From Xenophilus aerolatus (GTDB lineage: Bacteria; Pseudomonadota; Gammaproteobacteria; Burkholderiales; Burkholderiaceae_C): 64,000 nucleotides of DNA. Below, one piece after another: positions 1 through 64,000 of the stretch. How positions within the stretch are numbered: the stretch's first letter is position 1; every line of letters starts with the position of its first letter. Position numbers and translations under genes: made by a program. The stretch lies in assembly GCA_029968055.1 (NCBI GenBank), contig JASCNX010000001.1, forward strand, positions 930,001-994,000. Reading direction: 5' to 3'. The notes beneath the pieces are model-generated. The model searched no databases. It was given only the letters and a program-made list of their open reading frames with translations, and had not been told where the DNA came from.

Positions 1-337
1 AGTACACGCGGTCCAGCACCGTGGAGGCGAAGCCGTGCAGCAGGCGGTAGCCGTCGCCCCAGCCCGCGCGCGGCCCGACGGACCGCTCGAGGTAGCGCCG
101 GATGTGGCGGCGCTGCGTCGGTGCGAAGAGCAGGAAGTACAGCGTGATGGGATGCAGGATCAGCCGCGCCACCGGCCGGCCCAGGCGCAGCGCCACCCAG
201 CAGATGAAGCGCAGCGCGAGCATGTTGCTGCGCTCGGGCGCTTGCGCCCAGTCGGAGGGCGCCGTCGCGCTGGCGGCCGGCGGCGCCTCGGGCGGGCGCT
301 TCTCCACCGGTCCCACATCCTCCCCAACCACGCTCAT
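1..337 (-). CDS. LpxL/HtrB-like acyltransferase of the aryl polyene cluster (5' part only)
   Basis: The ATG is at 337 and overlaps the stop of the upstream ligase gene (ATGA, 334-337); the reading frame stays open to the window edge, so about 112 residues are present and the C-terminus is missing. After a Pro/Ala-rich N-terminal stretch it reads MLALRFICWVALRLGRPVAR and then a hydrophobic segment (HPITLYFLLFAP), followed by RRYLERSVG and LLHGFASTVLDRVY. This is the usual beginning of lysophospholipid/lipid A acyltransferase-like proteins found in aryl polyene clusters, where they are proposed to attach the pigment chain to a lipid. The HxxxxD motif would lie outside the window, so catalysis cannot be checked. 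The cluster assignment rests mainly on the neighbours. Confidence 0.75.
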   Translation of the reverse strand, partial: MSVVGEDVGPVEKRPPEAPPAASATAPSDWAQAPERSNMLALRFICWVALRLGRPVARLILHPITLYFLLFAPTQRRHIRRYLERSVGPRAGWGDGYRLLHGFASTVLDRVY

Positions 338-2040
338 GGGACGGCAGCTCCGGGGGTCCAGCGGCCGGTGGCCGCCACGGTGTCGCCGCAGCGGATGTCG
401 AAGCGCACGCCCCGCCCTGCCCCCTCGTCGGGCTGCAGGTCGAACACCAGCGTGCTGCCCGGCCTGACCGGCGCCAGGAACTTGGCCGCGGCCAGCACCG
501 GCGCATCGCCCAGGCGCCGGTGCAGCGCCGGCACCCGCTGCATCGCTTCCTGCAGCTCCGCCAGCAGCAGCGCGCCGGGCATCAGCGGCTGGCCCGGGAA
601 ATGGCCGGCGAAGCAGGGATGGTCGTCGGGCACCTCGTGCGTCAGTCGCACCGGCGCACCTTCGGCAGCCAGCTGCGCCAGCGCGAACTCGCGCAGCGCG
701 CGCACCGTGAGCTTGCCCGTGCCCTCGCGCGGCAGCGACGCCACGTGCACCACGCGGCGCGGCACGAAGACGGCTTCGATGCGATCGCGCAGCGCGGCCA
801 CGATGTCGTGGGCCTCCACGCCTGGCGCGACCACGAAGGCGATGGGACGCACCACGCCGTCGGCCACGTCGTCGGGCAGCCAGAAGGCGCCGTCCTGCAC
901 CCCGGCGACGCTGTTGAGGTGGTAGTTGAGGTGGCCCAGCGAGCTGCGCCGGCCCGCCACGTGGATCAGGTCGTTGGCGCGGCCGAAGAGCCGAAAGCGC
1001 CGTGCGTCCAGCAGTTCGAGCACGTCGGCCATCGGCGTCGGCTCGGGGACGAAATCGCCCTCGAACACGAAGCGCTCCACGCCGTCGGCGCCGGTACGGG
1101 CATGCACCTCGATGGCGCCGAAGGTCTCCCACACTTCGCTGCGGGTGGTGCGGCGCACCGCCACCTGGCCGGATTCGGTGCTGCCGTAGATCTCGAGCAG
1201 CACGCCGCCCGTTGCCTGCTCGGCCTGCTGGGCCAGTTGGGGCGACAGCGGTGCCGTGGCCGAGAGCAGCAGGTCCACCGGCGGCAGCGCCAGGCCCGAC
1301 TGCAGCAGCGTCTTCAGGTGGAAGGGCGTCGTCACCAGCGCGCGCGGGCGCGGCACCGATTCGAGCGCCTGCACGATGTCGGCCGGATAGAAGGGCCGGC
1401 CGCTCTCGAACGCGGCACCGCCGTGCAGCGCCAGCAGCAGGGTCGACTCCAGGCCGTAGCTGTGCTGCACCGGCACCGTGGCCACCAGCGTCAGGCCATG
1501 CAGCGAATCGAGGCCGAGCAGCGCGCACAGGCTCGGCACGGCCGCCTCGACGTCGCCGACCAGGGTGTCCCAGCGCTTGGCGTGCGGCTGCGGCACGCCG
1601 GTCGAGCCGGAGGTGAGCAGGCTCACGGCGTGCCGGGCGCCGTCGAAATGCGGCACGGCCCCGTCGTGCTCGCCCTCGCCCGCTTCTCGCGTGCACACCA
1701 CTGGCACATGCGGCAGGCCGGGCGTGTCGAGTGCCGGGTGGTCGGTCAGGATGAACGGCGTGGCGTGCGGCGCGCACACCCGCGCCAGGGTGTCGGGCCG
1801 CGCGTCGGGCGGTAGCAGGCTCGCATGGCCGCGCAGCAGCGCAGCACCCAGGCACACCGCGAAGGCATAGCGGTCGCCGCAGACATTGACGGCCGGGCCT
1901 TCGGCCGGCAGCACCGCCGCCTGCCGCGCCACGTCGGCCAGGAAGGTGCGGGCACTGACCGGCCGGCCCTGGTGCCAGGCCAGCGGCGCGTCCAGGTCGC
2001 GCTCGCCGAGCAGGGGAAGGGATGCCGTGCGCTGCGTCAT
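334..2040 (-). CDS. apeH: Aryl polyene AMP-ligase fused to a hotdog dehydratase (ApeH-ApeI type)
   Basis: A 568-aa protein starting at the ATG at 2040, which overlaps the apeG stop. Residues 1 to about 455 are an acyl/aryl-AMP ligase (ANL superfamily) with the ATP-binding motif LLTSGSTGVPQPHAKRW and the later LEIYGSTESGQ motif. It is expected to activate an aromatic acid starter for loading on the ACP. From about residue 466 a FabZ/hotdog-like domain follows, with DDHPCFAGHFPGQPLMPG, the HFPGxPxxPG active-site helix of 3-hydroxyacyl-ACP dehydratases. In characterised aryl polyene systems the ligase (ApeH) and dehydratase (ApeI) are separate genes; here they are one polypeptide. Translational overlaps on both sides indicate one operon with the ACP, COG4648 protein and acyltransferase. 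Domain calls are firm; the product chemistry is inferred. Confidence 0.85.
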   Translation of the reverse strand: MTQRTASLPLLGERDLDAPLAWHQGRPVSARTFLADVARQAAVLPAEGPAVNVCGDRYAFAVCLGAALLRGHASLLPPDARPDTLARVCAPHATPFILTDHPALDTPGLPHVPVVCTREAGEGEHDGAVPHFDGARHAVSLLTSGSTGVPQPHAKRWDTLVGDVEAAVPSLCALLGLDSLHGLTLVATVPVQHSYGLESTLLLALHGGAAFESGRPFYPADIVQALESVPRPRALVTTPFHLKTLLQSGLALPPVDLLLSATAPLSPQLAQQAEQATGGVLLEIYGSTESGQVAVRRTTRSEVWETFGAIEVHARTGADGVERFVFEGDFVPEPTPMADVLELLDARRFRLFGRANDLIHVAGRRSSLGHLNYHLNSVAGVQDGAFWLPDDVADGVVRPIAFVVAPGVEAHDIVAALRDRIEAVFVPRRVVHVASLPREGTGKLTVRALREFALAQLAAEGAPVRLTHEVPDDHPCFAGHFPGQPLMPGALLLAELQEAMQRVPALHRRLGDAPVLAAAKFLAPVRPGSTLVFDLQPDEGAGRGVRFDIRCGDTVAATGRWTPGAAVP

Positions 2041-2714
2041 TGCTTGGGAGCCGCCGGCCGCTCGGCCGGCACGTTGTTGTAGAAGGCACGCACCGCATCG
2101 ACCAGCCGTGTGCGCTCGAATTCGGGATGCAGGCGGTAGCGCAGCAGGTACTCGCCGATGAAGAGCGCGCCGACGCCGATCGGCGTCAGCACGTTCGAGA
2201 ACAGCGACCAGGTGGAAAAAGGCAACGCGGCATACACCACCAGCGACAGCACCGAGACGGCCGCGAAATACACCGCCCACACCCGGGTCACCGCAGCCGT
2301 GTAGGCACGGTGCGCCGGCGTCAACGGATGGATGCGCTGCGCGAACTGGCCGATGAGCGACAACCTGTCGGGCCGCAGCGTGCTGCCGAACCAGCCGCAC
2401 AGCAGCGCGTTGATGCCCACGTGCTGCAGCACGTACAGCCGGTTGGGATCGCCCGCCTCGCCGCGCCAGACCAGCACGCAGAACACGGCAGCCGCCAGCA
2501 GCACGGCCACCGCGCCCGGCCGCCCGAAGCGCCCTGCGGCCAGGCCCAGCCCGGACAGCCACAGCGGCCCGAGGAGAACCAGTACCGCCCATGGCTCGGC
2601 CGCGTGATAGACCATCATCCAGTGCGACAGGCCCGCATACGCGACCCCTGCGAGCAGCAGGAGCGCCAGACGCCATCCCGCCATCTCAGTCGCGCCCGGC
2701 GGCGCGAGGCGCAT
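2037..2714 (-). CDS. apeG: COG4648-type inner membrane protein (ApeG-like)
   Basis: A 225-aa integral membrane protein with at least six hydrophobic segments (for example LALLLLAGVAYAGLSHWMM, LVLLGPLWLSGLGLAAG, VWAVYFAAVSVLSLVVYA) and the motifs HVGINALLCGWFGSTLRP and SNVLTPIGVGALFIGEYLLR. These match the uncharacterised COG4648 family, which sits in aryl polyene and related pigment clusters between the ACPs and the AMP-ligase. No biochemical role is established; a part in membrane anchoring or export of the polyene is a guess. The start at 2714 is the first Met; a second Met, 10 residues later (MAGWRLAL), is an alternative. Confidence 0.8.
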   Translation of the reverse strand: MRLAPPGATEMAGWRLALLLLAGVAYAGLSHWMMVYHAAEPWAVLVLLGPLWLSGLGLAAGRFGRPGAVAVLLAAAVFCVLVWRGEAGDPNRLYVLQHVGINALLCGWFGSTLRPDRLSLIGQFAQRIHPLTPAHRAYTAAVTRVWAVYFAAVSVLSLVVYAALPFSTWSLFSNVLTPIGVGALFIGEYLLRYRLHPEFERTRLVDAVRAFYNNVPAERPAAPKQ

Positions 2715-2730
2715 GGCGACCGCTCATGCC

Positions 2731-3027
2731 TCAGGCCGTGGTGCGGTTCTGCTCGACGTGCGCGGCCAGGCTGCGCAGCGACTCGAAGATCTGCTTGTTG
2801 CGCTCGTCGTCCGAGCGCAGCTGGAAGCCGTAGCGGCGCGAGATTTCCAGCGCCACCTCGAGGATGTCGATGGAGTCCAGGCCCAGCCCGTCGCCGTACA
2901 GCGGAATGGTCGGGTCGATCGACTCCGGCGTCATTTCGAGGTTCAGCGCATTCACGAGCACCGCGGCCAGTTCGGCTTCGAGGGGCGATTGGGCGGAAGC
3001 GGATGCAGGGTTTGCGGCAGATGACAC
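2731..3027 (-). CDS. Acyl carrier protein of the aryl polyene cluster
   Basis: A 98-aa acyl carrier protein. The phosphopantetheine attachment serine lies in GLGLDSIDILEVALEISRRY, preceded by the acidic helix region typical of type II ACPs. It is the first gene of the minus-strand operon and reads straight into the COG4648 protein (16-bp gap). It should carry the growing polyene. Aryl polyene clusters normally have two ACPs (ApeE and ApeF) and I cannot tell which this one matches, so no symbol is given. The next gene upstream is an unrelated, divergent ATPase, so the second ACP is either elsewhere or absent. Confidence 0.88.
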   Translation of the reverse strand: MSSAANPASASAQSPLEAELAAVLVNALNLEMTPESIDPTIPLYGDGLGLDSIDILEVALEISRRYGFQLRSDDERNKQIFESLRSLAAHVEQNRTTA

Positions 3028-3124
3028 TCAGGACTCCGGGTCGTTGACTAATTCTCGAAAGGAGTCGAAATTATAGAAGGCGCCCTTGGATAGACTGGCC
3101 GTTTCCATTCGTCCGGAGCGCCCC

Positions 3125-4642
<1,518 letters not shown>

Positions 4643-4732
4643 GCATCGCCCCCACGCCGGCAGTCGCCATCTCCTCGATAGCCGCTCGCTCGAGCAGACC
4701 AACTCAGCCTCCCCCTGGCTTGAACTCCGCGC

Positions 4733-5374
4733 CTACCAGCGCAGAACGCGAGGGCCGATCAGTGCGCCTGCCGCCACCGGCACCGCCATCCCCAACACGT
4801 ACCACACCGCCAGGAACGGCGCCGTGAGCTCCGGGCAATGCAGCGCATACACAGCCGCGCCCGCTCCCGCGGCCAGTGCACCGGCGGCGGCACCTGCAGC
4901 GGCCGGCCGCGTGGGCGCCAGGCCCTGCAGCGCCAGGAGGGAGGCCACGAACATCGGGAAAGAAATGAGCGTGATGTTGAAGACGCAGGTGCGCCAGGTG
5001 CGCCCCATGAGGGCCGGCATGCGCGCGGTGTCGGGCATCGTCGCCCAGGCCACCGCGGCGAGCACCCAGACCGCGACCACGGGCAGTGCGATGCCGAGCC
5101 ATGCACGGCGCACCGGCACACCGGGGCGCGCCAGCCGCTGCACCATGACGTAGCCGGCCACGCCGATGCACGCGGGCATCAGCACCTTGACCCAGAACAT
5201 CGGCCAGAACATCGCCTGCACCAGGTCGCGGCGCATGCCGTAATCGGCCTGCATGATGGCCAGTGCCACGGGCAGGCTCAGGCCCAGCGCCCACCACAGC
5301 CGGCGACTCACCGCGCGACGCGGGACGGGGTCGGCCCCGGCGGCGAGCATGGCCACGAGGTCGTCGGTCTTCAT
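4733..5374 (-). CDS. nrsF: NrsF-type (DUF1109) membrane anti-sigma factor
   Basis: A 213-aa protein with six predicted membrane segments (for example [57 protein letters not shown]). The two cysteines Cys130 (WRTCVFN) and Cys180 (ALHCPEL) fall where Caulobacter NrsF has its conserved redox/metal-sensing pair (about 131 and 181). In that system NrsF holds sigmaF inactive until metal or oxidative stress modifies the cysteines. The gene overlaps the sigma factor stop by ATGA, so the two are co-translated. Assignment to DUF1109/NrsF is strong; the signal it senses here is inferred. Confidence 0.9.
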
Positions 5375-5919
5375 GCCGCGTCCTTGCGCATGCGCGCCGC
5401 CAGCGCCTTCAGGCCGCGGTGGATGCCGACCTTCACGGCCGATTCCGACATGCCCGTGAGTTTTGCGGTCTCCGCGACCGACAGGCCCTGCAGCTTGACA
5501 TGGACGATCGGCAGCCGATGCCGGTCGGGCAGTTCGGCCAGCAGGCCCTGGACATCGCGCCGCGCGTCGCTGGCCTCGGTGGCCGAATCGGCGAAGAGTT
5601 CCATCTCGTCATCCAGCGGGTCGTGCAGCGCCTCGCGCACCGACTTCGCGCGCAGCAGGTCGATGAGCTTGTAGCGCGCGATCGCATGCGCCCAGGCCGT
5701 CAGCGGCTGGTCGCTCTGGTAGGTGTGGCGCTGGTTGTGCATGGCGAGCAGGCATTCCTGGACGAGGTCTTCCACATCATCGGGCCAGCCGAACAGGCGC
5801 CTGGCGAGGAAGGCGCGCAGATGGCGCGCCATCTGCTGCAGGCACTCGCGGTAGGCGACGGCATCTCCCTGGAGTCCACGCACGAACAGGCCACGCAACT
5901 GCGTCTCGACCTCGCTCAT
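5371..5919 (-). CDS. sigF: ECF sigma factor, sigmaF type
   Basis: A 182-aa ECF sigma factor. Region 2 contains [20 protein letters not shown] and [20 protein letters not shown]; region 4 contains [20 protein letters not shown] and the helix-turn-helix [19 protein letters not shown]. The start at 5919 (MSEVETQL) is preferred; an ATG 33 bases upstream (5952) would sit inside the proposed -10/transcription start region. It is paired with a DUF1109 anti-sigma and faces a bufferin operon, the same arrangement of functions as Caulobacter sigF. A sigmaF-like promoter directly upstream suggests autoregulation. Confidence 0.9.
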
Positions 5920-5942
5920 CGGGGACTGGCTTGTAAGTGTTG

Positions 5943-5968
5943 TTCGTGGCATGGCACCGACGGGTTAC
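5943..5968 (-). promoter_or_regulatory. SigmaF-like promoter of sigF-nrsF
   Basis: Read on the minus strand this is GTAACC, 16 bases, CGAA. As I recall, that is the consensus reported for Caulobacter sigmaF promoters (GTAACC-N16-CGAA). The -35 element is at 5968-5963 and the -10 element at 5946-5943, leaving a short 5' leader before the sigF ATG at 5919. It implies positive autoregulation. Confidence 0.7.
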
Positions 5969-6011
5969 AGCGGCCGCGCTGGAATTTTTTGGCGCGATTG
6001 TGCCCGGCGCT

Positions 6012-6038
6012 GTAACCCGGCCCGCGCCGGGGCCCGAA
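6012..6038 (+). promoter_or_regulatory. SigmaF-like promoter of the bufferin operon
   Basis: On the plus strand GTAACC (6012-6017) is followed after 17 bases by CGAA (6035-6038), 69 bases before the bufA ATG. The -35 and -10 elements are the same as in the divergent sigF promoter, with a one-base-longer spacer. The pair makes bufABCD a predicted direct target of the adjacent ECF sigma factor. Confidence 0.7.
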
Positions 6039-6106
6039 CTAGGGAGGACCGCGCCGGCCGGCAGGTTCTTCGATCCCTTCGTTATCAACGCTCTCAAGGA
6101 GTTCCC

Positions 6107-6394
6107 ATGACCCAACGCAGCCTCGCCATCACCACCCTCGCCCTCGCCGCCCTCGCCAGCGGTGCCGCCATGGCCCAGGACAAGCCCATGGCCGACAAGA
6201 TGGCCAGCATGGAGAAGTGCTACGGCGTCTCCATGGCCGGCAAGAACGACTGCGCCGCCGGCCCCGGCACGACCTGCGCCGGCACCTCGAAGACCGACTA
6301 CCAGGGCAATGCCTGGAAGAACGTCCCCACCGGCACCTGCACGACCATGAAGACGCCCAAGGGCACGGGCTCGCTGACGCCGATCAAGTCCTGA
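6107..6394 (+). CDS. bufA: Bufferin precursor (DUF2282, BufA1-like)
   Basis: A 95-aa precursor with a Sec signal peptide (residues 1-23, ending GAAMA before QDKP) and a core carrying four cysteines: Cys38 (EKCYGV), Cys49 (KNDCAAG), Cys57 (TTCAGT) and Cys78 (GTCTTM). This Cys pattern and the AGKNDCAAG and CAGTSK motifs are those of DUF2282/bufferins: RiPP metallophores whose cysteines are post-translationally modified by the MNIO enzyme and which protect against copper. A strong Shine-Dalgarno sequence AAGGAG (6096-6101) lies 5 bases before the ATG. It is the first gene of bufABCD. Family assignment is strong; the metal and the exact modification in this organism are inferred. Confidence 0.92.
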
Positions 6395-6411
6395 TCGCCC
6401 CGGAGTCCGCC

Positions 6412-7254
6412 ATGTCCGCGCCGTTGACCGCCGGCCTGGGCCTCAAGCCCGAGCACTTCGACGCCGCGCTCGCCGAGCGCGCGCCGGGACTCTGGTTCGA
6501 GGTCCATCCGGAGAACTACAGCGTGGCGGGCGGACCGCGCCTGGCCTGGCTGGAGGCGATCCGCCGCCAGCATCCGCTGTCGCTGCATGGCGTGTCGCTC
6601 TCGCTCGCGGGCGAGGCACCGCCCGATGCACTTCAGCTGCAACGGCTCGCTGCGCTGGTTCGGCGCTTCGAGCCCGCGCTGGTGTCGGAGCACCTGGCCT
6701 GGTCGCGCTTCGAGGGCGCCTACCTGCCCGACCTGCTGCCCTGCCCGCGCAGCCATGCGCTGCTGCGGCGCCTGGTCGACCACGTCGATCAGGTCCAGCA
6801 GGCACTCGGGCGGCGCATCGCCATCGAGAACCCCTCGCACTATCTGCACCTGCCCGGCCACGACTGGGAAGAGACCGACTTCCTGCGCGAGCTGGTGCGT
6901 CGCAGCGGCTGTGGGCTGCTGCTGGACATCAACAACGTGCACGTCTCGGCGCGCAACCTCGGCTTCGATGCCGCGGACTACCTCGATCGCTTTCCGGCCG
7001 ACGCCGTGATGGAGATCCACCTGGCCGGCCACACGGCCGACCCGGTGCATGGCGAGACGCTGCTGATCGACTCGCACGACGCGCCGGTGGCGCCGGCGGT
7101 GTGGTCGCTCTATGCCCGCTTCGTCGAACGCGCCGGGCCGCGGCCGACGCTGGTCGAGCGCGATGGCAATGTGCCCGCCTTCGACGAACTCATGGCCGAG
7201 CGCGAGCATGCCGCCGCGGTCGCCGAAGGCCTGGCCGCGGACACCCCGGCATGA
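6412..7254 (+). CDS. bufB: DUF692 MNIO enzyme modifying the bufferin (BufB)
   Basis: A 280-aa TIM-barrel protein of the DUF692/MNIO family (multinuclear non-haem iron-dependent oxidases). Metal-ligand motifs are visible in order: [63 protein letters not shown] and LVERDGNVP. In bufferin biosynthesis this enzyme, with its partner, converts precursor cysteines into oxidised heterocycles (thiooxazoles). The start at 6412 ([12 protein letters not shown]) is where family similarity begins, 17 bases after bufA. The stop overlaps bufC (ATGA), as expected for an enzyme/partner pair. Confidence 0.93.
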
Positions 7255-8024
7255 CGGCCCTTCGCTGCTTCGAGCAGGCGTTCGTCGGCGCGTTGTTCGC
7301 CGACGAGGCGCATGGCGCCCATGCATCCGGCTGGGCCGCGCAGCCCGGCTTCGCGGTCTATCGCAACACCGTCCACAAGGGCTGCATCGACGCGCTGGAA
7401 GCCAACTTCCCTGCCGTCGCGCGGCTGGTCGGCCGCGACTGGCTGCGCGCGGCCGCCGCCCGGCACCTGGCCGAGCACCCGCCGCGCGACCCGTGCCTGC
7501 TGCACTACGGCGAAGGCTTCGCCGAGACACTGGCCGAACTGGCCGGCGACGATCTGCCCTACCTGGCCGGCGTCGCGACAATCGACCGCCTGTGGACCGC
7601 ATCGCACACGGCCGCCGACGCGCCCGTGCTGCCGCACGACGCATTGGCCGCCCTGCCGCCCGAGGCGCTGGCCGCCCTGCCCCTGACACCGCACCCGGCC
7701 ACGCGGTGGCATGCGTCCGAGGCCCTGCCGCTGCACAGCATCTGGTCGGCCAACCGCAGCGGCGAGGCGGCCGCGCTGGCAGCGCTCGCGACCCTCGAGT
7801 GGGCCGGCGAAGGCACGCTGCTCACACGGCCGGTGGCCGAGGTGATCTGGCAGCCGCTGCCCGTGGGCGGCTGCGTCTTCCTCGACGCCTGCGCACGCGG
7901 CGAGCGGCTGGACGCTGCCGCCGCGGCGGCACTCGACGCCCGCCCCGACACCGACCTCGCCGCCCTGCTCGCGCAGCTGCTGCAGGCCGGCACCTTCACC
8001 ACTTCAACAGGGAGCCCACCATGA
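7251..8024 (+). CDS. bufC: DUF2063 partner protein of the MNIO enzyme (BufC)
   Basis: A 257-aa protein. The N-terminal DUF2063 domain shows [53 protein letters not shown] and [14 protein letters not shown]; the Ala-rich C-terminal part is less conserved. DUF2063 proteins, once annotated as putative DNA-binding, are the obligate partners of DUF692 enzymes and are thought to bring the precursor peptide to them. The ATG at 7251 overlaps the bufB stop and its own stop overlaps bufD (ATGA), so the three are translationally coupled. Confidence 0.9.
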
Positions 8025-8476
8025 AATCCGCCACCACCACTCCCCCGTCCGGCGCCTTGGAGCGCGTCACCGAGCGCCTCGGCGCGCTGGTGCCGCACGA
8101 CCTGCTCGCGCTGGTCGACCGCGTCGCCATCGGCGCCATCTTCTGGCTCTCTGGCCGTACCAAGGTCGATGGTTGGCTGCACGTCACCGACGGCGCGGTC
8201 GAGCTGTTCCGCACCGAATACCACCTGCCGCTGCTGCCCCCTGAGATCGCCGCGCATCTGGCCGCCTACGCCGAGCACGCCTTTCCGATCCTGCTGGTGC
8301 TGGGCCTGTTCACGCGCTTCGCAGCGCTCGCGCTGCTGGGCATGACGGTGGTAATCCAGGTCTTCGTGTACCCCGACGCCTGGCCGACCCACCTCTCGTG
8401 GGCCGGGTTGCTGCTGTACCTGGTCGGGCGCGGCGGCGGCCGGCTGTCGATGGACCGGCTGCTGCGCATCGGCTGA
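8021..8476 (+). CDS. bufD: DoxX-family membrane protein (BufD)
   Basis: A 151-aa DoxX-like protein with about four hydrophobic segments: LVDRVAIGAIFWLSGRTKVD, AYAEHAFPILLVLGLFTRFA, LALLGMTVVIQVFVYPDAWP and SWAGLLLYLVGRGGGRLSMD. DoxX proteins commonly close DUF2282-DUF692-DUF2063 operons (BufD); their role there is unknown, with redox or metal handling at the membrane proposed. The start at 8021 overlaps the bufC stop. The frame is open far upstream but has no family similarity there. Confidence 0.88.
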   Translation: MKSATTTPPSGALERVTERLGALVPHDLLALVDRVAIGAIFWLSGRTKVDGWLHVTDGAVELFRTEYHLPLLPPEIAAHLAAYAEHAFPILLVLGLFTRFAALALLGMTVVIQVFVYPDAWPTHLSWAGLLLYLVGRGGGRLSMDRLLRIG

Positions 8477-8540
8477 TCGCCACGCCCGTGACGGCTTCGG
8501 CCCCGGTGCCCGCCGGGCGCGCGCTGCAGGCCGGTCGCGT

Positions 8541-8561
8541 CCCGGGCAGCGGGTGCCCGGG
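8541..8561. other. Perfect 8-bp hairpin between bufD and the URC operon
   Basis: CCCGGGCA, a 5-base loop (GCGGG), then TGCCCGGG. It lies 64 bases after the bufD stop without a T-tract, so a canonical Rho-independent terminator is unlikely. It could be a terminator stem of the Rho-dependent kind or an operator near the next promoter. Confidence 0.35.
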
Positions 8562-8603
8562 GGCGCCCCTCGGTCGCCTACGCCGAAAGGCGAAAAGGGC
8601 GGC

Positions 8604-8632
8604 TTGCCAGCCCCGGGGGCACTCGCTACATT
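8604..8632 (+). promoter_or_regulatory. Candidate sigma70 promoter of the URC operon
   Basis: TTGCCA (8604-8609), 17 bases, TACATT (8627-8632). Five of six and four of six bases match the -35 and -10 consensus with ideal spacing. It ends 20 bases before the first URC gene ATG. Confidence 0.45.
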
Positions 8633-8652
8633 GTGTTTTTTGAGGGCCTGCA

Positions 8653-10013
<1,361 letters not shown>

Positions 10014-10017
<4 letters not shown>

Positions 10018-11420
10018 GCACCGAGAACTACGGCATCGACCCCGACCGCCCCACGCACAACCTGGCGGTGCGCTCCGCCGCACCCGACGGCCAGGTCGAC
10101 CCGGCCGTCGAGTTCGTGCCCGATGCCCACCGGCCGGCCGCGGCCGCCGCCTACCTGCGCACCACCGGCGCCATCCGCACGCGTGCGGCCGCCCTGCTCG
10201 CACGCGCCCGGCGCGGCGAGTCGGCGTGGTTCCGCGTCGGCGATGCCAACGCGCTCGAAGACGCGGCCCGCGAGGTGGCCGAGGTCACGCGCGACCGCTA
10301 CGACTGGGGCCCCATTCCGTACCACAGCCGCTGGCGCCATTTCGAGGCCGGCGGCGTCGACCGCCTCGCGCAGCTCGACGCCCTGCTCGAAGGCGCCACG
10401 CCGCGCGAGCGGGCCAGGGCGCACATCGACCTGGTGGTGGTCAGCGTGCTGCTGGATGCCGGTGCCGGCCCCGACTGGCACTACACCGAGTCCGCCAGCG
10501 GCCAGCGCTTCTCGCGCTCCGAAGGCCTGGGCGTGGCCAGCTTCCATGCCTTCACGAGCGGGCTGTTCTCCTCCGACCCCGAACGGCCGCTGCAGGCCGA
10601 CGCGGCGGGCCTGCGCGCCTTGGTGGGCGACCGGCTGGCGCAGGCCTTCCAGGCCAGCGAGGCCAACCCGCTGGTGGGCCTGACCGGCCGCACCATCCTG
10701 CTGCGGCGGCTGGGCGAGGTGCTGTCGGAACAGCCCGAGGTCTTCGGCACCACGGTGCAGCGCCCGGGCGGCCTGTTCGACATGCTGGTCTCGCCCGACG
10801 GCGCCGCCGTCCCGCCCACGGCCGACATCCAGGCGCATGCCATCCTCACGCAGTTGCTGATGTCGCTGTCGTCGATCTGGCCGGCGGCCAACCGCGTCGA
10901 CAGCCTGGCGGCCGACGGGAGCGACGTGCTGCCCGGCGGCGGCGATCCGGCCCTCGCGCTGGGCGACTGCTGGCGCCACAGCGCCGTGCAGGGCCCGGGC
11001 CTGACCAACGGCTGGATGCCCTTCCACAAGCTCTCGCAGTGGCTCACCTACTCGCTCATCGAACCCTTCGAATGGGCCGGGGTGCAGGTGCGCGGCCTGG
11101 ACCGCCTCACGGCCCTGCCCGAATACCGCAACGGCGGCCTGCTGCTCGACAGCGGCGTGCTGGTGCCGCAGGACCCGGCGGCCCTCGACAAGACCTGGCG
11201 CGTGGGCGACGAGTTCATCGTCGAGTGGCGCGCCCTGACCGTGGCGCTGCTCGACGAGCTGGCGCCGCTGGTGCGCAAGAACCTGCAGAAGGACGAGGCC
11301 GAGATGCCCCTGGCCTGCGTGCTCGAAGGCGGCACCTGGGCCGCGGGCCGGGCGCTGGCCCAGCGCTTGCGTGGGGGTACGCCGCCCCTGAAGATCGAAA
11401 GCGACGGCACCGTGTTCTGA
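10014..11420 (+). CDS. DUF1688 / URC4-like uracil catabolism protein
   Basis: A 468-aa DUF1688 protein; conserved-looking blocks are [64 protein letters not shown] and [23 protein letters not shown]4 is required for growth on uracil in the yeast pathway, but its reaction is not settled as far as I know. The ATG overlaps the URC1 stop (ATGA), so the two proteins are made together. Soluble, no signal peptide. Confidence 0.88.
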
Positions 11421-11476
11421 ACCGCTGTCACACTCCGCCCCCAACTGCACAGAACAACGATTTCTTCCCCGACACC

Positions 11477-12106
11477 ATGAGCAACGTCCACGTCATCGAC
11501 CACCCCCTCGTCCAGCACAAGCTGTCGCTGATGCGCCGCAAGGACGCATCGACCAACAGCTTTCGCCGCCTGCTCAACGAGCTGAGCATGCTGATGGCCT
11601 ATGAGGTCACGCGCGACATGCCGATGCAGGACATCGAGATCGAGACCCCGCTGGAGACCATGACCACCAAGGTCATCGACGGCAAGAAGCTGGTGCTGGT
11701 GTCGATCCTGCGCGCCGGCAACGGCATCCTCGAAGGCATGCTGAGCGTGGTGCCGGGCGCGCGCGTGGGCCACATCGGCTTGTACCGCGACCCGAAGACG
11801 CTCACGGCGGTCGAGTACTACTTCAAGATGCCCAGCGAGATGGACAGCCGCGACATCATCGTGGTCGACCCGATGCTGGCCACCGGCAACTCGGCCACCG
11901 CCGCCGTCGAGCGGCTCAAGGAGCTGTCGCCGAAGTCGATCAAGTTCGTCTGCCTGCTCGCCTGCCCCGAAGGCATCAAGACCTTGCAGGAAGCGCACCC
12001 CGACGTGCCGATCTACACCGCCGCCATCGACCGCCAGCTCAACGAGCACGGCTACATCCTGCCGGGCCTGGGCGACGCGGGCGACCGCATCTTCGGGACG
12101 AAATGA
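11477..12106 (+). CDS. upp: Uracil phosphoribosyltransferase
   Basis: A 209-aa UPRT. The PRPP-binding loop is [20 protein letters not shown], the substrate region is [15 protein letters not shown], and the C-terminal uracil-binding signature is [17 protein letters not shown]. It makes UMP from uracil and PRPP. Placed directly after URC1 and URC4 it probably feeds that pathway (the yeast route is thought to start from the nucleotide level) in addition to salvage. The start at 11477 gives [17 protein letters not shown], the usual UPRT N-terminus. Confidence 0.95.
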
Positions 12107-12107
12107 C

Positions 12108-12353
12108 GTGGGCCGGGCGCTGGCCGCGCTGCGGATCTGCTCGCTCGTCGCGCTGACCGGCAGCCTGGTCGCCTGCGCCGGCCTGTCCGCGGCGCCTGCC
12201 GGCCTGGGCATCGGCGAAGGGCGGCATCAAGCTTGCAAGCAGGCCTGCGCCGCCGCCGCGCCCGACGCACCGGCCGAGTCCTGCGAGGCCTGCAGTTGCG
12301 ACAAGCTGGCCGGCGGACCGGCGATCTGCAGCACGCACCGGCGTCTGCCTTAA
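12108..12353 (+). CDS. Small Cys-rich predicted lipoprotein
   Basis: An 81-aa frame starting with GTG one base after the upp stop. Residues 1-23 form a signal peptide with lipobox LVAC. The mature part has six further cysteines in CKQAC, CEACSC and ICSTH. I do not recognise the family. Coupling to upp suggests it is translated with the operon, but the GTG start and short length leave doubt. The Cys spacing could bind a metal or form disulfides in the periplasm. Confidence 0.5.
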   Translation: MGRALAALRICSLVALTGSLVACAGLSAAPAGLGIGEGRHQACKQACAAAAPDAPAESCEACSCDKLAGGPAICSTHRRLP

Positions 12354-12438
12354 CCGATTCAAGAGCAAAGAGGCGATTTCGCCCGTCCGACCTGCGCGAG
12401 CAGCGATCGATTCTGTCAGCCAACGAGGAGTGATTACT

Positions 12439-13437
12439 ATGATTCAACGCCGTCCCCTGGTCCTGGGCGCCGCCGCCCTGGCCGCCACCCTGGCGCTGGG
12501 CCTGCCCCAGTTCGCGTTCGCGCAAGCCAAGCTCAAGGTGGCTGCCGTGTACACGGTGCCCTTCGAGCAGCAATGGGTGGGCCGCATCCACAAGGCGCTC
12601 AAGGCCGCCGAAGCGCGCGGCGAGATCGAGTACAAGGCCACCGAGAACGTGGCCAACGCCGACTACGAGCGCGTGCTGCGCGAGTACGCCACCGCCGGCA
12701 ACCAGCTCATCGTGGGCGAGGCCTTCGCGGTCGAGGCGGCGGCGCGCAAGGTGGCCAAGGACTTCCCCAAGACCATGTTCCTCATGGGCAGCTCGGGCAA
12801 GCCGCAGGCGCCGAACTTCAGCGTCTTCGACAACTACATCCAGGAGCCGGCCTACCTCACGGGCATGATCGCCGGCGGCATGACCAAGTCGAACAAGATC
12901 GGCATGGTCGGCGGCTTCCCGATCCCCGAGGTCAACCGGCTCATGAACGCCTTCATGGCCGGCGCCAAGGAAGTGAACCCCAAGGTCGAGTTCAGCGTGA
13001 GCTTCATCAACAGCTGGTTCGACCCGCCCAAGGCCAAGGAGGCCGCCTTCGCCATGGTCGACAAGGGCGCCGACATCCTCTACGCCGAGCGCTTCGGCGT
13101 CAGCGATGCGGCCAAGGAGCGCAAGGTGCTGGCCATCGGCAACGTGATCAACACGCAGGACAAGTACCCCGACACGGTGGTGGCGTCGGCGCTGTGGAAC
13201 ATGGAGCCGAGCATCGACCGCGCGCTCAAGCTGGTCAAGGACGGCCAGTTCAAGGCCGAGGACTACGGCATCTACTCGACGATGAAGTACAAGGGCTCGG
13301 AGCTCGCGCCGCTGGGCACCTTCGACAAGAAGGTGCCGGCCGACGTCGTGGCCAAGGTCAAAGCGCGCGAGGCCGAAATCCTCGGCGGCAAGTTCACCGT
13401 GAAGGTGGACGACGGCCAGCCCAAGTCCAGCAAGTAG
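12439..13437 (+). CDS. BMP-family nucleoside ABC transporter substrate-binding protein
   Basis: A 332-aa periplasmic binding protein of the BMP/Med family (BmpA-like). A signal peptide ending in QFAFAQA precedes KLKVAAVYTVPFEQQWVGR; family blocks include FLMGSSGKPQAPNFSVFDNY, YLTGMIAGGMTKSNKIGMVG and FINSWFDPPKAKEAA. It has no lipobox, so it is soluble in the periplasm. The ATG at 12439 is chosen because GAGGAG (12425-12430) lies 8 bases upstream; an in-frame GTG at 12430 overlaps that site. Members of the family bind purine or pyrimidine nucleosides, fitting the surrounding pyrimidine genes. Confidence 0.9.
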   Translation: MIQRRPLVLGAAALAATLALGLPQFAFAQAKLKVAAVYTVPFEQQWVGRIHKALKAAEARGEIEYKATENVANADYERVLREYATAGNQLIVGEAFAVEAAARKVAKDFPKTMFLMGSSGKPQAPNFSVFDNYIQEPAYLTGMIAGGMTKSNKIGMVGGFPIPEVNRLMNAFMAGAKEVNPKVEFSVSFINSWFDPPKAKEAAFAMVDKGADILYAERFGVSDAAKERKVLAIGNVINTQDKYPDTVVASALWNMEPSIDRALKLVKDGQFKAEDYGIYSTMKYKGSELAPLGTFDKKVPADVVAKVKAREAEILGGKFTVKVDDGQPKSSK

Positions 13438-13446
13438 TCCCTCCCG

Positions 13447-13470
13447 GGAGGCGCCCTGCCCGGCGCCTCC
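13447..13470 (+). other. Hairpin after the BMP gene (possible attenuator)
   Basis: GGAGGCGCC and GGCGCCTCC separated by 6 bases, 9 bases after the binding-protein stop. A weak T-rich stretch follows (CTTTCC at about 13481). Such a stem often separates an abundant binding protein from its transporter genes by partial termination or mRNA protection; that role is inferred. Confidence 0.45.
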
Positions 13471-13487
13471 GCCGCGGCCTCTTTCCT

Positions 13488-13516
13488 CGTTCGGGCTGAG
13501 CCTGCCGAAGCCCTGC
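13488..13516. repeat. Dispersed palindromic repeat, single unit
   Basis: The segment begins CGTTCGGGCTGAGCCTGCCG and continues AAGCCCTGCG. It shares its core with the longer copies at 35493-35621 and 37396-37480. It sits between the BMP hairpin and the nucleosidase ATG. I recognise this as an abundant intergenic repeat of Comamonadaceae-type genomes (established only from memory). Confidence 0.7.
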
Positions 13517-13539
13517 GTCGCCTTTCCACCCGATCTGCC

Positions 13540-14465
13540 ATGGACTTCGTCCGTCGATTCATCGCCACCGCCCTTGCCGGCCTCGCCCTGGCGGGCTGCA
13601 GCACGCCGCCCTTCGCCACCGCGCGGCCCGAGGCGCCCCCAGCGCGCATCGCCGTCATCTCGGCCTTCGAGCCCGAGCTGGTGATGCTGCGCCAGCGCCT
13701 GCAGGGTGCGCAGTCGCAGCGCATCAACGGCGTGGAGTTCATCACCGGCTCGCTGGAGGGCCGGCCGGTGCTGCTGTTCCTCTCGGGCATCAGCATGACC
13801 AATGCCACCATGAACACCCAGCTCGCGCTGGACCGCTTCAAGGTGAGCCACATCGTGTTCAGCGGCATCGCCGGCGGTGTGAACCCGCAGTTGCACATCG
13901 GCGATGTCACCGTGCCGGCCCAATGGGGCCAGTACCTCGAAGTGCTGATGGCACGCGAGACTTCGCCCGGCCGCTACGCCGTGCCCCCGTTCATCGACGA
14001 CGCGAAGCAGTTCCCCAACTTCGGGATGATGTTTCCGCGCCCGGTCGAGTTCCGCTCGGCCACGCAGCCGGGCATGACGAAGAAGTTCTGGTTCGAGGCC
14101 GACCCGAAGATGTTGGCCGCGGCGCGCGACCTGCCCGTGCAGCTCGCCGCCTGCAGCGGGACCACCTGCCTGTCGCACACGCCCAAGCTCGTGGTCGGCG
14201 GCAACGGCGTGTCCGGCCCGGCCTTCATGGACAACGCCGCATTCCGCGAATACACCTTCCGCAGCTTCCAGGCCAACGTGCTCGACATGGAGACCGCCGC
14301 GGTGGGCATGGTGGCGCACAGCAATGGCGTGCCCTTCATCGCCTTTCGATCGCTGAGCGACCTGGCCGGCGGCGGCGAGGGCGGCAACGAGATGGGCACC
14401 TTCATGAAGCTGGCGGCCGACAACTCGGCCAAGGTACTGCTGGCCTTCCTCGCACGCTGGAAGCC

Positions 14466-14469
<4 letters not shown>
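13540..14469 (+). CDS. Lipoprotein nucleoside phosphorylase/nucleosidase-like protein
   Basis: A 309-aa protein with a lipoprotein signal (lipobox LAGC, Cys20) followed by a PNP_UDP/MTA-SAH nucleosidase fold: IAVISAFEPELVMLRQRL, FLSGISMTNATMNTQLAL, HIVFSGIAGGVNPQLHIGDV and the catalytic-region VLDMETAAVGMVAHSNGVPF with FRSLSDLAGG. In cytosolic relatives the conserved Glu and Asp of the last two blocks contact the ribose and base. Being a lipoprotein, this one should act in the periplasm, cleaving nucleosides before uptake. It lies between the binding protein and the ATPase gene, which it overlaps. The substrate is unknown. Confidence 0.85.
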
Positions 14470-16027
<1,558 letters not shown>

Positions 16028-16031
<4 letters not shown>

Positions 16032-17089
16032 GGCTCGAACGCCGTCCCCGCACCTCGCGTGCCGCGCTGGCCGTCGCCCCGGTGGGTGCCGTGCTGTTCA
16101 CGATGGCGGTGAGCGCCCTGCTGGTGCTGTGGGCCGGCGCGCCGGTGGGCCGCACCTACGCGCTGCTGCTGTCGGGCGGCTTCGGCTCGGTGTTCGCATG
16201 GAGCGAGACGCTCACGCGTGCCATCCCGCTGATCCTCACCGGCCTGTCGGCCACGGTGGCCTTCAAGGCGCGCCTGTTCAACATCGGCGCCGAGGGGCAG
16301 CTGTACGCCGGTGCGCTGGCCGCCATCGCGGTGGGCGGCATGCACGGCGGCACGGGCTTCGAGTGGCCCGTGTGGCTGCTCTTCCCGCTGATGATGCTGG
16401 CCGCCGCGCTGGCCGGCGCGCTGTTGCTGCTGGGCCCGGCGCTGATGAAGAACAAGCTCGGCGTGGACGAGGTGGTCACCACCCTGCTCTTCAACTTCAT
16501 CGTGCTGCTGGGCGTCGGCGCGTTGCTCGACGGCGCCATGAAGGACCCGACGGCCATGGGCTGGCCGCAGAGCGTGGCGCTGCAGTCCGAGCTCGAACTG
16601 TCCAAGCTGATCCCGCAGACGCGGGTGCACACGGGCCTGCTGTGGGCGGTGTCGCTGGCCGTGATGGTGTGGGCGGTCTTTCGCCACACGGTGCTGGGCT
16701 TCGACATCCGCGCCCTGGGCGCGAACCCGCGTGCGGCCGCCTTCGCCGGCGTGCCCGTCACGCGCACCGTGGTGCTCACGGCCCTGCTCTCGGGCGCGCT
16801 CGCGGGGCTGGCCGGCGCGATCGAGGTGGCGGGCCGCACCAGCTACGTCACGCTCGACATGTCACCCGGCTACGGCTACAGCGGCATCGTGATCGCGATG
16901 CTGGCCGGCCTGCACCCGCTGGGCGTGCTGGCCGCGGCCATCTTCGTCGCCGGCGTGCTGGTCGGTGCCGACACCATGAGCCGCGCCGTGGGCGTGCCCA
17001 CCTACATCGCCGACGTGATCGTCGCCACCTCGCTCATCGCGGTGCTGGTGGCCACGCTGCTGACGCAGTACAGGGTGCGCTGGAAATGA
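16028..17089 (+). CDS. Nucleoside ABC transporter permease 1
   Basis: A 353-aa inner membrane permease (BPD_transp_2, BmpA-NupB type) with about nine hydrophobic segments. Family blocks include KARLFNIGAEGQLYAGALAA, KNKLGVDEVVTTLLFNF and GFDIRALGANPRAAAFAGVP (the EAA-like coupling region); GYSGIVIAMLAGLHPLGVLA follows. The ATG at 16028 overlaps the ATPase stop. It forms a heterodimer with the second permease at 17241. Confidence 0.93.
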
Positions 17090-17100
17090 GCAGCGGAAAT

Positions 17101-17223
17101 CGGACCTCCGGACGCAGAGGACGCAAAGGTTTCGCAGAGGACGCAAAAGGACAGCCACATGTCTTGATCGGCTGTTCTTCTGCGTCCTCTGCGTGTCTTT
17201 GCGGCCTCTGCGTCCGGATGTCC
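17101..17223. repeat. Long imperfect inverted repeat between the two permease genes
   Basis: The outer arms 17101-17128 and 17196-17223 pair over 28 bases with two mismatches (core GGACGCAGAGG and its complement). Inner arms (CGCAGAGGACGCAAAAGG near 17133, CTGCGTCCTCTGCG near 17180) and a central ACAGCC/GGCTGT pair continue the stem. This looks like a mobile palindromic intergenic element. It separates two genes that are usually adjacent. Confidence 0.75.
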
Positions 17224-17240
17224 GCATTTGGCATTCCCCG

Positions 17241-18164
17241 ATGACCGAGCTCCTAGACATTCTTGCCAACCCCGCCTTCTGGGTGGCGCTGCTGCGCATT
17301 GCGACGCCGCTGATCCTGGGCACGCTGGGCGTGCTGCTGTGCGAGCGCGCGGGGGTGCTCAATCTCGGCATCGAGGGGATCATGGTGGCCGGTGCCTTCG
17401 GGGGGTGGCTGGCCGTGTACGCGGGCGCGCCGCTGTGGGTGGGCGTGGGCGTGGCGGCGCTGGCCGGCGCATTGTTCGGGCTGTTGCACGCCTTCCTCAC
17501 CGTCGGGCTGGCGCTGTCGCAGCATGTCTCGGGGCTGGGCATCACGCTGCTGGCGACGGCGCTGAGCTACTACGGCTACCGCGTGAGCTTCCCAAAGGTG
17601 AACACGCCACCGACCATCGCACCCTTCGCGCCGATGGACTGGCTGCCCGTTCCGATCCTGTCGCAGCAGACGCCGATGACGCTGCTGGCCCTGGCGTTGG
17701 TGCCCCTGCTCGGCTGGTTCCTCTACCGCACGCCGGCCGGGCTGGCCGTGCGCATGGTCGGCGAGAACCCGCAGGCGGCCGAAGGCCAGGGCGTCTCGGT
17801 CGCGGCCACGCGCACGGCCGCCATCGTGGCCGGCTCGGCGCTGATGGGCGTGGCCGGGAGCTTCCTCACGCTGTCGGCCTTCAACGCCTTTTTCTTCAAC
17901 ATGGTCAACGGGCGTGGCTGGATCTGCGTGGCGCTGGTCGTGTTCGCATCGTGGCGGCCCGGCAAGGCGCTCCTGGGCGCCCTGCTCTTCGCCTTCTTCG
18001 ACGCCCTGCAGCTGCGGCTGCAGCAGTCCGGCGACGCCGTGCTGCCCTACCAGGTCTACCTGATGCTGCCCTACCTGCTGTCGATCCTGGCGCTGGTGCT
18101 GGTGGCGCGAAAGGCGGCCTATCCGCAGGCGTTGATGAAGCCGTACCGCAAGGGCGAGCGATGA
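17241..18164 (+). CDS. Nucleoside ABC transporter permease 2
   Basis: A 307-aa permease (BPD_transp_2, NupC type). Family blocks are RIATPLILGTLGVLLCERAG, VLNLGIEGIMVAGAFGGWLA, LSQHVSGLGITLLATALSYY and GLAVRMVGENPQAAEGQGVS, followed by about eight hydrophobic segments in all. The ATG at 17241 (MTELLDIL) is chosen from the family N-terminus. No good ribosome binding site precedes it, because the inverted repeat ends 17 bases upstream; an in-frame GTG at 17193 lies inside the repeat. Confidence 0.9.
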   Translation: MTELLDILANPAFWVALLRIATPLILGTLGVLLCERAGVLNLGIEGIMVAGAFGGWLAVYAGAPLWVGVGVAALAGALFGLLHAFLTVGLALSQHVSGLGITLLATALSYYGYRVSFPKVNTPPTIAPFAPMDWLPVPILSQQTPMTLLALALVPLLGWFLYRTPAGLAVRMVGENPQAAEGQGVSVAATRTAAIVAGSALMGVAGSFLTLSAFNAFFFNMVNGRGWICVALVVFASWRPGKALLGALLFAFFDALQLRLQQSGDAVLPYQVYLMLPYLLSILALVLVARKAAYPQALMKPYRKGER

Positions 18165-18231
18165 CGGCGACGGGCGCCGCGCCCGGACTCCCGGCCATCG
18201 GGCGCCGCCGTTTCCGGTGCTGCCGAGGCCC

Positions 18232-19170
18232 TCACACGCCGCCGTGCGACGGCAGCTCCGGCAGCGCTGCCGTGCCCGACAGCCGCCGCAGTACGGCGCG
18301 CAACCGGCTCGCCGCGCGTCGCCAGGACGGCCGCTGGAGCTGCGCCACGCGTTGCTCCAACTGGACGACCTGACGGCGCGTGCGCGCCAGTTCACGCACC
18401 AGGGCAGCCTGCTCCATGGCGGCCTGCGGGGGGAAGGCCAAGCCTGGCGACGGGCCGGCGGGCTGCGCGGGGCCCGTCGCCGGTGCGCGCTCGGTGCGGC
18501 CCACGCGCACCTTGTCCGCCACGGCCACGGCCGCGTGCGCCTGCAACGCCCGCTCGCGCGTGACCCGTGCGCCCAGCACCGGGGCCAGGGCGGTATGGAG
18601 GTAGTCGGCGTCGTCGATGAAGCGCGGAAAGTCCAGCAGCACCACCGGCACGCGGTGCTGCACCAGCGTGCACAGCAACTGATGGAAGCCCAGCGCCAGC
18701 AGCCGGGCCTGGTCGACCGGGTTGAGCGAATACACCACGCCGCCGGGCACCACGCCCCACGACGCCCAGTGCTGGCAGTCCTCCGGCAGTGTGGCCAGGG
18801 CGCGCCGGGCGCGCATCTCGTTCACGATGCGGCTGGTCACGGCGTCGACCAGGTCGCGCATCGGGACGATCACGGCATCGACGGCGACCTGCGGGTCGGC
18901 CAGCAGGCGCCCCGCGAACTCGTAGAGCCAGGGCGACTTGACCACGTAGGGCGCGTCGGCGGCGCCCAGGGGCACATCCTCCAGGCCCGCATTGGCCTCC
19001 TCGTCGTACTCCGGCCGGCCCCGTGCCAGGTGGGTGTCGAGGCCGCAGGCCGCCAGGTACTGCACGAGGAAGCTCGTGCCGGCGCGGCCGGTACCGCCGA
19101 TCAGCAGATGGTGGCGCCGGCCGGGCGCATCGCACGGCGGTGCGTCGACGCGCTCGGGCACCGCGCTCAT
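18232..19170 (-). CDS. Sulfotransferase-like P-loop protein with C-terminal coiled coil
   Basis: A 312-aa protein. HHLLIGGTGRAGTSFLVQYL near residue 22 resembles the PAPS-binding loop of sulfotransferases; PYVVKSPWLYEFAGRLL and DAVIVPMRDLVDAVTSRIVN resemble the 3'-phosphate-binding region. Residues from about 245 (EQAALVRELARTRRQVVQLE) form a short coiled coil, followed by a basic tail. It overlaps cysC (ATGA), which would make its donor PAPS. The acceptor is unknown. The start at 19170 (MSAVPERVD) is chosen for the overlap; the frame is open 48 bases further upstream. Confidence 0.7.
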   Translation of the reverse strand: MSAVPERVDAPPCDAPGRRHHLLIGGTGRAGTSFLVQYLAACGLDTHLARGRPEYDEEANAGLEDVPLGAADAPYVVKSPWLYEFAGRLLADPQVAVDAVIVPMRDLVDAVTSRIVNEMRARRALATLPEDCQHWASWGVVPGGVVYSLNPVDQARLLALGFHQLLCTLVQHRVPVVLLDFPRFIDDADYLHTALAPVLGARVTRERALQAHAAVAVADKVRVGRTERAPATGPAQPAGPSPGLAFPPQAAMEQAALVRELARTRRQVVQLEQRVAQLQRPSWRRAASRLRAVLRRLSGTAALPELPSHGGV

Positions 19171-19808
19171 CGGGCGAGCTCCGCGTCCGGCGCCGCGGCC
19201 CGGCTCGCGGCCATCCACCGGCCCACGAGCGCGACGGTGAGCTGCTGCACCGCCTCGGCAATGCCCAGCGCGGCGGTGTCGATGCGCAGGTCGGGCGTGG
19301 CCGGCGCCTCGTACGCGTCGGACACGCCGGTGAACTGCCTAAGCTCGCCGCGCCGCACGCGGGCGTACAGGCCCTTCACGTCGCGGTGCTCGCACAGGCC
19401 GACGGGCGCGTCCACGTGGACCTCGCGGTAGGCAGCGCCCACGATCTGCCGCGCCATCGTGCGCTGCGCGTGGCGTGGGGAAATGGCCGCCACCACCACC
19501 AGCACGCCCTGCGCGCTGAGCAGGCGCGCCACCTCGGCGATGCGGCGCACGTTCTCGCGCCGGTCCTGCTCGCTGAAGCCCAGGCCCCGGCTCAGGCCCT
19601 GCCGCACCGTGTCGCCGTCGAGCACGGCGACTGGCACCCCGCAGCGCACCAGCCGGGCGCGCAGGCCCTCGGCCAGCGTGGACTTGCCGGCGCCCGACAG
19701 GCCGGTGAGCCAGACCACGCAGGCTGCCTGGGCGGGACGGGGCACGGCCGCGCGGCGCAGGTCGGACAGGTCCGGCTCGGCCAGGACAGCGGGAGACAAC
19801 GACTTCAT
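19167..19808 (-). CDS. cysC: Adenylylsulfate (APS) kinase
   Basis: A 213-aa APS kinase. It shows the P-loop WLTGLSGAGKSTLAEGL, the substrate site VLDGDTVRQGLSRGLGFSEQ with RRENVRRIAEVARLL, and the lid region YREVHVDAPVGLCEHRDVKG. It phosphorylates APS to PAPS. No cysD/cysN ATP sulfurylase genes accompany it here; instead it is translationally coupled to a sulfotransferase-like gene, which points to a sulfation role rather than assimilation. Minus strand, inserted between plus-strand pyrimidine genes. Confidence 0.93.
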   Translation of the reverse strand: MKSLSPAVLAEPDLSDLRRAAVPRPAQAACVVWLTGLSGAGKSTLAEGLRARLVRCGVPVAVLDGDTVRQGLSRGLGFSEQDRRENVRRIAEVARLLSAQGVLVVVAAISPRHAQRTMARQIVGAAYREVHVDAPVGLCEHRDVKGLYARVRRGELRQFTGVSDAYEAPATPDLRIDTAALGIAEAVQQLTVALVGRWMAASRAAAPDAELAR

Positions 19809-20052
19809 GGGGAATACGGTCCTTCACGGCGCCGGGCCCGGGCGAGGTGTGCGGCGCGCCGGCAGCCGGGGGTCGAGGCGATCATGGACGGCGATCTGGG
19901 GCAAAGATGGGAGCATCCGCGCTCGGCGGCCCCGCGACGTTTCGCGCGCGTAAAGATTCATGAGCCGGGGATTAGCATCGGAGCGGACGCACGCTGGCAC
20001 GGCCCTTGAATCCTCGACGGCCACCACCCCGGCAGCGCCGACCAAGGACACC

Positions 20053-21348
20053 ATGCTCGACCTGCTGATCACCCATGCCAGCCTGCCCGATGGCCGCACC
20101 GACATGTCGGTCGCGGTGCGGGAGGGCCGCATCGTCGAAGTCACCCAGGGGCTCGCCGCCCCGGCCGCCCGCACCGTCGACGCTGCCGGCCAGTTGCTCT
20201 CGCCGCACTTCTGCGACCCGCACTTCCACATGGACGCCACGCTGAGCTACGGCCTGCCCCGCGTGAACGAGAGCGGCACCCTGCTGGAAGGCATCGCGCT
20301 GTGGGGCGAGCTCAAGCCGCTGCTGACGGCCGATGCGCTGGTCGAGCGCGCCCTCGCCTACTGCGACTGGGCGGTGGCCAAGGGCCTGCTGGCCGTCCGC
20401 ACCCATGTGGACACCAGCGACCCCAGCCTGCTCGCCGTGGATGCGCTGCTGGAGGTCAAGCGCCGCGTCGCGCCCTACCTCGACCTGCAGCTGGTGGCCT
20501 TCCCGCAGGACGGCGTGCTGCGCACGAAGGGCGGCGTCGACAGCCTGAAGCGCGCGCTCGACAAGGGCGTCGACGTCGTCGGCGGCATTCCGCACTTCGA
20601 GCGCACGATGGCCGACGGCGCGGCCAGCGTGAAGCTGCTGTGCGAGATCGCCGCCGAGCGCGGCCAATTGGTCGACATGCACTGCGACGAATCCGACGAC
20701 CCGCTCTCGCGCCACATCGAGACGCTGGCCTTCGAGACCCAGCGCCTGGGCCTGCAGGGCCGCGTGACCGGTTCGCACTGCACCTCCATGCACAGCATGG
20801 ACAACTACTACGTGAGCAAGCTGCTGCCGCTCATCGCCGAGAGCGGCGTCAGCGTCATTGCCAACCCGCTCATCAACATCACGCTGCAGGGGCGGCACGA
20901 CACCTACCCCAAGCGCCGCGGCATGACCCGCGTGCCCGAGCTGATGAACCAGGGCGTGAACGTCGCCTTCGGCCACGACTGCGTGATGGACCCGTGGTAC
21001 GGCATGGGGTCGGGCGACATGCTCGAAGTGGCGCACATGGGCCTGCACGTGGCGCAGATGACCAGCCAGGCCGGCATCCGCCGCTGCTTCGAGGCCGTGA
21101 CCACGAATGCCGCGCGCCTGATGCACCTGCCGCGCTACGGCATCGAGGACGGCGCCGACGCCAGCTTCGTGCTGCTGCAGGCGCGCGACCCGGTGGAGGC
21201 GATCCGCCTGCGTGCGACGCGGCTCATGGTGTTCCGCCGCGGCCGCCTGCTGGCCGAGACCCCGGCCACCACGGCGGCCCTGCACCTGGACGGCCGGCCG
21301 ACGGCCACGTCGTGGATGCCCGCCCAGGGCGCCCGGCCGGTGCGCTGA
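20053..21348 (+). CDS. Cytosine deaminase-like amidohydrolase
   Basis: A 431-aa metal-dependent amidohydrolase of the CodA/AtzC-like group. The metal site residues appear in DPHFHMDATL (His57, His59), QLVDMHCDESDD, GSHCTSMHS and FGHDCVMDPWYGMGSGDM. The C-terminal FVLLQARDPVEAIRLRA is typical of the composite beta-sandwich. It could deaminate cytosine to uracil, feeding the URC operon upstream, but isopropylammelide-type amidohydrolases share these motifs. The ATG at 20053 has AAGGA upstream and matches the family start. Confidence 0.85.
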   Translation: MLDLLITHASLPDGRTDMSVAVREGRIVEVTQGLAAPAARTVDAAGQLLSPHFCDPHFHMDATLSYGLPRVNESGTLLEGIALWGELKPLLTADALVERALAYCDWAVAKGLLAVRTHVDTSDPSLLAVDALLEVKRRVAPYLDLQLVAFPQDGVLRTKGGVDSLKRALDKGVDVVGGIPHFERTMADGAASVKLLCEIAAERGQLVDMHCDESDDPLSRHIETLAFETQRLGLQGRVTGSHCTSMHSMDNYYVSKLLPLIAESGVSVIANPLINITLQGRHDTYPKRRGMTRVPELMNQGVNVAFGHDCVMDPWYGMGSGDMLEVAHMGLHVAQMTSQAGIRRCFEAVTTNAARLMHLPRYGIEDGADASFVLLQARDPVEAIRLRATRLMVFRRGRLLAETPATTAALHLDGRPTATSWMPAQGARPVR

Positions 21349-21399
21349 CGTCGTCGTCGTCCGACGGCGGCGAGGCACCGCGGGCGGGAGAATCGCCGC

Positions 21400-22308
21400 A
21401 TGCGCTCCCCCTTCGCCCTGCTGCTTGTCCTCTCGGCGCTTGCAGGCTGCGCCACCACGGTGCCGGATGCCGCGCTCGGCCAGGCGCCCACCTACCTCGC
21501 GAACGGCCCGACGCCCGACGTGCCCAACGGCGCGGCGCTGCGCCACCGCATCTGGACGCCCGCGCTGGACGACGCCTTCGTGCCGCAAGGCCTCACCAGC
21601 GCGGGCGACGCCCTGTACGTCAGCAGCTACCGGCCGACGCCGGACCTCAAGGCCAGCACCGGCCCGTGCCGCGTGTTCCGCATCGACATGGCGTCGGGCC
21701 GCATCACCGGCGGCTTCGACGTGCCGCCCGGCACCTGCACCCATTCGGGCGGGCTGGCCTACGTGGGCCAGGACCGGCTGCTGCTGGCCGACACGCGGCA
21801 GCTGTTCCTCATCGACCTGCCGCGCGCCCTGGCGGCGGGCACCTCGCAGGGCGCGGCGCGGACGCTGAAGATCGCGGGCGAGCTGCGCGGCAGCTACGCC
21901 ACCTTCGACGGCCGCGATGCGTGGATCGGCACCTGGACCAAGGAGCAGGCCAAGGCCCGGATGTTCCGGCTGGACCTGCGCCTGTTCGACACGCACGACG
22001 GCCAGACCATCGCCGAGGACCGCGCGCAGGAATCCATTCCCGTCCCGCTGGAGGCGCAGGGCGCCGCCTTCGACCGCGACGGCACGCTGTGGGTGTCGGC
22101 CAGCAACAGCCGCTGGGGCAAGCTGTACCGGCTCGGCCGGCGGGGCGAGGTGCTGGCCGAATACCCGATGGTGGCCGGCCTCGAGGACCTCACGGTCGAT
22201 GCGCAGGGCCGGCTGTGGGGCCTGTCGGAATCGGGCACCCGCAAGTACCTGCACTGGGCCACGCGCTTCCCGTACATCTTCCGCATCGACACCGCGCAGC
22301 TGCGCTGA
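21400..22308 (+). CDS. Predicted lipoprotein with beta-propeller-like repeats
   Basis: A 302-aa protein with lipobox LAGC (residues 14-17). The mature part has WD/SMP-30-like strand repeats such as DAFVPQGLTSAGDALYVSSY, SGGLAYVGQDRLLLADTRQL, GAAFDRDGTLWVSASNSRWG and GLEDLTVDAQGRLWGLSESG. It is probably a periplasmic propeller. I do not recognise a specific function, and no clear operon partner is present; the sirtuin gene is convergent. Confidence 0.75.
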   Translation: MRSPFALLLVLSALAGCATTVPDAALGQAPTYLANGPTPDVPNGAALRHRIWTPALDDAFVPQGLTSAGDALYVSSYRPTPDLKASTGPCRVFRIDMASGRITGGFDVPPGTCTHSGGLAYVGQDRLLLADTRQLFLIDLPRALAAGTSQGAARTLKIAGELRGSYATFDGRDAWIGTWTKEQAKARMFRLDLRLFDTHDGQTIAEDRAQESIPVPLEAQGAAFDRDGTLWVSASNSRWGKLYRLGRRGEVLAEYPMVAGLEDLTVDAQGRLWGLSESGTRKYLHWATRFPYIFRIDTAQLR

Positions 22309-22323
22309 GCGGCGCCGCAACGC

Positions 22324-23148
22324 TCATGCGGCGAGCCGGTCGGCCAGCGCGGACAGCGCGGCGCCCACCGGCAGCGCGGCCTTGAGCGTGAGCAGCTCGT
22401 CGGCCCGCGTGCGCCCCAGGTTGACGGCCGCGACCGGCTGGCCCGCGGTGGCCGCCGCCTGCACGAAGCGAAAGCCCGAATAGACCATCAGCGACGACCC
22501 GGCCACCAGCACCGCATCGGCGGCCGCCAGGGCGTCGCGCGCGGCCGCCACCCGCTCGGGCGGCACGCTTTCGCCGAAGAAGACCACGTCGGGCTTGAGC
22601 AGCCCGCCGCACAGCAGGCACGCCGGCACCTCGAAGCCCGAAAAGTCGCGCCCGTCCAGGTCCGCGTCGCCGTCGGGCGCCGCCGATGCGTCCAGCGCGG
22701 CCCAGGCCGGGTTGAGTTCGAGCAGCCGGGCCTGGAGCGCCGCACGGGGCGAGCGATGGCCGCAGGCCATGCAGCGCACGGTGTCGATGCGCCCGTGCAG
22801 GTCGATCACATGCTGGCTGCCGCCGGCCTGGTGCAGTCCGTCGACGTTCTGCGTCAGCAGCAGGCCGATCCGGCCCTGCGCCTCCAGCCGCGCGAGCGCG
22901 GCGTGCGCCGGCCCCGGGTGGGCCTGGCCGATGGTGCGCCAGCCGACCAGGCTGCGGGCCCAGTAGCGACGGCGCGTGGCCTCCTCGCCCATGAAGGCCT
23001 GGTAGGTCACGGGCGACGGGCGCTTCCAGTCGCCGTTGGCGTCGCGGTAGTCGGGAATGCCCGATTCGGTGCTGCAGCCGGCGCCGGTGATGACGAAAAG
23101 GCGGGGATGCCGGCGGACGAAGTCTTCCAGCGCGTCGAGGGAACTCAT
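22324..23148 (-). CDS. Class II-type sirtuin (NAD-dependent deacylase)
   Basis: A 274-aa Sir2 protein: FVITGAGCSTESGIPDYRD (NAD-binding GAGxS and ribose loop), LLLTQNVDGLHQAGGSQHVI, catalytic His in DLHGRI, a four-Cys zinc site (CMACGHRSP and CLLCGGLLKP) and VVFFGESVP with VAGSSLMVYSGFRF. The TESGIPDYR sequence is that of SIRT4-like class II sirtuins rather than CobB. The start at 23148 is the family N-terminus; the frame is open further upstream. Substrate (acetyl, lipoyl or other acyl) is not determined by sequence. Confidence 0.9.
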   Translation of the reverse strand: MSSLDALEDFVRRHPRLFVITGAGCSTESGIPDYRDANGDWKRPSPVTYQAFMGEEATRRRYWARSLVGWRTIGQAHPGPAHAALARLEAQGRIGLLLTQNVDGLHQAGGSQHVIDLHGRIDTVRCMACGHRSPRAALQARLLELNPAWAALDASAAPDGDADLDGRDFSGFEVPACLLCGGLLKPDVVFFGESVPPERVAAARDALAAADAVLVAGSSLMVYSGFRFVQAAATAGQPVAAVNLGRTRADELLTLKAALPVGAALSALADRLAA

Positions 23149-23376
23149 GCGCCCAGCATAGAACGTGCATGCGATTCCGGTCGCACGGCTGGACAAGCGT
23201 CCTCCCAAAGGCCGGCTGCACAAAGTCCAAAAAACCGGAACTGGTAGGCATCCGCCGACCGCCCGTACGCCGACTGGCTGATACCGCTTGTCACAAAGAC
23301 GGGCTATCTTCCTTCCATCGCTTTTCAAGGTTGCTCGCACCACCTCCGCGCTTCCTCTCCTCGAAGGTCCATCGCC

Positions 23377-23595
23377 ATGCTCACCATCGCTCAGAAAGCC
23401 CAGATCCTCTCCAAGGCGGGCCTCGGCGTCGTCCTCCCGCAGGCGCACGCCCCCCTCGACGAATGGGAGCACCGCGTCGAGGAGAGCTACGTGGCCTACA
23501 CCGCCGCGCGCGCGGCCCGCAGCCTGCGCGAGGCGGAAAGCGCCCGCCAGGCCGAAATGCTGCGCCGCATGGCCTGGTCTAGCGCCACCCTCTGA
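23377..23595 (+). CDS. Small hypothetical protein
   Basis: A 72-aa frame with an ATG at 23377: MLTIAQKAQILSKAGLGVVL, then a charged helical C-terminus rich in Ala, Arg and Glu. No signal peptide or known motif. The regular helical pattern and good codon use suggest a real gene. Function unknown. Confidence 0.5.
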   Translation: MLTIAQKAQILSKAGLGVVLPQAHAPLDEWEHRVEESYVAYTAARAARSLREAESARQAEMLRRMAWSSATL

Positions 23596-23689
23596 GCAAA
23601 GAGCGGCATCGCACAAGCGATGCAGAAAAGCGACAGATCGGGGTCAACGCCGACACGGACTGTCATACGCCGGGGGTAGATTGCCGCCC

Positions 23690-24010
23690 ATGCTGCGCTC
23701 GATGGTCCTGGCCCTGCTCCCCCTGACGCTTGCCGCGTGCGACGCCAGCACCGGCTTCGGCGCCTCGCCGATGCTGGGGAACACGGTGGTCCCCGGCACG
23801 GCCGGCACGGCACCGGCCGTCGCCAACATGGGATGCATCGGCGCCGGCGCCAAGGCCTTCCGCCGGCCCTGGCAGACCATCGTGCTCGGCGGCTCGCGCC
23901 AGACTTTCACCGGCCACTACGAAGTGCAGCTCACCAACGGCAGCGATGGCGCGCAGGCGGTGTGCACCGTGACGCGCGACGGCCGCGTGCTGGCCATCGA
24001 ACCCGCCTGA
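23690..24010 (+). CDS. Small predicted lipoprotein
   Basis: A 106-aa protein; residues 1-17 are a lipoprotein signal with LAAC, followed by a Gly/Ala/Pro-rich linker and a short compact part (PWQTIVLGGSRQTFTGHYEV ... AVCTVTRDGRVLAIEP) that looks like a small beta domain with two cysteines. The family was not recognised. It is convergent with the sensor kinase gene 8 bases downstream. Confidence 0.65.
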   Translation: MLRSMVLALLPLTLAACDASTGFGASPMLGNTVVPGTAGTAPAVANMGCIGAGAKAFRRPWQTIVLGGSRQTFTGHYEVQLTNGSDGAQAVCTVTRDGRVLAIEPA

Positions 24011-24017
24011 GACCGGA

Positions 24018-25337
24018 TCAGCCTCGTCCCAGCGGCAGGCTGACGCGCGCCCGCAGGCCGCCCTGCGTCGCCGGCAGCAGCTCGAAGCGCCCACCGTGGC
24101 CCCGCACGATGCGGTCGGCGATCGCCAGGCCCAGCCCGGCGCCCGCGGCGCCGCTGCGTGCGTCGCCGGCACGCCGGAAGGGCTGCTTCAGCAATTCGGC
24201 CTGCGCCGGGTCGATGCCCGGACCCTGGTCCTCGACCTCGATCGAGCACCCCTGCGGCTCGTACGCGATGCGCAGCACGACCGGCGGCCGGCCGTGGCGG
24301 AAGGCGTTCTCGACCAGGTTGTCGACCACGCGCCGCAACGCCTTCGAGCGCGCGGGCACAAGGGGCAGGCCAGGCGCCACCTCGACGCGCAGCACCCGGC
24401 CGTGGTCGGCCGCCGCCGCCTGCACGGCCAGTGCGAGCGCGTTCAGGTCGACGGGGCCCGGCGCCTCGTCCTCCCCGCTGCGCGCGAAATCCAGGAACTG
24501 CCCGACGATGGCATCCAGCTCCTCGATGCTGCGCGTCATGCTCGCCATCAGCTCGGGTTCGCCGCGGCCGTGCAGGATCTCCACGCCCAGCCGCAGCTTC
24601 GTGAGGGGTGTGCGCAGGTCGTGAGACAGCCCTGCCAGCATCAGCGCCCGCTCGCGCTCGGTCTGCTGCAGGCTGGCGACCAGTTGGTTGAAGCTGCGGC
24701 TGACCGTGGCGATCTCGGTGGGCCCGGCTTCCGGCAGCGGCGCGGGCACCTGCCCACCGGCCAGCGTCCGGGCGGCGTCCACCACCCGCGCCAGCGGCCG
24801 GTCGAGCCGCCGCTGCAGCCACAGCGCCCCCGCGATGGCCAGCACCACGCTGACCGTGCTGACCGCCAGCCAGGCACCGGTGAACTCCCGCTCCGGCAGC
24901 ACGCCGGGCAGGGCCACCCATTGCTCGCCGCCCGCCATCGGCAGCCGCAGGGCCAGGCTTCCGCCCGTGTCGCGGCGCCAGATGACGTCCACGCCCTCGC
25001 CCGCCAGACGAGCCGACACGCGCTGCACGAAGCCGCGTTCCAGCGGCGTGAGGAGCGGCCGCAGCGTGGCCCGCGCCGAAGGTTCGGAGCCTGCGCCGCC
25101 CGCCCGCGCCCGCGCGTTGAAGGCGTCGACGAAGGCCTGCCGCTGCGTCGGCGGCACGGTCACCAGTCCGGCGCGAAGCGCCGCCACGTTGCGCGCCACG
25201 CTGTCGGCCGCCAGGTCCAGACGCGGCTTGACGACCATCTGCCGCAGCAGCAAGGCGCCGCCGAGCTGGCCCAGCACGATCAGGGCGACGATGAAGAGCG
25301 CGTTGCGCCCGAAGAGGCTGCGCGGACGCCAGTTCAT
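24018..25337 (-). CDS. EnvZ-type sensor histidine kinase
   Basis: A 439-aa inner membrane kinase with membrane segments at about 12-32 and 155-174, a periplasmic domain of about 120 residues and a HAMP domain (about 175-228). The H-box is AGLSHDLRTPLTKLRLGVEI with His239; N box LRRVVDNLVENAFRH; G boxes VEDQGPGIDPAQ and GAGLGLAIADRIV. The H-box and length match the EnvZ branch. Its ATG overlaps the response regulator stop (ATGA). Confidence 0.92.
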   Translation of the reverse strand: MNWRPRSLFGRNALFIVALIVLGQLGGALLLRQMVVKPRLDLAADSVARNVAALRAGLVTVPPTQRQAFVDAFNARARAGGAGSEPSARATLRPLLTPLERGFVQRVSARLAGEGVDVIWRRDTGGSLALRLPMAGGEQWVALPGVLPEREFTGAWLAVSTVSVVLAIAGALWLQRRLDRPLARVVDAARTLAGGQVPAPLPEAGPTEIATVSRSFNQLVASLQQTERERALMLAGLSHDLRTPLTKLRLGVEILHGRGEPELMASMTRSIEELDAIVGQFLDFARSGEDEAPGPVDLNALALAVQAAAADHGRVLRVEVAPGLPLVPARSKALRRVVDNLVENAFRHGRPPVVLRIAYEPQGCSIEVEDQGPGIDPAQAELLKQPFRRAGDARSGAAGAGLGLAIADRIVRGHGGRFELLPATQGGLRARVSLPLGRG

Positions 25338-26053
25338 TGCGGCTCGGGCACGAACACGTAGCCGACCCCCCACACGGTGCGGATGTGGCGCGGCTGCGCG
25401 GGGTCGGCCTCGATCAGCTTGCGCAGGCGCATGACCTGCACGTCGATGCTGCGGTCGGTGGCCTCGTGGTCGCGCCCCCGCGCCAGCTCGATGAGGCGTT
25501 CGCGCCCCAGGGGGCGGCCGGCGTTCTGCGCGAAGGCGGCGAGCAGGCCGAACTCGCCGGTGGTCAGCGGCACGTCGGCATCGCCCTTGCGCAAGATGCG
25601 CCGGCCCAGGTGCAGCACGTGCTCGCCGAAGTGCAGTTCGCCGTCTTCCGCCATCGGCCCGACGTGCGCGCCCAGGATGCGCTGGCGCCGCACCAGCGCC
25701 TGGATGCGCGCCAGCAGCTCCCGCGGATTGAAGGGCTTGGGCAGGTAGTCGTCGGCGCCCATCTCCAGCCCGACGATGCGGTCCACCGGGTCGCCGCGCG
25801 CCGTCAGCATCACGATGGGAATGGTCTCGCCCTGGGCCCGCAGGCGCCGGCACACGGCCAGGCCGTCCTCGCCGGGCATCATGACGTCGAGCACCAGCAC
25901 GTCGAAGCGCTCGCGCGCCAGCAGCCGGTCGAGCGACGCGGCGCCCTCCACGGTGCGCACCGCGTAGCCCTGGTCGCCCAGATAGCGCTCCAGCAGCGCA
26001 CGCAGGTCGGCCTCGTCGTCGGCGATCAGGATGCGTGCAAGCGGCTCGGGCAT
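25334..26053 (-). CDS. OmpR-type response regulator
   Basis: A 239-aa regulator. The receiver domain has the acidic pocket ADDEAD, phosphoacceptor Asp56 in DVLVLDVMMPGEDG, Thr in MLTARGD and Lys in DDYLPKPFNPRELL. The OmpR/PhoB winged helix contains VPLTTGEFGLLAAFAQ, GRDHEATDRSIDVQVMRLRK and IRTVWGVGYVFVPE. First gene of the two-gene operon with the EnvZ-type kinase, divergent from the 26247-28930 operon, its most likely target. Confidence 0.93.
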   Translation of the reverse strand: MPEPLARILIADDEADLRALLERYLGDQGYAVRTVEGAASLDRLLARERFDVLVLDVMMPGEDGLAVCRRLRAQGETIPIVMLTARGDPVDRIVGLEMGADDYLPKPFNPRELLARIQALVRRQRILGAHVGPMAEDGELHFGEHVLHLGRRILRKGDADVPLTTGEFGLLAAFAQNAGRPLGRERLIELARGRDHEATDRSIDVQVMRLRKLIEADPAQPRHIRTVWGVGYVFVPEPQ

Positions 26054-26107
26054 GGCGAGGATCGTAGCGGCGGCACCGGCGGCGCCGGCCGGGCCGCGCG
26101 CGAATTC

Positions 26108-26123
26108 ATGACAAACGATGACA
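26108..26123. promoter_or_regulatory. Candidate OmpR-family binding site (10-bp-spaced direct repeat)
   Basis: ATGACA at 26108-26113 and again at 26118-26123, start to start 10 bases. Tandem half-sites at one helical turn are typical of OmpR/PhoB-family regulators. It lies in the intergenic region between the regulator gene and the divergent operon. Short and unconfirmed. Confidence 0.35.
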
Positions 26124-26246
26124 GCGCCCAGCGCGCAGTCATCGACTGCCATGAACAGCGACGGTTCCGGCATCGCTGGCTCACACCTCGGACCGACATT
26201 GGATGCACGGCACACCTCGTGCCGCACCTTCAACCAGGGCCCAACC

Positions 26247-26789
26247 ATGCACACTCCCACCCTTCGCTCCACCCTGCTGGCCATCGCATCGGCCGCCATC
26301 GCCGTCGCGGCTTCGACGGCAACGCTGACCGCCCAGGCCGGCGCGCTGCGCGCCCACGGCGCCAACGCCGACGGTGGCACGACGTCCGGCGCCGCCGTCC
26401 ACCGCCAGGGCGCCAACGGCAACAGCCTGACACGTGGCCGGGCAGCGACCACCGACGGCCAGGGCAACGGCGCCGTCGTCAGCGGCGCGCAGGTCACCGG
26501 CGCGAACGGCGGCACGGGTGCACGTGCCGGCACCACCAGCGTCAGCGCCGACGGCTCGGCCAGCCACAAGAGCGGCCTGAGCGCCGCCAATGCCAACGGC
26601 AGCGTGCAGAGCAGCGGCAGCGCGACCCGCGATGCCAGCGGCAACCTCACCCAGAGCCGCAGCACCAGCGCCACCAGCAACGTCACCGGCAACAGCGTGC
26701 AGAGCAGCAGCTCCTACAACAGCGCCACCGGCCTGAGCCACAGCGCGACCTGCTACAACGCGGCCGGCGCCGTGGTCGCCTGCCGCTGA
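26247..26789 (+). CDS. Secreted low-complexity Ser/Gly/Asn/Thr-rich protein
   Basis: A 180-aa protein with a signal peptide (about residues 1-31, ending LTAQAGA) followed by repetitive low-complexity sequence: recurring short units such as ADGS, ANGN/ANGS and SSGSATRDASGNLTQSRS. It ends with a compact CYNAAGAVVACR (two cysteines, likely a disulfide). It resembles surface or matrix-type secreted proteins, but I do not recognise a family. First gene of a tight four-gene operon. The start at 26247 is chosen for the signal peptide. Confidence 0.75.
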   Translation: MHTPTLRSTLLAIASAAIAVAASTATLTAQAGALRAHGANADGGTTSGAAVHRQGANGNSLTRGRAATTDGQGNGAVVSGAQVTGANGGTGARAGTTSVSADGSASHKSGLSAANANGSVQSSGSATRDASGNLTQSRSTSATSNVTGNSVQSSSSYNSATGLSHSATCYNAAGAVVACR

Positions 26790-26798
26790 GGAGCCGCC

Positions 26799-27101
26799 AT
26801 GCGATTCACACGATTTGTCCTCCTGGCCATGCTGGCCGGCGCGGCGCTGTCGGCACAGGCGCAGGCCCAGGCCCCCGATCCGGCGCGCAGGGAGCAACTG
26901 CGCACCGAACTGCACAAGCGGTTCGGCGCGGCCGATGCCAACGTCGACGGCCGTCTGACCCGCGACGAGGCCAAGGGCAAGATGCCCTGGGTCTACCGGA
27001 ACTTCGACGCCATCGACAGCGCGCACACCGGCGCCGTGACGATGGATCAGATCGAGGCCTACGCCGCCAGCCAGCGCGGCCAACGTTCTGCCGGCCACTG
27101 A
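26799..27101 (+). CDS. Periplasmic EF-hand protein
   Basis: A 100-aa protein with a signal peptide (cleavage near SAQAQAQA). Two EF-hand loops are visible: DANVDGRLTRDE (complete, D-x-N-x-D-G pattern) and DAIDSAHTGAVTMDQ (degenerate). It probably binds calcium in the periplasm. It follows the low-complexity protein by 9 bases and precedes the hydroxylase by 12. Confidence 0.85.
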   Translation: MRFTRFVLLAMLAGAALSAQAQAQAPDPARREQLRTELHKRFGAADANVDGRLTRDEAKGKMPWVYRNFDAIDSAHTGAVTMDQIEAYAASQRGQRSAGH

Positions 27102-27113
27102 GAAAGGGCTGCC

Positions 27114-28016
27114 ATGCCGTTCGACAAGCTCCGCCAGACGCTCGGCCCCGACGTCGCGCCCTGGTTGCTCGCCCTGCCCCTGCTGGTGCTGGCCGCGGCG
27201 CTGGCCGAGGGGCTGGTGCAGACCTTCGTGCGCCGCCAGGCTTACGACTGGCGCGCCTTCGCGGCCTCGATGGCCGATGCCGTGGGGCGGCATGCCGTCG
27301 AGCTGGCGGGCATATCGCTCGCAGCGCCGGTGCTCGCCTGGGCCCATGCCCATCGCATCCAGGACCTGGCGCTGTCGTCGCCGCTGGCCTTCCTGCTGCT
27401 GTTCGTGGGGCTGGAGTTCTTCTACTACTGGTACCACCGCGCCGCGCACCGCGTGCGCTGGTTCTGGGCCACGCACGCGGTGCACCATTCGCCCAACGAA
27501 CTGACCCTGCCGGCGGCGCTGCGCCTGGGCTGGACCGGCAAGCTCACCGGCACCGGCCTGTTCTTCGCGCCGCTGGTGTGGCTGGGCTTCCCGCCGATGG
27601 CGGTGTTCGCGGCGCTGGGCATCAACCTGCTCTACCAGTTCTGGCTGCATGCGCCCTGGCTGCCGCGCCTCGGCCCGCTGGAATGGGTGCTCAACACGCC
27701 CACCCACCACAAGGTGCACCATGCATCGAACGCCGAGTACCTGGACTGCAACTACGGCGGCGTGCTGATCGTGTTCGACCGCCTCTTCGGCACCTTCGTG
27801 GACCTGCGCGACGACGTGCCGCCGCGCTACGGGCTCACACGGCCGCTCGTCACCCACAATCCCCTGCGGATCGCCACCCACGAATGGCTCAACCTGGCCC
27901 GTGACCTGCGGCAGGCCCGTGGCTGGCGCGCGCGGCTGGCGCTGGTCTTCGGCCCACCCGGCGGCCGGCAGAAAACCGCACCCGCTGCCATGCGCATCGA
28001 GGAAGCAAGACCATGA
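27114..28016 (+). CDS. Fatty acid hydroxylase/sterol desaturase-family membrane protein
   Basis: A 300-aa membrane protein with the three His clusters of the diiron hydroxylase family: YHRAAHRVRWFWATHAVHHS (HxxxH and HxxHH) and TPTHHKVHHASN (HHxxHH). Four or more hydrophobic segments surround them (for example LAFLLLFVGLEFFYYWY). It likely hydroxylates or desaturates a lipid in the inner membrane; the substrate is unknown. The esterase start overlaps its stop. Confidence 0.9.
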   Translation: MPFDKLRQTLGPDVAPWLLALPLLVLAAALAEGLVQTFVRRQAYDWRAFAASMADAVGRHAVELAGISLAAPVLAWAHAHRIQDLALSSPLAFLLLFVGLEFFYYWYHRAAHRVRWFWATHAVHHSPNELTLPAALRLGWTGKLTGTGLFFAPLVWLGFPPMAVFAALGINLLYQFWLHAPWLPRLGPLEWVLNTPTHHKVHHASNAEYLDCNYGGVLIVFDRLFGTFVDLRDDVPPRYGLTRPLVTHNPLRIATHEWLNLARDLRQARGWRARLALVFGPPGGRQKTAPAAMRIEEARP

Positions 28017-28930
28017 CCCCGAAGACGCGAATGCCCATGCGCGCCCGGCTCGGCACCGCGACGCTGGCCTGCCTTCTCGCCAGCGCGTGCGCCGCCCCGC
28101 ATGCGCAGGAGACCCTGCGCTGGCGCGGCCGCACCTTCGACGTCGGCACGCCCGTCGTGCCCGCGGGCGTGGTGCGCCATGCCGGCCTGCCCTATGGCCC
28201 GGACCCGGCCCAGCGCCTCGACATCTACCGGCCCGCACAGGCGCAGCAGGCCCCCGTCCTGGTCATGATCCATGGCGGCGGATGGATGTACGGCGACAAG
28301 GCCGCCGCCTCGGTCGTCGACGCCAAGATCGACCATTGGGTGCGCGAACGGGGCTTCGTGTTCGCCTCGGTCGGCTACCGCCTGGTGCCGCAGGTCACCG
28401 TATTGCAGCAGGCCGAAGACATCGCCCGCGCGCTGGCCCTGGTGCAGTCGCAGGCCGCGGCGTGGGGCGCCGACCCGCGGCAGGTGGTGCTCATGGGCCA
28501 CTCCGCAGGCGCCCACCTGGTCGCGCTGCTGAGTGCCGCGCCGCAGCTCGCCCGCGCACAGGGCGCCCAGCCCTGGCGGGCCACCATCGCCCTGGACAGC
28601 GCCGCGCTCGACACCGTGGCACTGATGCAGCGGCGCCATCTTCCGCTGTACGACCGCGCCTTCGGTTCGGACCCCGCCCTGTGGGCGCAGGTGTCGCCCA
28701 CGGCGCGCCTGTCGCCCGGCGGCCCGCCGATGCTGCTGGTGTGCAGCGCGCCCCGGCGCGACGACGCCTGCGGCCAGGCGCAACGCTTCGCGCAGGCGCT
28801 GCGAGCCGTGGGCGGCAACGCGGACCTGCTGCCGCTGCAGCTGGACCATGGGCAGATCAACGCGGAGTTGGGCGCGGCAGGCGCATACACCGCAGCCATC
28901 GACCGCTTCATCGACCAGCAGCTGCGTTAG
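28013..28930 (+). CDS. Secreted alpha/beta hydrolase (esterase, HSL-like)
   Basis: A 305-aa hydrolase with a signal peptide (LACLLASACAAPHAQE; LASAC could also be a lipobox). The oxyanion motif is MIHGGGWMYGDK, the nucleophile is in MGHSAGAHLVALL, and a C-terminal His is in LQLDHGQINAEL. This is the carboxylesterase/kynurenine formamidase-like alpha/beta fold. The last gene of the operon; convergent with the RND-associated kinase 48 bases away. The in-frame Met at 28031 is a second possible start. Confidence 0.87.
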   Translation: MTPKTRMPMRARLGTATLACLLASACAAPHAQETLRWRGRTFDVGTPVVPAGVVRHAGLPYGPDPAQRLDIYRPAQAQQAPVLVMIHGGGWMYGDKAAASVVDAKIDHWVRERGFVFASVGYRLVPQVTVLQQAEDIARALALVQSQAAAWGADPRQVVLMGHSAGAHLVALLSAAPQLARAQGAQPWRATIALDSAALDTVALMQRRHLPLYDRAFGSDPALWAQVSPTARLSPGGPPMLLVCSAPRRDDACGQAQRFAQALRAVGGNADLLPLQLDHGQINAELGAAGAYTAAIDRFIDQQLR

Positions 28931-28978
28931 GCCGGTCGAGCGCCAGACCGGGCGCTGGCGCCCTCGCCGCACGGGCAG

Positions 28979-30358
28979 CTACCGTTTCGACGGCAGTCCC
29001 ACGGCAAAGCCGATCGTCGTCGTGCCCTGCCCGGAGCGCGCGAACACCGTGCCGCCATGCATGGCAGCGACCGCCCTCACGATCGCCAGGCCCAGGCCGT
29101 GGTTCTCGCCGCTGTTGGGGCGTGCGGCGTCGACCCGGTAGAAGCGGTCGAACAGGCGAGCGAGCTGCTCGGGCGGGATGGGGTCGCTGGGGTTGGAGAA
29201 GCTCACCTCGGCTCGGTCGGCCTGCCGCTCGATGCGCGCGACGATGGTGCCGCCGCCGGTCGAATGCTGGATGGCGTTCTGCAGCAGGTTGCTCAGCGCA
29301 CGGCGAAAGAGCGAGGTCTCGATGGGTGCCACGGCGTCGCCGGTCACCTCGACCTGCATGCCGGCGTCCTCGAGCAGCACGTCGAAGAACTCCACGGTCT
29401 TCTCGACCTCCTGGGCCAGAGACGACTCGGCCAGCCGGTGTGCCCGTTCGCCCTGCTCCGCCCGGGCCAGGAACAGCATGTCGGCCACGATAGCGCGCAG
29501 GCGCTCCAGCTCTTCGAGGTTGGACTGCAGCACCTCGCGCAGCTCCGGCGCGTCGCGTTCGCGCGCCAGCGTGACCTGCGTCTGACCGATGAGGTTGGCC
29601 AGCGGTGTGCGCAGCTCGTGCGCCACGTCGGCGTTGAAGGTCTCGAGCTGGCGGTAGGCCGCATCCAGCCGGTCCAGCGCCGCGTTGAAGGAGCCGCCCA
29701 GCTGCGACAGCTCCAGCGGCAGGTCGGGCAGCTCCAGCCGCTGGCCGCGGTTGTCCGGGCCGATGCGCTGGGCATCCTCCGACAGTTGCTGCACCGGCCG
29801 CAGGCCCAGGCGCGCGATCCAGAAGCCGAGCAGGCCGACGCTGACGACGCCGACCACCGTGAGCAGGGCCAGCGCGGTCTCGAAGGCGCGCAGGGTGCGC
29901 GAGAACGACGCCTCGCTCACCGCCGCGATGAGCTGCAGGCCGGCGCGGATGTCGTTGGCGGGCACATCGACCGACAGTACCGCCATCGAGCTGCCACCCG
30001 GCCCCACCGGCAGGTCGACCACGCCCGAGTGGGTGCGCATGTGCGCGGCGATCGCCTCGGCGCCCTCGCCCCAGCGGAAGGCCGGGTCGTCGCTCCACAT
30101 CCAGAAGCGCGTCTCGCCCCCGTTGCTCACCAGCGCGGCGATCTTGTCCTTGGCGCGGATCGCCAGCTGGGGCGAGCGGCCGTGCACCAGCAGGTAGCGC
30201 ACGTCTTCGAGCCGGCCCTGCACCTGCTCGTGCTGGTGGCGCGCCAGCTCGCGGCTGAGCACCTGGTGCAGCGCCACGCCCACCAGCGAAAACACGACCA
30301 GCGCCACCGCCGCGTACATGAGCGCGAGGCGGATGGCGATGGAGTTGCGGGGAGTCAT
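28979..30358 (-). CDS. CusS-type sensor histidine kinase of the RND operon
   Basis: A 459-aa kinase with two membrane segments (about 12-31 and 160-180) enclosing a periplasmic sensor of about 125 residues, a HAMP domain, H-box FNADVAHELRTPLANLIGQT (His247), N box ALSNLLQNAIQHS and G boxes RFYRVDAARP and GLGLAIVRAV. The FNADVAHELRTPL block is that of heavy-metal sensor kinases (CusS/CopS/IrlS). Last gene of the efflux operon, 28 bases after the regulator. Confidence 0.9.
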   Translation of the reverse strand: MTPRNSIAIRLALMYAAVALVVFSLVGVALHQVLSRELARHQHEQVQGRLEDVRYLLVHGRSPQLAIRAKDKIAALVSNGGETRFWMWSDDPAFRWGEGAEAIAAHMRTHSGVVDLPVGPGGSSMAVLSVDVPANDIRAGLQLIAAVSEASFSRTLRAFETALALLTVVGVVSVGLLGFWIARLGLRPVQQLSEDAQRIGPDNRGQRLELPDLPLELSQLGGSFNAALDRLDAAYRQLETFNADVAHELRTPLANLIGQTQVTLARERDAPELREVLQSNLEELERLRAIVADMLFLARAEQGERAHRLAESSLAQEVEKTVEFFDVLLEDAGMQVEVTGDAVAPIETSLFRRALSNLLQNAIQHSTGGGTIVARIERQADRAEVSFSNPSDPIPPEQLARLFDRFYRVDAARPNSGENHGLGLAIVRAVAAMHGGTVFARSGQGTTTIGFAVGLPSKR

Positions 30359-30386
30359 CGGGGTGCGGACTGCCGGCTGTCCGTGT

Positions 30387-31064
30387 TCAGCCCGTGCCCC
30401 GCTCTTCCAGCACGTAGCCCATGCCGCGAATGGTGTGCAGCAGCGGCTGCGCGAAGGGCGCGTCGATCTTGCCGCGCAGGCGCTTGATGGCCACCTCGAC
30501 CACGTTGGTGTTGCTGTCGAAATTCATGTCCCACACCAGCTCGGCGATGGCGGTCTTGGACAGGATCTCGCCCTGGCGGCGCGCCAGCAGCGCCACCAGC
30601 GCGAACTCCTTGGCCGTGAGGTCGATGCGCTGGGTGCCGCGATGCACCTTGCGGCTGATCAGGTCGACCTGCAGCTCGCCCACGCGCAGCAGCGTGGGCT
30701 CCTGGGCGCGGCCGCGCCGCGTGAGCGCCTGCAGCCGGGCCAGCAGCTCGATGAAGGAAAAGGGCTTGACCAGGTAGTCGTCGGCGCCGCCCTGCAGGCC
30801 CTTCACACGGTCTTCGACACCGTCGCGCGCGGTGAGCATGATGACCGGCGTGCCCTTCACGGCGCGCAGCGAGCGCAGCACCTCGAAGCCGTCCAGGCCG
30901 GGCAGCATGGCATCGAGCACGATCACGTCGAAGTCGTAGTGCACGGCCAGGTGCTGGCCGTCGATGCCGTCGTGCGCCACGTCGACGGTGCAGCCCTGCT
31001 CCGTCAGGCCCTGGCGCAGGTAGTCGGCCGTCTTGGGCTCGTCCTCGACGATCAGCACTCTCAT
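30387..31064 (-). CDS. CusR-type heavy-metal response regulator
   Basis: A 225-aa OmpR/PhoB regulator close to the CusR/CopR/IrlR group: [20 protein letters not shown], Asp51 in [40 protein letters not shown], and a winged helix with [40 protein letters not shown] and [12 protein letters not shown]. Its ATG overlaps the RND pump stop (ATGA), so regulator and pump are translationally coupled. A CusR-box-like palindrome lies upstream of the operon's first gene. Confidence 0.93.
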
Positions 31065-34000
31065 GGGTGGGCCGCCGCCTCCGGGGCCAGCGGCGCGGCC
31101 CTGCCGCGGCGTGCCGCGCGGGCCTCCTTGCGGCGCACGTACCAGTGGTGCGCGCGGTCCAGGTAGAGGTACACCACCGGCGTGGTGAACAGCGTCAGCA
31201 CCTGCGACAGGATCAGCCCGCCCACCATCGCGTAGCCCAGCGGCCGGCGCAGTTCCGAACCGGCGCCGTGGCCGAGCATCAGCGGCAGGCCGGAGAGCAG
31301 CGCGCACATGGTGGTCATCATGATCGGGCGGAAGCGCAGCAGGCAGGCCTCGAAGATCGCGTCGCGCGGGCTCATGCCCCGGTCGCGCTCGGCATGCAGC
31401 GCGAAGTCGACCATCATGATGCCGTTCTTCTTCACGATGCCGATGAGCAGGATGATGCCGATGAGCGCGATCACCGACAGATCGTAGCCGCCCGCCATCA
31501 GGATCAGCAACGCACCCACGCCGGCCGAGGGCAGCGTCGACAGGATCGTGAGCGGGTGGATGTAGCTCTCGTACAGCAGCCCCAGCACGATGTACACCGC
31601 CACCAGCGCCGCGGCGATCAGGTAGGGCTGCGTGCGCAGCGATGCGCCGAAGGCCTGCGCCGTGCCCTGGAAGGTGCCCGTGAGCGTGGGCGGCACGCCC
31701 ATCTCGGTCTGCGTCTTCTGGATCGCGTTCACCGCGTCGCCCAGCGACACGCCGGGCTTGAGGTTGAAGGAAATGGTCACGGCCGGGAACTGGCCCTGGT
31801 GGTTGACCGCCAGGTAGCCGGTGCGGGTGGTGTCGATCTTCACGAAGGTCGACAGCGGGATCTGCTGGCCGGTGGCCGGCGAGGTCAGGAAGAGCTTGTC
31901 GAACAGCTGCGGGTCCTTCTGCAGCGCGGGCGTCACCTCCAGCACCACGTTGTAGCTGTTGAGCTGGGTGAAGTACTGCGCCACCTGGCGCTGGCCGATG
32001 GCGTCGTACAGCGTCGCGTCCACCAGTGCGGGGGTGATGCCGTAGCTCGACGCCTTCTCGCGGTCGATGGTCACGTTGGCCGTCGGGGCGGCGTTCTGCT
32101 GGTCGGAGGTGACGTCGGCCAGCTGCGGCAGGGCCTGCAGCTTCTCGACGATGCGCGGCGTCCAGTCGTTGAGTTCCGACAGGTTGGTGTCCGTCAGCGT
32201 GTACTGGTACTGCGTGCGCGCCAGCCGGCCGCCGACGTTGATGTCCTGCCCCGCCTGCATGTACAGCGTGATGCCCGGTACGCGCGCCAGCTTGGGCCTC
32301 AGGCGCGCGATGATCTGGTCGGCGTTGGCCGTGCGGCCCTCGTCGATGGGCTTGAGGGCGATGAAGAAGTTGCCCGCGTTGAAGGTGCTGGCCCCGGCCT
32401 GCATGCCGAAGGTGGTGACGTCGGGGTCCTCGCGCACGATGTCGGCCAGCGCCAGCATGCGCGCGTGCATGGCCTCGGACGACGAGTCCTGCCCGGCCAC
32501 GGCCGAGCCGAAGATGAAGCCCGTGTCCTGCTGCGGGAAGAAGCCCTTGGGGATGACGATGAACAGCACCACCGTGGCCGCGACCGTGGCCAGGAAGCTC
32601 ATCAGCGTGGCAAAGGGGTGGCGCAGCACCGCCTCCAGCCCGCGCCGGTAGCCGCCCAGCATGGCATCGAAGCCGCGCTCGAAGAGCTGGAACAGGCGGC
32701 CGTGCTTCTCGGTGCTGTGGCCGGCGGCGTCCTTGGGGTGGTTCTTGAGGAACTTGGCGCACAGCATCGGCGTGAGCGTGAGCGACACCAGCACCGACAC
32801 CAGAATCGTGAGCGTGACCGTCACCGCGAACTCGCGGAACAGCCGCCCCACGATGCCGCCCATCAGCAGCAGCGGAATGAACACCGCCACCAGCGACACC
32901 GAGATCGACACGATGGTGAAGCCGATCTCGCTGGCGCCCTGCAGCGCCGCCTTCATCGGCTCCATGCCGTCCTCGATGTGGCGGTAGATGTTCTCCAGCA
33001 TCACGATCGCGTCGTCGACCACGAAGCCCACCGCGATGGTAAGCGCCATGAGCGAGAGGTTGTCCAGCGAATACCCCAGCACGTACATCACGGCCGACGT
33101 GCCCAGGATGGCCAGCGGCACGGTCACGCTGGGGATCAGCGTCACCGTGAGGTTGCGCAGGAAGACGAAGATCACCGCCACCACCAGGGCGATCGACAGG
33201 ATGAGCGTGAACTCCACGTCCTTCACCGACGCGCGGATGGTCTGGGTGCGGTCGATGATGGTGTCGACCTGCACGCTCGGCGGAATGGCTGCCTTGAGCT
33301 TGGGCAGCGCAGCCTGCACGCGGTCGACCGTCTCGATCACGTTGGCGCCGGGCATCTTGGTGATGGCCAGGGTGATGGCCGTGCCGCCCTTGATGCCGCT
33401 GTCCGCCGGGACTGCGGCACCCGGGTAGGCCCAGGCCGCGATCTTGGCGTTCTCGGGCCCGTCCACCGCCACGCCCACGTCGCGCACGCGGATCGGCGCG
33501 CCGTTGCGCCAGGCCAGCACCATGTCGTTCCACGGCCCGGCCTTCAGGATCTGGTCGTTGGTGTAGACGTTGAAGGCCTGGCTTCGGCCGTCGATGGTGC
33601 CGGTGGGCGCGCTCACGGTGGTGTTGGCGATCACGCCGCGGATGTCCTCCAGGCTCAGGCCCAGGCCCTTGATCTTGGCCGGGTCGACCTGGATGCGCAC
33701 GGCGGGCTTCTGCTGGCCGAACACGTTGACCAGGCCCACGCCCTCGATGCGCGAGATCTGCTGCGCCAGGATGTTCTCGGCGTAGTCGTCCACCTCGGTC
33801 ATCGGCAGCACGTCGGAGTGCACCGCGTACAGCAGCACCGGCGAATCGGCCGGGTTGATCTTGCGAAAGCTCGGCGGGCTCGGCAGGTTCTTGGGCAACT
33901 GGCCGGTGGCGGCGTTGATGGCCGACTGCGTGTCGAGCGCGGCGCCGTCGATGTTGCGGTCCAGGTCGAACTGCAGCGTGATCTGCGTCAGCCCCAGCGA

Positions 34001-34252
34001 GCTGGTCGAGGTCATCTGCGACAGGCCGGGGATGAGCGAGAACTGCCGCTCCAGCGGCTGCGCCACGTTCGAGGCCATGGTCTCGGGGCTGGCGCCGGGC
34101 AGCCTGCCCGTGACCTGCAGCGTCGGAAAGTCCACCTGCGGCAGCGGCGCCACCGGCAGCATCGGCCAGGCCACCAGCCCGATGAGCAGCAGCGCCACGC
34201 CGAGCAGCGAGGTGCCGATGGGCCGCTGGATGAAGGGCGCGGAGATGCTCAT
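31061..34252 (-). CDS. RND efflux pump inner membrane permease (MdtC/MuxC-like)
   Basis: A 1063-aa RND permease, full length, start [20 protein letters not shown]. Proton-relay aspartates are in [20 protein letters not shown] (TM4) and the lysine region in [20 protein letters not shown] (TM10). The porter domain has [20 protein letters not shown] and the usual repeats. It lacks the methionine-rich features expected of CusA-type metal pumps and resembles MdtB/MdtC drug-type pumps, although its regulators look like metal sensors. Only one permease is present, whereas MdtBC uses two. It overlaps the membrane fusion protein (ATGA). Confidence 0.92.
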
Positions 34253-35676
34253 GACTTGCTGCCCCCTGCACCGCCGGCCCCCGTCGCGGGCGCCTCGCGC
34301 TGAGCGTCCTGCGTGCCGCCCGCTGCGGCCGGCGGCTTGGCGTCGGCCACCGGCGCGCCGGGCGTCAGGCGGTACTGGCCGTCGGTGACCACGCGGTCGC
34401 CTTCGGCCAAGCCTTTGGTGACGACCGAAACGCCCTTCTCGCTGTTGCTGACCTCGATGGGCTGCATCCGTGCCTTGTGGTCGGCATCCACCACGTACGC
34501 GAACAGGCCGTCCTGCCCGCGCTGCACGGCCGCATCGGGCACGGTGATCGCGTCCTGTTGCACCCCGAGCACCAGGCGCGCGTCGATCGACTGCCCGGGC
34601 CACAGCTTGTGCGCCGCGTTGGGGAAGTGGGCCTTCATGGCGATGGTGCCGGTCGTGGTGTCGATTTGGTTGTTCAGCAGCGTCAGGCTGCCGGTGGCCA
34701 GCACCTCGCGCGTGGCGCGGTCGATGGCCTGCACCTGCAGCGGCGCGCCGCCGCCGTTCAGCGCGCGGTTGACCGACTGGAAGGCGCTCTCGGGCAGGGT
34801 GAACTGCACCGCGATGGGATCGATCTGGTTGATGACGATGAGCCCGTTGGCATCGGCCGCGTGCACGATGTTGCCGGGGTCCACCAGCCGTGCGCCGATG
34901 CGCCCCGAGATGGGCGCCGCGATGGTGGTGAAGCCCAGCTGCACGCGCGCCGCGTTGACCTGGGCCGCGTCGCTCTGCACGGCGGCCGTGAGCTGGCGCA
35001 CCAGCGCGGTCTGGGTGTCGAGCTGCTGGCGCGTGGCCGCGTCTTCCTTGATGAGATCGGTGTAGCGCTGCAGGTCGGCCCGCGCGTTGGCGAGCTGCGC
35101 CTCGTCCTTGGCCTGCACCGCCTGGGCCTGCTGGAGCTGGGCCTGGAAGGTGCGCGGGTCCAGGTGCGCCAGCAGCTGGCCGGCCTTCACGTCCTGCCCT
35201 TCCTTGAACTCGACGCGGTCGAGCTGTCCGTCGACCCGCGTGCGCACGGTGACCGAGGCCACCGGCAGCACGCTGCCGACGCCGGTCGCGGCGACCGGCA
35301 TGTTCTGCTTCTTCGCCACCGCCGTGTGCACGGGCACGGGTGGCACCTTGGCCGCGGTGGCGGGCGCGGCGGCCTGCGCGCCGCCCAGGCCGCCATGACG
35401 CCAGCCGGGCCAGGCGACCAGCACCAGGATGGCCACGGCCACCGCGCCAAGCGCGAGGCCCCGGCGGCTCACAGGACGTGTCGTACCCACTTCCGTTCGG
35501 GCTGAGCCTGGCCTGTCCTGAGCTCGTCGAACGGGCGAAGCCTCGCGCGGCGCTTCGACTTCCGTTCGGGCTGAGCTTGTCGAAGCCTCGCGCGTCGCTT
35601 CGACAGGCTCAGCGTGAACGGGTCTTGATGGTTCGTGCGCCGACATGGGTGAAAGGTCTTGATCGCTGTTGGACAT
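34249..35676 (-). CDS. RND membrane fusion protein (MdtA-like) with repeat-encoded N-terminal tail
   Basis: A 475-aa periplasmic adaptor: one membrane segment (about 73-90), then the lipoyl/hairpin domains with [20 protein letters not shown] and [20 protein letters not shown], and the beta-barrel region [20 protein letters not shown]. Residues 19-63 are read from a dispersed DNA repeat (35493-35621) and give a polar tail containing [10 protein letters not shown] and [10 protein letters not shown]. The start at 35676 has GGAG 7 bases upstream; ATGs at 35694 and 35646 are alternatives. The C-terminal tail is Gly/Ala-rich. Confidence 0.9.
35493..35621. repeat. Compound dispersed palindromic repeat inside the membrane fusion protein gene
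   Basis: Contains CCGTTCGGGCTGAGCCTG, then a linker with CTCGTCGAACGGGCGAAGCC, a second CCGTTCGGGCTGAGCTTG, and the inverse unit CGACAGGCTCAGCGTGAACGG at the right end. It is related to 37396-37480 (opposite orientation) and 13488-13516. Here it lies within a reading frame and keeps it open. Confidence 0.85.
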
Positions 35677-35708
35677 GGAATGGCTCCGAGGCATCGGCAG
35701 GCGATGCG

Positions 35709-37265
35709 TCACTTCGCGGGGCTGGCGGCGGCAAGGTCGGTGGAGGCCGTCGGGGTGGGCACGGCCTCGGCCGAAGCGCGCGCCATCGCGGGCAGTTGCG
35801 CCGCATCCCAGCCGCCGCCCAGCGCCTTGACCAGCGCCACGCTGGCGGCATAGCGCCGGCCCTGCAGCTGCAGCGCCGTGCGCTCGGCCGTGAGGGCCAG
35901 CGCCTGCGCGGTGATGACCGCCGTGTAGTTGGTGGTGCCGGCGCGGTACTGGCTCAGCAGCACGCGCACCGAATCGTTGGACGCCGCCACGGCGCGGTCC
36001 TGCGCCTGCTGCTCGTCGGCCAGCTGGTGCAGCGCGGCCAGGTTGTCCTCGACGTCCTGGAAGCCCGCCAGCACCGTCTGGCGGTAGCTCGCTGCCGCAG
36101 CGTCGAAGGCGGCACGCGCCTGGTCGACCTTGGCGCTGCGCGCGCCGGCATCGAAGATCGTCTGCGCCACCGCGAAGCCGAGCGACCACACCTTGTCGGG
36201 CGTGCGCGCCCAGGCCGTGAGGCCCGCGCCGGCAAAGCCGCTGCTCGCGCTGAGCGTGAAGTCGGGGTAGTACGCGGCCGTGGCCACGCCGATCTGCGCG
36301 TTGGCCGCCGCCGCGCGCCGCTCGGCCCCGGCGATGTCGGGCCGCCGCTCCAGCAACTGCGAAGGCAGGCCCGGCGGCGCCACCGGCAGGCTCAGCGCCA
36401 ACGGCGCATCGGTGGCCAGGGGCGGCAGGCTGAACTCGGCCGGCGTCTTGCCCAGCAGCACCGCCAGCGCATGCTCGAGCTGGCGCCGCGTGAGGTCGAT
36501 GTCGATCGCCTGCGCTTCGGCCGAGGCCAGCGTGCTCTCGGCCAGCGCCACGTCGGAGCGCATCACCGTGCCGGCGCGGTACTGCGCCTGCGTCAGCTGC
36601 AGAGACTTGCGGTAGCCCTCGAGCGTGCGCGCGTACAACGCCTTCTGCCGGTCGTCGATGCGCAGCTGGATGTAGTCGTTGACCACCGCCGCCTGAATGC
36701 TCAGGCGCGCCGCGGCCAGGTCGGCCGCACTGGCCTGGGCGCTGTCGCTGCCGGCCTCGACCGTGCGGCGCACGCGGCCCCACAGGTCGGGCTCCCACGC
36801 GGCCTGCAGCGACCAGGCGTGCGTGTCGCCCAGCACCGACTGGCCGTTGCTCTTGCTGCGTCCGCGCCCGCCCGAGGCTGCGAGGCCCACCGTCGGGTAG
36901 AAGGCTGCCGAGGCACCCTGCACCACCGCCTGCGCCTGGCGGTAGGCCGCGTCGGCCTGCTGCAGGGTCTGGTTGGCGGCCAGGGCCTGGCCGACCAGGG
37001 CATCGAGCTGCGGGTCGCCGAACTGCGACCACCAGGGCGTGTGGGCGTCGGGCAGCGCAGGCGCTGCCGGGCGCCAGGGACCGTCCTCCTTGAAGGCAGG
37101 CAGCGATGCGCCGGCCGCGACCGCGGGGCGCTGGTAGTCGGGGCCGACCGCGCAGCCGGCCAGGGCCAGCAGGGCCATGGCGGCCGTCGTGGCGGCCAGC
37201 AGGCGCCGTGCAGTCGGGTGCCGGCGTGAAACCCGCTGGGCGGGCCGTGGATGAATGGCAGGCAT
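35709..37265 (-). CDS. NodT-type outer membrane efflux lipoprotein (TolC family)
   Basis: A 518-aa outer membrane factor. The signal ends with lipobox LAGC followed by AVGPDYQRP, the hallmark N-terminus of NodT/OprM-like channels. Two OEP repeats follow: WWSQFGDPQLDALVGQALAA, AWEPDLWGRVRR and YIQLRIDDRQKALYARTL, then LLERRPDIAGAERRAAAANA and ALLSQYRAGTTNYTAV-type segments (VLLSQYRAGTTNYTAVITAQ). It is the first gene of the RND operon. The start at 37265 (MPAIHPRPAQ) is preferred to the Met 17 codons upstream because the signal peptide follows directly. Confidence 0.92.
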   Translation of the reverse strand: MPAIHPRPAQRVSRRHPTARRLLAATTAAMALLALAGCAVGPDYQRPAVAAGASLPAFKEDGPWRPAAPALPDAHTPWWSQFGDPQLDALVGQALAANQTLQQADAAYRQAQAVVQGASAAFYPTVGLAASGGRGRSKSNGQSVLGDTHAWSLQAAWEPDLWGRVRRTVEAGSDSAQASAADLAAARLSIQAAVVNDYIQLRIDDRQKALYARTLEGYRKSLQLTQAQYRAGTVMRSDVALAESTLASAEAQAIDIDLTRRQLEHALAVLLGKTPAEFSLPPLATDAPLALSLPVAPPGLPSQLLERRPDIAGAERRAAAANAQIGVATAAYYPDFTLSASSGFAGAGLTAWARTPDKVWSLGFAVAQTIFDAGARSAKVDQARAAFDAAAASYRQTVLAGFQDVEDNLAALHQLADEQQAQDRAVAASNDSVRVLLSQYRAGTTNYTAVITAQALALTAERTALQLQGRRYAASVALVKALGGGWDAAQLPAMARASAEAVPTPTASTDLAAASPAK

Positions 37266-37329
37266 GGCGTGACTCGTTCCGTCCGAGCCAATGTAGGAAG
37301 CACGCCCAGACGCCACGCTGACGGCAGGA

Positions 37330-37343
37330 TGACAAAGTTGTCA
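37330..37343. promoter_or_regulatory. CusR-box-like palindrome upstream of the RND operon
   Basis: TGACAA AG TTGTCA, a perfect 6-2-6 palindrome 65 bases upstream of the outer membrane factor ATG. As I recall, E. coli CusR recognises AAAATGACAANNTTGTCATTTT, whose centre is identical. Since the operon encodes a CusR-type regulator, this is a strong candidate for autoregulation. Confidence 0.75.
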
Positions 37344-37395
37344 GCTTGCGGGGGTCCAGCGCTGAATTGCTCCGCCCGGCTCAATGCATCCGAAA

Positions 37396-37480
37396 CCGTT
37401 CACGCTGAGCCTGTCGAAGCGCCGCGCAAGGCTTCGCCCGTTCGACGAGCTCAGGACAGGCCAGGCTCAGCCCGAACGGG
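37396..37480. repeat. Dispersed palindromic repeat upstream of the murA-like gene
   Basis: Starts CCGTTCACGCTGAGCCTGTC and ends CCAGGCTCAGCCCGAACGGG, with CGACGAGCTCAGGACAGG between. It is the inverse-oriented counterpart of the copy in the membrane fusion protein gene. Its ends are complementary and can form a hairpin. Confidence 0.85.
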
Positions 37481-37524
37481 TGTTCGAACGCCACAGGCGC
37501 GGGCCGGGCGTACAGTCGGCGCCC

Positions 37525-38826
37525 ATGTCCAACCTCATCGTCCACGGCGGCACGCCGCTCGCCGGCCGCATCGTCCCGTCGGCCAACAAGAACGCCGTCC
37601 TGCCCATCCTCTGCGCCACGCTGCTCACGCCCGACCCGCTGCGCCTGGTGGGCGTGCCCGACATCACCGACGTGCGCAAGATCCTCGACATCTTCCGCAC
37701 CCTGGGCAGCGAGGTGCGCTGGGACCAGGCCGCCGGCGTGCTCGAACTGCAGCACCGCGCCACCGCCTTCGACCCCGCCCTGCACCGCCTGCCCGAAGAG
37801 ATGCGCTCGTCGATCATGCTGGTGCCGCCGCTGTTGGCGCGCTTCGGCGTCGCGCGGCTGGAGGACAACGTCAAGGGCTGCACGCTGGGCGTGCGCGAGA
37901 TCGACCCCCACGTCGAGGTCTTCCGCCACTTCGGCGGCCTGGTCGATCGCGAGGAAGGCTCGCTCATCGTGCGCCGCACCGGGCCGCTGGTGCCGGTGCA
38001 GCACTGGCTGGACTACGCGTCCGTCACCACCACCGAGAACTTCGTGCTGTGCGCCGCCGCGGCCGGCGGGCGGTCGACCTTGACCAACGCCGCCTGCGAG
38101 CCGCACGTGCAGGAGTTCTGCCGCTTCATGGCCATGATGGGCGCGCGCATCGAGGGCATCGGCACCTCTCGCCTGGTGGTCGACGGCGGCGCACCGCTGC
38201 ACGGCGGCGAATTCCGCTTCGACGAAGACTTCCACGAGATCACCACTTTTCTCGCGCTGGGCGCCATCACCGGCGGCGACGTGGTCGTGCGCAACTCGGC
38301 GCCCGACAACTTCCCGCTCATCGACCGCACCTTCGCCAAGTTCGGCGTGCGCATCGAGCATGCCGAGGGCTGGTCGCGCGCGCACCGCGCGGGGCCGCTG
38401 CAGGTGCAGACGCCCTTCACCCCCAACACCCTCACCAAGGTCGAGGCTGCGCCCTGGCCTTATTTCCCGGTCGACCTGCTGCCCATCTTCATCGCGCTCG
38501 GCGTCAGCGCGCAGGGCAACGCCATGTTCTGGAACAAGGTCTACGACGGCGCCCTGGGCTGGACCGGCGAGCTGTCGAAGTTCGGCGCCCACGTCTACGC
38601 GTCGGACCCGCACCGCATCGTCACCTTCGGCGGCCACCCGCTCACCCCGGCCGTGGTCGAGAGCCCCTACATCATCCGCGTGGCGATTGCGCTCTTCATG
38701 GTCGCGGCCAGCATCGAGGGCCGCTCGGAGATCCAGCACGCCACGCCGATCCGGCGCGCGCATCCGCGATTCGTGGAGAACCTGCAGGGGCTGGGGGCGC
38801 GGGTGGAGTGGACCGTCGAGGAATAG
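37525..38826 (+). CDS. Divergent MurA-like enolpyruvyl transferase
   Basis: A 433-aa protein of the EPSP synthase/MurA fold, beginning MSNLIVHGGTPLAGRIVPSA. Lys22 in NKNAVLPILCATLL corresponds to MurA Lys22, and Cys119 in DNVKGCTLGVREIDPH to the catalytic loop Cys115. It departs from housekeeping MurA in most signature blocks: NKN in place of AKN, KGCTLG in place of GGCAIG, and an unusual HWLDYASVTTTENFVLCAAA stretch. The C-terminus has IRVAIALFMVAASIEGRSEI instead of the usual DLRASA motif. It is therefore probably a paralogue that keeps the catalytic chemistry but may use another sugar nucleotide. Monocistronic. Confidence 0.85.
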   Translation: MSNLIVHGGTPLAGRIVPSANKNAVLPILCATLLTPDPLRLVGVPDITDVRKILDIFRTLGSEVRWDQAAGVLELQHRATAFDPALHRLPEEMRSSIMLVPPLLARFGVARLEDNVKGCTLGVREIDPHVEVFRHFGGLVDREEGSLIVRRTGPLVPVQHWLDYASVTTTENFVLCAAAAGGRSTLTNAACEPHVQEFCRFMAMMGARIEGIGTSRLVVDGGAPLHGGEFRFDEDFHEITTFLALGAITGGDVVVRNSAPDNFPLIDRTFAKFGVRIEHAEGWSRAHRAGPLQVQTPFTPNTLTKVEAAPWPYFPVDLLPIFIALGVSAQGNAMFWNKVYDGALGWTGELSKFGAHVYASDPHRIVTFGGHPLTPAVVESPYIIRVAIALFMVAASIEGRSEIQHATPIRRAHPRFVENLQGLGARVEWTVEE

Positions 38827-39007
38827 CCAGGCATCGATCCCCCGAATGGCCCCACCTGCCGTGTCGCGCCACGGCCGGGGAAACCTGTGTGCCTGAGAAG
38901 AGGTATTTCCTGTCGCAGCGTTGACGCCCCACTGTCGAACCGTGCGCTCTGGTACATCAAAACACAACTAGTATTCAGGTTCGAACAGATCGGAGAGGGG
39001 TTGGAGC

Positions 39008-40888
39008 ATGTTTTCTCGCAGCGTGAAGCGGGCGATCGGGCCGTGCCTGATGAGTCTCGGCGTGTGGGCCTTGGTCGCCTGCGGTGGCGGAGGCGGGTCC
39101 AGCGGCGGAGGCGACTTCGGCGCTTCGGCCAAGGATCTTCGGGTCGAAGCTCAAGCCGTTGAAGCACCGGCGGCGGCGGCATCGGCACCAGCGGCGGCCG
39201 CATCGGCACCGGCGGCGGCCGCATCGGCGCCCGCGCAGGCGGCCAGCGCGCCTGCCGCGATCGATCCAGCGCTCCTGTTGCTGAAGATCGTGCCCGCGCC
39301 GCAAGAGAAGGCCACAGCCGGCGTGTCCCCGACCTATCGCTTCTTCAACACGAAGACCGGCACCCACTTCTACACGATCTCTCAGACCGAGCGAAACGAG
39401 ATCATTGCCAAGCTCCCGCAGTTCGCCTACGAGGGAACGAGCTTCTTTGCTTTCATCAGCGCCAGCCCAGGCACCGACCCTGTCTATCGCTTCTACAACA
39501 AGAAGACGGGCACCCACTTCTTCACGACGAGCGAATACGAGCGCGATCAGGTGCGCCAGAACCTGCGAGACACCTACGACTACGAAGGAACCGCCTGGTA
39601 CGCAGCGAAAGCACCAGGATATGGCGATGCGGCGGTCTATCGGTTCTTCAACAACAGGACGGGTACCCACTTCTACACGTCATCGGCTGGCGAAAGGGAT
39701 TCCGTCATCGCCAGTCTGCGCGACTTCGTCTACGAAGGCATCGCCTACTACGCGTGGACAAGCCCGACGTCCGGAGGCGCCAGTGCCAATCCGGGCGCCG
39801 TGCAAGGCCCGGGCCTCGCCGGTAGCTTCACCACGGTCAACCTGAGCGTGAACATCACGGATCAGCCCGTGGTGACAGCGGACCTGTACGCGGAAACATG
39901 GATGCCCGATCTTCTCGTGAAGGGGACTGCCAGCGGTGATTTCACCGTCCTCAACGGCAAGACGCTCTACATCATCGTGGTCGACCCGGACGGCCTGTTC
40001 CAGCGCAACGCTCAGATCTATCGGCTCGACAACTCGGCCAACCCAGCCGTGCAGCTCCAACTGCGTGGCAACAAGATCGCCAACCCCGGGACCTACCGCG
40101 GCAACTTGCAGATCTACGCGTGCCTCGATACCAACTGCGCCACGCGATTGGGCAACACACCGCATGTCCTGCCCTACGACGTCAAGGTCCGCCGCAACGC
40201 GCAGCTTCCCGTGAGCACGGTCGAACTCAACGCGCTTTTCGGAGCGAGATCACAGACTGTGTCGATCCCGCTGACGCCGCCGGAAGGCCGCTCGATCGCG
40301 GACATGTCGGTCAGCTCCGCGAGTTCGATCGTCGCCGCGTCGGTGTCGGCGTCAGCATCCGACGGTTCGGGAACACTCGACGTCAGCGGTGGGCTGGGCT
40401 TGCCCGGCAAGTACAAGGCGGAACTCAGCCTCAGCACGAGATCACCGGCAGACGGACCCTATGTCCCGGTCAAGAGCGTCGCGGTGAACTACACCATCGC
40501 TGAGAACCCGGCGGTCGATTTCGTTTTTTCCGTGCCCGAGCTGAACCTGAAAACCAAATTCGGAGACCGCAACATTCAGAACGGTGCCATGGGCGCGTGG
40601 GTCCAGAACGGCACCATGCGCCTGCGGCAAGTTGAGTTCCTCACCACTGCGGCACAAGACGCTGCGATCCCTGCCACACTCAGGAATCGCTGGATCGGTA
40701 TGAACGACTACGGCGGCATGTTGCCAGGGAGCAAGACGCTGTCCGTCTCGCTCTCATGGTGGGGCTGTTATGGCAATGGGGACTGCATGCCACCGGACAC
40801 CTACCCGTTCCGCGCCCACTTCGTTCACACGCTCAACGGAATCACGACCGACCAGTATGTGAACGGGAGAATGGTGATCGAGCCTTGA
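39008..40888 (+). CDS. Lipoprotein with three DUF5648-type repeats
   Basis: A 626-aa surface or periplasmic lipoprotein: lipobox LVAC (Cys25) followed by a Gly/Ser linker and an APAAAAS tandem-repeat linker (about 53-84). Three repeats follow at about 109-150, 159-199 and 210-250, each with YRFFN..TGTHFYT and a downstream Y-EG motif (DUF5648). Residues 250-626 form a beta-rich region without a family I recognise. Base composition is somewhat less GC-rich than the neighbours. DUF5648 repeats are found on secreted bacterial proteins; function unknown. Confidence 0.82.
   Translation: MFSRSVKRAIGPCLMSLGVWALVACGGGGGSSGGGDFGASAKDLRVEAQAVEAPAAAASAPAAAASAPAAAASAPAQAASAPAAIDPALLLLKIVPAPQEKATAGVSPTYRFFNTKTGTHFYTISQTERNEIIAKLPQFAYEGTSFFAFISASPGTDPVYRFYNKKTGTHFFTTSEYERDQVRQNLRDTYDYEGTAWYAAKAPGYGDAAVYRFFNNRTGTHFYTSSAGERDSVIASLRDFVYEGIAYYAWTSPTSGGASANPGAVQGPGLAGSFTTVNLSVNITDQPVVTADLYAETWMPDLLVKGTASGDFTVLNGKTLYIIVVDPDGLFQRNAQIYRLDNSANPAVQLQLRGNKIANPGTYRGNLQIYACLDTNCATRLGNTPHVLPYDVKVRRNAQLPVSTVELNALFGARSQTVSIPLTPPEGRSIADMSVSSASSIVAASVSASASDGSGTLDVSGGLGLPGKYKAELSLSTRSPADGPYVPVKSVAVNYTIAENPAVDFVFSVPELNLKTKFGDRNIQNGAMGAWVQNGTMRLRQVEFLTTAAQDAAIPATLRNRWIGMNDYGGMLPGSKTLSVSLSWWGCYGNGDCMPPDTYPFRAHFVHTLNGITTDQYVNGRMVIEP
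39179..39231 (+). repeat. 21-bp tandem repeat encoding the Ala-Pro-Ser linker
   Basis: Two full units GCATCGGCACCRGCGGCGGCC (39179-39199, 39200-39220) and a partial third. In frame it gives the SAPAAAA linker between the lipoprotein anchor and the DUF5648 repeats, so length changes would keep the frame. Confidence 0.75.
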
Positions 40889-41021
40889 TCGATCCCGTGG
40901 ACCACTGCGCCGCATGGTGGTCTGGAGCGGGGACCACGACGGCACGCCCGGACCGAAGGTGAGCTGCTGAAGTTTCGCGCGCGCGTCCCTCCCCGCGCCG
41001 CGTCGGCGCAGGGCCAAGGAC

Positions 41022-41216
41022 TCAGACCTTGGCCGGCGCAGCGCCAATCGCATCGAGCGGAATGCGCAGATAGGCCAGCCCGTTGGTCTGCGGCTGCGGC
41101 AGCCGCCCGCCGCGGATGTTGACCTGCAGCGAGGGCAGGATCAGCACCGGCGCACCCAGGGTTGCATCGCGCGCCTGGCGACGGGCCACGAAGGCCGCCT
41201 CTTCCTGGTGCGCCAT
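41022..41216 (-). pseudogene. C-terminal remnant of an MBL-fold persulfide dioxygenase-like hydrolase
   Basis: About 64 codons survive, with FVARRQARDATLGAPVLILP and SLQVNIRGGRLPQPQTNGLAYL. This resembles the last 55-60 residues of MBL-fold (Blh/ETHE1-like) hydrolases that accompany YeeE-type sulfur transporters. The metal-binding core (HxHxDH) is absent, and upstream the sequence runs directly into the opposite-strand YeeE gene, so the gene is truncated. Recognition is from memory of the C-terminal motif and is moderately sure. Confidence 0.6.
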
Positions 41217-41249
41217 GTGCTGGCCGCCGCCTGAACGGAGCATCGGTTC

Positions 41250-41705
41250 ATGAACGCATTGACCGCCCTCATCGCCGGCCTCGTCTTCGGTGCAGGCCTG
41301 TTGCTCTCGGGCATGGCCGATCCGGGCAAGGTGCTCGGGTTTCTCGATTTGGCCGGCACCTGGGACCCGTCGCTCGCGTTCCTCCTGGGCGGTGCCATCG
41401 CCGTCGCTGCGCCGGTCTTCGCTTGGGTGCGGATGCGCAACGCGGCATGGCGCGGAGCGGCGTTGCTATTGCCGACCAGCCGAGCCATCGATCGCCGACT
41501 CATGGCTGGCAGCGTCGTCTTCGGCATCGGCTGGGGCCTGGCAGGCTATTGCCCGGGGCCGGCTGTGGTTGCTGTGGGAATGGGCGTCAGACCGGCACTG
41601 GTGTTCGTGGTGGCGATGCTGGTGGGGATGGCCGTGTTTGCGTGGTGGGACCGGCGGCCTAGGGTGAAGGGCGCGCTGAACGACTCTCGGGGCGCAGCCC
41701 GATAA
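41250..41705 (+). CDS. YeeE/YedE-family transporter half (DUF6691 type)
   Basis: A 151-aa membrane protein with four hydrophobic segments: LTALIAGLVFGAGLLLSGMA, SLAFLLGGAIAVAAPVFAWV, GSVVFGIGWGLAGYCPGPAV and RPALVFVVAMLVGMAVFAWW. The GYCPGPA motif carries the conserved Cys thought to handle thiosulfate or persulfide sulfur in YeeE relatives. These halves normally occur in pairs (one YeeE, one DUF6691) with an MBL hydrolase and an ArsR regulator. Only this half is here, next to a hydrolase remnant, so the module is broken and the protein may be non-functional. Confidence 0.82.
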   Translation: MNALTALIAGLVFGAGLLLSGMADPGKVLGFLDLAGTWDPSLAFLLGGAIAVAAPVFAWVRMRNAAWRGAALLLPTSRAIDRRLMAGSVVFGIGWGLAGYCPGPAVVAVGMGVRPALVFVVAMLVGMAVFAWWDRRPRVKGALNDSRGAAR

Positions 41706-41738
41706 CTGCGGCAGGCCGGAGCCATCCAGCCGTTCGAG

Positions 41739-42065
41739 TCAGCTGGCTCTTTCTCTAATTTCTGGATGAGCAGGCCATCGCTGCAGTGGCGAAAAATCGA
41801 CTCGCCACACATCCAGTTCAAACAGTTGGCCTTCAGAGTCGGCGTTAAGAGTGGCAATGACAAGTGTTCCGTCACGATCCTCGAACTCCGCTTCGGCGAG
41901 TGAGCGTCCGAATCGACGGGATTCTCCTGCAAGCCCAATGCGCAGACTGCCCATCTGACCGTCGTCCATTGGCCCAACTGTCAGGCCGCGAAAGGAATCA
42001 TGCCGCTGAGCCTTGGAAATAAGCCAACGCATCAACGGAATCTCGCATTCGAACAAGGGTCGCAT
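41739..42065 (-). CDS. Small DUF6984-like hypothetical protein
   Basis: A 108-aa protein: MRPLFECEIPLMRWLISKAQ, later MGSLRIGLAGESRRFGRSLA, EAEFEDRDGTLVIATLNADS and LFELDVWRVDFSPLQRW. The opening and the DVWRVDFSPL ending resemble the DUF6984 group as I recall it; function unknown. Base composition is lower in GC than the flanks, as for the next gene, suggesting both were acquired together. It could be an accessory or immunity-type protein. Confidence 0.55.
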   Translation of the reverse strand: MRPLFECEIPLMRWLISKAQRHDSFRGLTVGPMDDGQMGSLRIGLAGESRRFGRSLAEAEFEDRDGTLVIATLNADSEGQLFELDVWRVDFSPLQRWPAHPEIRERAS

Positions 42066-42278
42066 CAGCTGCTCAAGATTGGCATTGAAGCCTCAGCCCG
42101 CCAGGGGCCGTAGCACCTGTGGAAAATCGCCGGCTGCGCGATTTGCCCGCCTGTACGTGGCTTGATTGGCATGGACACACATCCGTGGATCTTCCAGTTG
42201 AAAGTTCACCGTCCCCGAAGTGATAGCAGGTCAGTACAAGCGACGGGTGAGACCTCGCTTAGCACCGGCTAGCGTCAA

Positions 42279-44729
42279 CTACTTGTCGAGGCGCTTAACA
42301 ATTCGATGACCCGCCCCAACCAGGCCCGCATCGCGAGGAAAGCTACGGTTGCAGTACTCGATCCGATCTCTTGTCCAGCTCTCCCGTTTTGCAGAAAGCC
42401 GCCCGCCAGCTTTCAAGAAAATGCTGATTGCATGGAAGAGCACTGAATACGGGTGAGGAGTCGGACGCCAGCCTCTGGACGCTTCGTCGCGAAGTGCGGT
42501 CTCAAGGAGCGTGTAAGTCTCGTCGAAGAGTAGCTCGTGCGGGCCGCGCCCCATTTCCATCTTGCGAACAATCAGCGAGGCCAAAGTCGTCTTGGGAAAC
42601 GGGTGCTCCTCAATCGCAACTGCGTGGCGCGCAAACTGAATGGCGTTATCAAGGTTCTCGTCTTGAGTCAAGATGGCTCGCTGTTCCCAATAGCGAGAGT
42701 TCCACTGCCACGCAGCTTGAACTGCCTGATAGAAATCCTGTGCTTTTTCGCGCAATAACGGGCGAACAACACGCTCAGCATTGAACAGGCGGCCGGCCAA
42801 ACGTGCCTCCGGTGTTCGATCAATGATGGTCTGCCGGTTGACGTAGGGCGCCAAGGCAAGTGCGAGGTTCCGGAAAAGCGCGCCAAGCAAAGGCCTTTTC
42901 TCTCGCGAGAGGTAGCCAAGGAGTCGTTCTCCCACAGCGGGATGCAGGGGAAGGACGAAGTCCCCATCTTCGGAGTAGGCAAGCGGCAGCGGAACAGCCA
43001 ACGAAAGTTGATCTTTGAGGCCGACGTTATGTTGAGCGCGCTCCAATATTGGGTAGCTAATGCCGCCGGAGTAGCAAAACTCAGAAAGTGCTGCCAAGGC
43101 GTAGCTGCTCCGTGCTTCTTGGCCGGCGTCATGCCATAGAGATTTGACGATTACGTCGAGCGGCTTGAAGTTGTTCAAGACTCTGCAGCCCGCAATGGCA
43201 ACAGGGTCGCCGATGAGCATGTCGGCGAATCTCTTTGGCATCCGCACGGCTTCCGGAGTGCCGACAAGTCCTGCTACACGGAAGAGCTCGATGAAATCCT
43301 CAAATTGATCGGACGTCCACTGGGATAACGAGAATTCTTCGGTCGGGAAATCGCCAAGCACCCGAAAAATGTGATCGCGACGGTAGTCGCGGTCAGCGCA
43401 CAAAATTGCCAAGGGCTTCTTAACGCCAAGGCCGCTTAACGCCGACAAGATTGTTGATGCGTGGTCGGCAAGGTTATCTATAACAACAAGTGTTGGCCTC
43501 GTTAGCGATGCCAACCCCTTACGGGTATTTTCAGGATCCAGCGCTAGTTTGCCGCTCAGGTTGAGGACTGTGCGCCCCTCTTTGGCCAGATCGTAAGCTA
43601 CCCGCCGAATAACGGTCGTCTTCCCACTACCCGATTCGGCGAGCAGCATAAAAAACTGCGTCTTGCTCTCTTGCGATTCAAGATAGTTCCGAATCTTTGC
43701 GCTAACTCGACGCTCGTCGTCAGTGGGTAAGTCCAGGCTTGACTCTAAATCTGACCATCGCGGAGCCTTGCCATAAAAAAATGGCGAGGTTTCGCCCGAA
43801 GGATTCGGTGGCGCAGGTTTTACAAGTTCAAAAGAACTAAAAAATTCTATCTGGGCATCTGGCCCATATGCTCGGTCAAGCAGCCCTTCCATAGAAGGCA
43901 CTTTGAGTTGACTTACATGCGGCGAGTGCCCGAGTGCTTCCGTCGTCCAGTGCAAGAAGTCCGAGAGTGTTGACTTAACTAGTACCAAGCCGTGCCGTTG
44001 GCAAAGACTCTCAGTGATTGCATCCGGATAAGGCTCAACAAGAAGTGAGGGACCTCGATTAGTACGCAGTGATGCATCTGAGCGCGCGCTTAAGTAGTAC
44101 TCAAGATCGGGTTCGTTAAGGCTCGTTCCAGAGATGATGAATGGTTCAGTTGCAAGTAGTTCAGAGAGAACGTGCATCCAAGGATTGAGCCCCTTGGTAA
44201 CGCGGGCGTACTCAGAGGCAGAAAAAACGTAGCCCTTCTCTGGCTCACGCGTGAAGCCATGAAGGTGAATGATCGAAACTTTGCTTTGATTCGACGGTGT
44301 TCTGTAATTAGTGTCGTAATTGAGGGGTACAGCGCGTTGACGCCGGCGAGTGGATGTCTCGTAGGCAGCTTCGAGGGCATCGTCGATATTGAAGCTGTAG
44401 ATGGCACGCCAAATAAATCCCGTAACTCTCTTGACCGTCTGACCCGGTCGACATGACGAGTACGGCCTAGTGATGTGCTCTTCTATCTCATCCGGCTTGA
44501 GAAGCAGTGCAACTCGAGACAAAGGCGTTGTCGCGCCGACACCCTTTAGTTCGCAGAGCTTCTTAGTTAGTGCACTGGCGGATTGGAGGTGCTCGCGCTT
44601 CGAGTCGAAGCTATCGAGCGAAGCTCCACTTCCGAGCAGCAGGTTGTATTGACCCGCAAACAAGCTTGCGCGGAAGGCATCAAGTATTTCAGGTGTGAGC
44701 ATTGCTAAGTCTACGAGTTGCGAGGTCAA
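42279..44729 (-). CDS. SIR2-STAND protein, candidate anti-phage NADase
   Basis: An 816-aa protein. Residues 1 to about 265 form a SIR2-like domain: LLLGSGASLDSF (33-37 GSGAS), YSFNIDDALEAAY with Asn114/Asp116, catalytic His157 in IIHLHGF, and FIISGTSLNEPDLEYYL. Residues about 320-560 are a STAND-type P-loop ATPase: LLAESGSGKTTVIRR (Walker A, Lys370), LVVIDNLAD (Walker B, Asp418) and a winged-helix-like region. The helical C-terminus (about 600-816) is the likely sensor. Known SIR2-STAND proteins (Avs5-like) deplete NAD when a phage protein is detected. The gene is clearly AT-richer than its neighbours and has no housekeeping partner. It is distinct from the sirtuin at 22324. Confidence 0.85.
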   Translation of the reverse strand: MTSQLVDLAMLTPEILDAFRASLFAGQYNLLLGSGASLDSFDSKREHLQSASALTKKLCELKGVGATTPLSRVALLLKPDEIEEHITRPYSSCRPGQTVKRVTGFIWRAIYSFNIDDALEAAYETSTRRRQRAVPLNYDTNYRTPSNQSKVSIIHLHGFTREPEKGYVFSASEYARVTKGLNPWMHVLSELLATEPFIISGTSLNEPDLEYYLSARSDASLRTNRGPSLLVEPYPDAITESLCQRHGLVLVKSTLSDFLHWTTEALGHSPHVSQLKVPSMEGLLDRAYGPDAQIEFFSSFELVKPAPPNPSGETSPFFYGKAPRWSDLESSLDLPTDDERRVSAKIRNYLESQESKTQFFMLLAESGSGKTTVIRRVAYDLAKEGRTVLNLSGKLALDPENTRKGLASLTRPTLVVIDNLADHASTILSALSGLGVKKPLAILCADRDYRRDHIFRVLGDFPTEEFSLSQWTSDQFEDFIELFRVAGLVGTPEAVRMPKRFADMLIGDPVAIAGCRVLNNFKPLDVIVKSLWHDAGQEARSSYALAALSEFCYSGGISYPILERAQHNVGLKDQLSLAVPLPLAYSEDGDFVLPLHPAVGERLLGYLSREKRPLLGALFRNLALALAPYVNRQTIIDRTPEARLAGRLFNAERVVRPLLREKAQDFYQAVQAAWQWNSRYWEQRAILTQDENLDNAIQFARHAVAIEEHPFPKTTLASLIVRKMEMGRGPHELLFDETYTLLETALRDEASRGWRPTPHPYSVLFHAISIFLKAGGRLSAKRESWTRDRIEYCNRSFPRDAGLVGAGHRIVKRLDK

Positions 44730-44911
44730 TCTAGGCTTCAGGCAAACAGCAGTTCTGCATATACCGCCGGCTTTCTCTCACTACACCGGGCCAACTAATG
44801 CACTCCGAGTCTCTATGGAGAAAGGATGCTCCTAGGGTGGAGGCCCTATAGGCGTACTAGACATCGGCGAGAGGATGCGGCAGCACCGGTAGGCGCCTCG
44901 CCGGTGCCATC

Positions 44912-45028
44912 TCACTTGTTCTTCAACTTCCCCTTCGGCATCACCGTCGTCACCGGCGGCGTAGGCCGGTCGGACGTGCTGGACGGGTTGGGCGGGGGGC
45001 TGGTGTCCTTCTTGGGTTTCTTCGCCAT
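44912..45028 (-). CDS. Small basic hypothetical protein
   Basis: A 38-aa frame: MAKKPKKDTSPPPNPSSTSD, then a Pro/Thr stretch and a basic end PKGKLKNK. It is Lys-rich at both ends and disordered in between. It is too short for certainty; codon usage and an isolated ATG at 45028 are its only support. Function unknown. Confidence 0.4.
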   Translation of the reverse strand: MAKKPKKDTSPPPNPSSTSDRPTPPVTTVMPKGKLKNK

Positions 45029-45134
45029 CTTGTTGCTTCGCTGATCGCCTTTGGCCACGGGTTGCTCCGTTGATATTGAAATGGGTGCGGCGAATGTACC
45101 GGCCAATGCGCCATCGTGGCGCGCCGGCATGCGC

Positions 45135-45530
45135 TCAGTTGATGATCTCGCCCATGCCGACCTTCACCCGCTCCTTCAATTGGCGGATGTAGTCCTCGTC
45201 GAAGGGCTCCCACGCATCGAGTTCGCCGACGATGCGCAGCGGCTCGCGGCTGCGGTACGACCGGGTGGGGTTGCCGGGGAATTTCTTGTCGGTGACGTTG
45301 GGGTCGTCCTCGTACTCGCCGGTGGGCTCGACGATGTAGACACGGCCGCGGCCCTCGCCCTTCGCCATCTCGGCGGCCAGCCCGGCGCCTTTGGGCCAGG
45401 CGGTGAAGTAGATGTGGTTCATGACCACGCGGCCGTCGTAGTTCGAGCGAAAGCCGGCGGTGAGCAGGTCGCCCACCTGCAGGTCGGCGCGGGTGCCGTG
45501 GAAGAAGGGGCCGGTGTCGGGAACAGCCAT
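45135..45530 (-). CDS. arr: Rifampin ADP-ribosyltransferase
   Basis: A 131-aa Arr protein: FFHGTRADLQVGDLLTAGFR, NHIYFTAWPKGAGLAAEMAK, GRVYIVEPTGEYEDDPNVTD and KKFPGNPTRSYRSREPLRIV are the family's signature blocks, containing the NAD-binding His/Tyr/Asp residues. It inactivates rifamycins by ADP-ribosylation. Full length for the family. The ATG at 45530 is where similarity begins. No integron or mobile element is visible beside it, so it may be an intrinsic chromosomal copy. Confidence 0.92.
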   Translation of the reverse strand: MAVPDTGPFFHGTRADLQVGDLLTAGFRSNYDGRVVMNHIYFTAWPKGAGLAAEMAKGEGRGRVYIVEPTGEYEDDPNVTDKKFPGNPTRSYRSREPLRIVGELDAWEPFDEDYIRQLKERVKVGMGEIIN

Positions 45531-45654
45531 CGTGTGTCGGTCCGGGCCAAGTCGCGAGGACAAAGGCGCAGAGCCTACGCGCGCCGACGTGGAATTGCCA
45601 AGCCGGCCCGCAGCGCCCGTGCGGCGGGCGCGAGCCGCTGTCGATTTCGCCGCG

Positions 45655-46875
45655 TCAGGCGCGCAGCAGCCGCGGCATTGGGCGCGCCGCCGCCCCGCCC
45701 GGCAGGCTGCCACCCTGCGGGAACAGGGTGCGCGCCACCTGGCCGGGCTCGATGCCGAAGCACTCGCCGGCTGCGCTCGCGATGAGCGCATCGACGCTGG
45801 TGGTGGCGCGCAGGTCGCGGTTTTCGTACAGCTGGCCGGCTTCCAGCCCCGGCCAGTCGGCGATCACGCGGCCGCCCTGCACGGCGCCACCCAGGAGCAT
45901 GGCGACGGCACCGGTGCCGTGGTCGGTGCCGCCGGTGCCGTTGGCGGCGGCGGTGCGGCCGAACTCGGTGGCGACGACGACGACGGTGTCGGCCCAGGCG
46001 GCGCCCAGGCCGTCGCGCAGCGCCGCGACCATGGCGTCGAGGTTGCGCAGCTGTGCGGCGAGGCGGCCGTTCTGGGCGCTGTGGGTGTCCCAGCCGCCGG
46101 TCTCGATCATGGCGATGCGCGGGCCGTCGGGGCGCGCGAGAAAGCCGGCCGCGAGCTTGCCGAGGCCGGCCGCGTCCTGCCGCGGTTTGGCGCTGCCCTC
46201 GCCGTTCATGCCGCTCATGGCGATGCCGCGGGTTTCCATGGCCGAGCTCCACAGCGCGTGCAGTTGCGGGTCCTCCTCGTACAGCCGCGACACGCGCAGC
46301 AGCAGGTCGTCGGCCGGCTGCGGCAGCGCCGAGGGCGCGTACGAGGCCACCTCGGCCCGGCCGCGCAGCGCCAGGGGCACGGTGGGCGCGAAGGCGATGG
46401 CCTCGCGGTCGTTGCGCGGCAGCAGGCCGACCAGGCGGTTGAGCCAGCCGTCCTTGACCTGGTAGGGCGAGGTGCCGCCGGTCTCGAGCACGTTCTGTCC
46501 GTCGAAGTGCGAACGGTCGCGATACGGCGAGGCCGCGGCGTGGACGAACAGCGCCTCTTTCGCGGCGTAGAGCTTTGCGGTCTCGGCCAGCGCCGGGTGC
46601 AGGGCGAACATGCCGTCGAGCTTCGTGGCGGTCGCCGGGTCGAGCGCGATGGCGCCACGCAGGCGCGCATAGCCGGGGTCGGCGTAGGGCACGAGCGTCT
46701 CCAGCCCGTCGGCCGCGCCGCGCTGAATGATGAAGACGAAGCGGCGCGAGGTGGCCGCGCGGGCCAACGCCAGATGCGGCGCCACCAGCGCCAGGCCGGC
46801 GCCGGCCGCGGCCAGACGCAGGAAACGTCGGCGATCGGACATGGATCGGTGGGTGCGGACGGACATGGCGTTCAT
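45655..46875 (-). CDS. DUF1501 Tat-exported protein
   Basis: A 406-aa DUF1501 protein. The Tat signal SDRRRFLRLAAAGAGLALVA is followed by FVFIIQRGAADGLETLVPYA, DRSHFDGQNVLETG, METRGIAMSG, MIETGGWDTHSAQNGRLAAQ and VVVVATEFGRTAAANGTGGT with TDHGTG. These metal-site-like blocks place it in the alkaline-phosphatase/sulfatase-like fold. Activity unknown. The ATG at 46875 overlaps the DUF1800 stop, and the two families nearly always occur as a pair. Last gene of the sigma-factor operon. Confidence 0.9.
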   Translation of the reverse strand: MNAMSVRTHRSMSDRRRFLRLAAAGAGLALVAPHLALARAATSRRFVFIIQRGAADGLETLVPYADPGYARLRGAIALDPATATKLDGMFALHPALAETAKLYAAKEALFVHAAASPYRDRSHFDGQNVLETGGTSPYQVKDGWLNRLVGLLPRNDREAIAFAPTVPLALRGRAEVASYAPSALPQPADDLLLRVSRLYEEDPQLHALWSSAMETRGIAMSGMNGEGSAKPRQDAAGLGKLAAGFLARPDGPRIAMIETGGWDTHSAQNGRLAAQLRNLDAMVAALRDGLGAAWADTVVVVATEFGRTAAANGTGGTDHGTGAVAMLLGGAVQGGRVIADWPGLEAGQLYENRDLRATTSVDALIASAAGECFGIEPGQVARTLFPQGGSLPGGAAARPMPRLLRA

Positions 46876-48308
46876 CTCCTGAGGAAGTCGGGGGACACGA
46901 GCAGCAGCGCCAGCCCGGTGCTGGCGCTCTCGGCGCGGGCGATGGCGGTGCGCGTGCCGTCGCTGAGCGCCGCGCCGGGCAGCACGGCGGGCGCGATGGC
47001 GCGCGGGTCGATGGCATTGCCGGCCTGGGCCGCCAGGCGTTGCGCCAGCTCGACACGGCGCACCAGCGCATCGGGCGCGGCCCAGCTGCCGGCGATGTCG
47101 TCGAAGCCCGCGGGCGAACCGGGCCGCCAGACGGGCTGGCCCAGTTGGTCGAGCAGTTGCGCCAGCCGCTGGCCCTTGGGCTCGCGGGCGTTGCCCAGGG
47201 CCGCCTCGGGCGCGCGCAGGGCGCGCAGCGACGAAAGCGTCCAGTCCCACGGCGTCTTGAACTTGCCGCTGCCCGCCCGCCAGGCCTCGGGCGATTCGAC
47301 CAGGGTGCGGTAAACGGCAGGCAGGTCGCCGCCGCTGCGCTGGAAGCTCGCCGCGAGCCGTTCGACCAGCGCTGGCGGCGGATCGTCGGCGACGAAATGG
47401 CGCGCCAGCTTGGTCGCCACGTGCCGCGCCGTCGCGGGCGCGATGGCGATGTCGCGCAGCACGGCGAGGGCCTGCGCCTCGCCGCCCTCCGCATAGGCGC
47501 GACCCAGCACCGTGCGCATGCCGGGCTCGTGCTGCTGCGGGCGGAACTGGAAGCCGCCGGCCGCGGCCATGTCCTGCGCCATCGGGGCACCGGCCGGGTT
47601 CGCGTTCGGGGCGGTGAGGCTCCAGCCCGTGAGCGCCCGGGCGAACTCGGTCACGTCGGCCTGGGTGTAGCCGCTGCGGGCACCCAGGGTGTGCAGTTCC
47701 ATGATCTCGCGCGCCAGGTTCTCGTTGAGGCCGCGCGGGCGCTCGGGGTTGCGCTCGGCCGCACGGCGGGCCGCCGGGCTGTCGGGGCCGATGGACTGCG
47801 CCTGGTCGAGGTAGACCAGCATGGCCGGATGGCGCACGACGGCCAGCAGCATCTGGTCGAAGCGGCCCAGCACGTGCGGGCGGATCGCCTCGGCCTCGTA
47901 GGCGCCCGCCAGCGCCAGCACCTGCGGTTTCTCGACCGAGATGGCGAAGTGGTTGGCCCAGAAATGCACCAGCCGCTCGACGAAGGGCGCGGGCGTGTCG
48001 AGGGCGCTCGACACGCGCGCGTTGACGGCCGCCAGATAGCCCTCGCGTGCGTCCTTGCGGATCGCCTGCCGTGCGGCCTGGCGGTCGGCCTCGGGCAGGT
48101 CGCGGACGGCGCGTTCGCGCTGCTGGTAGTCGGCCAGGAGCGCGTCGGTGGCAGGCTGCTGCATCCATGCGGCCGGCCTCGGCGCGAAGCGGGCGAACTG
48201 GTCGAGCAGCGCGCGCCGCGGGTCGGCGGGCGGCGCTTCGTCGGGCCGGGCGCCCAGGCCGAAGCGGTTGAGGGCGATGGCCGGGGCCAGGGCGTCGGAG
48301 GTGATCAT
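46872..48308 (-). CDS. DUF1800 protein
   Basis: A 478-aa DUF1800 protein: ALAPAIALNRFGLGARPDEA, ERLVHFWANHFAISVEKPQV, FDQMLLAVVRHPAMLVYLDQ, NENLAREIMELHTLGARSGY and HVATKLARHFVADDPPPALV. The function is unknown; the family co-occurs with DUF1501 in envelope-related operons. No signal peptide is visible at the N-terminus, while its DUF1501 partner has a Tat signal, so export as a complex is possible. GAGGG lies before the ATG at 48308. Confidence 0.9.
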   Translation of the reverse strand: MITSDALAPAIALNRFGLGARPDEAPPADPRRALLDQFARFAPRPAAWMQQPATDALLADYQQRERAVRDLPEADRQAARQAIRKDAREGYLAAVNARVSSALDTPAPFVERLVHFWANHFAISVEKPQVLALAGAYEAEAIRPHVLGRFDQMLLAVVRHPAMLVYLDQAQSIGPDSPAARRAAERNPERPRGLNENLAREIMELHTLGARSGYTQADVTEFARALTGWSLTAPNANPAGAPMAQDMAAAGGFQFRPQQHEPGMRTVLGRAYAEGGEAQALAVLRDIAIAPATARHVATKLARHFVADDPPPALVERLAASFQRSGGDLPAVYRTLVESPEAWRAGSGKFKTPWDWTLSSLRALRAPEAALGNAREPKGQRLAQLLDQLGQPVWRPGSPAGFDDIAGSWAAPDALVRRVELAQRLAAQAGNAIDPRAIAPAVLPGAALSDGTRTAIARAESASTGLALLLVSPDFLRR

Positions 48309-48323
48309 GGCGAGGTCCCTCGT

Positions 48324-48884
48324 TCAGGGCCGGGGGTTTGCGGAGGCCGCCGGTGCCGCCGGCGCAGCCGGGTTGGCGGGCGGCACGCGGAAGCTGCCCT
48401 GCGCCGACGCCAGGGCCTGCGCGAAGGTGGCGCGCTCGGCCGGCGTCAGGCTGGCGCCGAAGTCGGCCACCGCGCGTTCGGTGCGTTCGCGCACGCCGAG
48501 GTCGGCGGCGCGCGTGAGCGACAGGGTGGCATCGAAGGCCGCGCGGTCGAAGACGGGCGCGGCCATCAGCTGCGCCAGCTCGCGCCGCCCTTCCCGCCCT
48601 TGGCGCACCAGCTCGGCGACGTCGCGCCGGGCATCGCGCAGCGCGGCGCGGAAAGCCTGGCGCCGCTCGGGCGCGAGGCCGTCCGCAGCGAAGCGCAGCC
48701 CGCGCGGCGCAGCGGGCGCGGCGCCCTCGGTCGCCTTCGCGTGGACGGGCGGCGCGTCGTGCGTGCGCACGGCCCACCAGCGCCAGGCGCCGCCGGCGAT
48801 GGCGGCGAGCAGGAACAGGTTGAGCACCAGCGACAGCATCAGCAGCCAGCGCCGCAAGGTGGGCTGGTGGGCTTGGTCGTTCAT
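48324..48884 (-). CDS. CnrR/ZraP-like periplasmic protein, membrane anchored
   Basis: A 186-aa protein with one N-terminal membrane segment (LLMLSLVLNLFLLAAIAGGA) and a helical periplasmic domain rich in Arg/Ala/Glu (RRQAFRAALRDARRDVAELV, LTPAERATFAQALASAQ), the pattern of metal-resistance sensor proteins such as CnrX/CnrR and ZraP. It overlaps the anti-sigma gene. It may act as the periplasmic sensor that signals to the anti-sigma protein. It has no His- or Met-rich metal site that I can point to. Confidence 0.72.
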   Translation of the reverse strand: MNDQAHQPTLRRWLLMLSLVLNLFLLAAIAGGAWRWWAVRTHDAPPVHAKATEGAAPAAPRGLRFAADGLAPERRQAFRAALRDARRDVAELVRQGREGRRELAQLMAAPVFDRAAFDATLSLTRAADLGVRERTERAVADFGASLTPAERATFAQALASAQGSFRVPPANPAAPAAPAASANPRP

Positions 48885-49342
48885 TCGTCGATTCCTTCTG
48901 CGGGCGCGCCCGCCGGGTCGAAGGCCGTGCGCGCCCAGCCGGCTTCGGCCGACACCGCCCGCGCGGGGCCCGCGGCATCGAGCGCGGCCGACACCAGCAG
49001 CGCGCCGGCCAGCGCGCCCGCGGCGGCGCCGGCCAGGCCGAGGCCGGCCGCCCCGGCGCCGAACCAGCCGGTCGAGGGCCACCATCCCGCCCAGGGCCGA
49101 CGCACCGGGGCACGGGCGGGACGGGGCACGCCAGCCTCGACCGCAGCCACCAGCGCGGCGCCGGGCGCCGGCACGAGGTGCGCATCGAGCGCATGGTCGA
49201 GCGCCGCCTCGCGGTCGAGCACGGCCTGCAGCATGGGCGTGCGCCACAGCAGTTGCTCGGCGGCGTCGCGCTCGGCCGCGGGCCAGCGCGCGATGCGTGC
49301 GCCCCAGGCCTGGGCCAGGTCGGCGAAGCGTTCAGGCGTCAT
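48881..49342 (-). CDS. Putative anti-sigma factor, one membrane segment
   Basis: A 153-aa protein: N-terminal cytoplasmic part (MTPERFADLAQAWGARIARW, LLWRTPMLQAVLDREAALDH) and a Gly/Ala-rich membrane segment ([20 protein letters not shown]). The position directly after an ECF sigma gene, which it overlaps (ATGA), and the single-span topology are typical of anti-sigma factors, though no zinc-binding HxxxCxxC motif is present. The call is mostly from context. Confidence 0.65.
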   Translation of the reverse strand: MTPERFADLAQAWGARIARWPAAERDAAEQLLWRTPMLQAVLDREAALDHALDAHLVPAPGAALVAAVEAGVPRPARAPVRRPWAGWWPSTGWFGAGAAGLGLAGAAAGALAGALLVSAALDAAGPARAVSAEAGWARTAFDPAGAPAEGIDE

Positions 49343-49944
49343 GGCGGACCTGCGTCGGCCAGTTGGGTGCGCAGGCTGCGGCGTGCGCGGGCCAGCAGGC
49401 TCTCGAGCGCGTCGACCGAGACGTCCATGAGGGCGGCCGCCTCGGCCTGCGAGAGTTCCTGGTAATGGAAGAGCACCAGCGCCTCGCGCTGGCGCGGCGG
49501 CAGTGTGGCGAGCGCCGCGGCGACGCGCTGCGACGTGCGCTGCTCGGCGTAGTGTTGCTCGGGCGTGGCGGCGGGGTCGGGCGCTTCGGGCAGGTCGTCG
49601 GTCGGCTGCTCGTGGCGGCGACGCGGCGCACGCAGCCGGTCGTTGCAGAGGTTGAGGACCACGCGATGCAGCCAGGTGTCGAAGCGGGCTTCGCCGCGGC
49701 GCCACTGCGGCGCCTGCTTCCAGGCGCGCAGGAAGCTTTCCTGGGCCACCTCCTCGGCCTCGGCGCGCTGGCCGAGCAGCCGCTGGGCCAGCGCCAGCAC
49801 GCGCGGCAGCTTGCGCGCGACCAGCTCCCGGGCGGCCTGCGGCTCGCCCCGGCCGAGGCGGGACAGCAATTCGTCGTCGGGATCATCGGAGTCGGCCAAT
49901 GGACACCAGCAGGAGAACGGGCCGGCGCAGCGGCGCCGGGGCAT
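49339..49944 (-). CDS. ECF (RpoE-like) sigma factor
   Basis: A 201-aa ECF sigma factor: region 2 with LLGQRAEAEEVAQESFLRAW and FDTWLHRVVLNLCNDRLR; region 4 with LPPRQREALVLFHYQELSQA and EAAALMDVSVDALESLLARA. The ATG at 49944 gives an atypical Cys-rich N-terminus; a TTG at 49899 (residue 16) would start nearer the family N-terminus, but neither has a clear ribosome binding site. First gene of the five-gene operon ending in DUF1501. Confidence 0.87.
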   Translation of the reverse strand: MPRRRCAGPFSCWCPLADSDDPDDELLSRLGRGEPQAARELVARKLPRVLALAQRLLGQRAEAEEVAQESFLRAWKQAPQWRRGEARFDTWLHRVVLNLCNDRLRAPRRRHEQPTDDLPEAPDPAATPEQHYAEQRTSQRVAAALATLPPRQREALVLFHYQELSQAEAAALMDVSVDALESLLARARRSLRTQLADAGPP

Positions 49945-50085
49945 GCAGCTTCAACGGGCCGGAGGCGGCAAACCGTCGCCGCCGTACCCACCAACGCGGC
50001 GCCGGGCATCCTGGGAGACAGGACGCCAGGTACGAGCGTTGCACCTGCACGGTCAGCGATGGATTCGGCAGCACCCGGACCCGGC

Positions 50086-50322
50086 TCAGCGCCAGCCGCG
50101 GTGCCAGCCGTACACGGGGTGGTGCCAACCCCATCCGTAGCGCGCGTGGTAGGCCCACACGAAGCCGACGCCGGGCGCGGGGTACGTCGGCGCGACGTAG
50201 GCAACGCCCGCAGGCGCCACATAGGCAGGCGCCACCGGTGCGACCACGCAGCCGCCGAGCGCCAGCGCGCACAGCGCGGCGGCCACGGCGGCCGGGCGAA
50301 TGAATCGGGTAGACAGGGACAT
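50086..50322 (-). CDS. Small Tyr/Pro/Trp-rich lipoprotein
   Basis: A 78-aa lipoprotein with lipobox LGGC (Cys25) followed by VVAPVAPAYVAPAGVAYVAP and an aromatic C-terminus (YHARYGWGWHHPVYGWHRGW). This Tyr/Trp/His-rich composition is common among small outer-membrane-associated lipoproteins (YXWGXH type); function unknown. No operon partner. Confidence 0.75.
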   Translation of the reverse strand: MSLSTRFIRPAAVAAALCALALGGCVVAPVAPAYVAPAGVAYVAPTYPAPGVGFVWAYHARYGWGWHHPVYGWHRGWR

Positions 50323-50467
50323 GGGCAGATCCTTCGGCCCGGACACGGGCCACACCTGCTTCAACGTGCGGCGGTGGGCGAATCCGTCGGTGAGCGAACA
50401 AAGCGTTGCACTTCGATGCGCCGCGCGAGGTGGGCGCCGCCGGATCTGCCCGCGAGCGCTACCGACG

Positions 50468-51406
50468 TTACGAACCGCGCGGCGCATCCTCGTAGAGCTC
50501 GAGCGGGAGGCCGTCCGGATCGGCAAAGAAGGTGAAGCGCCGGCCGGTGTACTCGTCCACCCGGACCGCTTCGGTCGCCACGCCAGCGGCGTGCAGGGCA
50601 CGCAGGCTGGCGTCGAGGTCGGCGACAGCGAAGGCCAGGTGACGCAGCCCCTGCGCCTCCGGCCGCGACGGGCGCGGCGGCGGGGCGGGAAAGGAGAACA
50701 GCTCGATCTGCGAACCGTCGGGCAACGTGAGGTCCAGCTTCCAGGAATCGCGCGCCGCGCGGTGGTGCTCGGCCACGACCGCGAGGCCCAGCACCTCGGT
50801 GTAGAAGCGGCGAGAGCGCGCGTAGTCGCTGCAGATGATGGCCGCATGGTGGATGCGCGCCAGCCCTGCCCCGCCGGCCGGCGCCGTGGGTGGCGCGTAC
50901 AGGTCGCAGGCCATGTGCAGCTTGTCGAGAAAGCCGTCGCCCTGGCCCACCGCCATCGGCTCGACGCCGAAGACGCGGAAACCCGCCGCCTCATAGAGCC
51001 GCTGTGCGGCGGCGTTGCCCTGCGTGACCGTGAGCTGCACGGTGCGCAGCTGGGGGCGTGCGCGCGCGGCGGCCAGCAGCATCTCCACCAGTGCGCGGCC
51101 CCGCCCGGCGCCGCGCGAGCCGGGCTCGACCACCATGCCGAACAGGGTCGCCTTGTGGCGCCAGCGCTCGCGCGCCTCGAAGTGCAGACCGGCCGCGCCG
51201 ACCAGCGCGCCCTGCGCATCGAAGGCACCGACGGTCAGGCTGTCGGGCGACTCGCCCTCGGGCAGCCGCGCCTCCCACCAGGCCAGCGGCAGCGGCCCGC
51301 GTTCGGCCACCGTCGAGGTGAAGGCCTCGGGATGGCGTGCATAGGCCGCCAGCATCAGCGCCCGGTAGGCGGAGGCATCGGCAGGGCTCAGGCGGCGCAG
51401 CGGCAT
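50468..51406 (-). CDS. GNAT acetyltransferase fused to a VOC (YaeR-like) domain
   Basis: A 312-aa fusion. Residues 1 to about 165 are a GNAT domain: acetyl-CoA loop GMVVEPGSRGAGRGRALVEM and C-terminal QGNAAAQRLYEAAGFRVFGV. Residues about 180-312 are a glyoxalase-I-like VOC domain: IHHAAIICSDYARSRRFYTE, LDLTLPDGSQIELFSFPAPP, GLRHLAFAVADLDASLRALH and FADPDGLPLELYED. The His and Glu metal-ligand positions of YaeR/SMU1112c relatives are present. No stop or frameshift separates the two. Substrates unknown. It lies 11 bases after sbcB, probably in one transcript. Confidence 0.88.
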   Translation of the reverse strand: MPLRRLSPADASAYRALMLAAYARHPEAFTSTVAERGPLPLAWWEARLPEGESPDSLTVGAFDAQGALVGAAGLHFEARERWRHKATLFGMVVEPGSRGAGRGRALVEMLLAAARARPQLRTVQLTVTQGNAAAQRLYEAAGFRVFGVEPMAVGQGDGFLDKLHMACDLYAPPTAPAGGAGLARIHHAAIICSDYARSRRFYTEVLGLAVVAEHHRAARDSWKLDLTLPDGSQIELFSFPAPPPRPSRPEAQGLRHLAFAVADLDASLRALHAAGVATEAVRVDEYTGRRFTFFADPDGLPLELYEDAPRGS

Positions 51407-51417
51407 GGCGGCGCAGC

Positions 51418-52878
51418 TCAGGCTTCGGGCGCCACCATTTCGGCGTACTCGTAGAGCGCGCCGAGGATGTCCTCGGCCCGCGCGTCGGCCGTCTCGGACA
51501 GCGAGTCGATCTCGGCGAAGTACTGGTCGACGTTGAAGGCCCCGCCCTCGCCGTCGATGAGCTTGGCCACGCGGTGGTCGAGCCAGCGCGCCTGCTCGTC
51601 CTCGTTCAGCGTCTCGGGGAAATTGCGCGCGCGGTAGCGGAACAGCAGTTCCTCCAGGCGCGGATCGTCGAAGGACGCGCGCTGGGCCGCGAGCCGCTCG
51701 CCCGACAGCGCGCGCAGTTCGTTCAGCCGGCGCCGGTCGTTGTTGCCGACGAAGCCGCCGTAGAGGTCTTCGTCCACGTCGGCAGGGCCCTGCGGCTCGC
51801 GGGCGTAGACCTCGCCCCAGATGGCGCTCATGTCGGGCAGGCCGGCAGCGATCTCGGCGTGGCGCAGCGCCTGCGGCAGGTCGACCGCCCAGCGCGCGGC
51901 CATGGCGTCGCTCAGGGTGCGCAGGCTGGCGACCACCATGGGCGACTTGTTGAGGTGGATGCCCTTCACGGGCAGGCGCTGCACGCCCTCGGGCAGATCG
52001 GCGCTGCGTGTGAAGAGGCGCTGGCGCAGCGTGGGCACGTCCAGCGTGGCCAACTCGCTCGGGTCGTGGGCCAGGTCCCAGGCGAGCAGCTCGTTCTTGT
52101 TGGTCGGGTGGCTTGCCAGCGGCCACATCACCGCCAGGCAGCCGCGCTCGGGCGGGAACATGCCCGAGACGTGCAGGAAGGGCTTGGCGGTCTGCCGCGT
52201 GGCGGGCAAGCCGAGCTCCTGGGCGACGCGGTCCTTGCGGTGCAGCGCGAGCGCGAAGTCGAAAAGCTTGGGCTGCTTGTCGCGGATGAGGCGCGCCAGC
52301 GCGATGGTGGCGCGCACGTCGGACAGGGCATCGTGCGCCGCCTCGTGCGCGAGGCCGTTGGCCTTCGTGAGGTCTTCGAGCCTGAAGCTCGGCTTGCCGG
52401 CGCGCTCGCCCTCGCGGTGCGTGGGCCACGCGATGCCGTCGGGGCGCAAGGCGTAGGTCAGGCGAACGACGTCGAGCAGGTCCCAGCGGCCGCAGTCGTT
52501 CTGCCACTCACGCGCGTAGGGGTCGATCAGGTTGCGCCAGAAGAGGAAGCGGGTGACCTCGTCGTCGAAGCGGATGGTGTTGTAGCCCACGCCGATGGTG
52601 CCCGGCTGCGAGAACGCGCGCTCGATCTGCGCGGCGAACTCGCGCTCGGGCAGGCCGCGCTCCAGGCACAGCTGCGGCGTGATGCCGGTGATGAGGCAGG
52701 AGGTCGGGCTGGGCAGGAAGTCGGGCGCCGGCCGGCAATAGATCATCAGCGGCTCGCCGATCTCGTTGAGCTGCGCGTCGGTGCGGATGGCGGCGAACTG
52801 CGACGGCCGGTCGCGCCGCGGGTTCGCGCCGAATGTCTCGTAGTCGTGCCAGAGGAAAGTGCGGGGGGTGTCGGCCAT
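51418..52878 (-). CDS. sbcB: Exodeoxyribonuclease I
   Basis: A 486-aa single-strand 3'-5' exonuclease. The DEDD motifs are FLWHDYETFGANPRRDRPSQ (DxE), GVGYNTIRFDDEVTRFLFWR, and EAAHDALSDVRATIALARLI (HxxxxD). The SH3-like and C-terminal regions (NKSPMVVASLRTL, DEDLYGGFVGNNDRRRLNEL, FRYRARNFPETLNEDEQARW) are complete. It acts in mismatch repair and recombination. The ATG at 52878 is the family start. Confidence 0.95.
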   Translation of the reverse strand: MADTPRTFLWHDYETFGANPRRDRPSQFAAIRTDAQLNEIGEPLMIYCRPAPDFLPSPTSCLITGITPQLCLERGLPEREFAAQIERAFSQPGTIGVGYNTIRFDDEVTRFLFWRNLIDPYAREWQNDCGRWDLLDVVRLTYALRPDGIAWPTHREGERAGKPSFRLEDLTKANGLAHEAAHDALSDVRATIALARLIRDKQPKLFDFALALHRKDRVAQELGLPATRQTAKPFLHVSGMFPPERGCLAVMWPLASHPTNKNELLAWDLAHDPSELATLDVPTLRQRLFTRSADLPEGVQRLPVKGIHLNKSPMVVASLRTLSDAMAARWAVDLPQALRHAEIAAGLPDMSAIWGEVYAREPQGPADVDEDLYGGFVGNNDRRRLNELRALSGERLAAQRASFDDPRLEELLFRYRARNFPETLNEDEQARWLDHRVAKLIDGEGGAFNVDQYFAEIDSLSETADARAEDILGALYEYAEMVAPEA

Positions 52879-52960
52879 GGGTGTGCGGTGGCGGGCGGCA
52901 GTGCCCGTGAACGGCCTGTATTCTCGGCCACCCCTCCACCCTCCCCCGCAAGGACGTTCC

Positions 52961-54325
52961 ATGGACCGCTGGCTGCAGGCCGCCCTCGACTACATCCCGC
53001 GCTGGCTCGAGTTCCAGATCCGCGCCACCGAGCGCCCGGGCGTGGCCCTGGCCATCGACCACGGGCAGCGAACCGTGCTCGATGTGGCCTTCGGCGTGGC
53101 CAACGCGCAGACCAGGCAGAAGCTGACGACGCGCCACCGCTTTCGCATCGCCTCGCATTCGAAGAGCTTCACCGCCGCCGGCATCCTGAAGCTGCGCGAG
53201 GCGGGGCAGCTGCAGCTGGACGACCCGGTGGGCAGCCATGTGCACGGCCTGCACCCGCGGCTGGCGCAGGCGACGCTGCTGCAGCTGCTGTCGCACAGCG
53301 CCGGCACGACGCGCGACGGCCCCGACGCCGGCCAGTTCATGGACCGGCACCCCTTTCTCGACGAGGCGCAGCTGAGGGCCCAGTTGGCCGAGGCCCCGCC
53401 GCTGGAGGCCAACACCCGATTCAAGTACTCGAACCACGGCTTCGCGCTGCTGGGCCTGGTGATCGAGGCCGTGACGCACGAGCCCTACGCCGACTGGATG
53501 CAGCGCGAGATCATCGACGCCGCGGGCCTGCGCCACACACAGCCCGACGGCGGCCCGGGCACGGCGCGACTGGCCTCGGGCCATTCGGGCCGATTGCTGC
53601 TCGGGCACCGCGTGGTCATTCCGGGCGACCAGTGCACCCGCGCCATCGCACCCGCGGGCGGCTTCGTGAGCACCGCGGCCGACGTCGCGGCCTTCTATGC
53701 GCAGCTGCTGCCGGATGCGAAGAAAAGCGTGCTGAGCGTCGCGAGCCGGCGCGAGATGCTGCGGCGCCAGTGGAGCGTGCCGCACAGCACGGTGCCCAGC
53801 GGCTACGGACTGGGCACCATGCAGGGCAGCTACCAGGGCTGGGACTGGATCGGCCACACGGGCAGCCTGCAGGGCTTTCTGTCGCGCAGCCTGGCACTGC
53901 CGCAGCAGGGCATCGCGATCTCGCTGCTCGCCAACTCGATCGACGCCTTCACCTGGCCCTGGATGGACGGCGTGCTGCAGATCCTGCAGACCTTCGCGCG
54001 GCACGGCGCACCCGGCGCGGCCACGCGCGCCTGGTCGGGCCGCTACTGGAACCTGTGGGGGCCGGTGGACCTGGTGCCGATGAAGGACCGCGTGTTCGCG
54101 GTCGTGCCTTCGCTCGCGGCGCCTTTTACCGACGCGACCGAACTCACGGTGAAGGGCAAGGACCGCGCCCTCACCTCCCAGGCCAGCGGCTATGCGGGCT
54201 TCGGCGAGCCGGCGCGGCTGGTGCGTGACGGCCAGGGCCAGGTGAGCGAACTGTGGCTGGGTGGGTCGCGCAATGTGCCGGAGCGGGTCGCGGCACGGGA
54301 GATCAGGCGCCGCTACGAAGCCTGA
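52961..54325 (+). CDS. Beta-lactamase-fold serine hydrolase
   Basis: A 454-aa class C beta-lactamase/DD-peptidase-fold protein: SxxK motif in RIASHSKSFTAAGIL, the YxN motif in RFKYSNHGFALLG and HTG in DWIGHTGSLQGFLSRS. No signal peptide is visible, so it is probably a cytoplasmic esterase or peptidase rather than a resistance enzyme. The C-terminal 110 residues form an extra beta domain (RAWSGRYWNLWGPVDLVPMK). It is divergent from sbcB; the start at 52961 is where family similarity begins. Confidence 0.88.
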   Translation: MDRWLQAALDYIPRWLEFQIRATERPGVALAIDHGQRTVLDVAFGVANAQTRQKLTTRHRFRIASHSKSFTAAGILKLREAGQLQLDDPVGSHVHGLHPRLAQATLLQLLSHSAGTTRDGPDAGQFMDRHPFLDEAQLRAQLAEAPPLEANTRFKYSNHGFALLGLVIEAVTHEPYADWMQREIIDAAGLRHTQPDGGPGTARLASGHSGRLLLGHRVVIPGDQCTRAIAPAGGFVSTAADVAAFYAQLLPDAKKSVLSVASRREMLRRQWSVPHSTVPSGYGLGTMQGSYQGWDWIGHTGSLQGFLSRSLALPQQGIAISLLANSIDAFTWPWMDGVLQILQTFARHGAPGAATRAWSGRYWNLWGPVDLVPMKDRVFAVVPSLAAPFTDATELTVKGKDRALTSQASGYAGFGEPARLVRDGQGQVSELWLGGSRNVPERVAAREIRRRYEA

Positions 54326-54340
54326 GGCGCCGCCCGCGCG

Positions 54341-55786
54341 TCAGAGCAGCGGAGAGGACAGCCGGGCGAACGCCTCGCCCACGCGCCGCCAGAAGGGCTG
54401 CCTGCGATGCGCGCGCACCGGCGCGGCGCTGTGCAGGTCGGTCTCGAACTGCGCGGCCAGCGGCCGGGCCAGCTCGGGCCCGTAGACCACGGCCATGACC
54501 TCGAAGTTGAGGCGGAAACTGCGGTTGTCGAAGTTGGCGGTGCCGACCATGGCGCAGTGGTCGTCGACCACGAGCGTCTTCGAATGCAGCATGCGCGCCT
54601 TGTATTCCCAGATCTTCACCCCGGCGGCGATGAGCTCGTCGAAGTAGGAGCGCGCGGCCGCGCTGACGATCAGCGAATCGCTGCGCCGGGGCACCAGCAG
54701 GCGCGTATCGACGCCGCGCAGCGCGGCGCTGGTGAGCGCCATCAGCGCGGGCTCGCCGGGCACGAAATACGGCGTGGTGAGCCAGCAGCGCTCCTGCGCC
54801 GCATGGATGGCCGAGACGTGCATTCGGTGGATGGCCTCGAGCGGGTTGTCCGGGCCGCTGGTGACGATCTGCACCGGGATCGGTCCCGGCTCGATGTCGG
54901 GCAGCAGGCGCACCAGCTGGGCGTCGATGTCGCGCAGCTGCTCGCCGGTGGCGTAGGCCCAGTCCTCGAGGAAGGTGGTCTGCAGCCAGCGCACCGCGCT
55001 GCCTTCGACGCGCAGGTGCACGTCGTGGTAGGCATCGGGGCGTGTGCGCGCGTCTTCCTCGTCGGTGATGTTGACGCCGCCGGTGAAGCCGGTGTGGCCG
55101 TCGCACACCACGATCTTGCGGTGGGTGCGGTAGTTGGTCACGGGCCGCAGGCGGCGGCCGATGCGGCTGTCGTGGAAGAGCGCGACATGCACGCCGGCCT
55201 CGCGCAGCGGCGCCATGAAGCGTCGGCCGATGCGCTTGGAACCCAGCGCGTCGACGAGCAGGCGCACCGTGACGCCGGCGCGCGCACGCTCGATCAGCAG
55301 CTCCGCGAGGCGGGTCCCGATGCGGTCGGGCTCGTAGATGTAGTACTCGAGGTGGACGTGGTCCTGCGCGGCGGCAACGGCCTCGAAGATGGCGTCGAAG
55401 GCCGCGGCGCCGCCCGAAAGCAGTTGCACGCCGGTCGCGCTGGAAACGGGCAGGCCGCAGGTCGCGGTGCCGAGCGCGGCCATCTGTCGCAGCGTGTGCG
55501 GCGCCTCCTCCGCGCGGTCGCGCACCAACGCGAGGTCGGCCGGCGCATGGGCGATGGCGCGGCTTCGCAAGCGCTTGATGCGCTGCTTCTTCAGCCGCTG
55601 CGGGCCGAAGAAGTAATAGATGCCGAAGCCCAGGTAAGGCAGCAGCGCCATCGACAGGATCCAGCTCAGCGTCGACACCGGCGCGCGCTTCTGCATGACG
55701 ATCCAGATCGACAGCACCGCGATGTAGAGGCTCCACGCCAGCGACAGCGCGGTCTTCCACTCGGGCGGCAGGGCAGGCAGGATCAC
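54341..55786 (-). CDS. cls: Cardiolipin synthase
   Basis: A 481-aa phospholipase-D-superfamily enzyme with two N-terminal membrane segments (LAWSLYIAVLSIWIVMQKRA and LSWILSMALLPYLGFGIYYF) and two HKD motifs: YRTHRKIVVCDGHTGFTGGV and MLHSKTLVVDDHCAMVGTAN. It joins two phosphatidylglycerols to cardiolipin. I choose the GTG start at 55786 (GGAAG 7 bases upstream), which gives VILPALPPEW; an ATG at 55864 would add 26 unlikely residues and overlap the clpA terminator. Confidence 0.92.
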   Translation of the reverse strand: MILPALPPEWKTALSLAWSLYIAVLSIWIVMQKRAPVSTLSWILSMALLPYLGFGIYYFFGPQRLKKQRIKRLRSRAIAHAPADLALVRDRAEEAPHTLRQMAALGTATCGLPVSSATGVQLLSGGAAAFDAIFEAVAAAQDHVHLEYYIYEPDRIGTRLAELLIERARAGVTVRLLVDALGSKRIGRRFMAPLREAGVHVALFHDSRIGRRLRPVTNYRTHRKIVVCDGHTGFTGGVNITDEEDARTRPDAYHDVHLRVEGSAVRWLQTTFLEDWAYATGEQLRDIDAQLVRLLPDIEPGPIPVQIVTSGPDNPLEAIHRMHVSAIHAAQERCWLTTPYFVPGEPALMALTSAALRGVDTRLLVPRRSDSLIVSAAARSYFDELIAAGVKIWEYKARMLHSKTLVVDDHCAMVGTANFDNRSFRLNFEVMAVVYGPELARPLAAQFETDLHSAAPVRAHRRQPFWRRVGEAFARLSSPLL

Positions 55787-55863
55787 GTGAGGGCTTCCAA
55801 GCGAAAAGTGCCTGCAGCGCCCAGGGATCGAGCGCGACCAGTTATCCAGCCGATGGCAAAACA

Positions 55864-55894
55864 AAAGGCCGGCAGCGCGATGCTACCGGCCTTT
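55864..55894 (-). terminator. Rho-independent terminator of clpA
   Basis: On the minus strand AAAGGCCGG and CCGGCCTTT, extendable with TAGC/GCTG to a stem of about 13 bp, followed by TGTTTTG. It starts about 47 bases after the clpA stop. Confidence 0.8.
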
Positions 55895-55940
55895 CGTGGC
55901 CTGGAACCGGACCTGGGCGGGTCCGGCTTGGCGGGGGCGC

Positions 55941-58259
<2,319 letters not shown>

Positions 58260-58319
58260 GTGATTTCCTTTGCCTTGCTGTGAATTGAGACTGAGACTTC
58301 AGATGGGTTGGAAGCGGAT

Positions 58320-58676
58320 TTATTCAACCGGTTCACTGACGCACTGCAGCGGGTGGCCCGCCTGCACCGCGGCTTCCATCACCTGATTGACCTTGGTGGC
58401 GGCGACGTCGCGCGGATAGACACCGCAAACTCCGCGCCCGTCCAGGTGGATCTTCAACATGATCTGGGTGGCCGATTCGCGGTCCTTGTTGAAAAACTCC
58501 TGAATGACGACGACCACGAATTCCATCGGGGTGTAATCGTCATTGAGCATCACGACCTGGTACATCTTCGGCGGCGCCGTCTTCTGCGGACGGCGCTCCA
58601 GCACCACGGAGTCGCCGTCGTCCCGCCGGGGCTGGACGGGCGCCGGAGGTGGCGTGGAGGGTTTTTTCGTGGCCAT
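58320..58676 (-). CDS. clpS: ClpS adaptor of ClpA
   Basis: A 118-aa Clp[21 protein letters not shown] (N-degron pocket, Asn/Asp/Asp), [20 protein letters not shown] and the ClpA-contact region [17 protein letters not shown]. It delivers N-degron substrates to ClpAP. The start at 58676 gives [10 protein letters not shown]; ATGs at 58685 and 58739 are upstream alternatives. It is 60 bases before clpA, the usual clpS-clpA order. Confidence 0.95.
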
Positions 58677-59003
58677 GAAATTCATTCTATAGAGCGGCGC
58701 CACGCCATGGCGCAGGCACAGGATTTGGCGCCGTGGCACCGGAATTCAAGGCACGGCCATGGTGACGGATGGCAGGGCAAGGTGCAAATAAAAAAATAGG
58801 TGTCGGCATCCTCGCCGAATTCGCTCGGGCCAGTGGCGGCTCCGCGACATCCCTGCCGCAATGCCCCGATGAATGGCCGTAGAATTTTGCGGCACCCTGA
58901 GGAGGCGAGAGTTTTGTCAACGACCGGCACGTCCGTCTCGTTGTTGGCAAACCTTCTGCTGGTCGGGAGGCGTTTTCCAATCACTTCCACAGAGGAATCC
59001 GTA
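58677..59003. other. Intergenic region between clpS and the 59004 gene (about 327 bp)
   Basis: Divergent promoter region without a convincing gene. TAGAAT (58878-58883) followed by TTTTGCGG could be a -10 for the plus-strand gene, leaving a leader of about 110 bases. No riboswitch or tRNA-like fold was recognised. The usual cold-shock gene next to clpS in related genomes is not here. Confidence 0.4.
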
Positions 59004-59327
59004 ATGAGCAAACTTCTCGCTGCCTTGGTCGCTGGCCTGTTCGCCGCTGGCGCTTACGCCCAGAACCCGCCCGGCGCTTCGGCCGAGCAAGCCCCCGTGA
59101 CCAACACGCCCGGCCAAGCCAAGGCGCAAGCCAAGCGTGATGCCAAGCCCCAAGGCCAGGTCAAGCAAGCCGGTGGCGACATCAACAAGACGCCCGAAGG
59201 CGGCGCCGTCGGCACCGACAAGGCAGCCATGTCGGGCGAAAAGCGCGCCGAGAGCCGCGACCAGCGCCGCCGCAACAAGGACGGCAGCATGAAGCGCCGC
59301 AGCACCCAGGGCGGCACGCCCCAGTGA
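59004..59327 (+). CDS. Small secreted basic protein (TolA-like annotation in relatives)
   Basis: A 107-aa protein with a signal peptide (MSKLLAALVAGLFAAGAYAQ) followed by a disordered Lys/Gln/Gly-rich chain (GQAKAQAKRDAKPQGQVKQA, GEKRAESRDQRRRNKDGSMK). A good ribosome site (AGAGGA) precedes the ATG at 59004. A Rho-independent terminator follows immediately, so it is a monocistronic gene. Function unknown; the basic chain may bind nucleic acid or envelope polymers. Confidence 0.75.
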   Translation: MSKLLAALVAGLFAAGAYAQNPPGASAEQAPVTNTPGQAKAQAKRDAKPQGQVKQAGGDINKTPEGGAVGTDKAAMSGEKRAESRDQRRRNKDGSMKRRSTQGGTPQ

Positions 59328-59350
59328 TCCTGACTTCGGTCTGATCCACG

Positions 59351-59375
59351 AAAAGGCGCCTTCGGGCGCCTTTTT
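59351..59375 (+). terminator. Rho-independent terminator
   Basis: AAAAGGCGCC, loop TTCG, GGCGCCTTTTT, followed by CTTTG: a stable stem with UUCG tetraloop and T-tract, 23 bases after the stop of the 59004 gene. Confidence 0.9.
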
Positions 59376-59532
59376 CTTTGTCTGCCCGTATGGCCCGTTC
59401 CTGACCCATGGCTGACGTGGCGGCTTCCCCTGTGCCTTTTGGCCGGCAGGCTCGGCGCCCTCGAGGCCTCGGCCACAATCGGCGCTTCGGCGGCCATCGA
59501 AACCGTCGCCCGCTGCAGGATCCATCATCGCC

Positions 59533-60000
59533 ATGTCCCTTTCGCTTCCTGACTTCCTTCGCCCCGCCCTGCTCGCTGCGTCCCTGCTGTCGGCCGGCGC
59601 GGCACTCGCCCAGCAGCCACAGATGGACCTCGAGCGCGTCCGCATCTCGGCGGGCATGTACCAGATCGATGCCCAGGTCGCTGCCACCCCCGAACAGCGC
59701 CAGACCGGCCTCATGTACCGCAAGGAGATGCCGCAGTCCGAGGGCATGGTGTTCGTCTTCGACCAACCCTCGCCCCAGTGCTTCTGGATGAAGAACACGC
59801 TGATCCCGCTGTCGGCCGCCTTCGTGGCCGACGACGGACGCATCGTGAACATCGAGGACATGAAGCCGCAGACCACCGACAACCACTGCTCTGCCGAGCC
59901 GGTGCGTTATGTGCTCGAGATGAACCAGGGCTGGTTCGCCAAGAAGAACATCAAGAAGGGCTTCAAGCTCGGCGGCCCGCTGTTCGAGACACGTCGCTGA
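59533..60000 (+). CDS. DUF192 secreted protein
   Basis: A 155-aa protein with a signal peptide ending SAGAALAQ and a DUF192 domain: ISAGMYQIDAQVAATPEQRQ, TGLMYRKEMPQSEGMVFVFD and CFWMKNTLIPLSAAFVADDG, the family's conserved block. DUF192 proteins are periplasmic and of unknown function. It is convergent with sodB; the shared terminator lies between. Confidence 0.88.
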   Translation: MSLSLPDFLRPALLAASLLSAGAALAQQPQMDLERVRISAGMYQIDAQVAATPEQRQTGLMYRKEMPQSEGMVFVFDQPSPQCFWMKNTLIPLSAAFVADDGRIVNIEDMKPQTTDNHCSAEPVRYVLEMNQGWFAKKNIKKGFKLGGPLFETRR

Positions 60001-60022
60001 CGTCCAGCGATCGCCCATGAAA

Positions 60023-60044
60023 AAGCCGACCCGGAGGTCGGCTT
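60023..60044 (-). terminator. Rho-independent terminator of sodB
   Basis: On the minus strand AAGCCGACC, loop TCCG, GGTCGGCTT, followed by TTTCATGG. The stem is 9 bp; it may also stop transcription from the convergent DUF192 gene. Confidence 0.8.
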
Positions 60045-60067
60045 CTGCGTGACGGCAGGCGGTGCGA

Positions 60068-60649
60068 TCAGCCGAAGTTCTTCGCCGCGAAGTCCCAGTT
60101 GGCGAGCTTCGCAAGGAAGGTCTCGACGAACTTGGGACGCAGGTTGCGGTAGTCGATGTAGTAGGCGTGCTCCCAGACGTCGACCGTCAGCAGCGCCTTG
60201 TCGTCGGTCGTCAGGGGCGTGCCCGCGGCACCGGTGTTCACGATGTCGACGGAGCCATCGGGCTTCTTGACCAGCCAGGTCCAGCCCGAACCGAAGTTGC
60301 CCACGGCCGACTTCGTGAAGGCTTCCTTGAAGGCATCGAAGCTGCCCCACTTGGCCTCGATGGCCTTGGCCAGCGCGCCGGTCGGTGCGCCGCCGCCTTG
60401 CGGCTTCATGCAGTTCCAGAAGAAGGTGTGGTTCCAGATCTGGGCAGCGTTGTTGTAGATGCCACCGCTGGATTTCTTGACGATCTCCTCGAGCGGCATG
60501 CTCTCGAACTCGGTGCCCTTCTGCAGGTTGTTCAGGTTGACCACGTAGGCGTTGTGATGCTTGCCGTAGTGGTACTCCATGGTTTCCTTCGAGTACTCGG
60601 GCGCCAGCGCGTCCAGGGCATACGGGAGGGGTGGCAGGACGTGTTCCAT
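60068..60649 (-). CDS. sodB: Iron superoxide dismutase
   Basis: A 193-aa Fe-[23 protein letters not shown], metal ligands in [16 protein letters not shown] (His), [16 protein letters not shown] (His), and [20 protein letters not shown] (Asp, His). The Gly-Ser-Gly-Trp-Thr motif ([16 protein letters not shown]) is typical of SodB. Cytoplasmic, no signal. It removes superoxide. Confidence 0.96.
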
Positions 60650-60696
60650 CTTGTTGCTCGTGGGTTGGTTGAAGGACGAACGATTCTAGAAAGGAT

Positions 60697-62019
60697 TCAT
60701 GCGGACCGCGTCGGACGTGGGCTTGTGGCCACTGCGTCGACCGTCAGGAACGCCTCGCCGTCGGACAGTTCGGCGCGCACCGGCTGGCCTGGCTGCAGTT
60801 GCGCGGCGCGCGTGACGGGCACGCCGTGCACATCGGCCAGCCAGGCGTAGCCGCGTTGCAGCACCAGGGCCGGGTCGAGCAGGTCCAGACGCAACGCCGC
60901 ACGCGCGAGCCGTTCGTGACGGCGCGCCAACGCCGCCTCGAACCTCGCAGGCCAGTCGGCCTGCAGCGCCCGCTGCACCTGCGCGGCGCGCTCCAGTTTG
61001 GATAGCGCCGCATGGTGCATGCGCTGGGCTGCATGGCTGAGCTCCATGCGCTGGCGCGCCACCATCGTGGACGGCCGCCCCAGACGCCCCGCCGCCAGGT
61101 CCAGGCGCTGGCCGTGCACATCGAGCCGGCCGCCGACCGCGTCGCGCAGGCGTTCCTCGATCAGTTCCAGGGCGCCGAGCCACAGCTCCCGCGGCGCGGA
61201 CGCGAGTTCCGCCGCGGCGGTGGGCGTGGGCGCGCGCAGGTCGGCGCAGAAATCGGCGATGGTGAAATCCGTCTCGTGGCCCACGCCGGCCACCACCGGG
61301 ACCGGGCTGCGCACGATGGTGCGTGCCAGCGATTCGTCGTTGAAGGCCCAGAGGTCCTCGATCGAGCCCCCGCCCCGCACGAGCAGGATCAGATCGACGG
61401 GGGGCGACAGGGCGTACAGCGACTCCAGCGCCTGCACCAGCTCGGCGGGCGCCTGCGCGCCCTGCACCGCCGCCGGCGCAAACACCACCGGGATGTGCGG
61501 CACGCGGCGACGCAAAGCGGTCACCACGTCGTGCAGCGCGGCCGCGCCACGCGAGGTGACCAGGCCGATGCGCCGGGGCATGGTCGGCAGGCCACGCTTG
61601 CGCGCCGGGTCGAACAGGCCTTCCGCCTCGAGCTTGGCCTTGCGCTGCATGAACTGCTCGAACAGGGCGCCCTGCCCGGCGCGCCGCAGGCTTTCGACAA
61701 CCAGCTGCAGGTCGCCACGTGGCTCGTACACCGCCAGCCGGCCCCGCACCTCGACCTGGTCGCCATCGCGCGGCGTGAAGTCGAGCAGCGACGCGGCGCG
61801 ACGGAACATCGCGCAGCGCAGCTGGCCCGCAGCGTCCTTGAGCGAGAAGTAGCAGTGACCGCTGCCGGCGCGCGAGAAGCCGGAGATCTCGCCCTGCACC
61901 GCCACCGGATTGAAGCGCGCATCGAGGGCGTCGGCCACCGCGCGGCACAAGGCGCCGACGGCCCAGACGCGTGCACCTGCTTCGGCACGCGGGGGGTGCA
62001 GGGGCTGGAAATCGCTCAT
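60697..62019 (-). CDS. xseA: Exodeoxyribonuclease VII large subunit
   Basis: A 440-aa ExoVII large subunit: OB-fold N-terminal domain (VQGEISGFSRAGSGHCYFSL, LKDAAGQLRCAMFRRAASLL), the catalytic core (RIGLVTSRGAAALHDVVTAL, LILLVRGGGSIEDLWAFNDE and VAGVGHETDFTIADFCADLR with APTPTAAAEL), and the coiled-coil C-terminal half. The start at 62019 gives MSDFQPLHPPRAE. The partner xseB is not in this window. Divergent from exbB-exbD. Confidence 0.95.
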   Translation of the reverse strand: MSDFQPLHPPRAEAGARVWAVGALCRAVADALDARFNPVAVQGEISGFSRAGSGHCYFSLKDAAGQLRCAMFRRAASLLDFTPRDGDQVEVRGRLAVYEPRGDLQLVVESLRRAGQGALFEQFMQRKAKLEAEGLFDPARKRGLPTMPRRIGLVTSRGAAALHDVVTALRRRVPHIPVVFAPAAVQGAQAPAELVQALESLYALSPPVDLILLVRGGGSIEDLWAFNDESLARTIVRSPVPVVAGVGHETDFTIADFCADLRAPTPTAAAELASAPRELWLGALELIEERLRDAVGGRLDVHGQRLDLAAGRLGRPSTMVARQRMELSHAAQRMHHAALSKLERAAQVQRALQADWPARFEAALARRHERLARAALRLDLLDPALVLQRGYAWLADVHGVPVTRAAQLQPGQPVRAELSDGEAFLTVDAVATSPRPTRSA

Positions 62020-62334
62020 CGCGCTGCCCCCGTCGCGGCGCCGGGTCGTCCACAAGGCCGGCCGCAGGCCACCTGGCCGTGCGCCGACCGGCACGGCAGC
62101 CACGAGTTGCCGTGCAAGTCCTTGATGTGATTGAAAAAAGTGCTGCTCAAAATTCGGTCGATCTGGCGCAGGCCACGGCTGGCGTGGCTTTGGCAGAGTT
62201 GCCAAGGGGGTTAGTCACAAAGTTGTCCACAGAAACTGTGAGCGAAGTCTGACAGTGGGCGCGACCGTCTTCGCTGGGTGGGCTCGGTCATAATCGCCGC
62301 GCATTTGCGTGGCCGCCGGCCCGGAGGGACCCCC
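62020..62334. other. Intergenic region between xseA and exbB (about 315 bp)
   Basis: Holds the divergent promoters. CATAAT (62289-62294) is a plausible -10 for exbB with only a weak -35. The mid-region has AT-rich stretches (GTGATTGAAAAAAGTGCTGC) compared with the GC-rich surroundings. No gene or structured RNA seen. Confidence 0.35.
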
Positions 62335-62967
62335 TTGTTTTCGATCATAGTTGCTGCAGGCTGGCCGATCTGGCCGCTGCTTCTCTGCTCGGTGCTGGCA
62401 CTGGCGCTGGTCATCGAACGCTTCGTGAACCTCAAGACCGCCAAGGTGCTGCCGCCCAAGCTGCTGAGCGAGGCGATCAGCGTGTCGCAGGTGGGCATCC
62501 CCGGGCCCGACGTGGTCACCAAGCTGGAGCAGAACTCGGCGTTGGGAGAGGTGCTGGCAGCGGGCTTCCGCGCCGTCAACGCCAACCCGCGCTGCACCGA
62601 GGAAGACGTGCGGGTGGCCATGGAATCGACCGGCCGCGCGGTGGCGCACAAGCTCGAACGCTATCTGCCCGCCCTGGCCACGATCGCCTCCGCCGCACCA
62701 TTGCTAGGCCTGCTGGGCACGGTGATCGGCATGATCGAGATCTTCGGCTCGCAATCGCCGGCCAGCGGCGGCGCCGGATCGGGCAACCCGGCGCAACTGG
62801 CGCACGGCATCTCGATCGCGCTTTACAACACCGCCTTCGGCCTGATCGTCGCCATCCCGACGCTGATCTTCTGGCGCTACTTCCGTTCGCGCGTGGACGA
62901 GTACCTGCTGAACCTCGAGCTGGCCGGCGAGCGCTTCGCGCGCCACCTGACCGCCGTGCGCAAGTAG
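62335..62967 (+). CDS. exbB: MotA/TolQ/ExbB proton channel protein
   Basis: A 210-aa ExbB/TolQ protein: [20 protein letters not shown] (TM1), [20 protein letters not shown] (TM2) and [20 protein letters not shown] (TM3). I choose the TTG start at 62335, giving [15 protein letters not shown], because GGAGGG (62323-62328) lies 6 bases upstream; the only ATG-like alternative would include the promoter region. It forms the proton-driven motor with ExbD for TonB-dependent or Tol-type energy transfer. Confidence 0.92.
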
Positions 62968-62976
62968 GTTGCCGCC

Positions 62977-63411
62977 ATGAGCCGCATGCGCTTTCGCCAT
63001 GGCTCGCAGGAAGAGCCGGAGATCAACCTGATCCCGTTCATCGACGTGCTGCTGGTGGTGCTCATCTTCCTGATGCTGTCGACCACCTACAGCAAGTTCA
63101 CCGAGATGGAAGTGCGCCTGCCCGTGGCCGATGCCGAGGCCCAGCGCGACCGGCCCAAGGAGATCGTCGTGGCCGTGGGCGCCGACGGCCGCTACGCCGT
63201 GAACCGGACCGTGTTGCCCGAGCGCAGCGTCGATGCGGTCACCGCAGCGCTGGCCGCCGTCGCCGGCGGCAACAAGGACAACGTCGTCATCATCAGCGCC
63301 GATGCCACCGCGGCGCACCAGTCGGTGATCACGGTGATGGAGGCTGCCCGCCGGGCGGGCCTGATGCAGATCACCTTCGCCACGCAGACCGCGGCGCAGG
63401 CCGCGCGCTGA
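62977..63411 (+). CDS. exbD: ExbD/TolR-family protein
   Basis: A 144-aa protein with one membrane segment ([20 protein letters not shown]) containing the conserved Asp of the family, and a periplasmic domain ([20 protein letters not shown]). It pairs with ExbB 9 bases upstream. Standard exbB-exbD-lpxK order for Burkholderiales. Confidence 0.93.
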
Positions 63412-63434
63412 CGCACGCCGCAGGGCCGACCGCC

Positions 63435-64000
63435 ATGCTGCAGCACGCCTGGTTGCGCCGGGGGCCGGTGGCCTGTCTGCTGTGGCCGCTCTCCCTCGCC
63501 TACCGTGCCATCGCTGCGCTGCGACGCGTGGCCTACCGCCGCGGCTGGAAGCCATCGCAGGGCGTTGGCGTGCCCCTGGTCGTGGTGGGCAATGTCGTGG
63601 CCGGCGGCGCCGGGAAGACCCCCGTGGTGATGGCGGTCGTGCGCCATCTGCAGGCGCGTGGCCTGGCCGCGGGCGTGGTTTCCCGCGGCTACGGACGCCG
63701 CACGCAGGACGCGCGTGAGGTGCATGCCGACAGCGACCCGCGCGACGTTGGCGACGAGCCGTTGCTGGTGCATCGCAGCACCGGTGCGCCGGTGGTGGTG
63801 GACCGCGACCGGGTGGCCGCCGCACAGCGGCTGCTGGCCGCCCACCCCGACCTGGACGTGATCGTGAGCGACGACGGCCTGCAGCACCTGGCGCTGCGGC
63901 GCGCTGTGGAGATCTGCGTCTTCGACGACCGCGGCGTGGGCAATGGCTGGCTGCTGCCGGCCGGACCGCTGCGCGAGCCCTGGCCACGCGAGTGCGACCT
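63435..64000 (+). CDS. lpxK: Tetraacyldisaccharide 4'-kinase (5' part, cut by window end)
   Basis: About 188 residues of LpxK are present, frame open to the window edge. N-terminal membrane-associated part ([20 protein letters not shown]) and the P-loop [20 protein letters not shown], then [29 protein letters not shown] and [20 protein letters not shown]. It phosphorylates lipid A precursor at the inner membrane. The ATG at 63435 matches the family start. Confidence 0.94.

Follow-up and report, generated by a model that had tools for sequence, protein, structure and literature searches.

In the 64,000-nucleotide stretch of Xenophilus aerolatus DNA analysed here (the window), positions 4733-8476 hold two divergent operons. 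On the minus strand lie nrsF (4733..5374), which encodes a membrane anti-sigma factor (NrsF/DUF1109), and sigF, which encodes an ECF16-type sigma factor and whose longest open reading frame (ORF) spans 5371..5952; the two ORFs overlap by 4 nt. On the plus strand follow bufA (6107..6394), encoding a Buf1 (DUF2282) bufferin precursor of 95 aa, bufB (6412..7254), encoding an MNIO (DUF692) bufferin maturase, bufC (7251..8024), encoding a DUF2063 partner protein, and bufD (8021..8476), encoding a DoxX-family membrane protein. This arrangement, bufA-bufB(MNIO)-bufC(DUF2063)-DoxX, is the gene order of Buf1 clusters. A preliminary description had proposed a complete SigF-NrsF and bufferin module here, with the ECF16-type sigma/NrsF pair divergent from bufABCD; the extent and gene content that it gave are correct, and protein families, the fold of BufC and the promoters support the module as a whole. 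The bufB/bufC and bufC/bufD pairs overlap as ATGA, whereas bufA and bufB lie 17 nt apart. MNIO, DUF2282 and NrsF each have 1 match genome-wide, and the bufferin (Buf1) operon is single-copy. An Rfam search of 4500-8700 returned 0 matches.

The sigma ORF matches Sigma70_r4_2 (2.9e-13) and Sigma70_r2 in Pfam, and scores 305.5 bits against NCBIfam PRK12536 (cut-off 250); regions 2 and 4 of an ECF sigma factor are both present, and its partner is an NrsF/DUF1109 anti-sigma factor. NrsF matches PF06532 at 6.7e-70 (235.5 bits; cut-off 26.8). Against the NCBIfam equivalog AntiSigF_NrsF (NF042994) it reaches 167.8 bits, below the curated cut-off of 300, and by sequence it is classed here under the broader Pfam NrsF family only. 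Its Cys130 is kept in 181 of 182 aligned rows and its Cys180 in 161 of 182. Met12 (ATG at 5919) is a more likely translation start for SigF than the ATG at 5952, because the latter lies inside the predicted promoter at 5943-5968. For Bradyrhizobium ecfF, the mapped start site is reported to overlap the annotated ATG, and the authors favour a distal start (PMC3420878).

BufA matches PF10048 (DUF2282) at 4.9e-25 (87.7 bits; cut-off 22.4), and its N-terminus, read by eye, is Sec-like, with typical n, h and c regions ending in AMA-Q. The four-Cys precursor that had been proposed is borne out by this family match and by Cys38, Cys49, Cys57 and Cys78, all four columns being conserved in 117 of 118 aligned rows. 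A PDB sequence search with BufA yielded two LIM-protein matches (E 0.19 and 0.45), which were regarded as fortuitous. BufB matches MbnB_TglH_ChrH (PF05114) at 6.4e-99 (330.9 bits) and exceeds the cut-off of NCBIfam MNIO_BufB (NF050167; 362.6 bits, cut-off 310); its PDB relatives are 3bww, 8hci_D and MbnB. BufC matches DUF2063 (PF09836) at 3.5e-20, stays under the NCBIfam HvfC cut-off, and had no match at E 0.1 in a PDB sequence search. Its AlphaFold model (pLDDT 91.9) was matched by Foldseek best to 3dee (NGO1945) and then to chain A of TglHI (TM 0.54-0.59), and this predicted fold identifies BufC as a PME type 1 partner, consisting of a DUF2063 and an RRE-like domain. BufD matches DoxX (PF07681) at 8.4e-20 (71.6 bits) and scores 44.6 bits against the HvfX model, under its cut-off of 80.

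A GTAACC-N16/17-CGAA motif faces both operons. The predicted SigF promoter of sigF-nrsF (5943..5968, minus strand) has the form GTAACC-N16-CGAA and fits the Caulobacter SigF motif; that of bufABCD (6012..6038, plus strand) has the form GTAACC-N17-CGAA and would place the bufA start site at about -63. Between them lies a presumed inter-promoter block of 43 nt with a T/A tract (5969..6011), whose minus strand carries the word GCACAAT, directed towards sigF. Terminator-like matches in 4600-8700 number 3 (0.8 expected) and were assigned no role: one, at 5968-5981(+), lies within the inter-promoter T tract, and the other two are inside genes. In the 5.1-Mb genome the extended form TGTAACC-N14..17-CGAA has 2 matches, both between sigF and bufA, against 0 in the reversed control. 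GTAACC-N16/17-CGAA has 6 (sigF, bufA, msrPQ and three N17 matches in ORFs) against 3 in the reversed control, and its N16 form is found only twice, upstream of sigF and of msrPQ. The three N17 matches elsewhere (L090, L092 and L093) were set aside as chance, as they lie inside long ORFs. The predicted promoters of sigF-nrsF, bufABCD and msrPQ match the Caulobacter SigF regulon (sigF-nrsF, buf and msrP).

The fetched relatives are not independent, since several named loci duplicate others and related genera dominate; among their 33 divergent loci, the motif precedes bufA in 29, sigF in 28 and both in 25. By comparison, it was found at 1 of 46 bufA genes without sigF in the fetched piece (40 bufA pieces without sigF were hand-picked from a longer listing), and the genome of this sole exception has sigF-nrsF elsewhere. 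The bufA motif is present in both L217 and L218. Where bufA is unlinked in genomes that carry nrsF, the motif was present in 3 of the 5 cases looked at and absent in 2, G210, G098 and G076:C90 having been left out of this sample. Among the matches listed, the motif stands before msrP in 16 of the 34 genomes whose nrsF exceeds the cut-off and in 1 of the first 26 that lack nrsF (Fisher p 1.7e-4, ignoring phylogeny); 18 of the 34 have no strict motif there. At sigF loci without bufA, the strict sigF motif was present in 20 of 54 and absent in 34, many of the latter belonging to a distant clade or having roughly estimated starts. The motif provides a simple sequence test for which bufferin operons are likely to be SigF-controlled. 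Three lines speak for the predicted SigF control of buf in this genome: the motif itself, the tendency of motif and nrsF to occur together, and published work on relatives.

We consider it probable that this bufferin (Buf1) operon has its own envelope-stress switch, and that SigF reads it together with msrPQ. NrsF would sequester SigF at the inner membrane, and release would come when metal, with copper foremost, or oxidants act on the two conserved Cys of NrsF. Released SigF would then read three GTAACC-CGAA promoters, predicted from sequence, at sigF-nrsF, bufABCD and the unlinked msrPQ. By analogy with characterised relatives, BufB and BufC may turn the two inner Cys of BufA into thiooxazoles, and the peptide would exit via Sec, after which the outer Cys pair may become disulphide-bonded. 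The mature bufferin would bind excess periplasmic copper, and MsrPQ would repair oxidised Met in the periplasm. What the present data show directly are the genes, their families, the predicted BufC fold, the promoter motifs and the association of these motifs with nrsF; induction by metals, maturation of the peptide and its copper binding are inferred. Several observations weigh against this reading: the NCBIfam NrsF, HvfC and HvfX scores below their cut-offs, the relatives that lack the strict motif, the bufA spacer of 17 instead of 16, and the results reported below for Cupriavidus metallidurans, Sinorhizobium meliloti and Caulobacter sigF and CC2748.

The spacer of the bufA promoter invites a different reading, namely that its extra nucleotide has crippled the promoter and that SigF no longer induces buf in this clade. 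In the survey of relatives' promoters the bufA spacer is 16 nt in 33 and 17 nt in 3, and among the bufA promoters examined 17 nt is confined to the window and its close relatives (the Xenophilus group); other N17 matches in the genome resemble chance. Nevertheless, both elements are intact at all five loci that share the longer spacer, in the window and four close relatives, despite varying spacer sequence, which suggests function, and the buf genes themselves remain intact, so that loss of induction appears very improbable. That close relatives keep both elements also argues against a bufA promoter located elsewhere. Should the longer spacer have an effect, it would be a natural one-base change setting the order of a stress response.

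Control of bufABCD mainly by another regulator or a housekeeping sigma factor, with SigF auxiliary or redundant, is improbable. The 40 bufA-bearing pieces without a SigF-like gene over 60 bits indicate that bufferin operons can use other control, but the motif follows linked sigF in the counts given above. A sigma-70 promoter scan of 4600-8700 found none upstream of bufA, its single match lying at 8604, ahead of the next gene. Furthermore, the Caulobacter buf promoter is reported to be solely SigF-dependent, and the authors of the Cupriavidus metallidurans work are reported still to assume RpoQ control. A greater, though still low, probability attaches to oxidant damage (HOCl, Met oxidation) as the primary signal, with copper secondary and the bufferin one payload of an oxidative-stress regulon. 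The motif upstream of msrPQ fits such a role, as do the genomes G438 and G353 (Variovorax), which keep sigF-nrsF and the msrP motif and have no DUF2282 match, and Msr genes are described as recurrent in the regulons of ECF16 factors, for which HOCl or H2O2 served as the signal. Against this, SigF-dependent genes of Caulobacter are reported to respond to Cr, Cd and Cu, and not to generators of reactive oxygen. The SigF-read switch with metal, copper first, or oxidants as its signal is the reading that we retain.

More tentatively, the Burkholderiales ECF16 regulon may be a periplasmic metal/oxidant module in which msrPQ is a frequent target and bufABCD a detachable payload, with near-identical promoters even when unlinked. 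The Xenophilus-group spacer would detune only bufA, so that autoregulation and MsrPQ precede the costly bufferin; in Cupriavidus, RpoQ would read gig, its loss being masked by a second motif-reading ECF factor.

Related ECF16 systems have been described in several bacteria. Bradyrhizobium EcfF-OsrA and Brucella BcrS-AbcS share an NrsF-type anti-sigma factor with two conserved Cys and a GTAAC...CG motif; their regulons include methionine sulfoxide reductases, the signals there are oxidants, and the published accounts, as far as consulted, name no bufferin operon. In Sinorhizobium meliloti, the ECF16 pair RpoE7-EcfR7 is divergent from a DUF692/DUF2063 operon (SMb20530-20527); motifs are predicted on either side, and overexpressing RpoE7 leads to activation. 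Genes 1 and 4 of this operon are listed merely as conserved hypothetical proteins, and homologous promoters were reportedly unresponsive to H2O2, Cd and chromate, the inducing signal not being found. Cupriavidus metallidurans CH34 has the same divergon in rpoQ-rsqA and gigPABT, with N16 spacers in both promoters (L153) and an NrsF 42.7% identical to that of the window. The motif count on its megaplasmid is not above chance (4 matches against 7 in the reversed control); there the evidence that counts is the facing promoter pair. RpoQ was reported not to be essential for gig, its deletion raising gig expression in metal-treated cells, and the authors state as a puzzle that neither a promoter nor RpoQ dependence was found for gig. 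The expected promoter pair in the gig/rpoQ gap sequence bears on this puzzle.

The closest published counterpart is that of Caulobacter crescentus/vibrioides, in which SigF-NrsF is described with the same gene sets, CC3254-CC3257 (Buf1) and CC2748 (MsrP). The preliminary description overrated the novelty of the locus, as clusters of this type, including the sigma and NrsF genes, and their control by SigF are already published for Caulobacter and Sinorhizobium in the accounts consulted. Work on the Caulobacter SigF promoter and the NrsF Cys has been reported (PMC3511200), and copper induces sigF-nrsF, buf and msrPQ (PMC8224329); autoregulation of sigF is described as not strong, and CC2748 as only partly SigF-dependent (PMC3511200). 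The same GTAACC-N16-CGAA promoter type is found on sigF, buf and msrP, whereas the bufA spacer here is 17, and the buf start site lies at -61, close to the position predicted here. Caulobacter NrsF has two Cys at corresponding positions (the published proteins lie outside our alignment). A second SigF-controlled cluster, CC2907-CC2905, is reported for Caulobacter, in contrast to the one MNIO gene found here. With base-level promoter predictions, the present genome enters this published SigF-bufferin scheme.

The six genes lie exactly where the preliminary description had placed them. On the reverse strand, nrsF (4733-5374) and sigF (5371-5952), encoding an NrsF anti-sigma factor and an ECF16-type sigma factor, overlap by 4 nt. 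The forward strand carries bufA (6107-6394), the DUF2282 precursor gene, followed after a 17-nt gap by bufB (6412-7254), bufC (7251-8024) and bufD (8021-8476), with ATGA overlaps joining bufB/bufC and bufC/bufD. Pfam and NCBIfam assignments are concordant for the module genes, with scores (cut-offs in brackets) of 235.5 bits for Pfam NrsF (26.8), 87.7 for DUF2282 (22.4), 330.9 for MNIO (25), 362.6 for the BufB equivalog (310), 72.5 for DUF2063 (27.2) and 71.6 for DoxX (23.6). The narrower NCBIfam cut-offs were missed for AntiSigF_NrsF (167.8 of 300 bits), HvfC (19.6 of 142) and HvfX (44.6 of 80). The genome has a single match each to MNIO, DUF2282 and NrsF. The neighbouring genes belong to unrelated families: the module is preceded by a HerA-like ATPase gene and followed by GTP-cyclohydrolase-like, DUF1688 and uracil phosphoribosyltransferase genes; the latter three are consecutive (8653-12106), and we take this row to be a URC-type uracil catabolism set.

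BufB aligned with the PDB relatives 3bww, 8hci_D and MbnB. The AlphaFold model of BufC, built from 18 sequences, is confident (pLDDT 91.9), and its three Foldseek matches with E < 0.001 are 3dee (NGO1945) and TglHI chain A of the entries 8hci and 8hi7 (TM-scores 0.54-0.59). Since the DUF692 protein is chain D, chain A is taken as TglI. By its predicted fold, BufC is of the partner type expected for bufferins.

Caulobacter SigF is reported to recognise GTAACC-N16-CGAA (Kohler 2012, PMC3511200), and the ECF16 consensus has been given as tGTAACc-N16-CGAA (PMC3420878). In the 5.1 Mb genome, TGTAACC-N14..17-CGAA has two matches, both outward-facing in the sigF-bufA region, against none in the reversed control; one of them overlaps the 5' end of the sigF ORF. 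GTAACC-N16/17-CGAA has six matches genome-wide versus three in the reversed control: the predicted promoters of sigF (5943-5968, N16) and bufA (6012-6038, N17), a site 70 nt upstream of msrP (G000:C4:418844-418869, N16), and three N17 sites that fall within ORFs. The N16 matches are thus just those of sigF and msrPQ. MsrP was identified at 477.2 bits (cut-off 207); the MsrQ fragment, truncated by the end of its piece, scored 117.4 of 130 bits for MsrQ and 124.6 of 650 for MamZ.

NrsF matches were found in 44 of 250 genomes surveyed in the order (40 above cut-off), where DUF2282 matched in 84, and in 61 of 299 in the family (60 above cut-off). Among the 33 divergent sigF/bufA loci in the fetched pieces, window included, the strict motif stands before bufA in 29, before sigF in 28 and before both in 25; in 11 loci of other arrangement it precedes bufA in 7 and sigF in 5. 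Where a piece has bufA without sigF (46 bufA, 40 pieces), the motif was found once, at a locus (L083) whose genome has sigF-nrsF on a separate contig, and sigF loci without bufA carry it before sigF in 20 of 54 cases. A named set of 80 loci and two Cupriavidus records, which overlaps the fetched pieces, gave 22/25 before bufA, 24/25 before sigF and 21/25 before both in divergent loci, 6/9 and 3/9 respectively in other arrangements, and 46/47 before sigF where bufA was missing (35 of the 47 loci are Variovorax by title); one locus showed no sigF. Three loci (L010, L012, L017) have an extra motif, oriented like bufA and some 400 nt away from the bufA motif, which suggests an additional small gene between sigF and bufA. 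Two others, L009 (genome G116) and L011 (G164), have two nrsF-like genes beside a single sigF, and one nrsF per locus has its own upstream SigF motif.

Among the bufA promoters of the fetched pieces, 33 have a 16-nt spacer and 3 a 17-nt one (25 and 3 in the named set); among the sigF promoters of the fetched pieces, 52 have 16 nt and 1 has 15. Spacer 17 occurs in the window, L104, L105 (on a contig shared with L218), L215 and L217; Xenophilus arseniciresistens has 16, and the congener L111 has degenerate elements only. Members of the N17 group share both promoter elements unchanged and differ in the sequence of the spacer. Judging from this pattern across relatives, the N17 bufA promoter would be functional, but possibly weaker.

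Between the facing promoters, the word AAAAAT occurs on either strand in 40 of 59 pairs, compared with at most 10 for any word over 100 base shuffles that ignore kinship; this enrichment fits A/T-rich upstream elements. Once recognised duplicate loci had been removed, 17 of 55 pairs contained GCACAAT or CACAATC, always toward sigF and never opposite; the word might represent a housekeeping -10 element that serves basal transcription of sigF. RpoD dependence reported for the Cupriavidus counterpart rpoQ-rsqA is in line with this reading (PMC10304878), but a sigma-70 promoter scan of the module region found no full promoter there. In the window, a conserved GCACAAT word lies between the two promoters (5969-6011).

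Evidence bearing on control in trans comes from unlinked genes. Among the matches listed, 16 of 34 nrsF-bearing genomes have the motif before msrP, versus 1 of 26 without nrsF. Of five unlinked bufA genes examined in nrsF genomes, three have the motif (L083/L300, L297 and L301) and two lack it (L060 and L065); the latter come from genomes G112 and G119, in whose NrsF (L039, L043) Glu replaces the second Cys, and the second, sigF-linked bufA of G112 (L039) has it. Loci with sigF-nrsF and no adjacent buf operon include L101, L114, L115 and many of L219-L257 (Variovorax). Three such genomes were checked: G438 and G353 have no DUF2282 match yet keep the motif before msrP, and in G503 bufA lies apart from sigF and carries the motif.

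Of 182 aligned NrsF rows, 181 keep Cys130 and 161 keep Cys180, Glu replacing the latter in 17 of the remaining 21. A distant NrsF clade (L030-L046) has Glu in place of the second sensor Cys (17/182 rows). The closest named NrsF relatives, with 90-91% identity, are Xenophilus sp. E41, Xenophilus aerolatus E41, Comamonadaceae bacterium ALPHA2B and two MAGs; the X. arseniciresistens protein is 66% identical. One locus (L281), with an NrsF 47% identical to the window's, lies on a MAG contig titled Klebsiella pneumoniae, which we suspect to be a mislabelled bin.

The module type is already known, since Buf1 clusters with sigma factor and NrsF genes (PMC12452194), SigF control of buf in Caulobacter (PMC3511200, PMC8224329) and a similar S. 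meliloti divergon for which motifs were predicted (PMC6180224) have been described; among the papers listed by a search for Xenophilus together with bufferin, DUF692, NrsF or DUF2282, none names Xenophilus. Caulobacter SigF targets sigF, buf and msrP, and copper is reported to raise all three groups in C. crescentus (PMC8224329), with msrP (CC2748) only partly SigF-dependent and sigF autoregulation weak (PMC3511200). The predicted bufA start lies about 63 nt upstream of the ATG here, compared with a start at -61 in Caulobacter. By residue number only, Cys130/Cys180 match C131/C181 of Caulobacter and C129/C179 of Bradyrhizobium, for which roles have been reported (PMC3511200, PMC3420878).

In Cupriavidus metallidurans CH34, the gap between rpoQ and gig, the counterparts of sigF and buf, contains GTAACC-N16-CGAA facing both rpoQ and gigP (L153). 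The whole megaplasmid record has four matches versus seven in its reversed control, so that the count alone is uninformative; the evidence is the pair of facing sites where promoters would be expected. According to a 2023 paper, no promoter was identified for gig, cells exposed to metals expressed gig more strongly after deletion of rpoQ, and RpoQ control is still assumed (PMC10304878); a metal mix is reported to up-regulate both rpoQ and gig (PMC11647585, published in 2024). By its motif, a SigF-type promoter is present at gig; the genetics indicates that it is not the sole route to gig expression.
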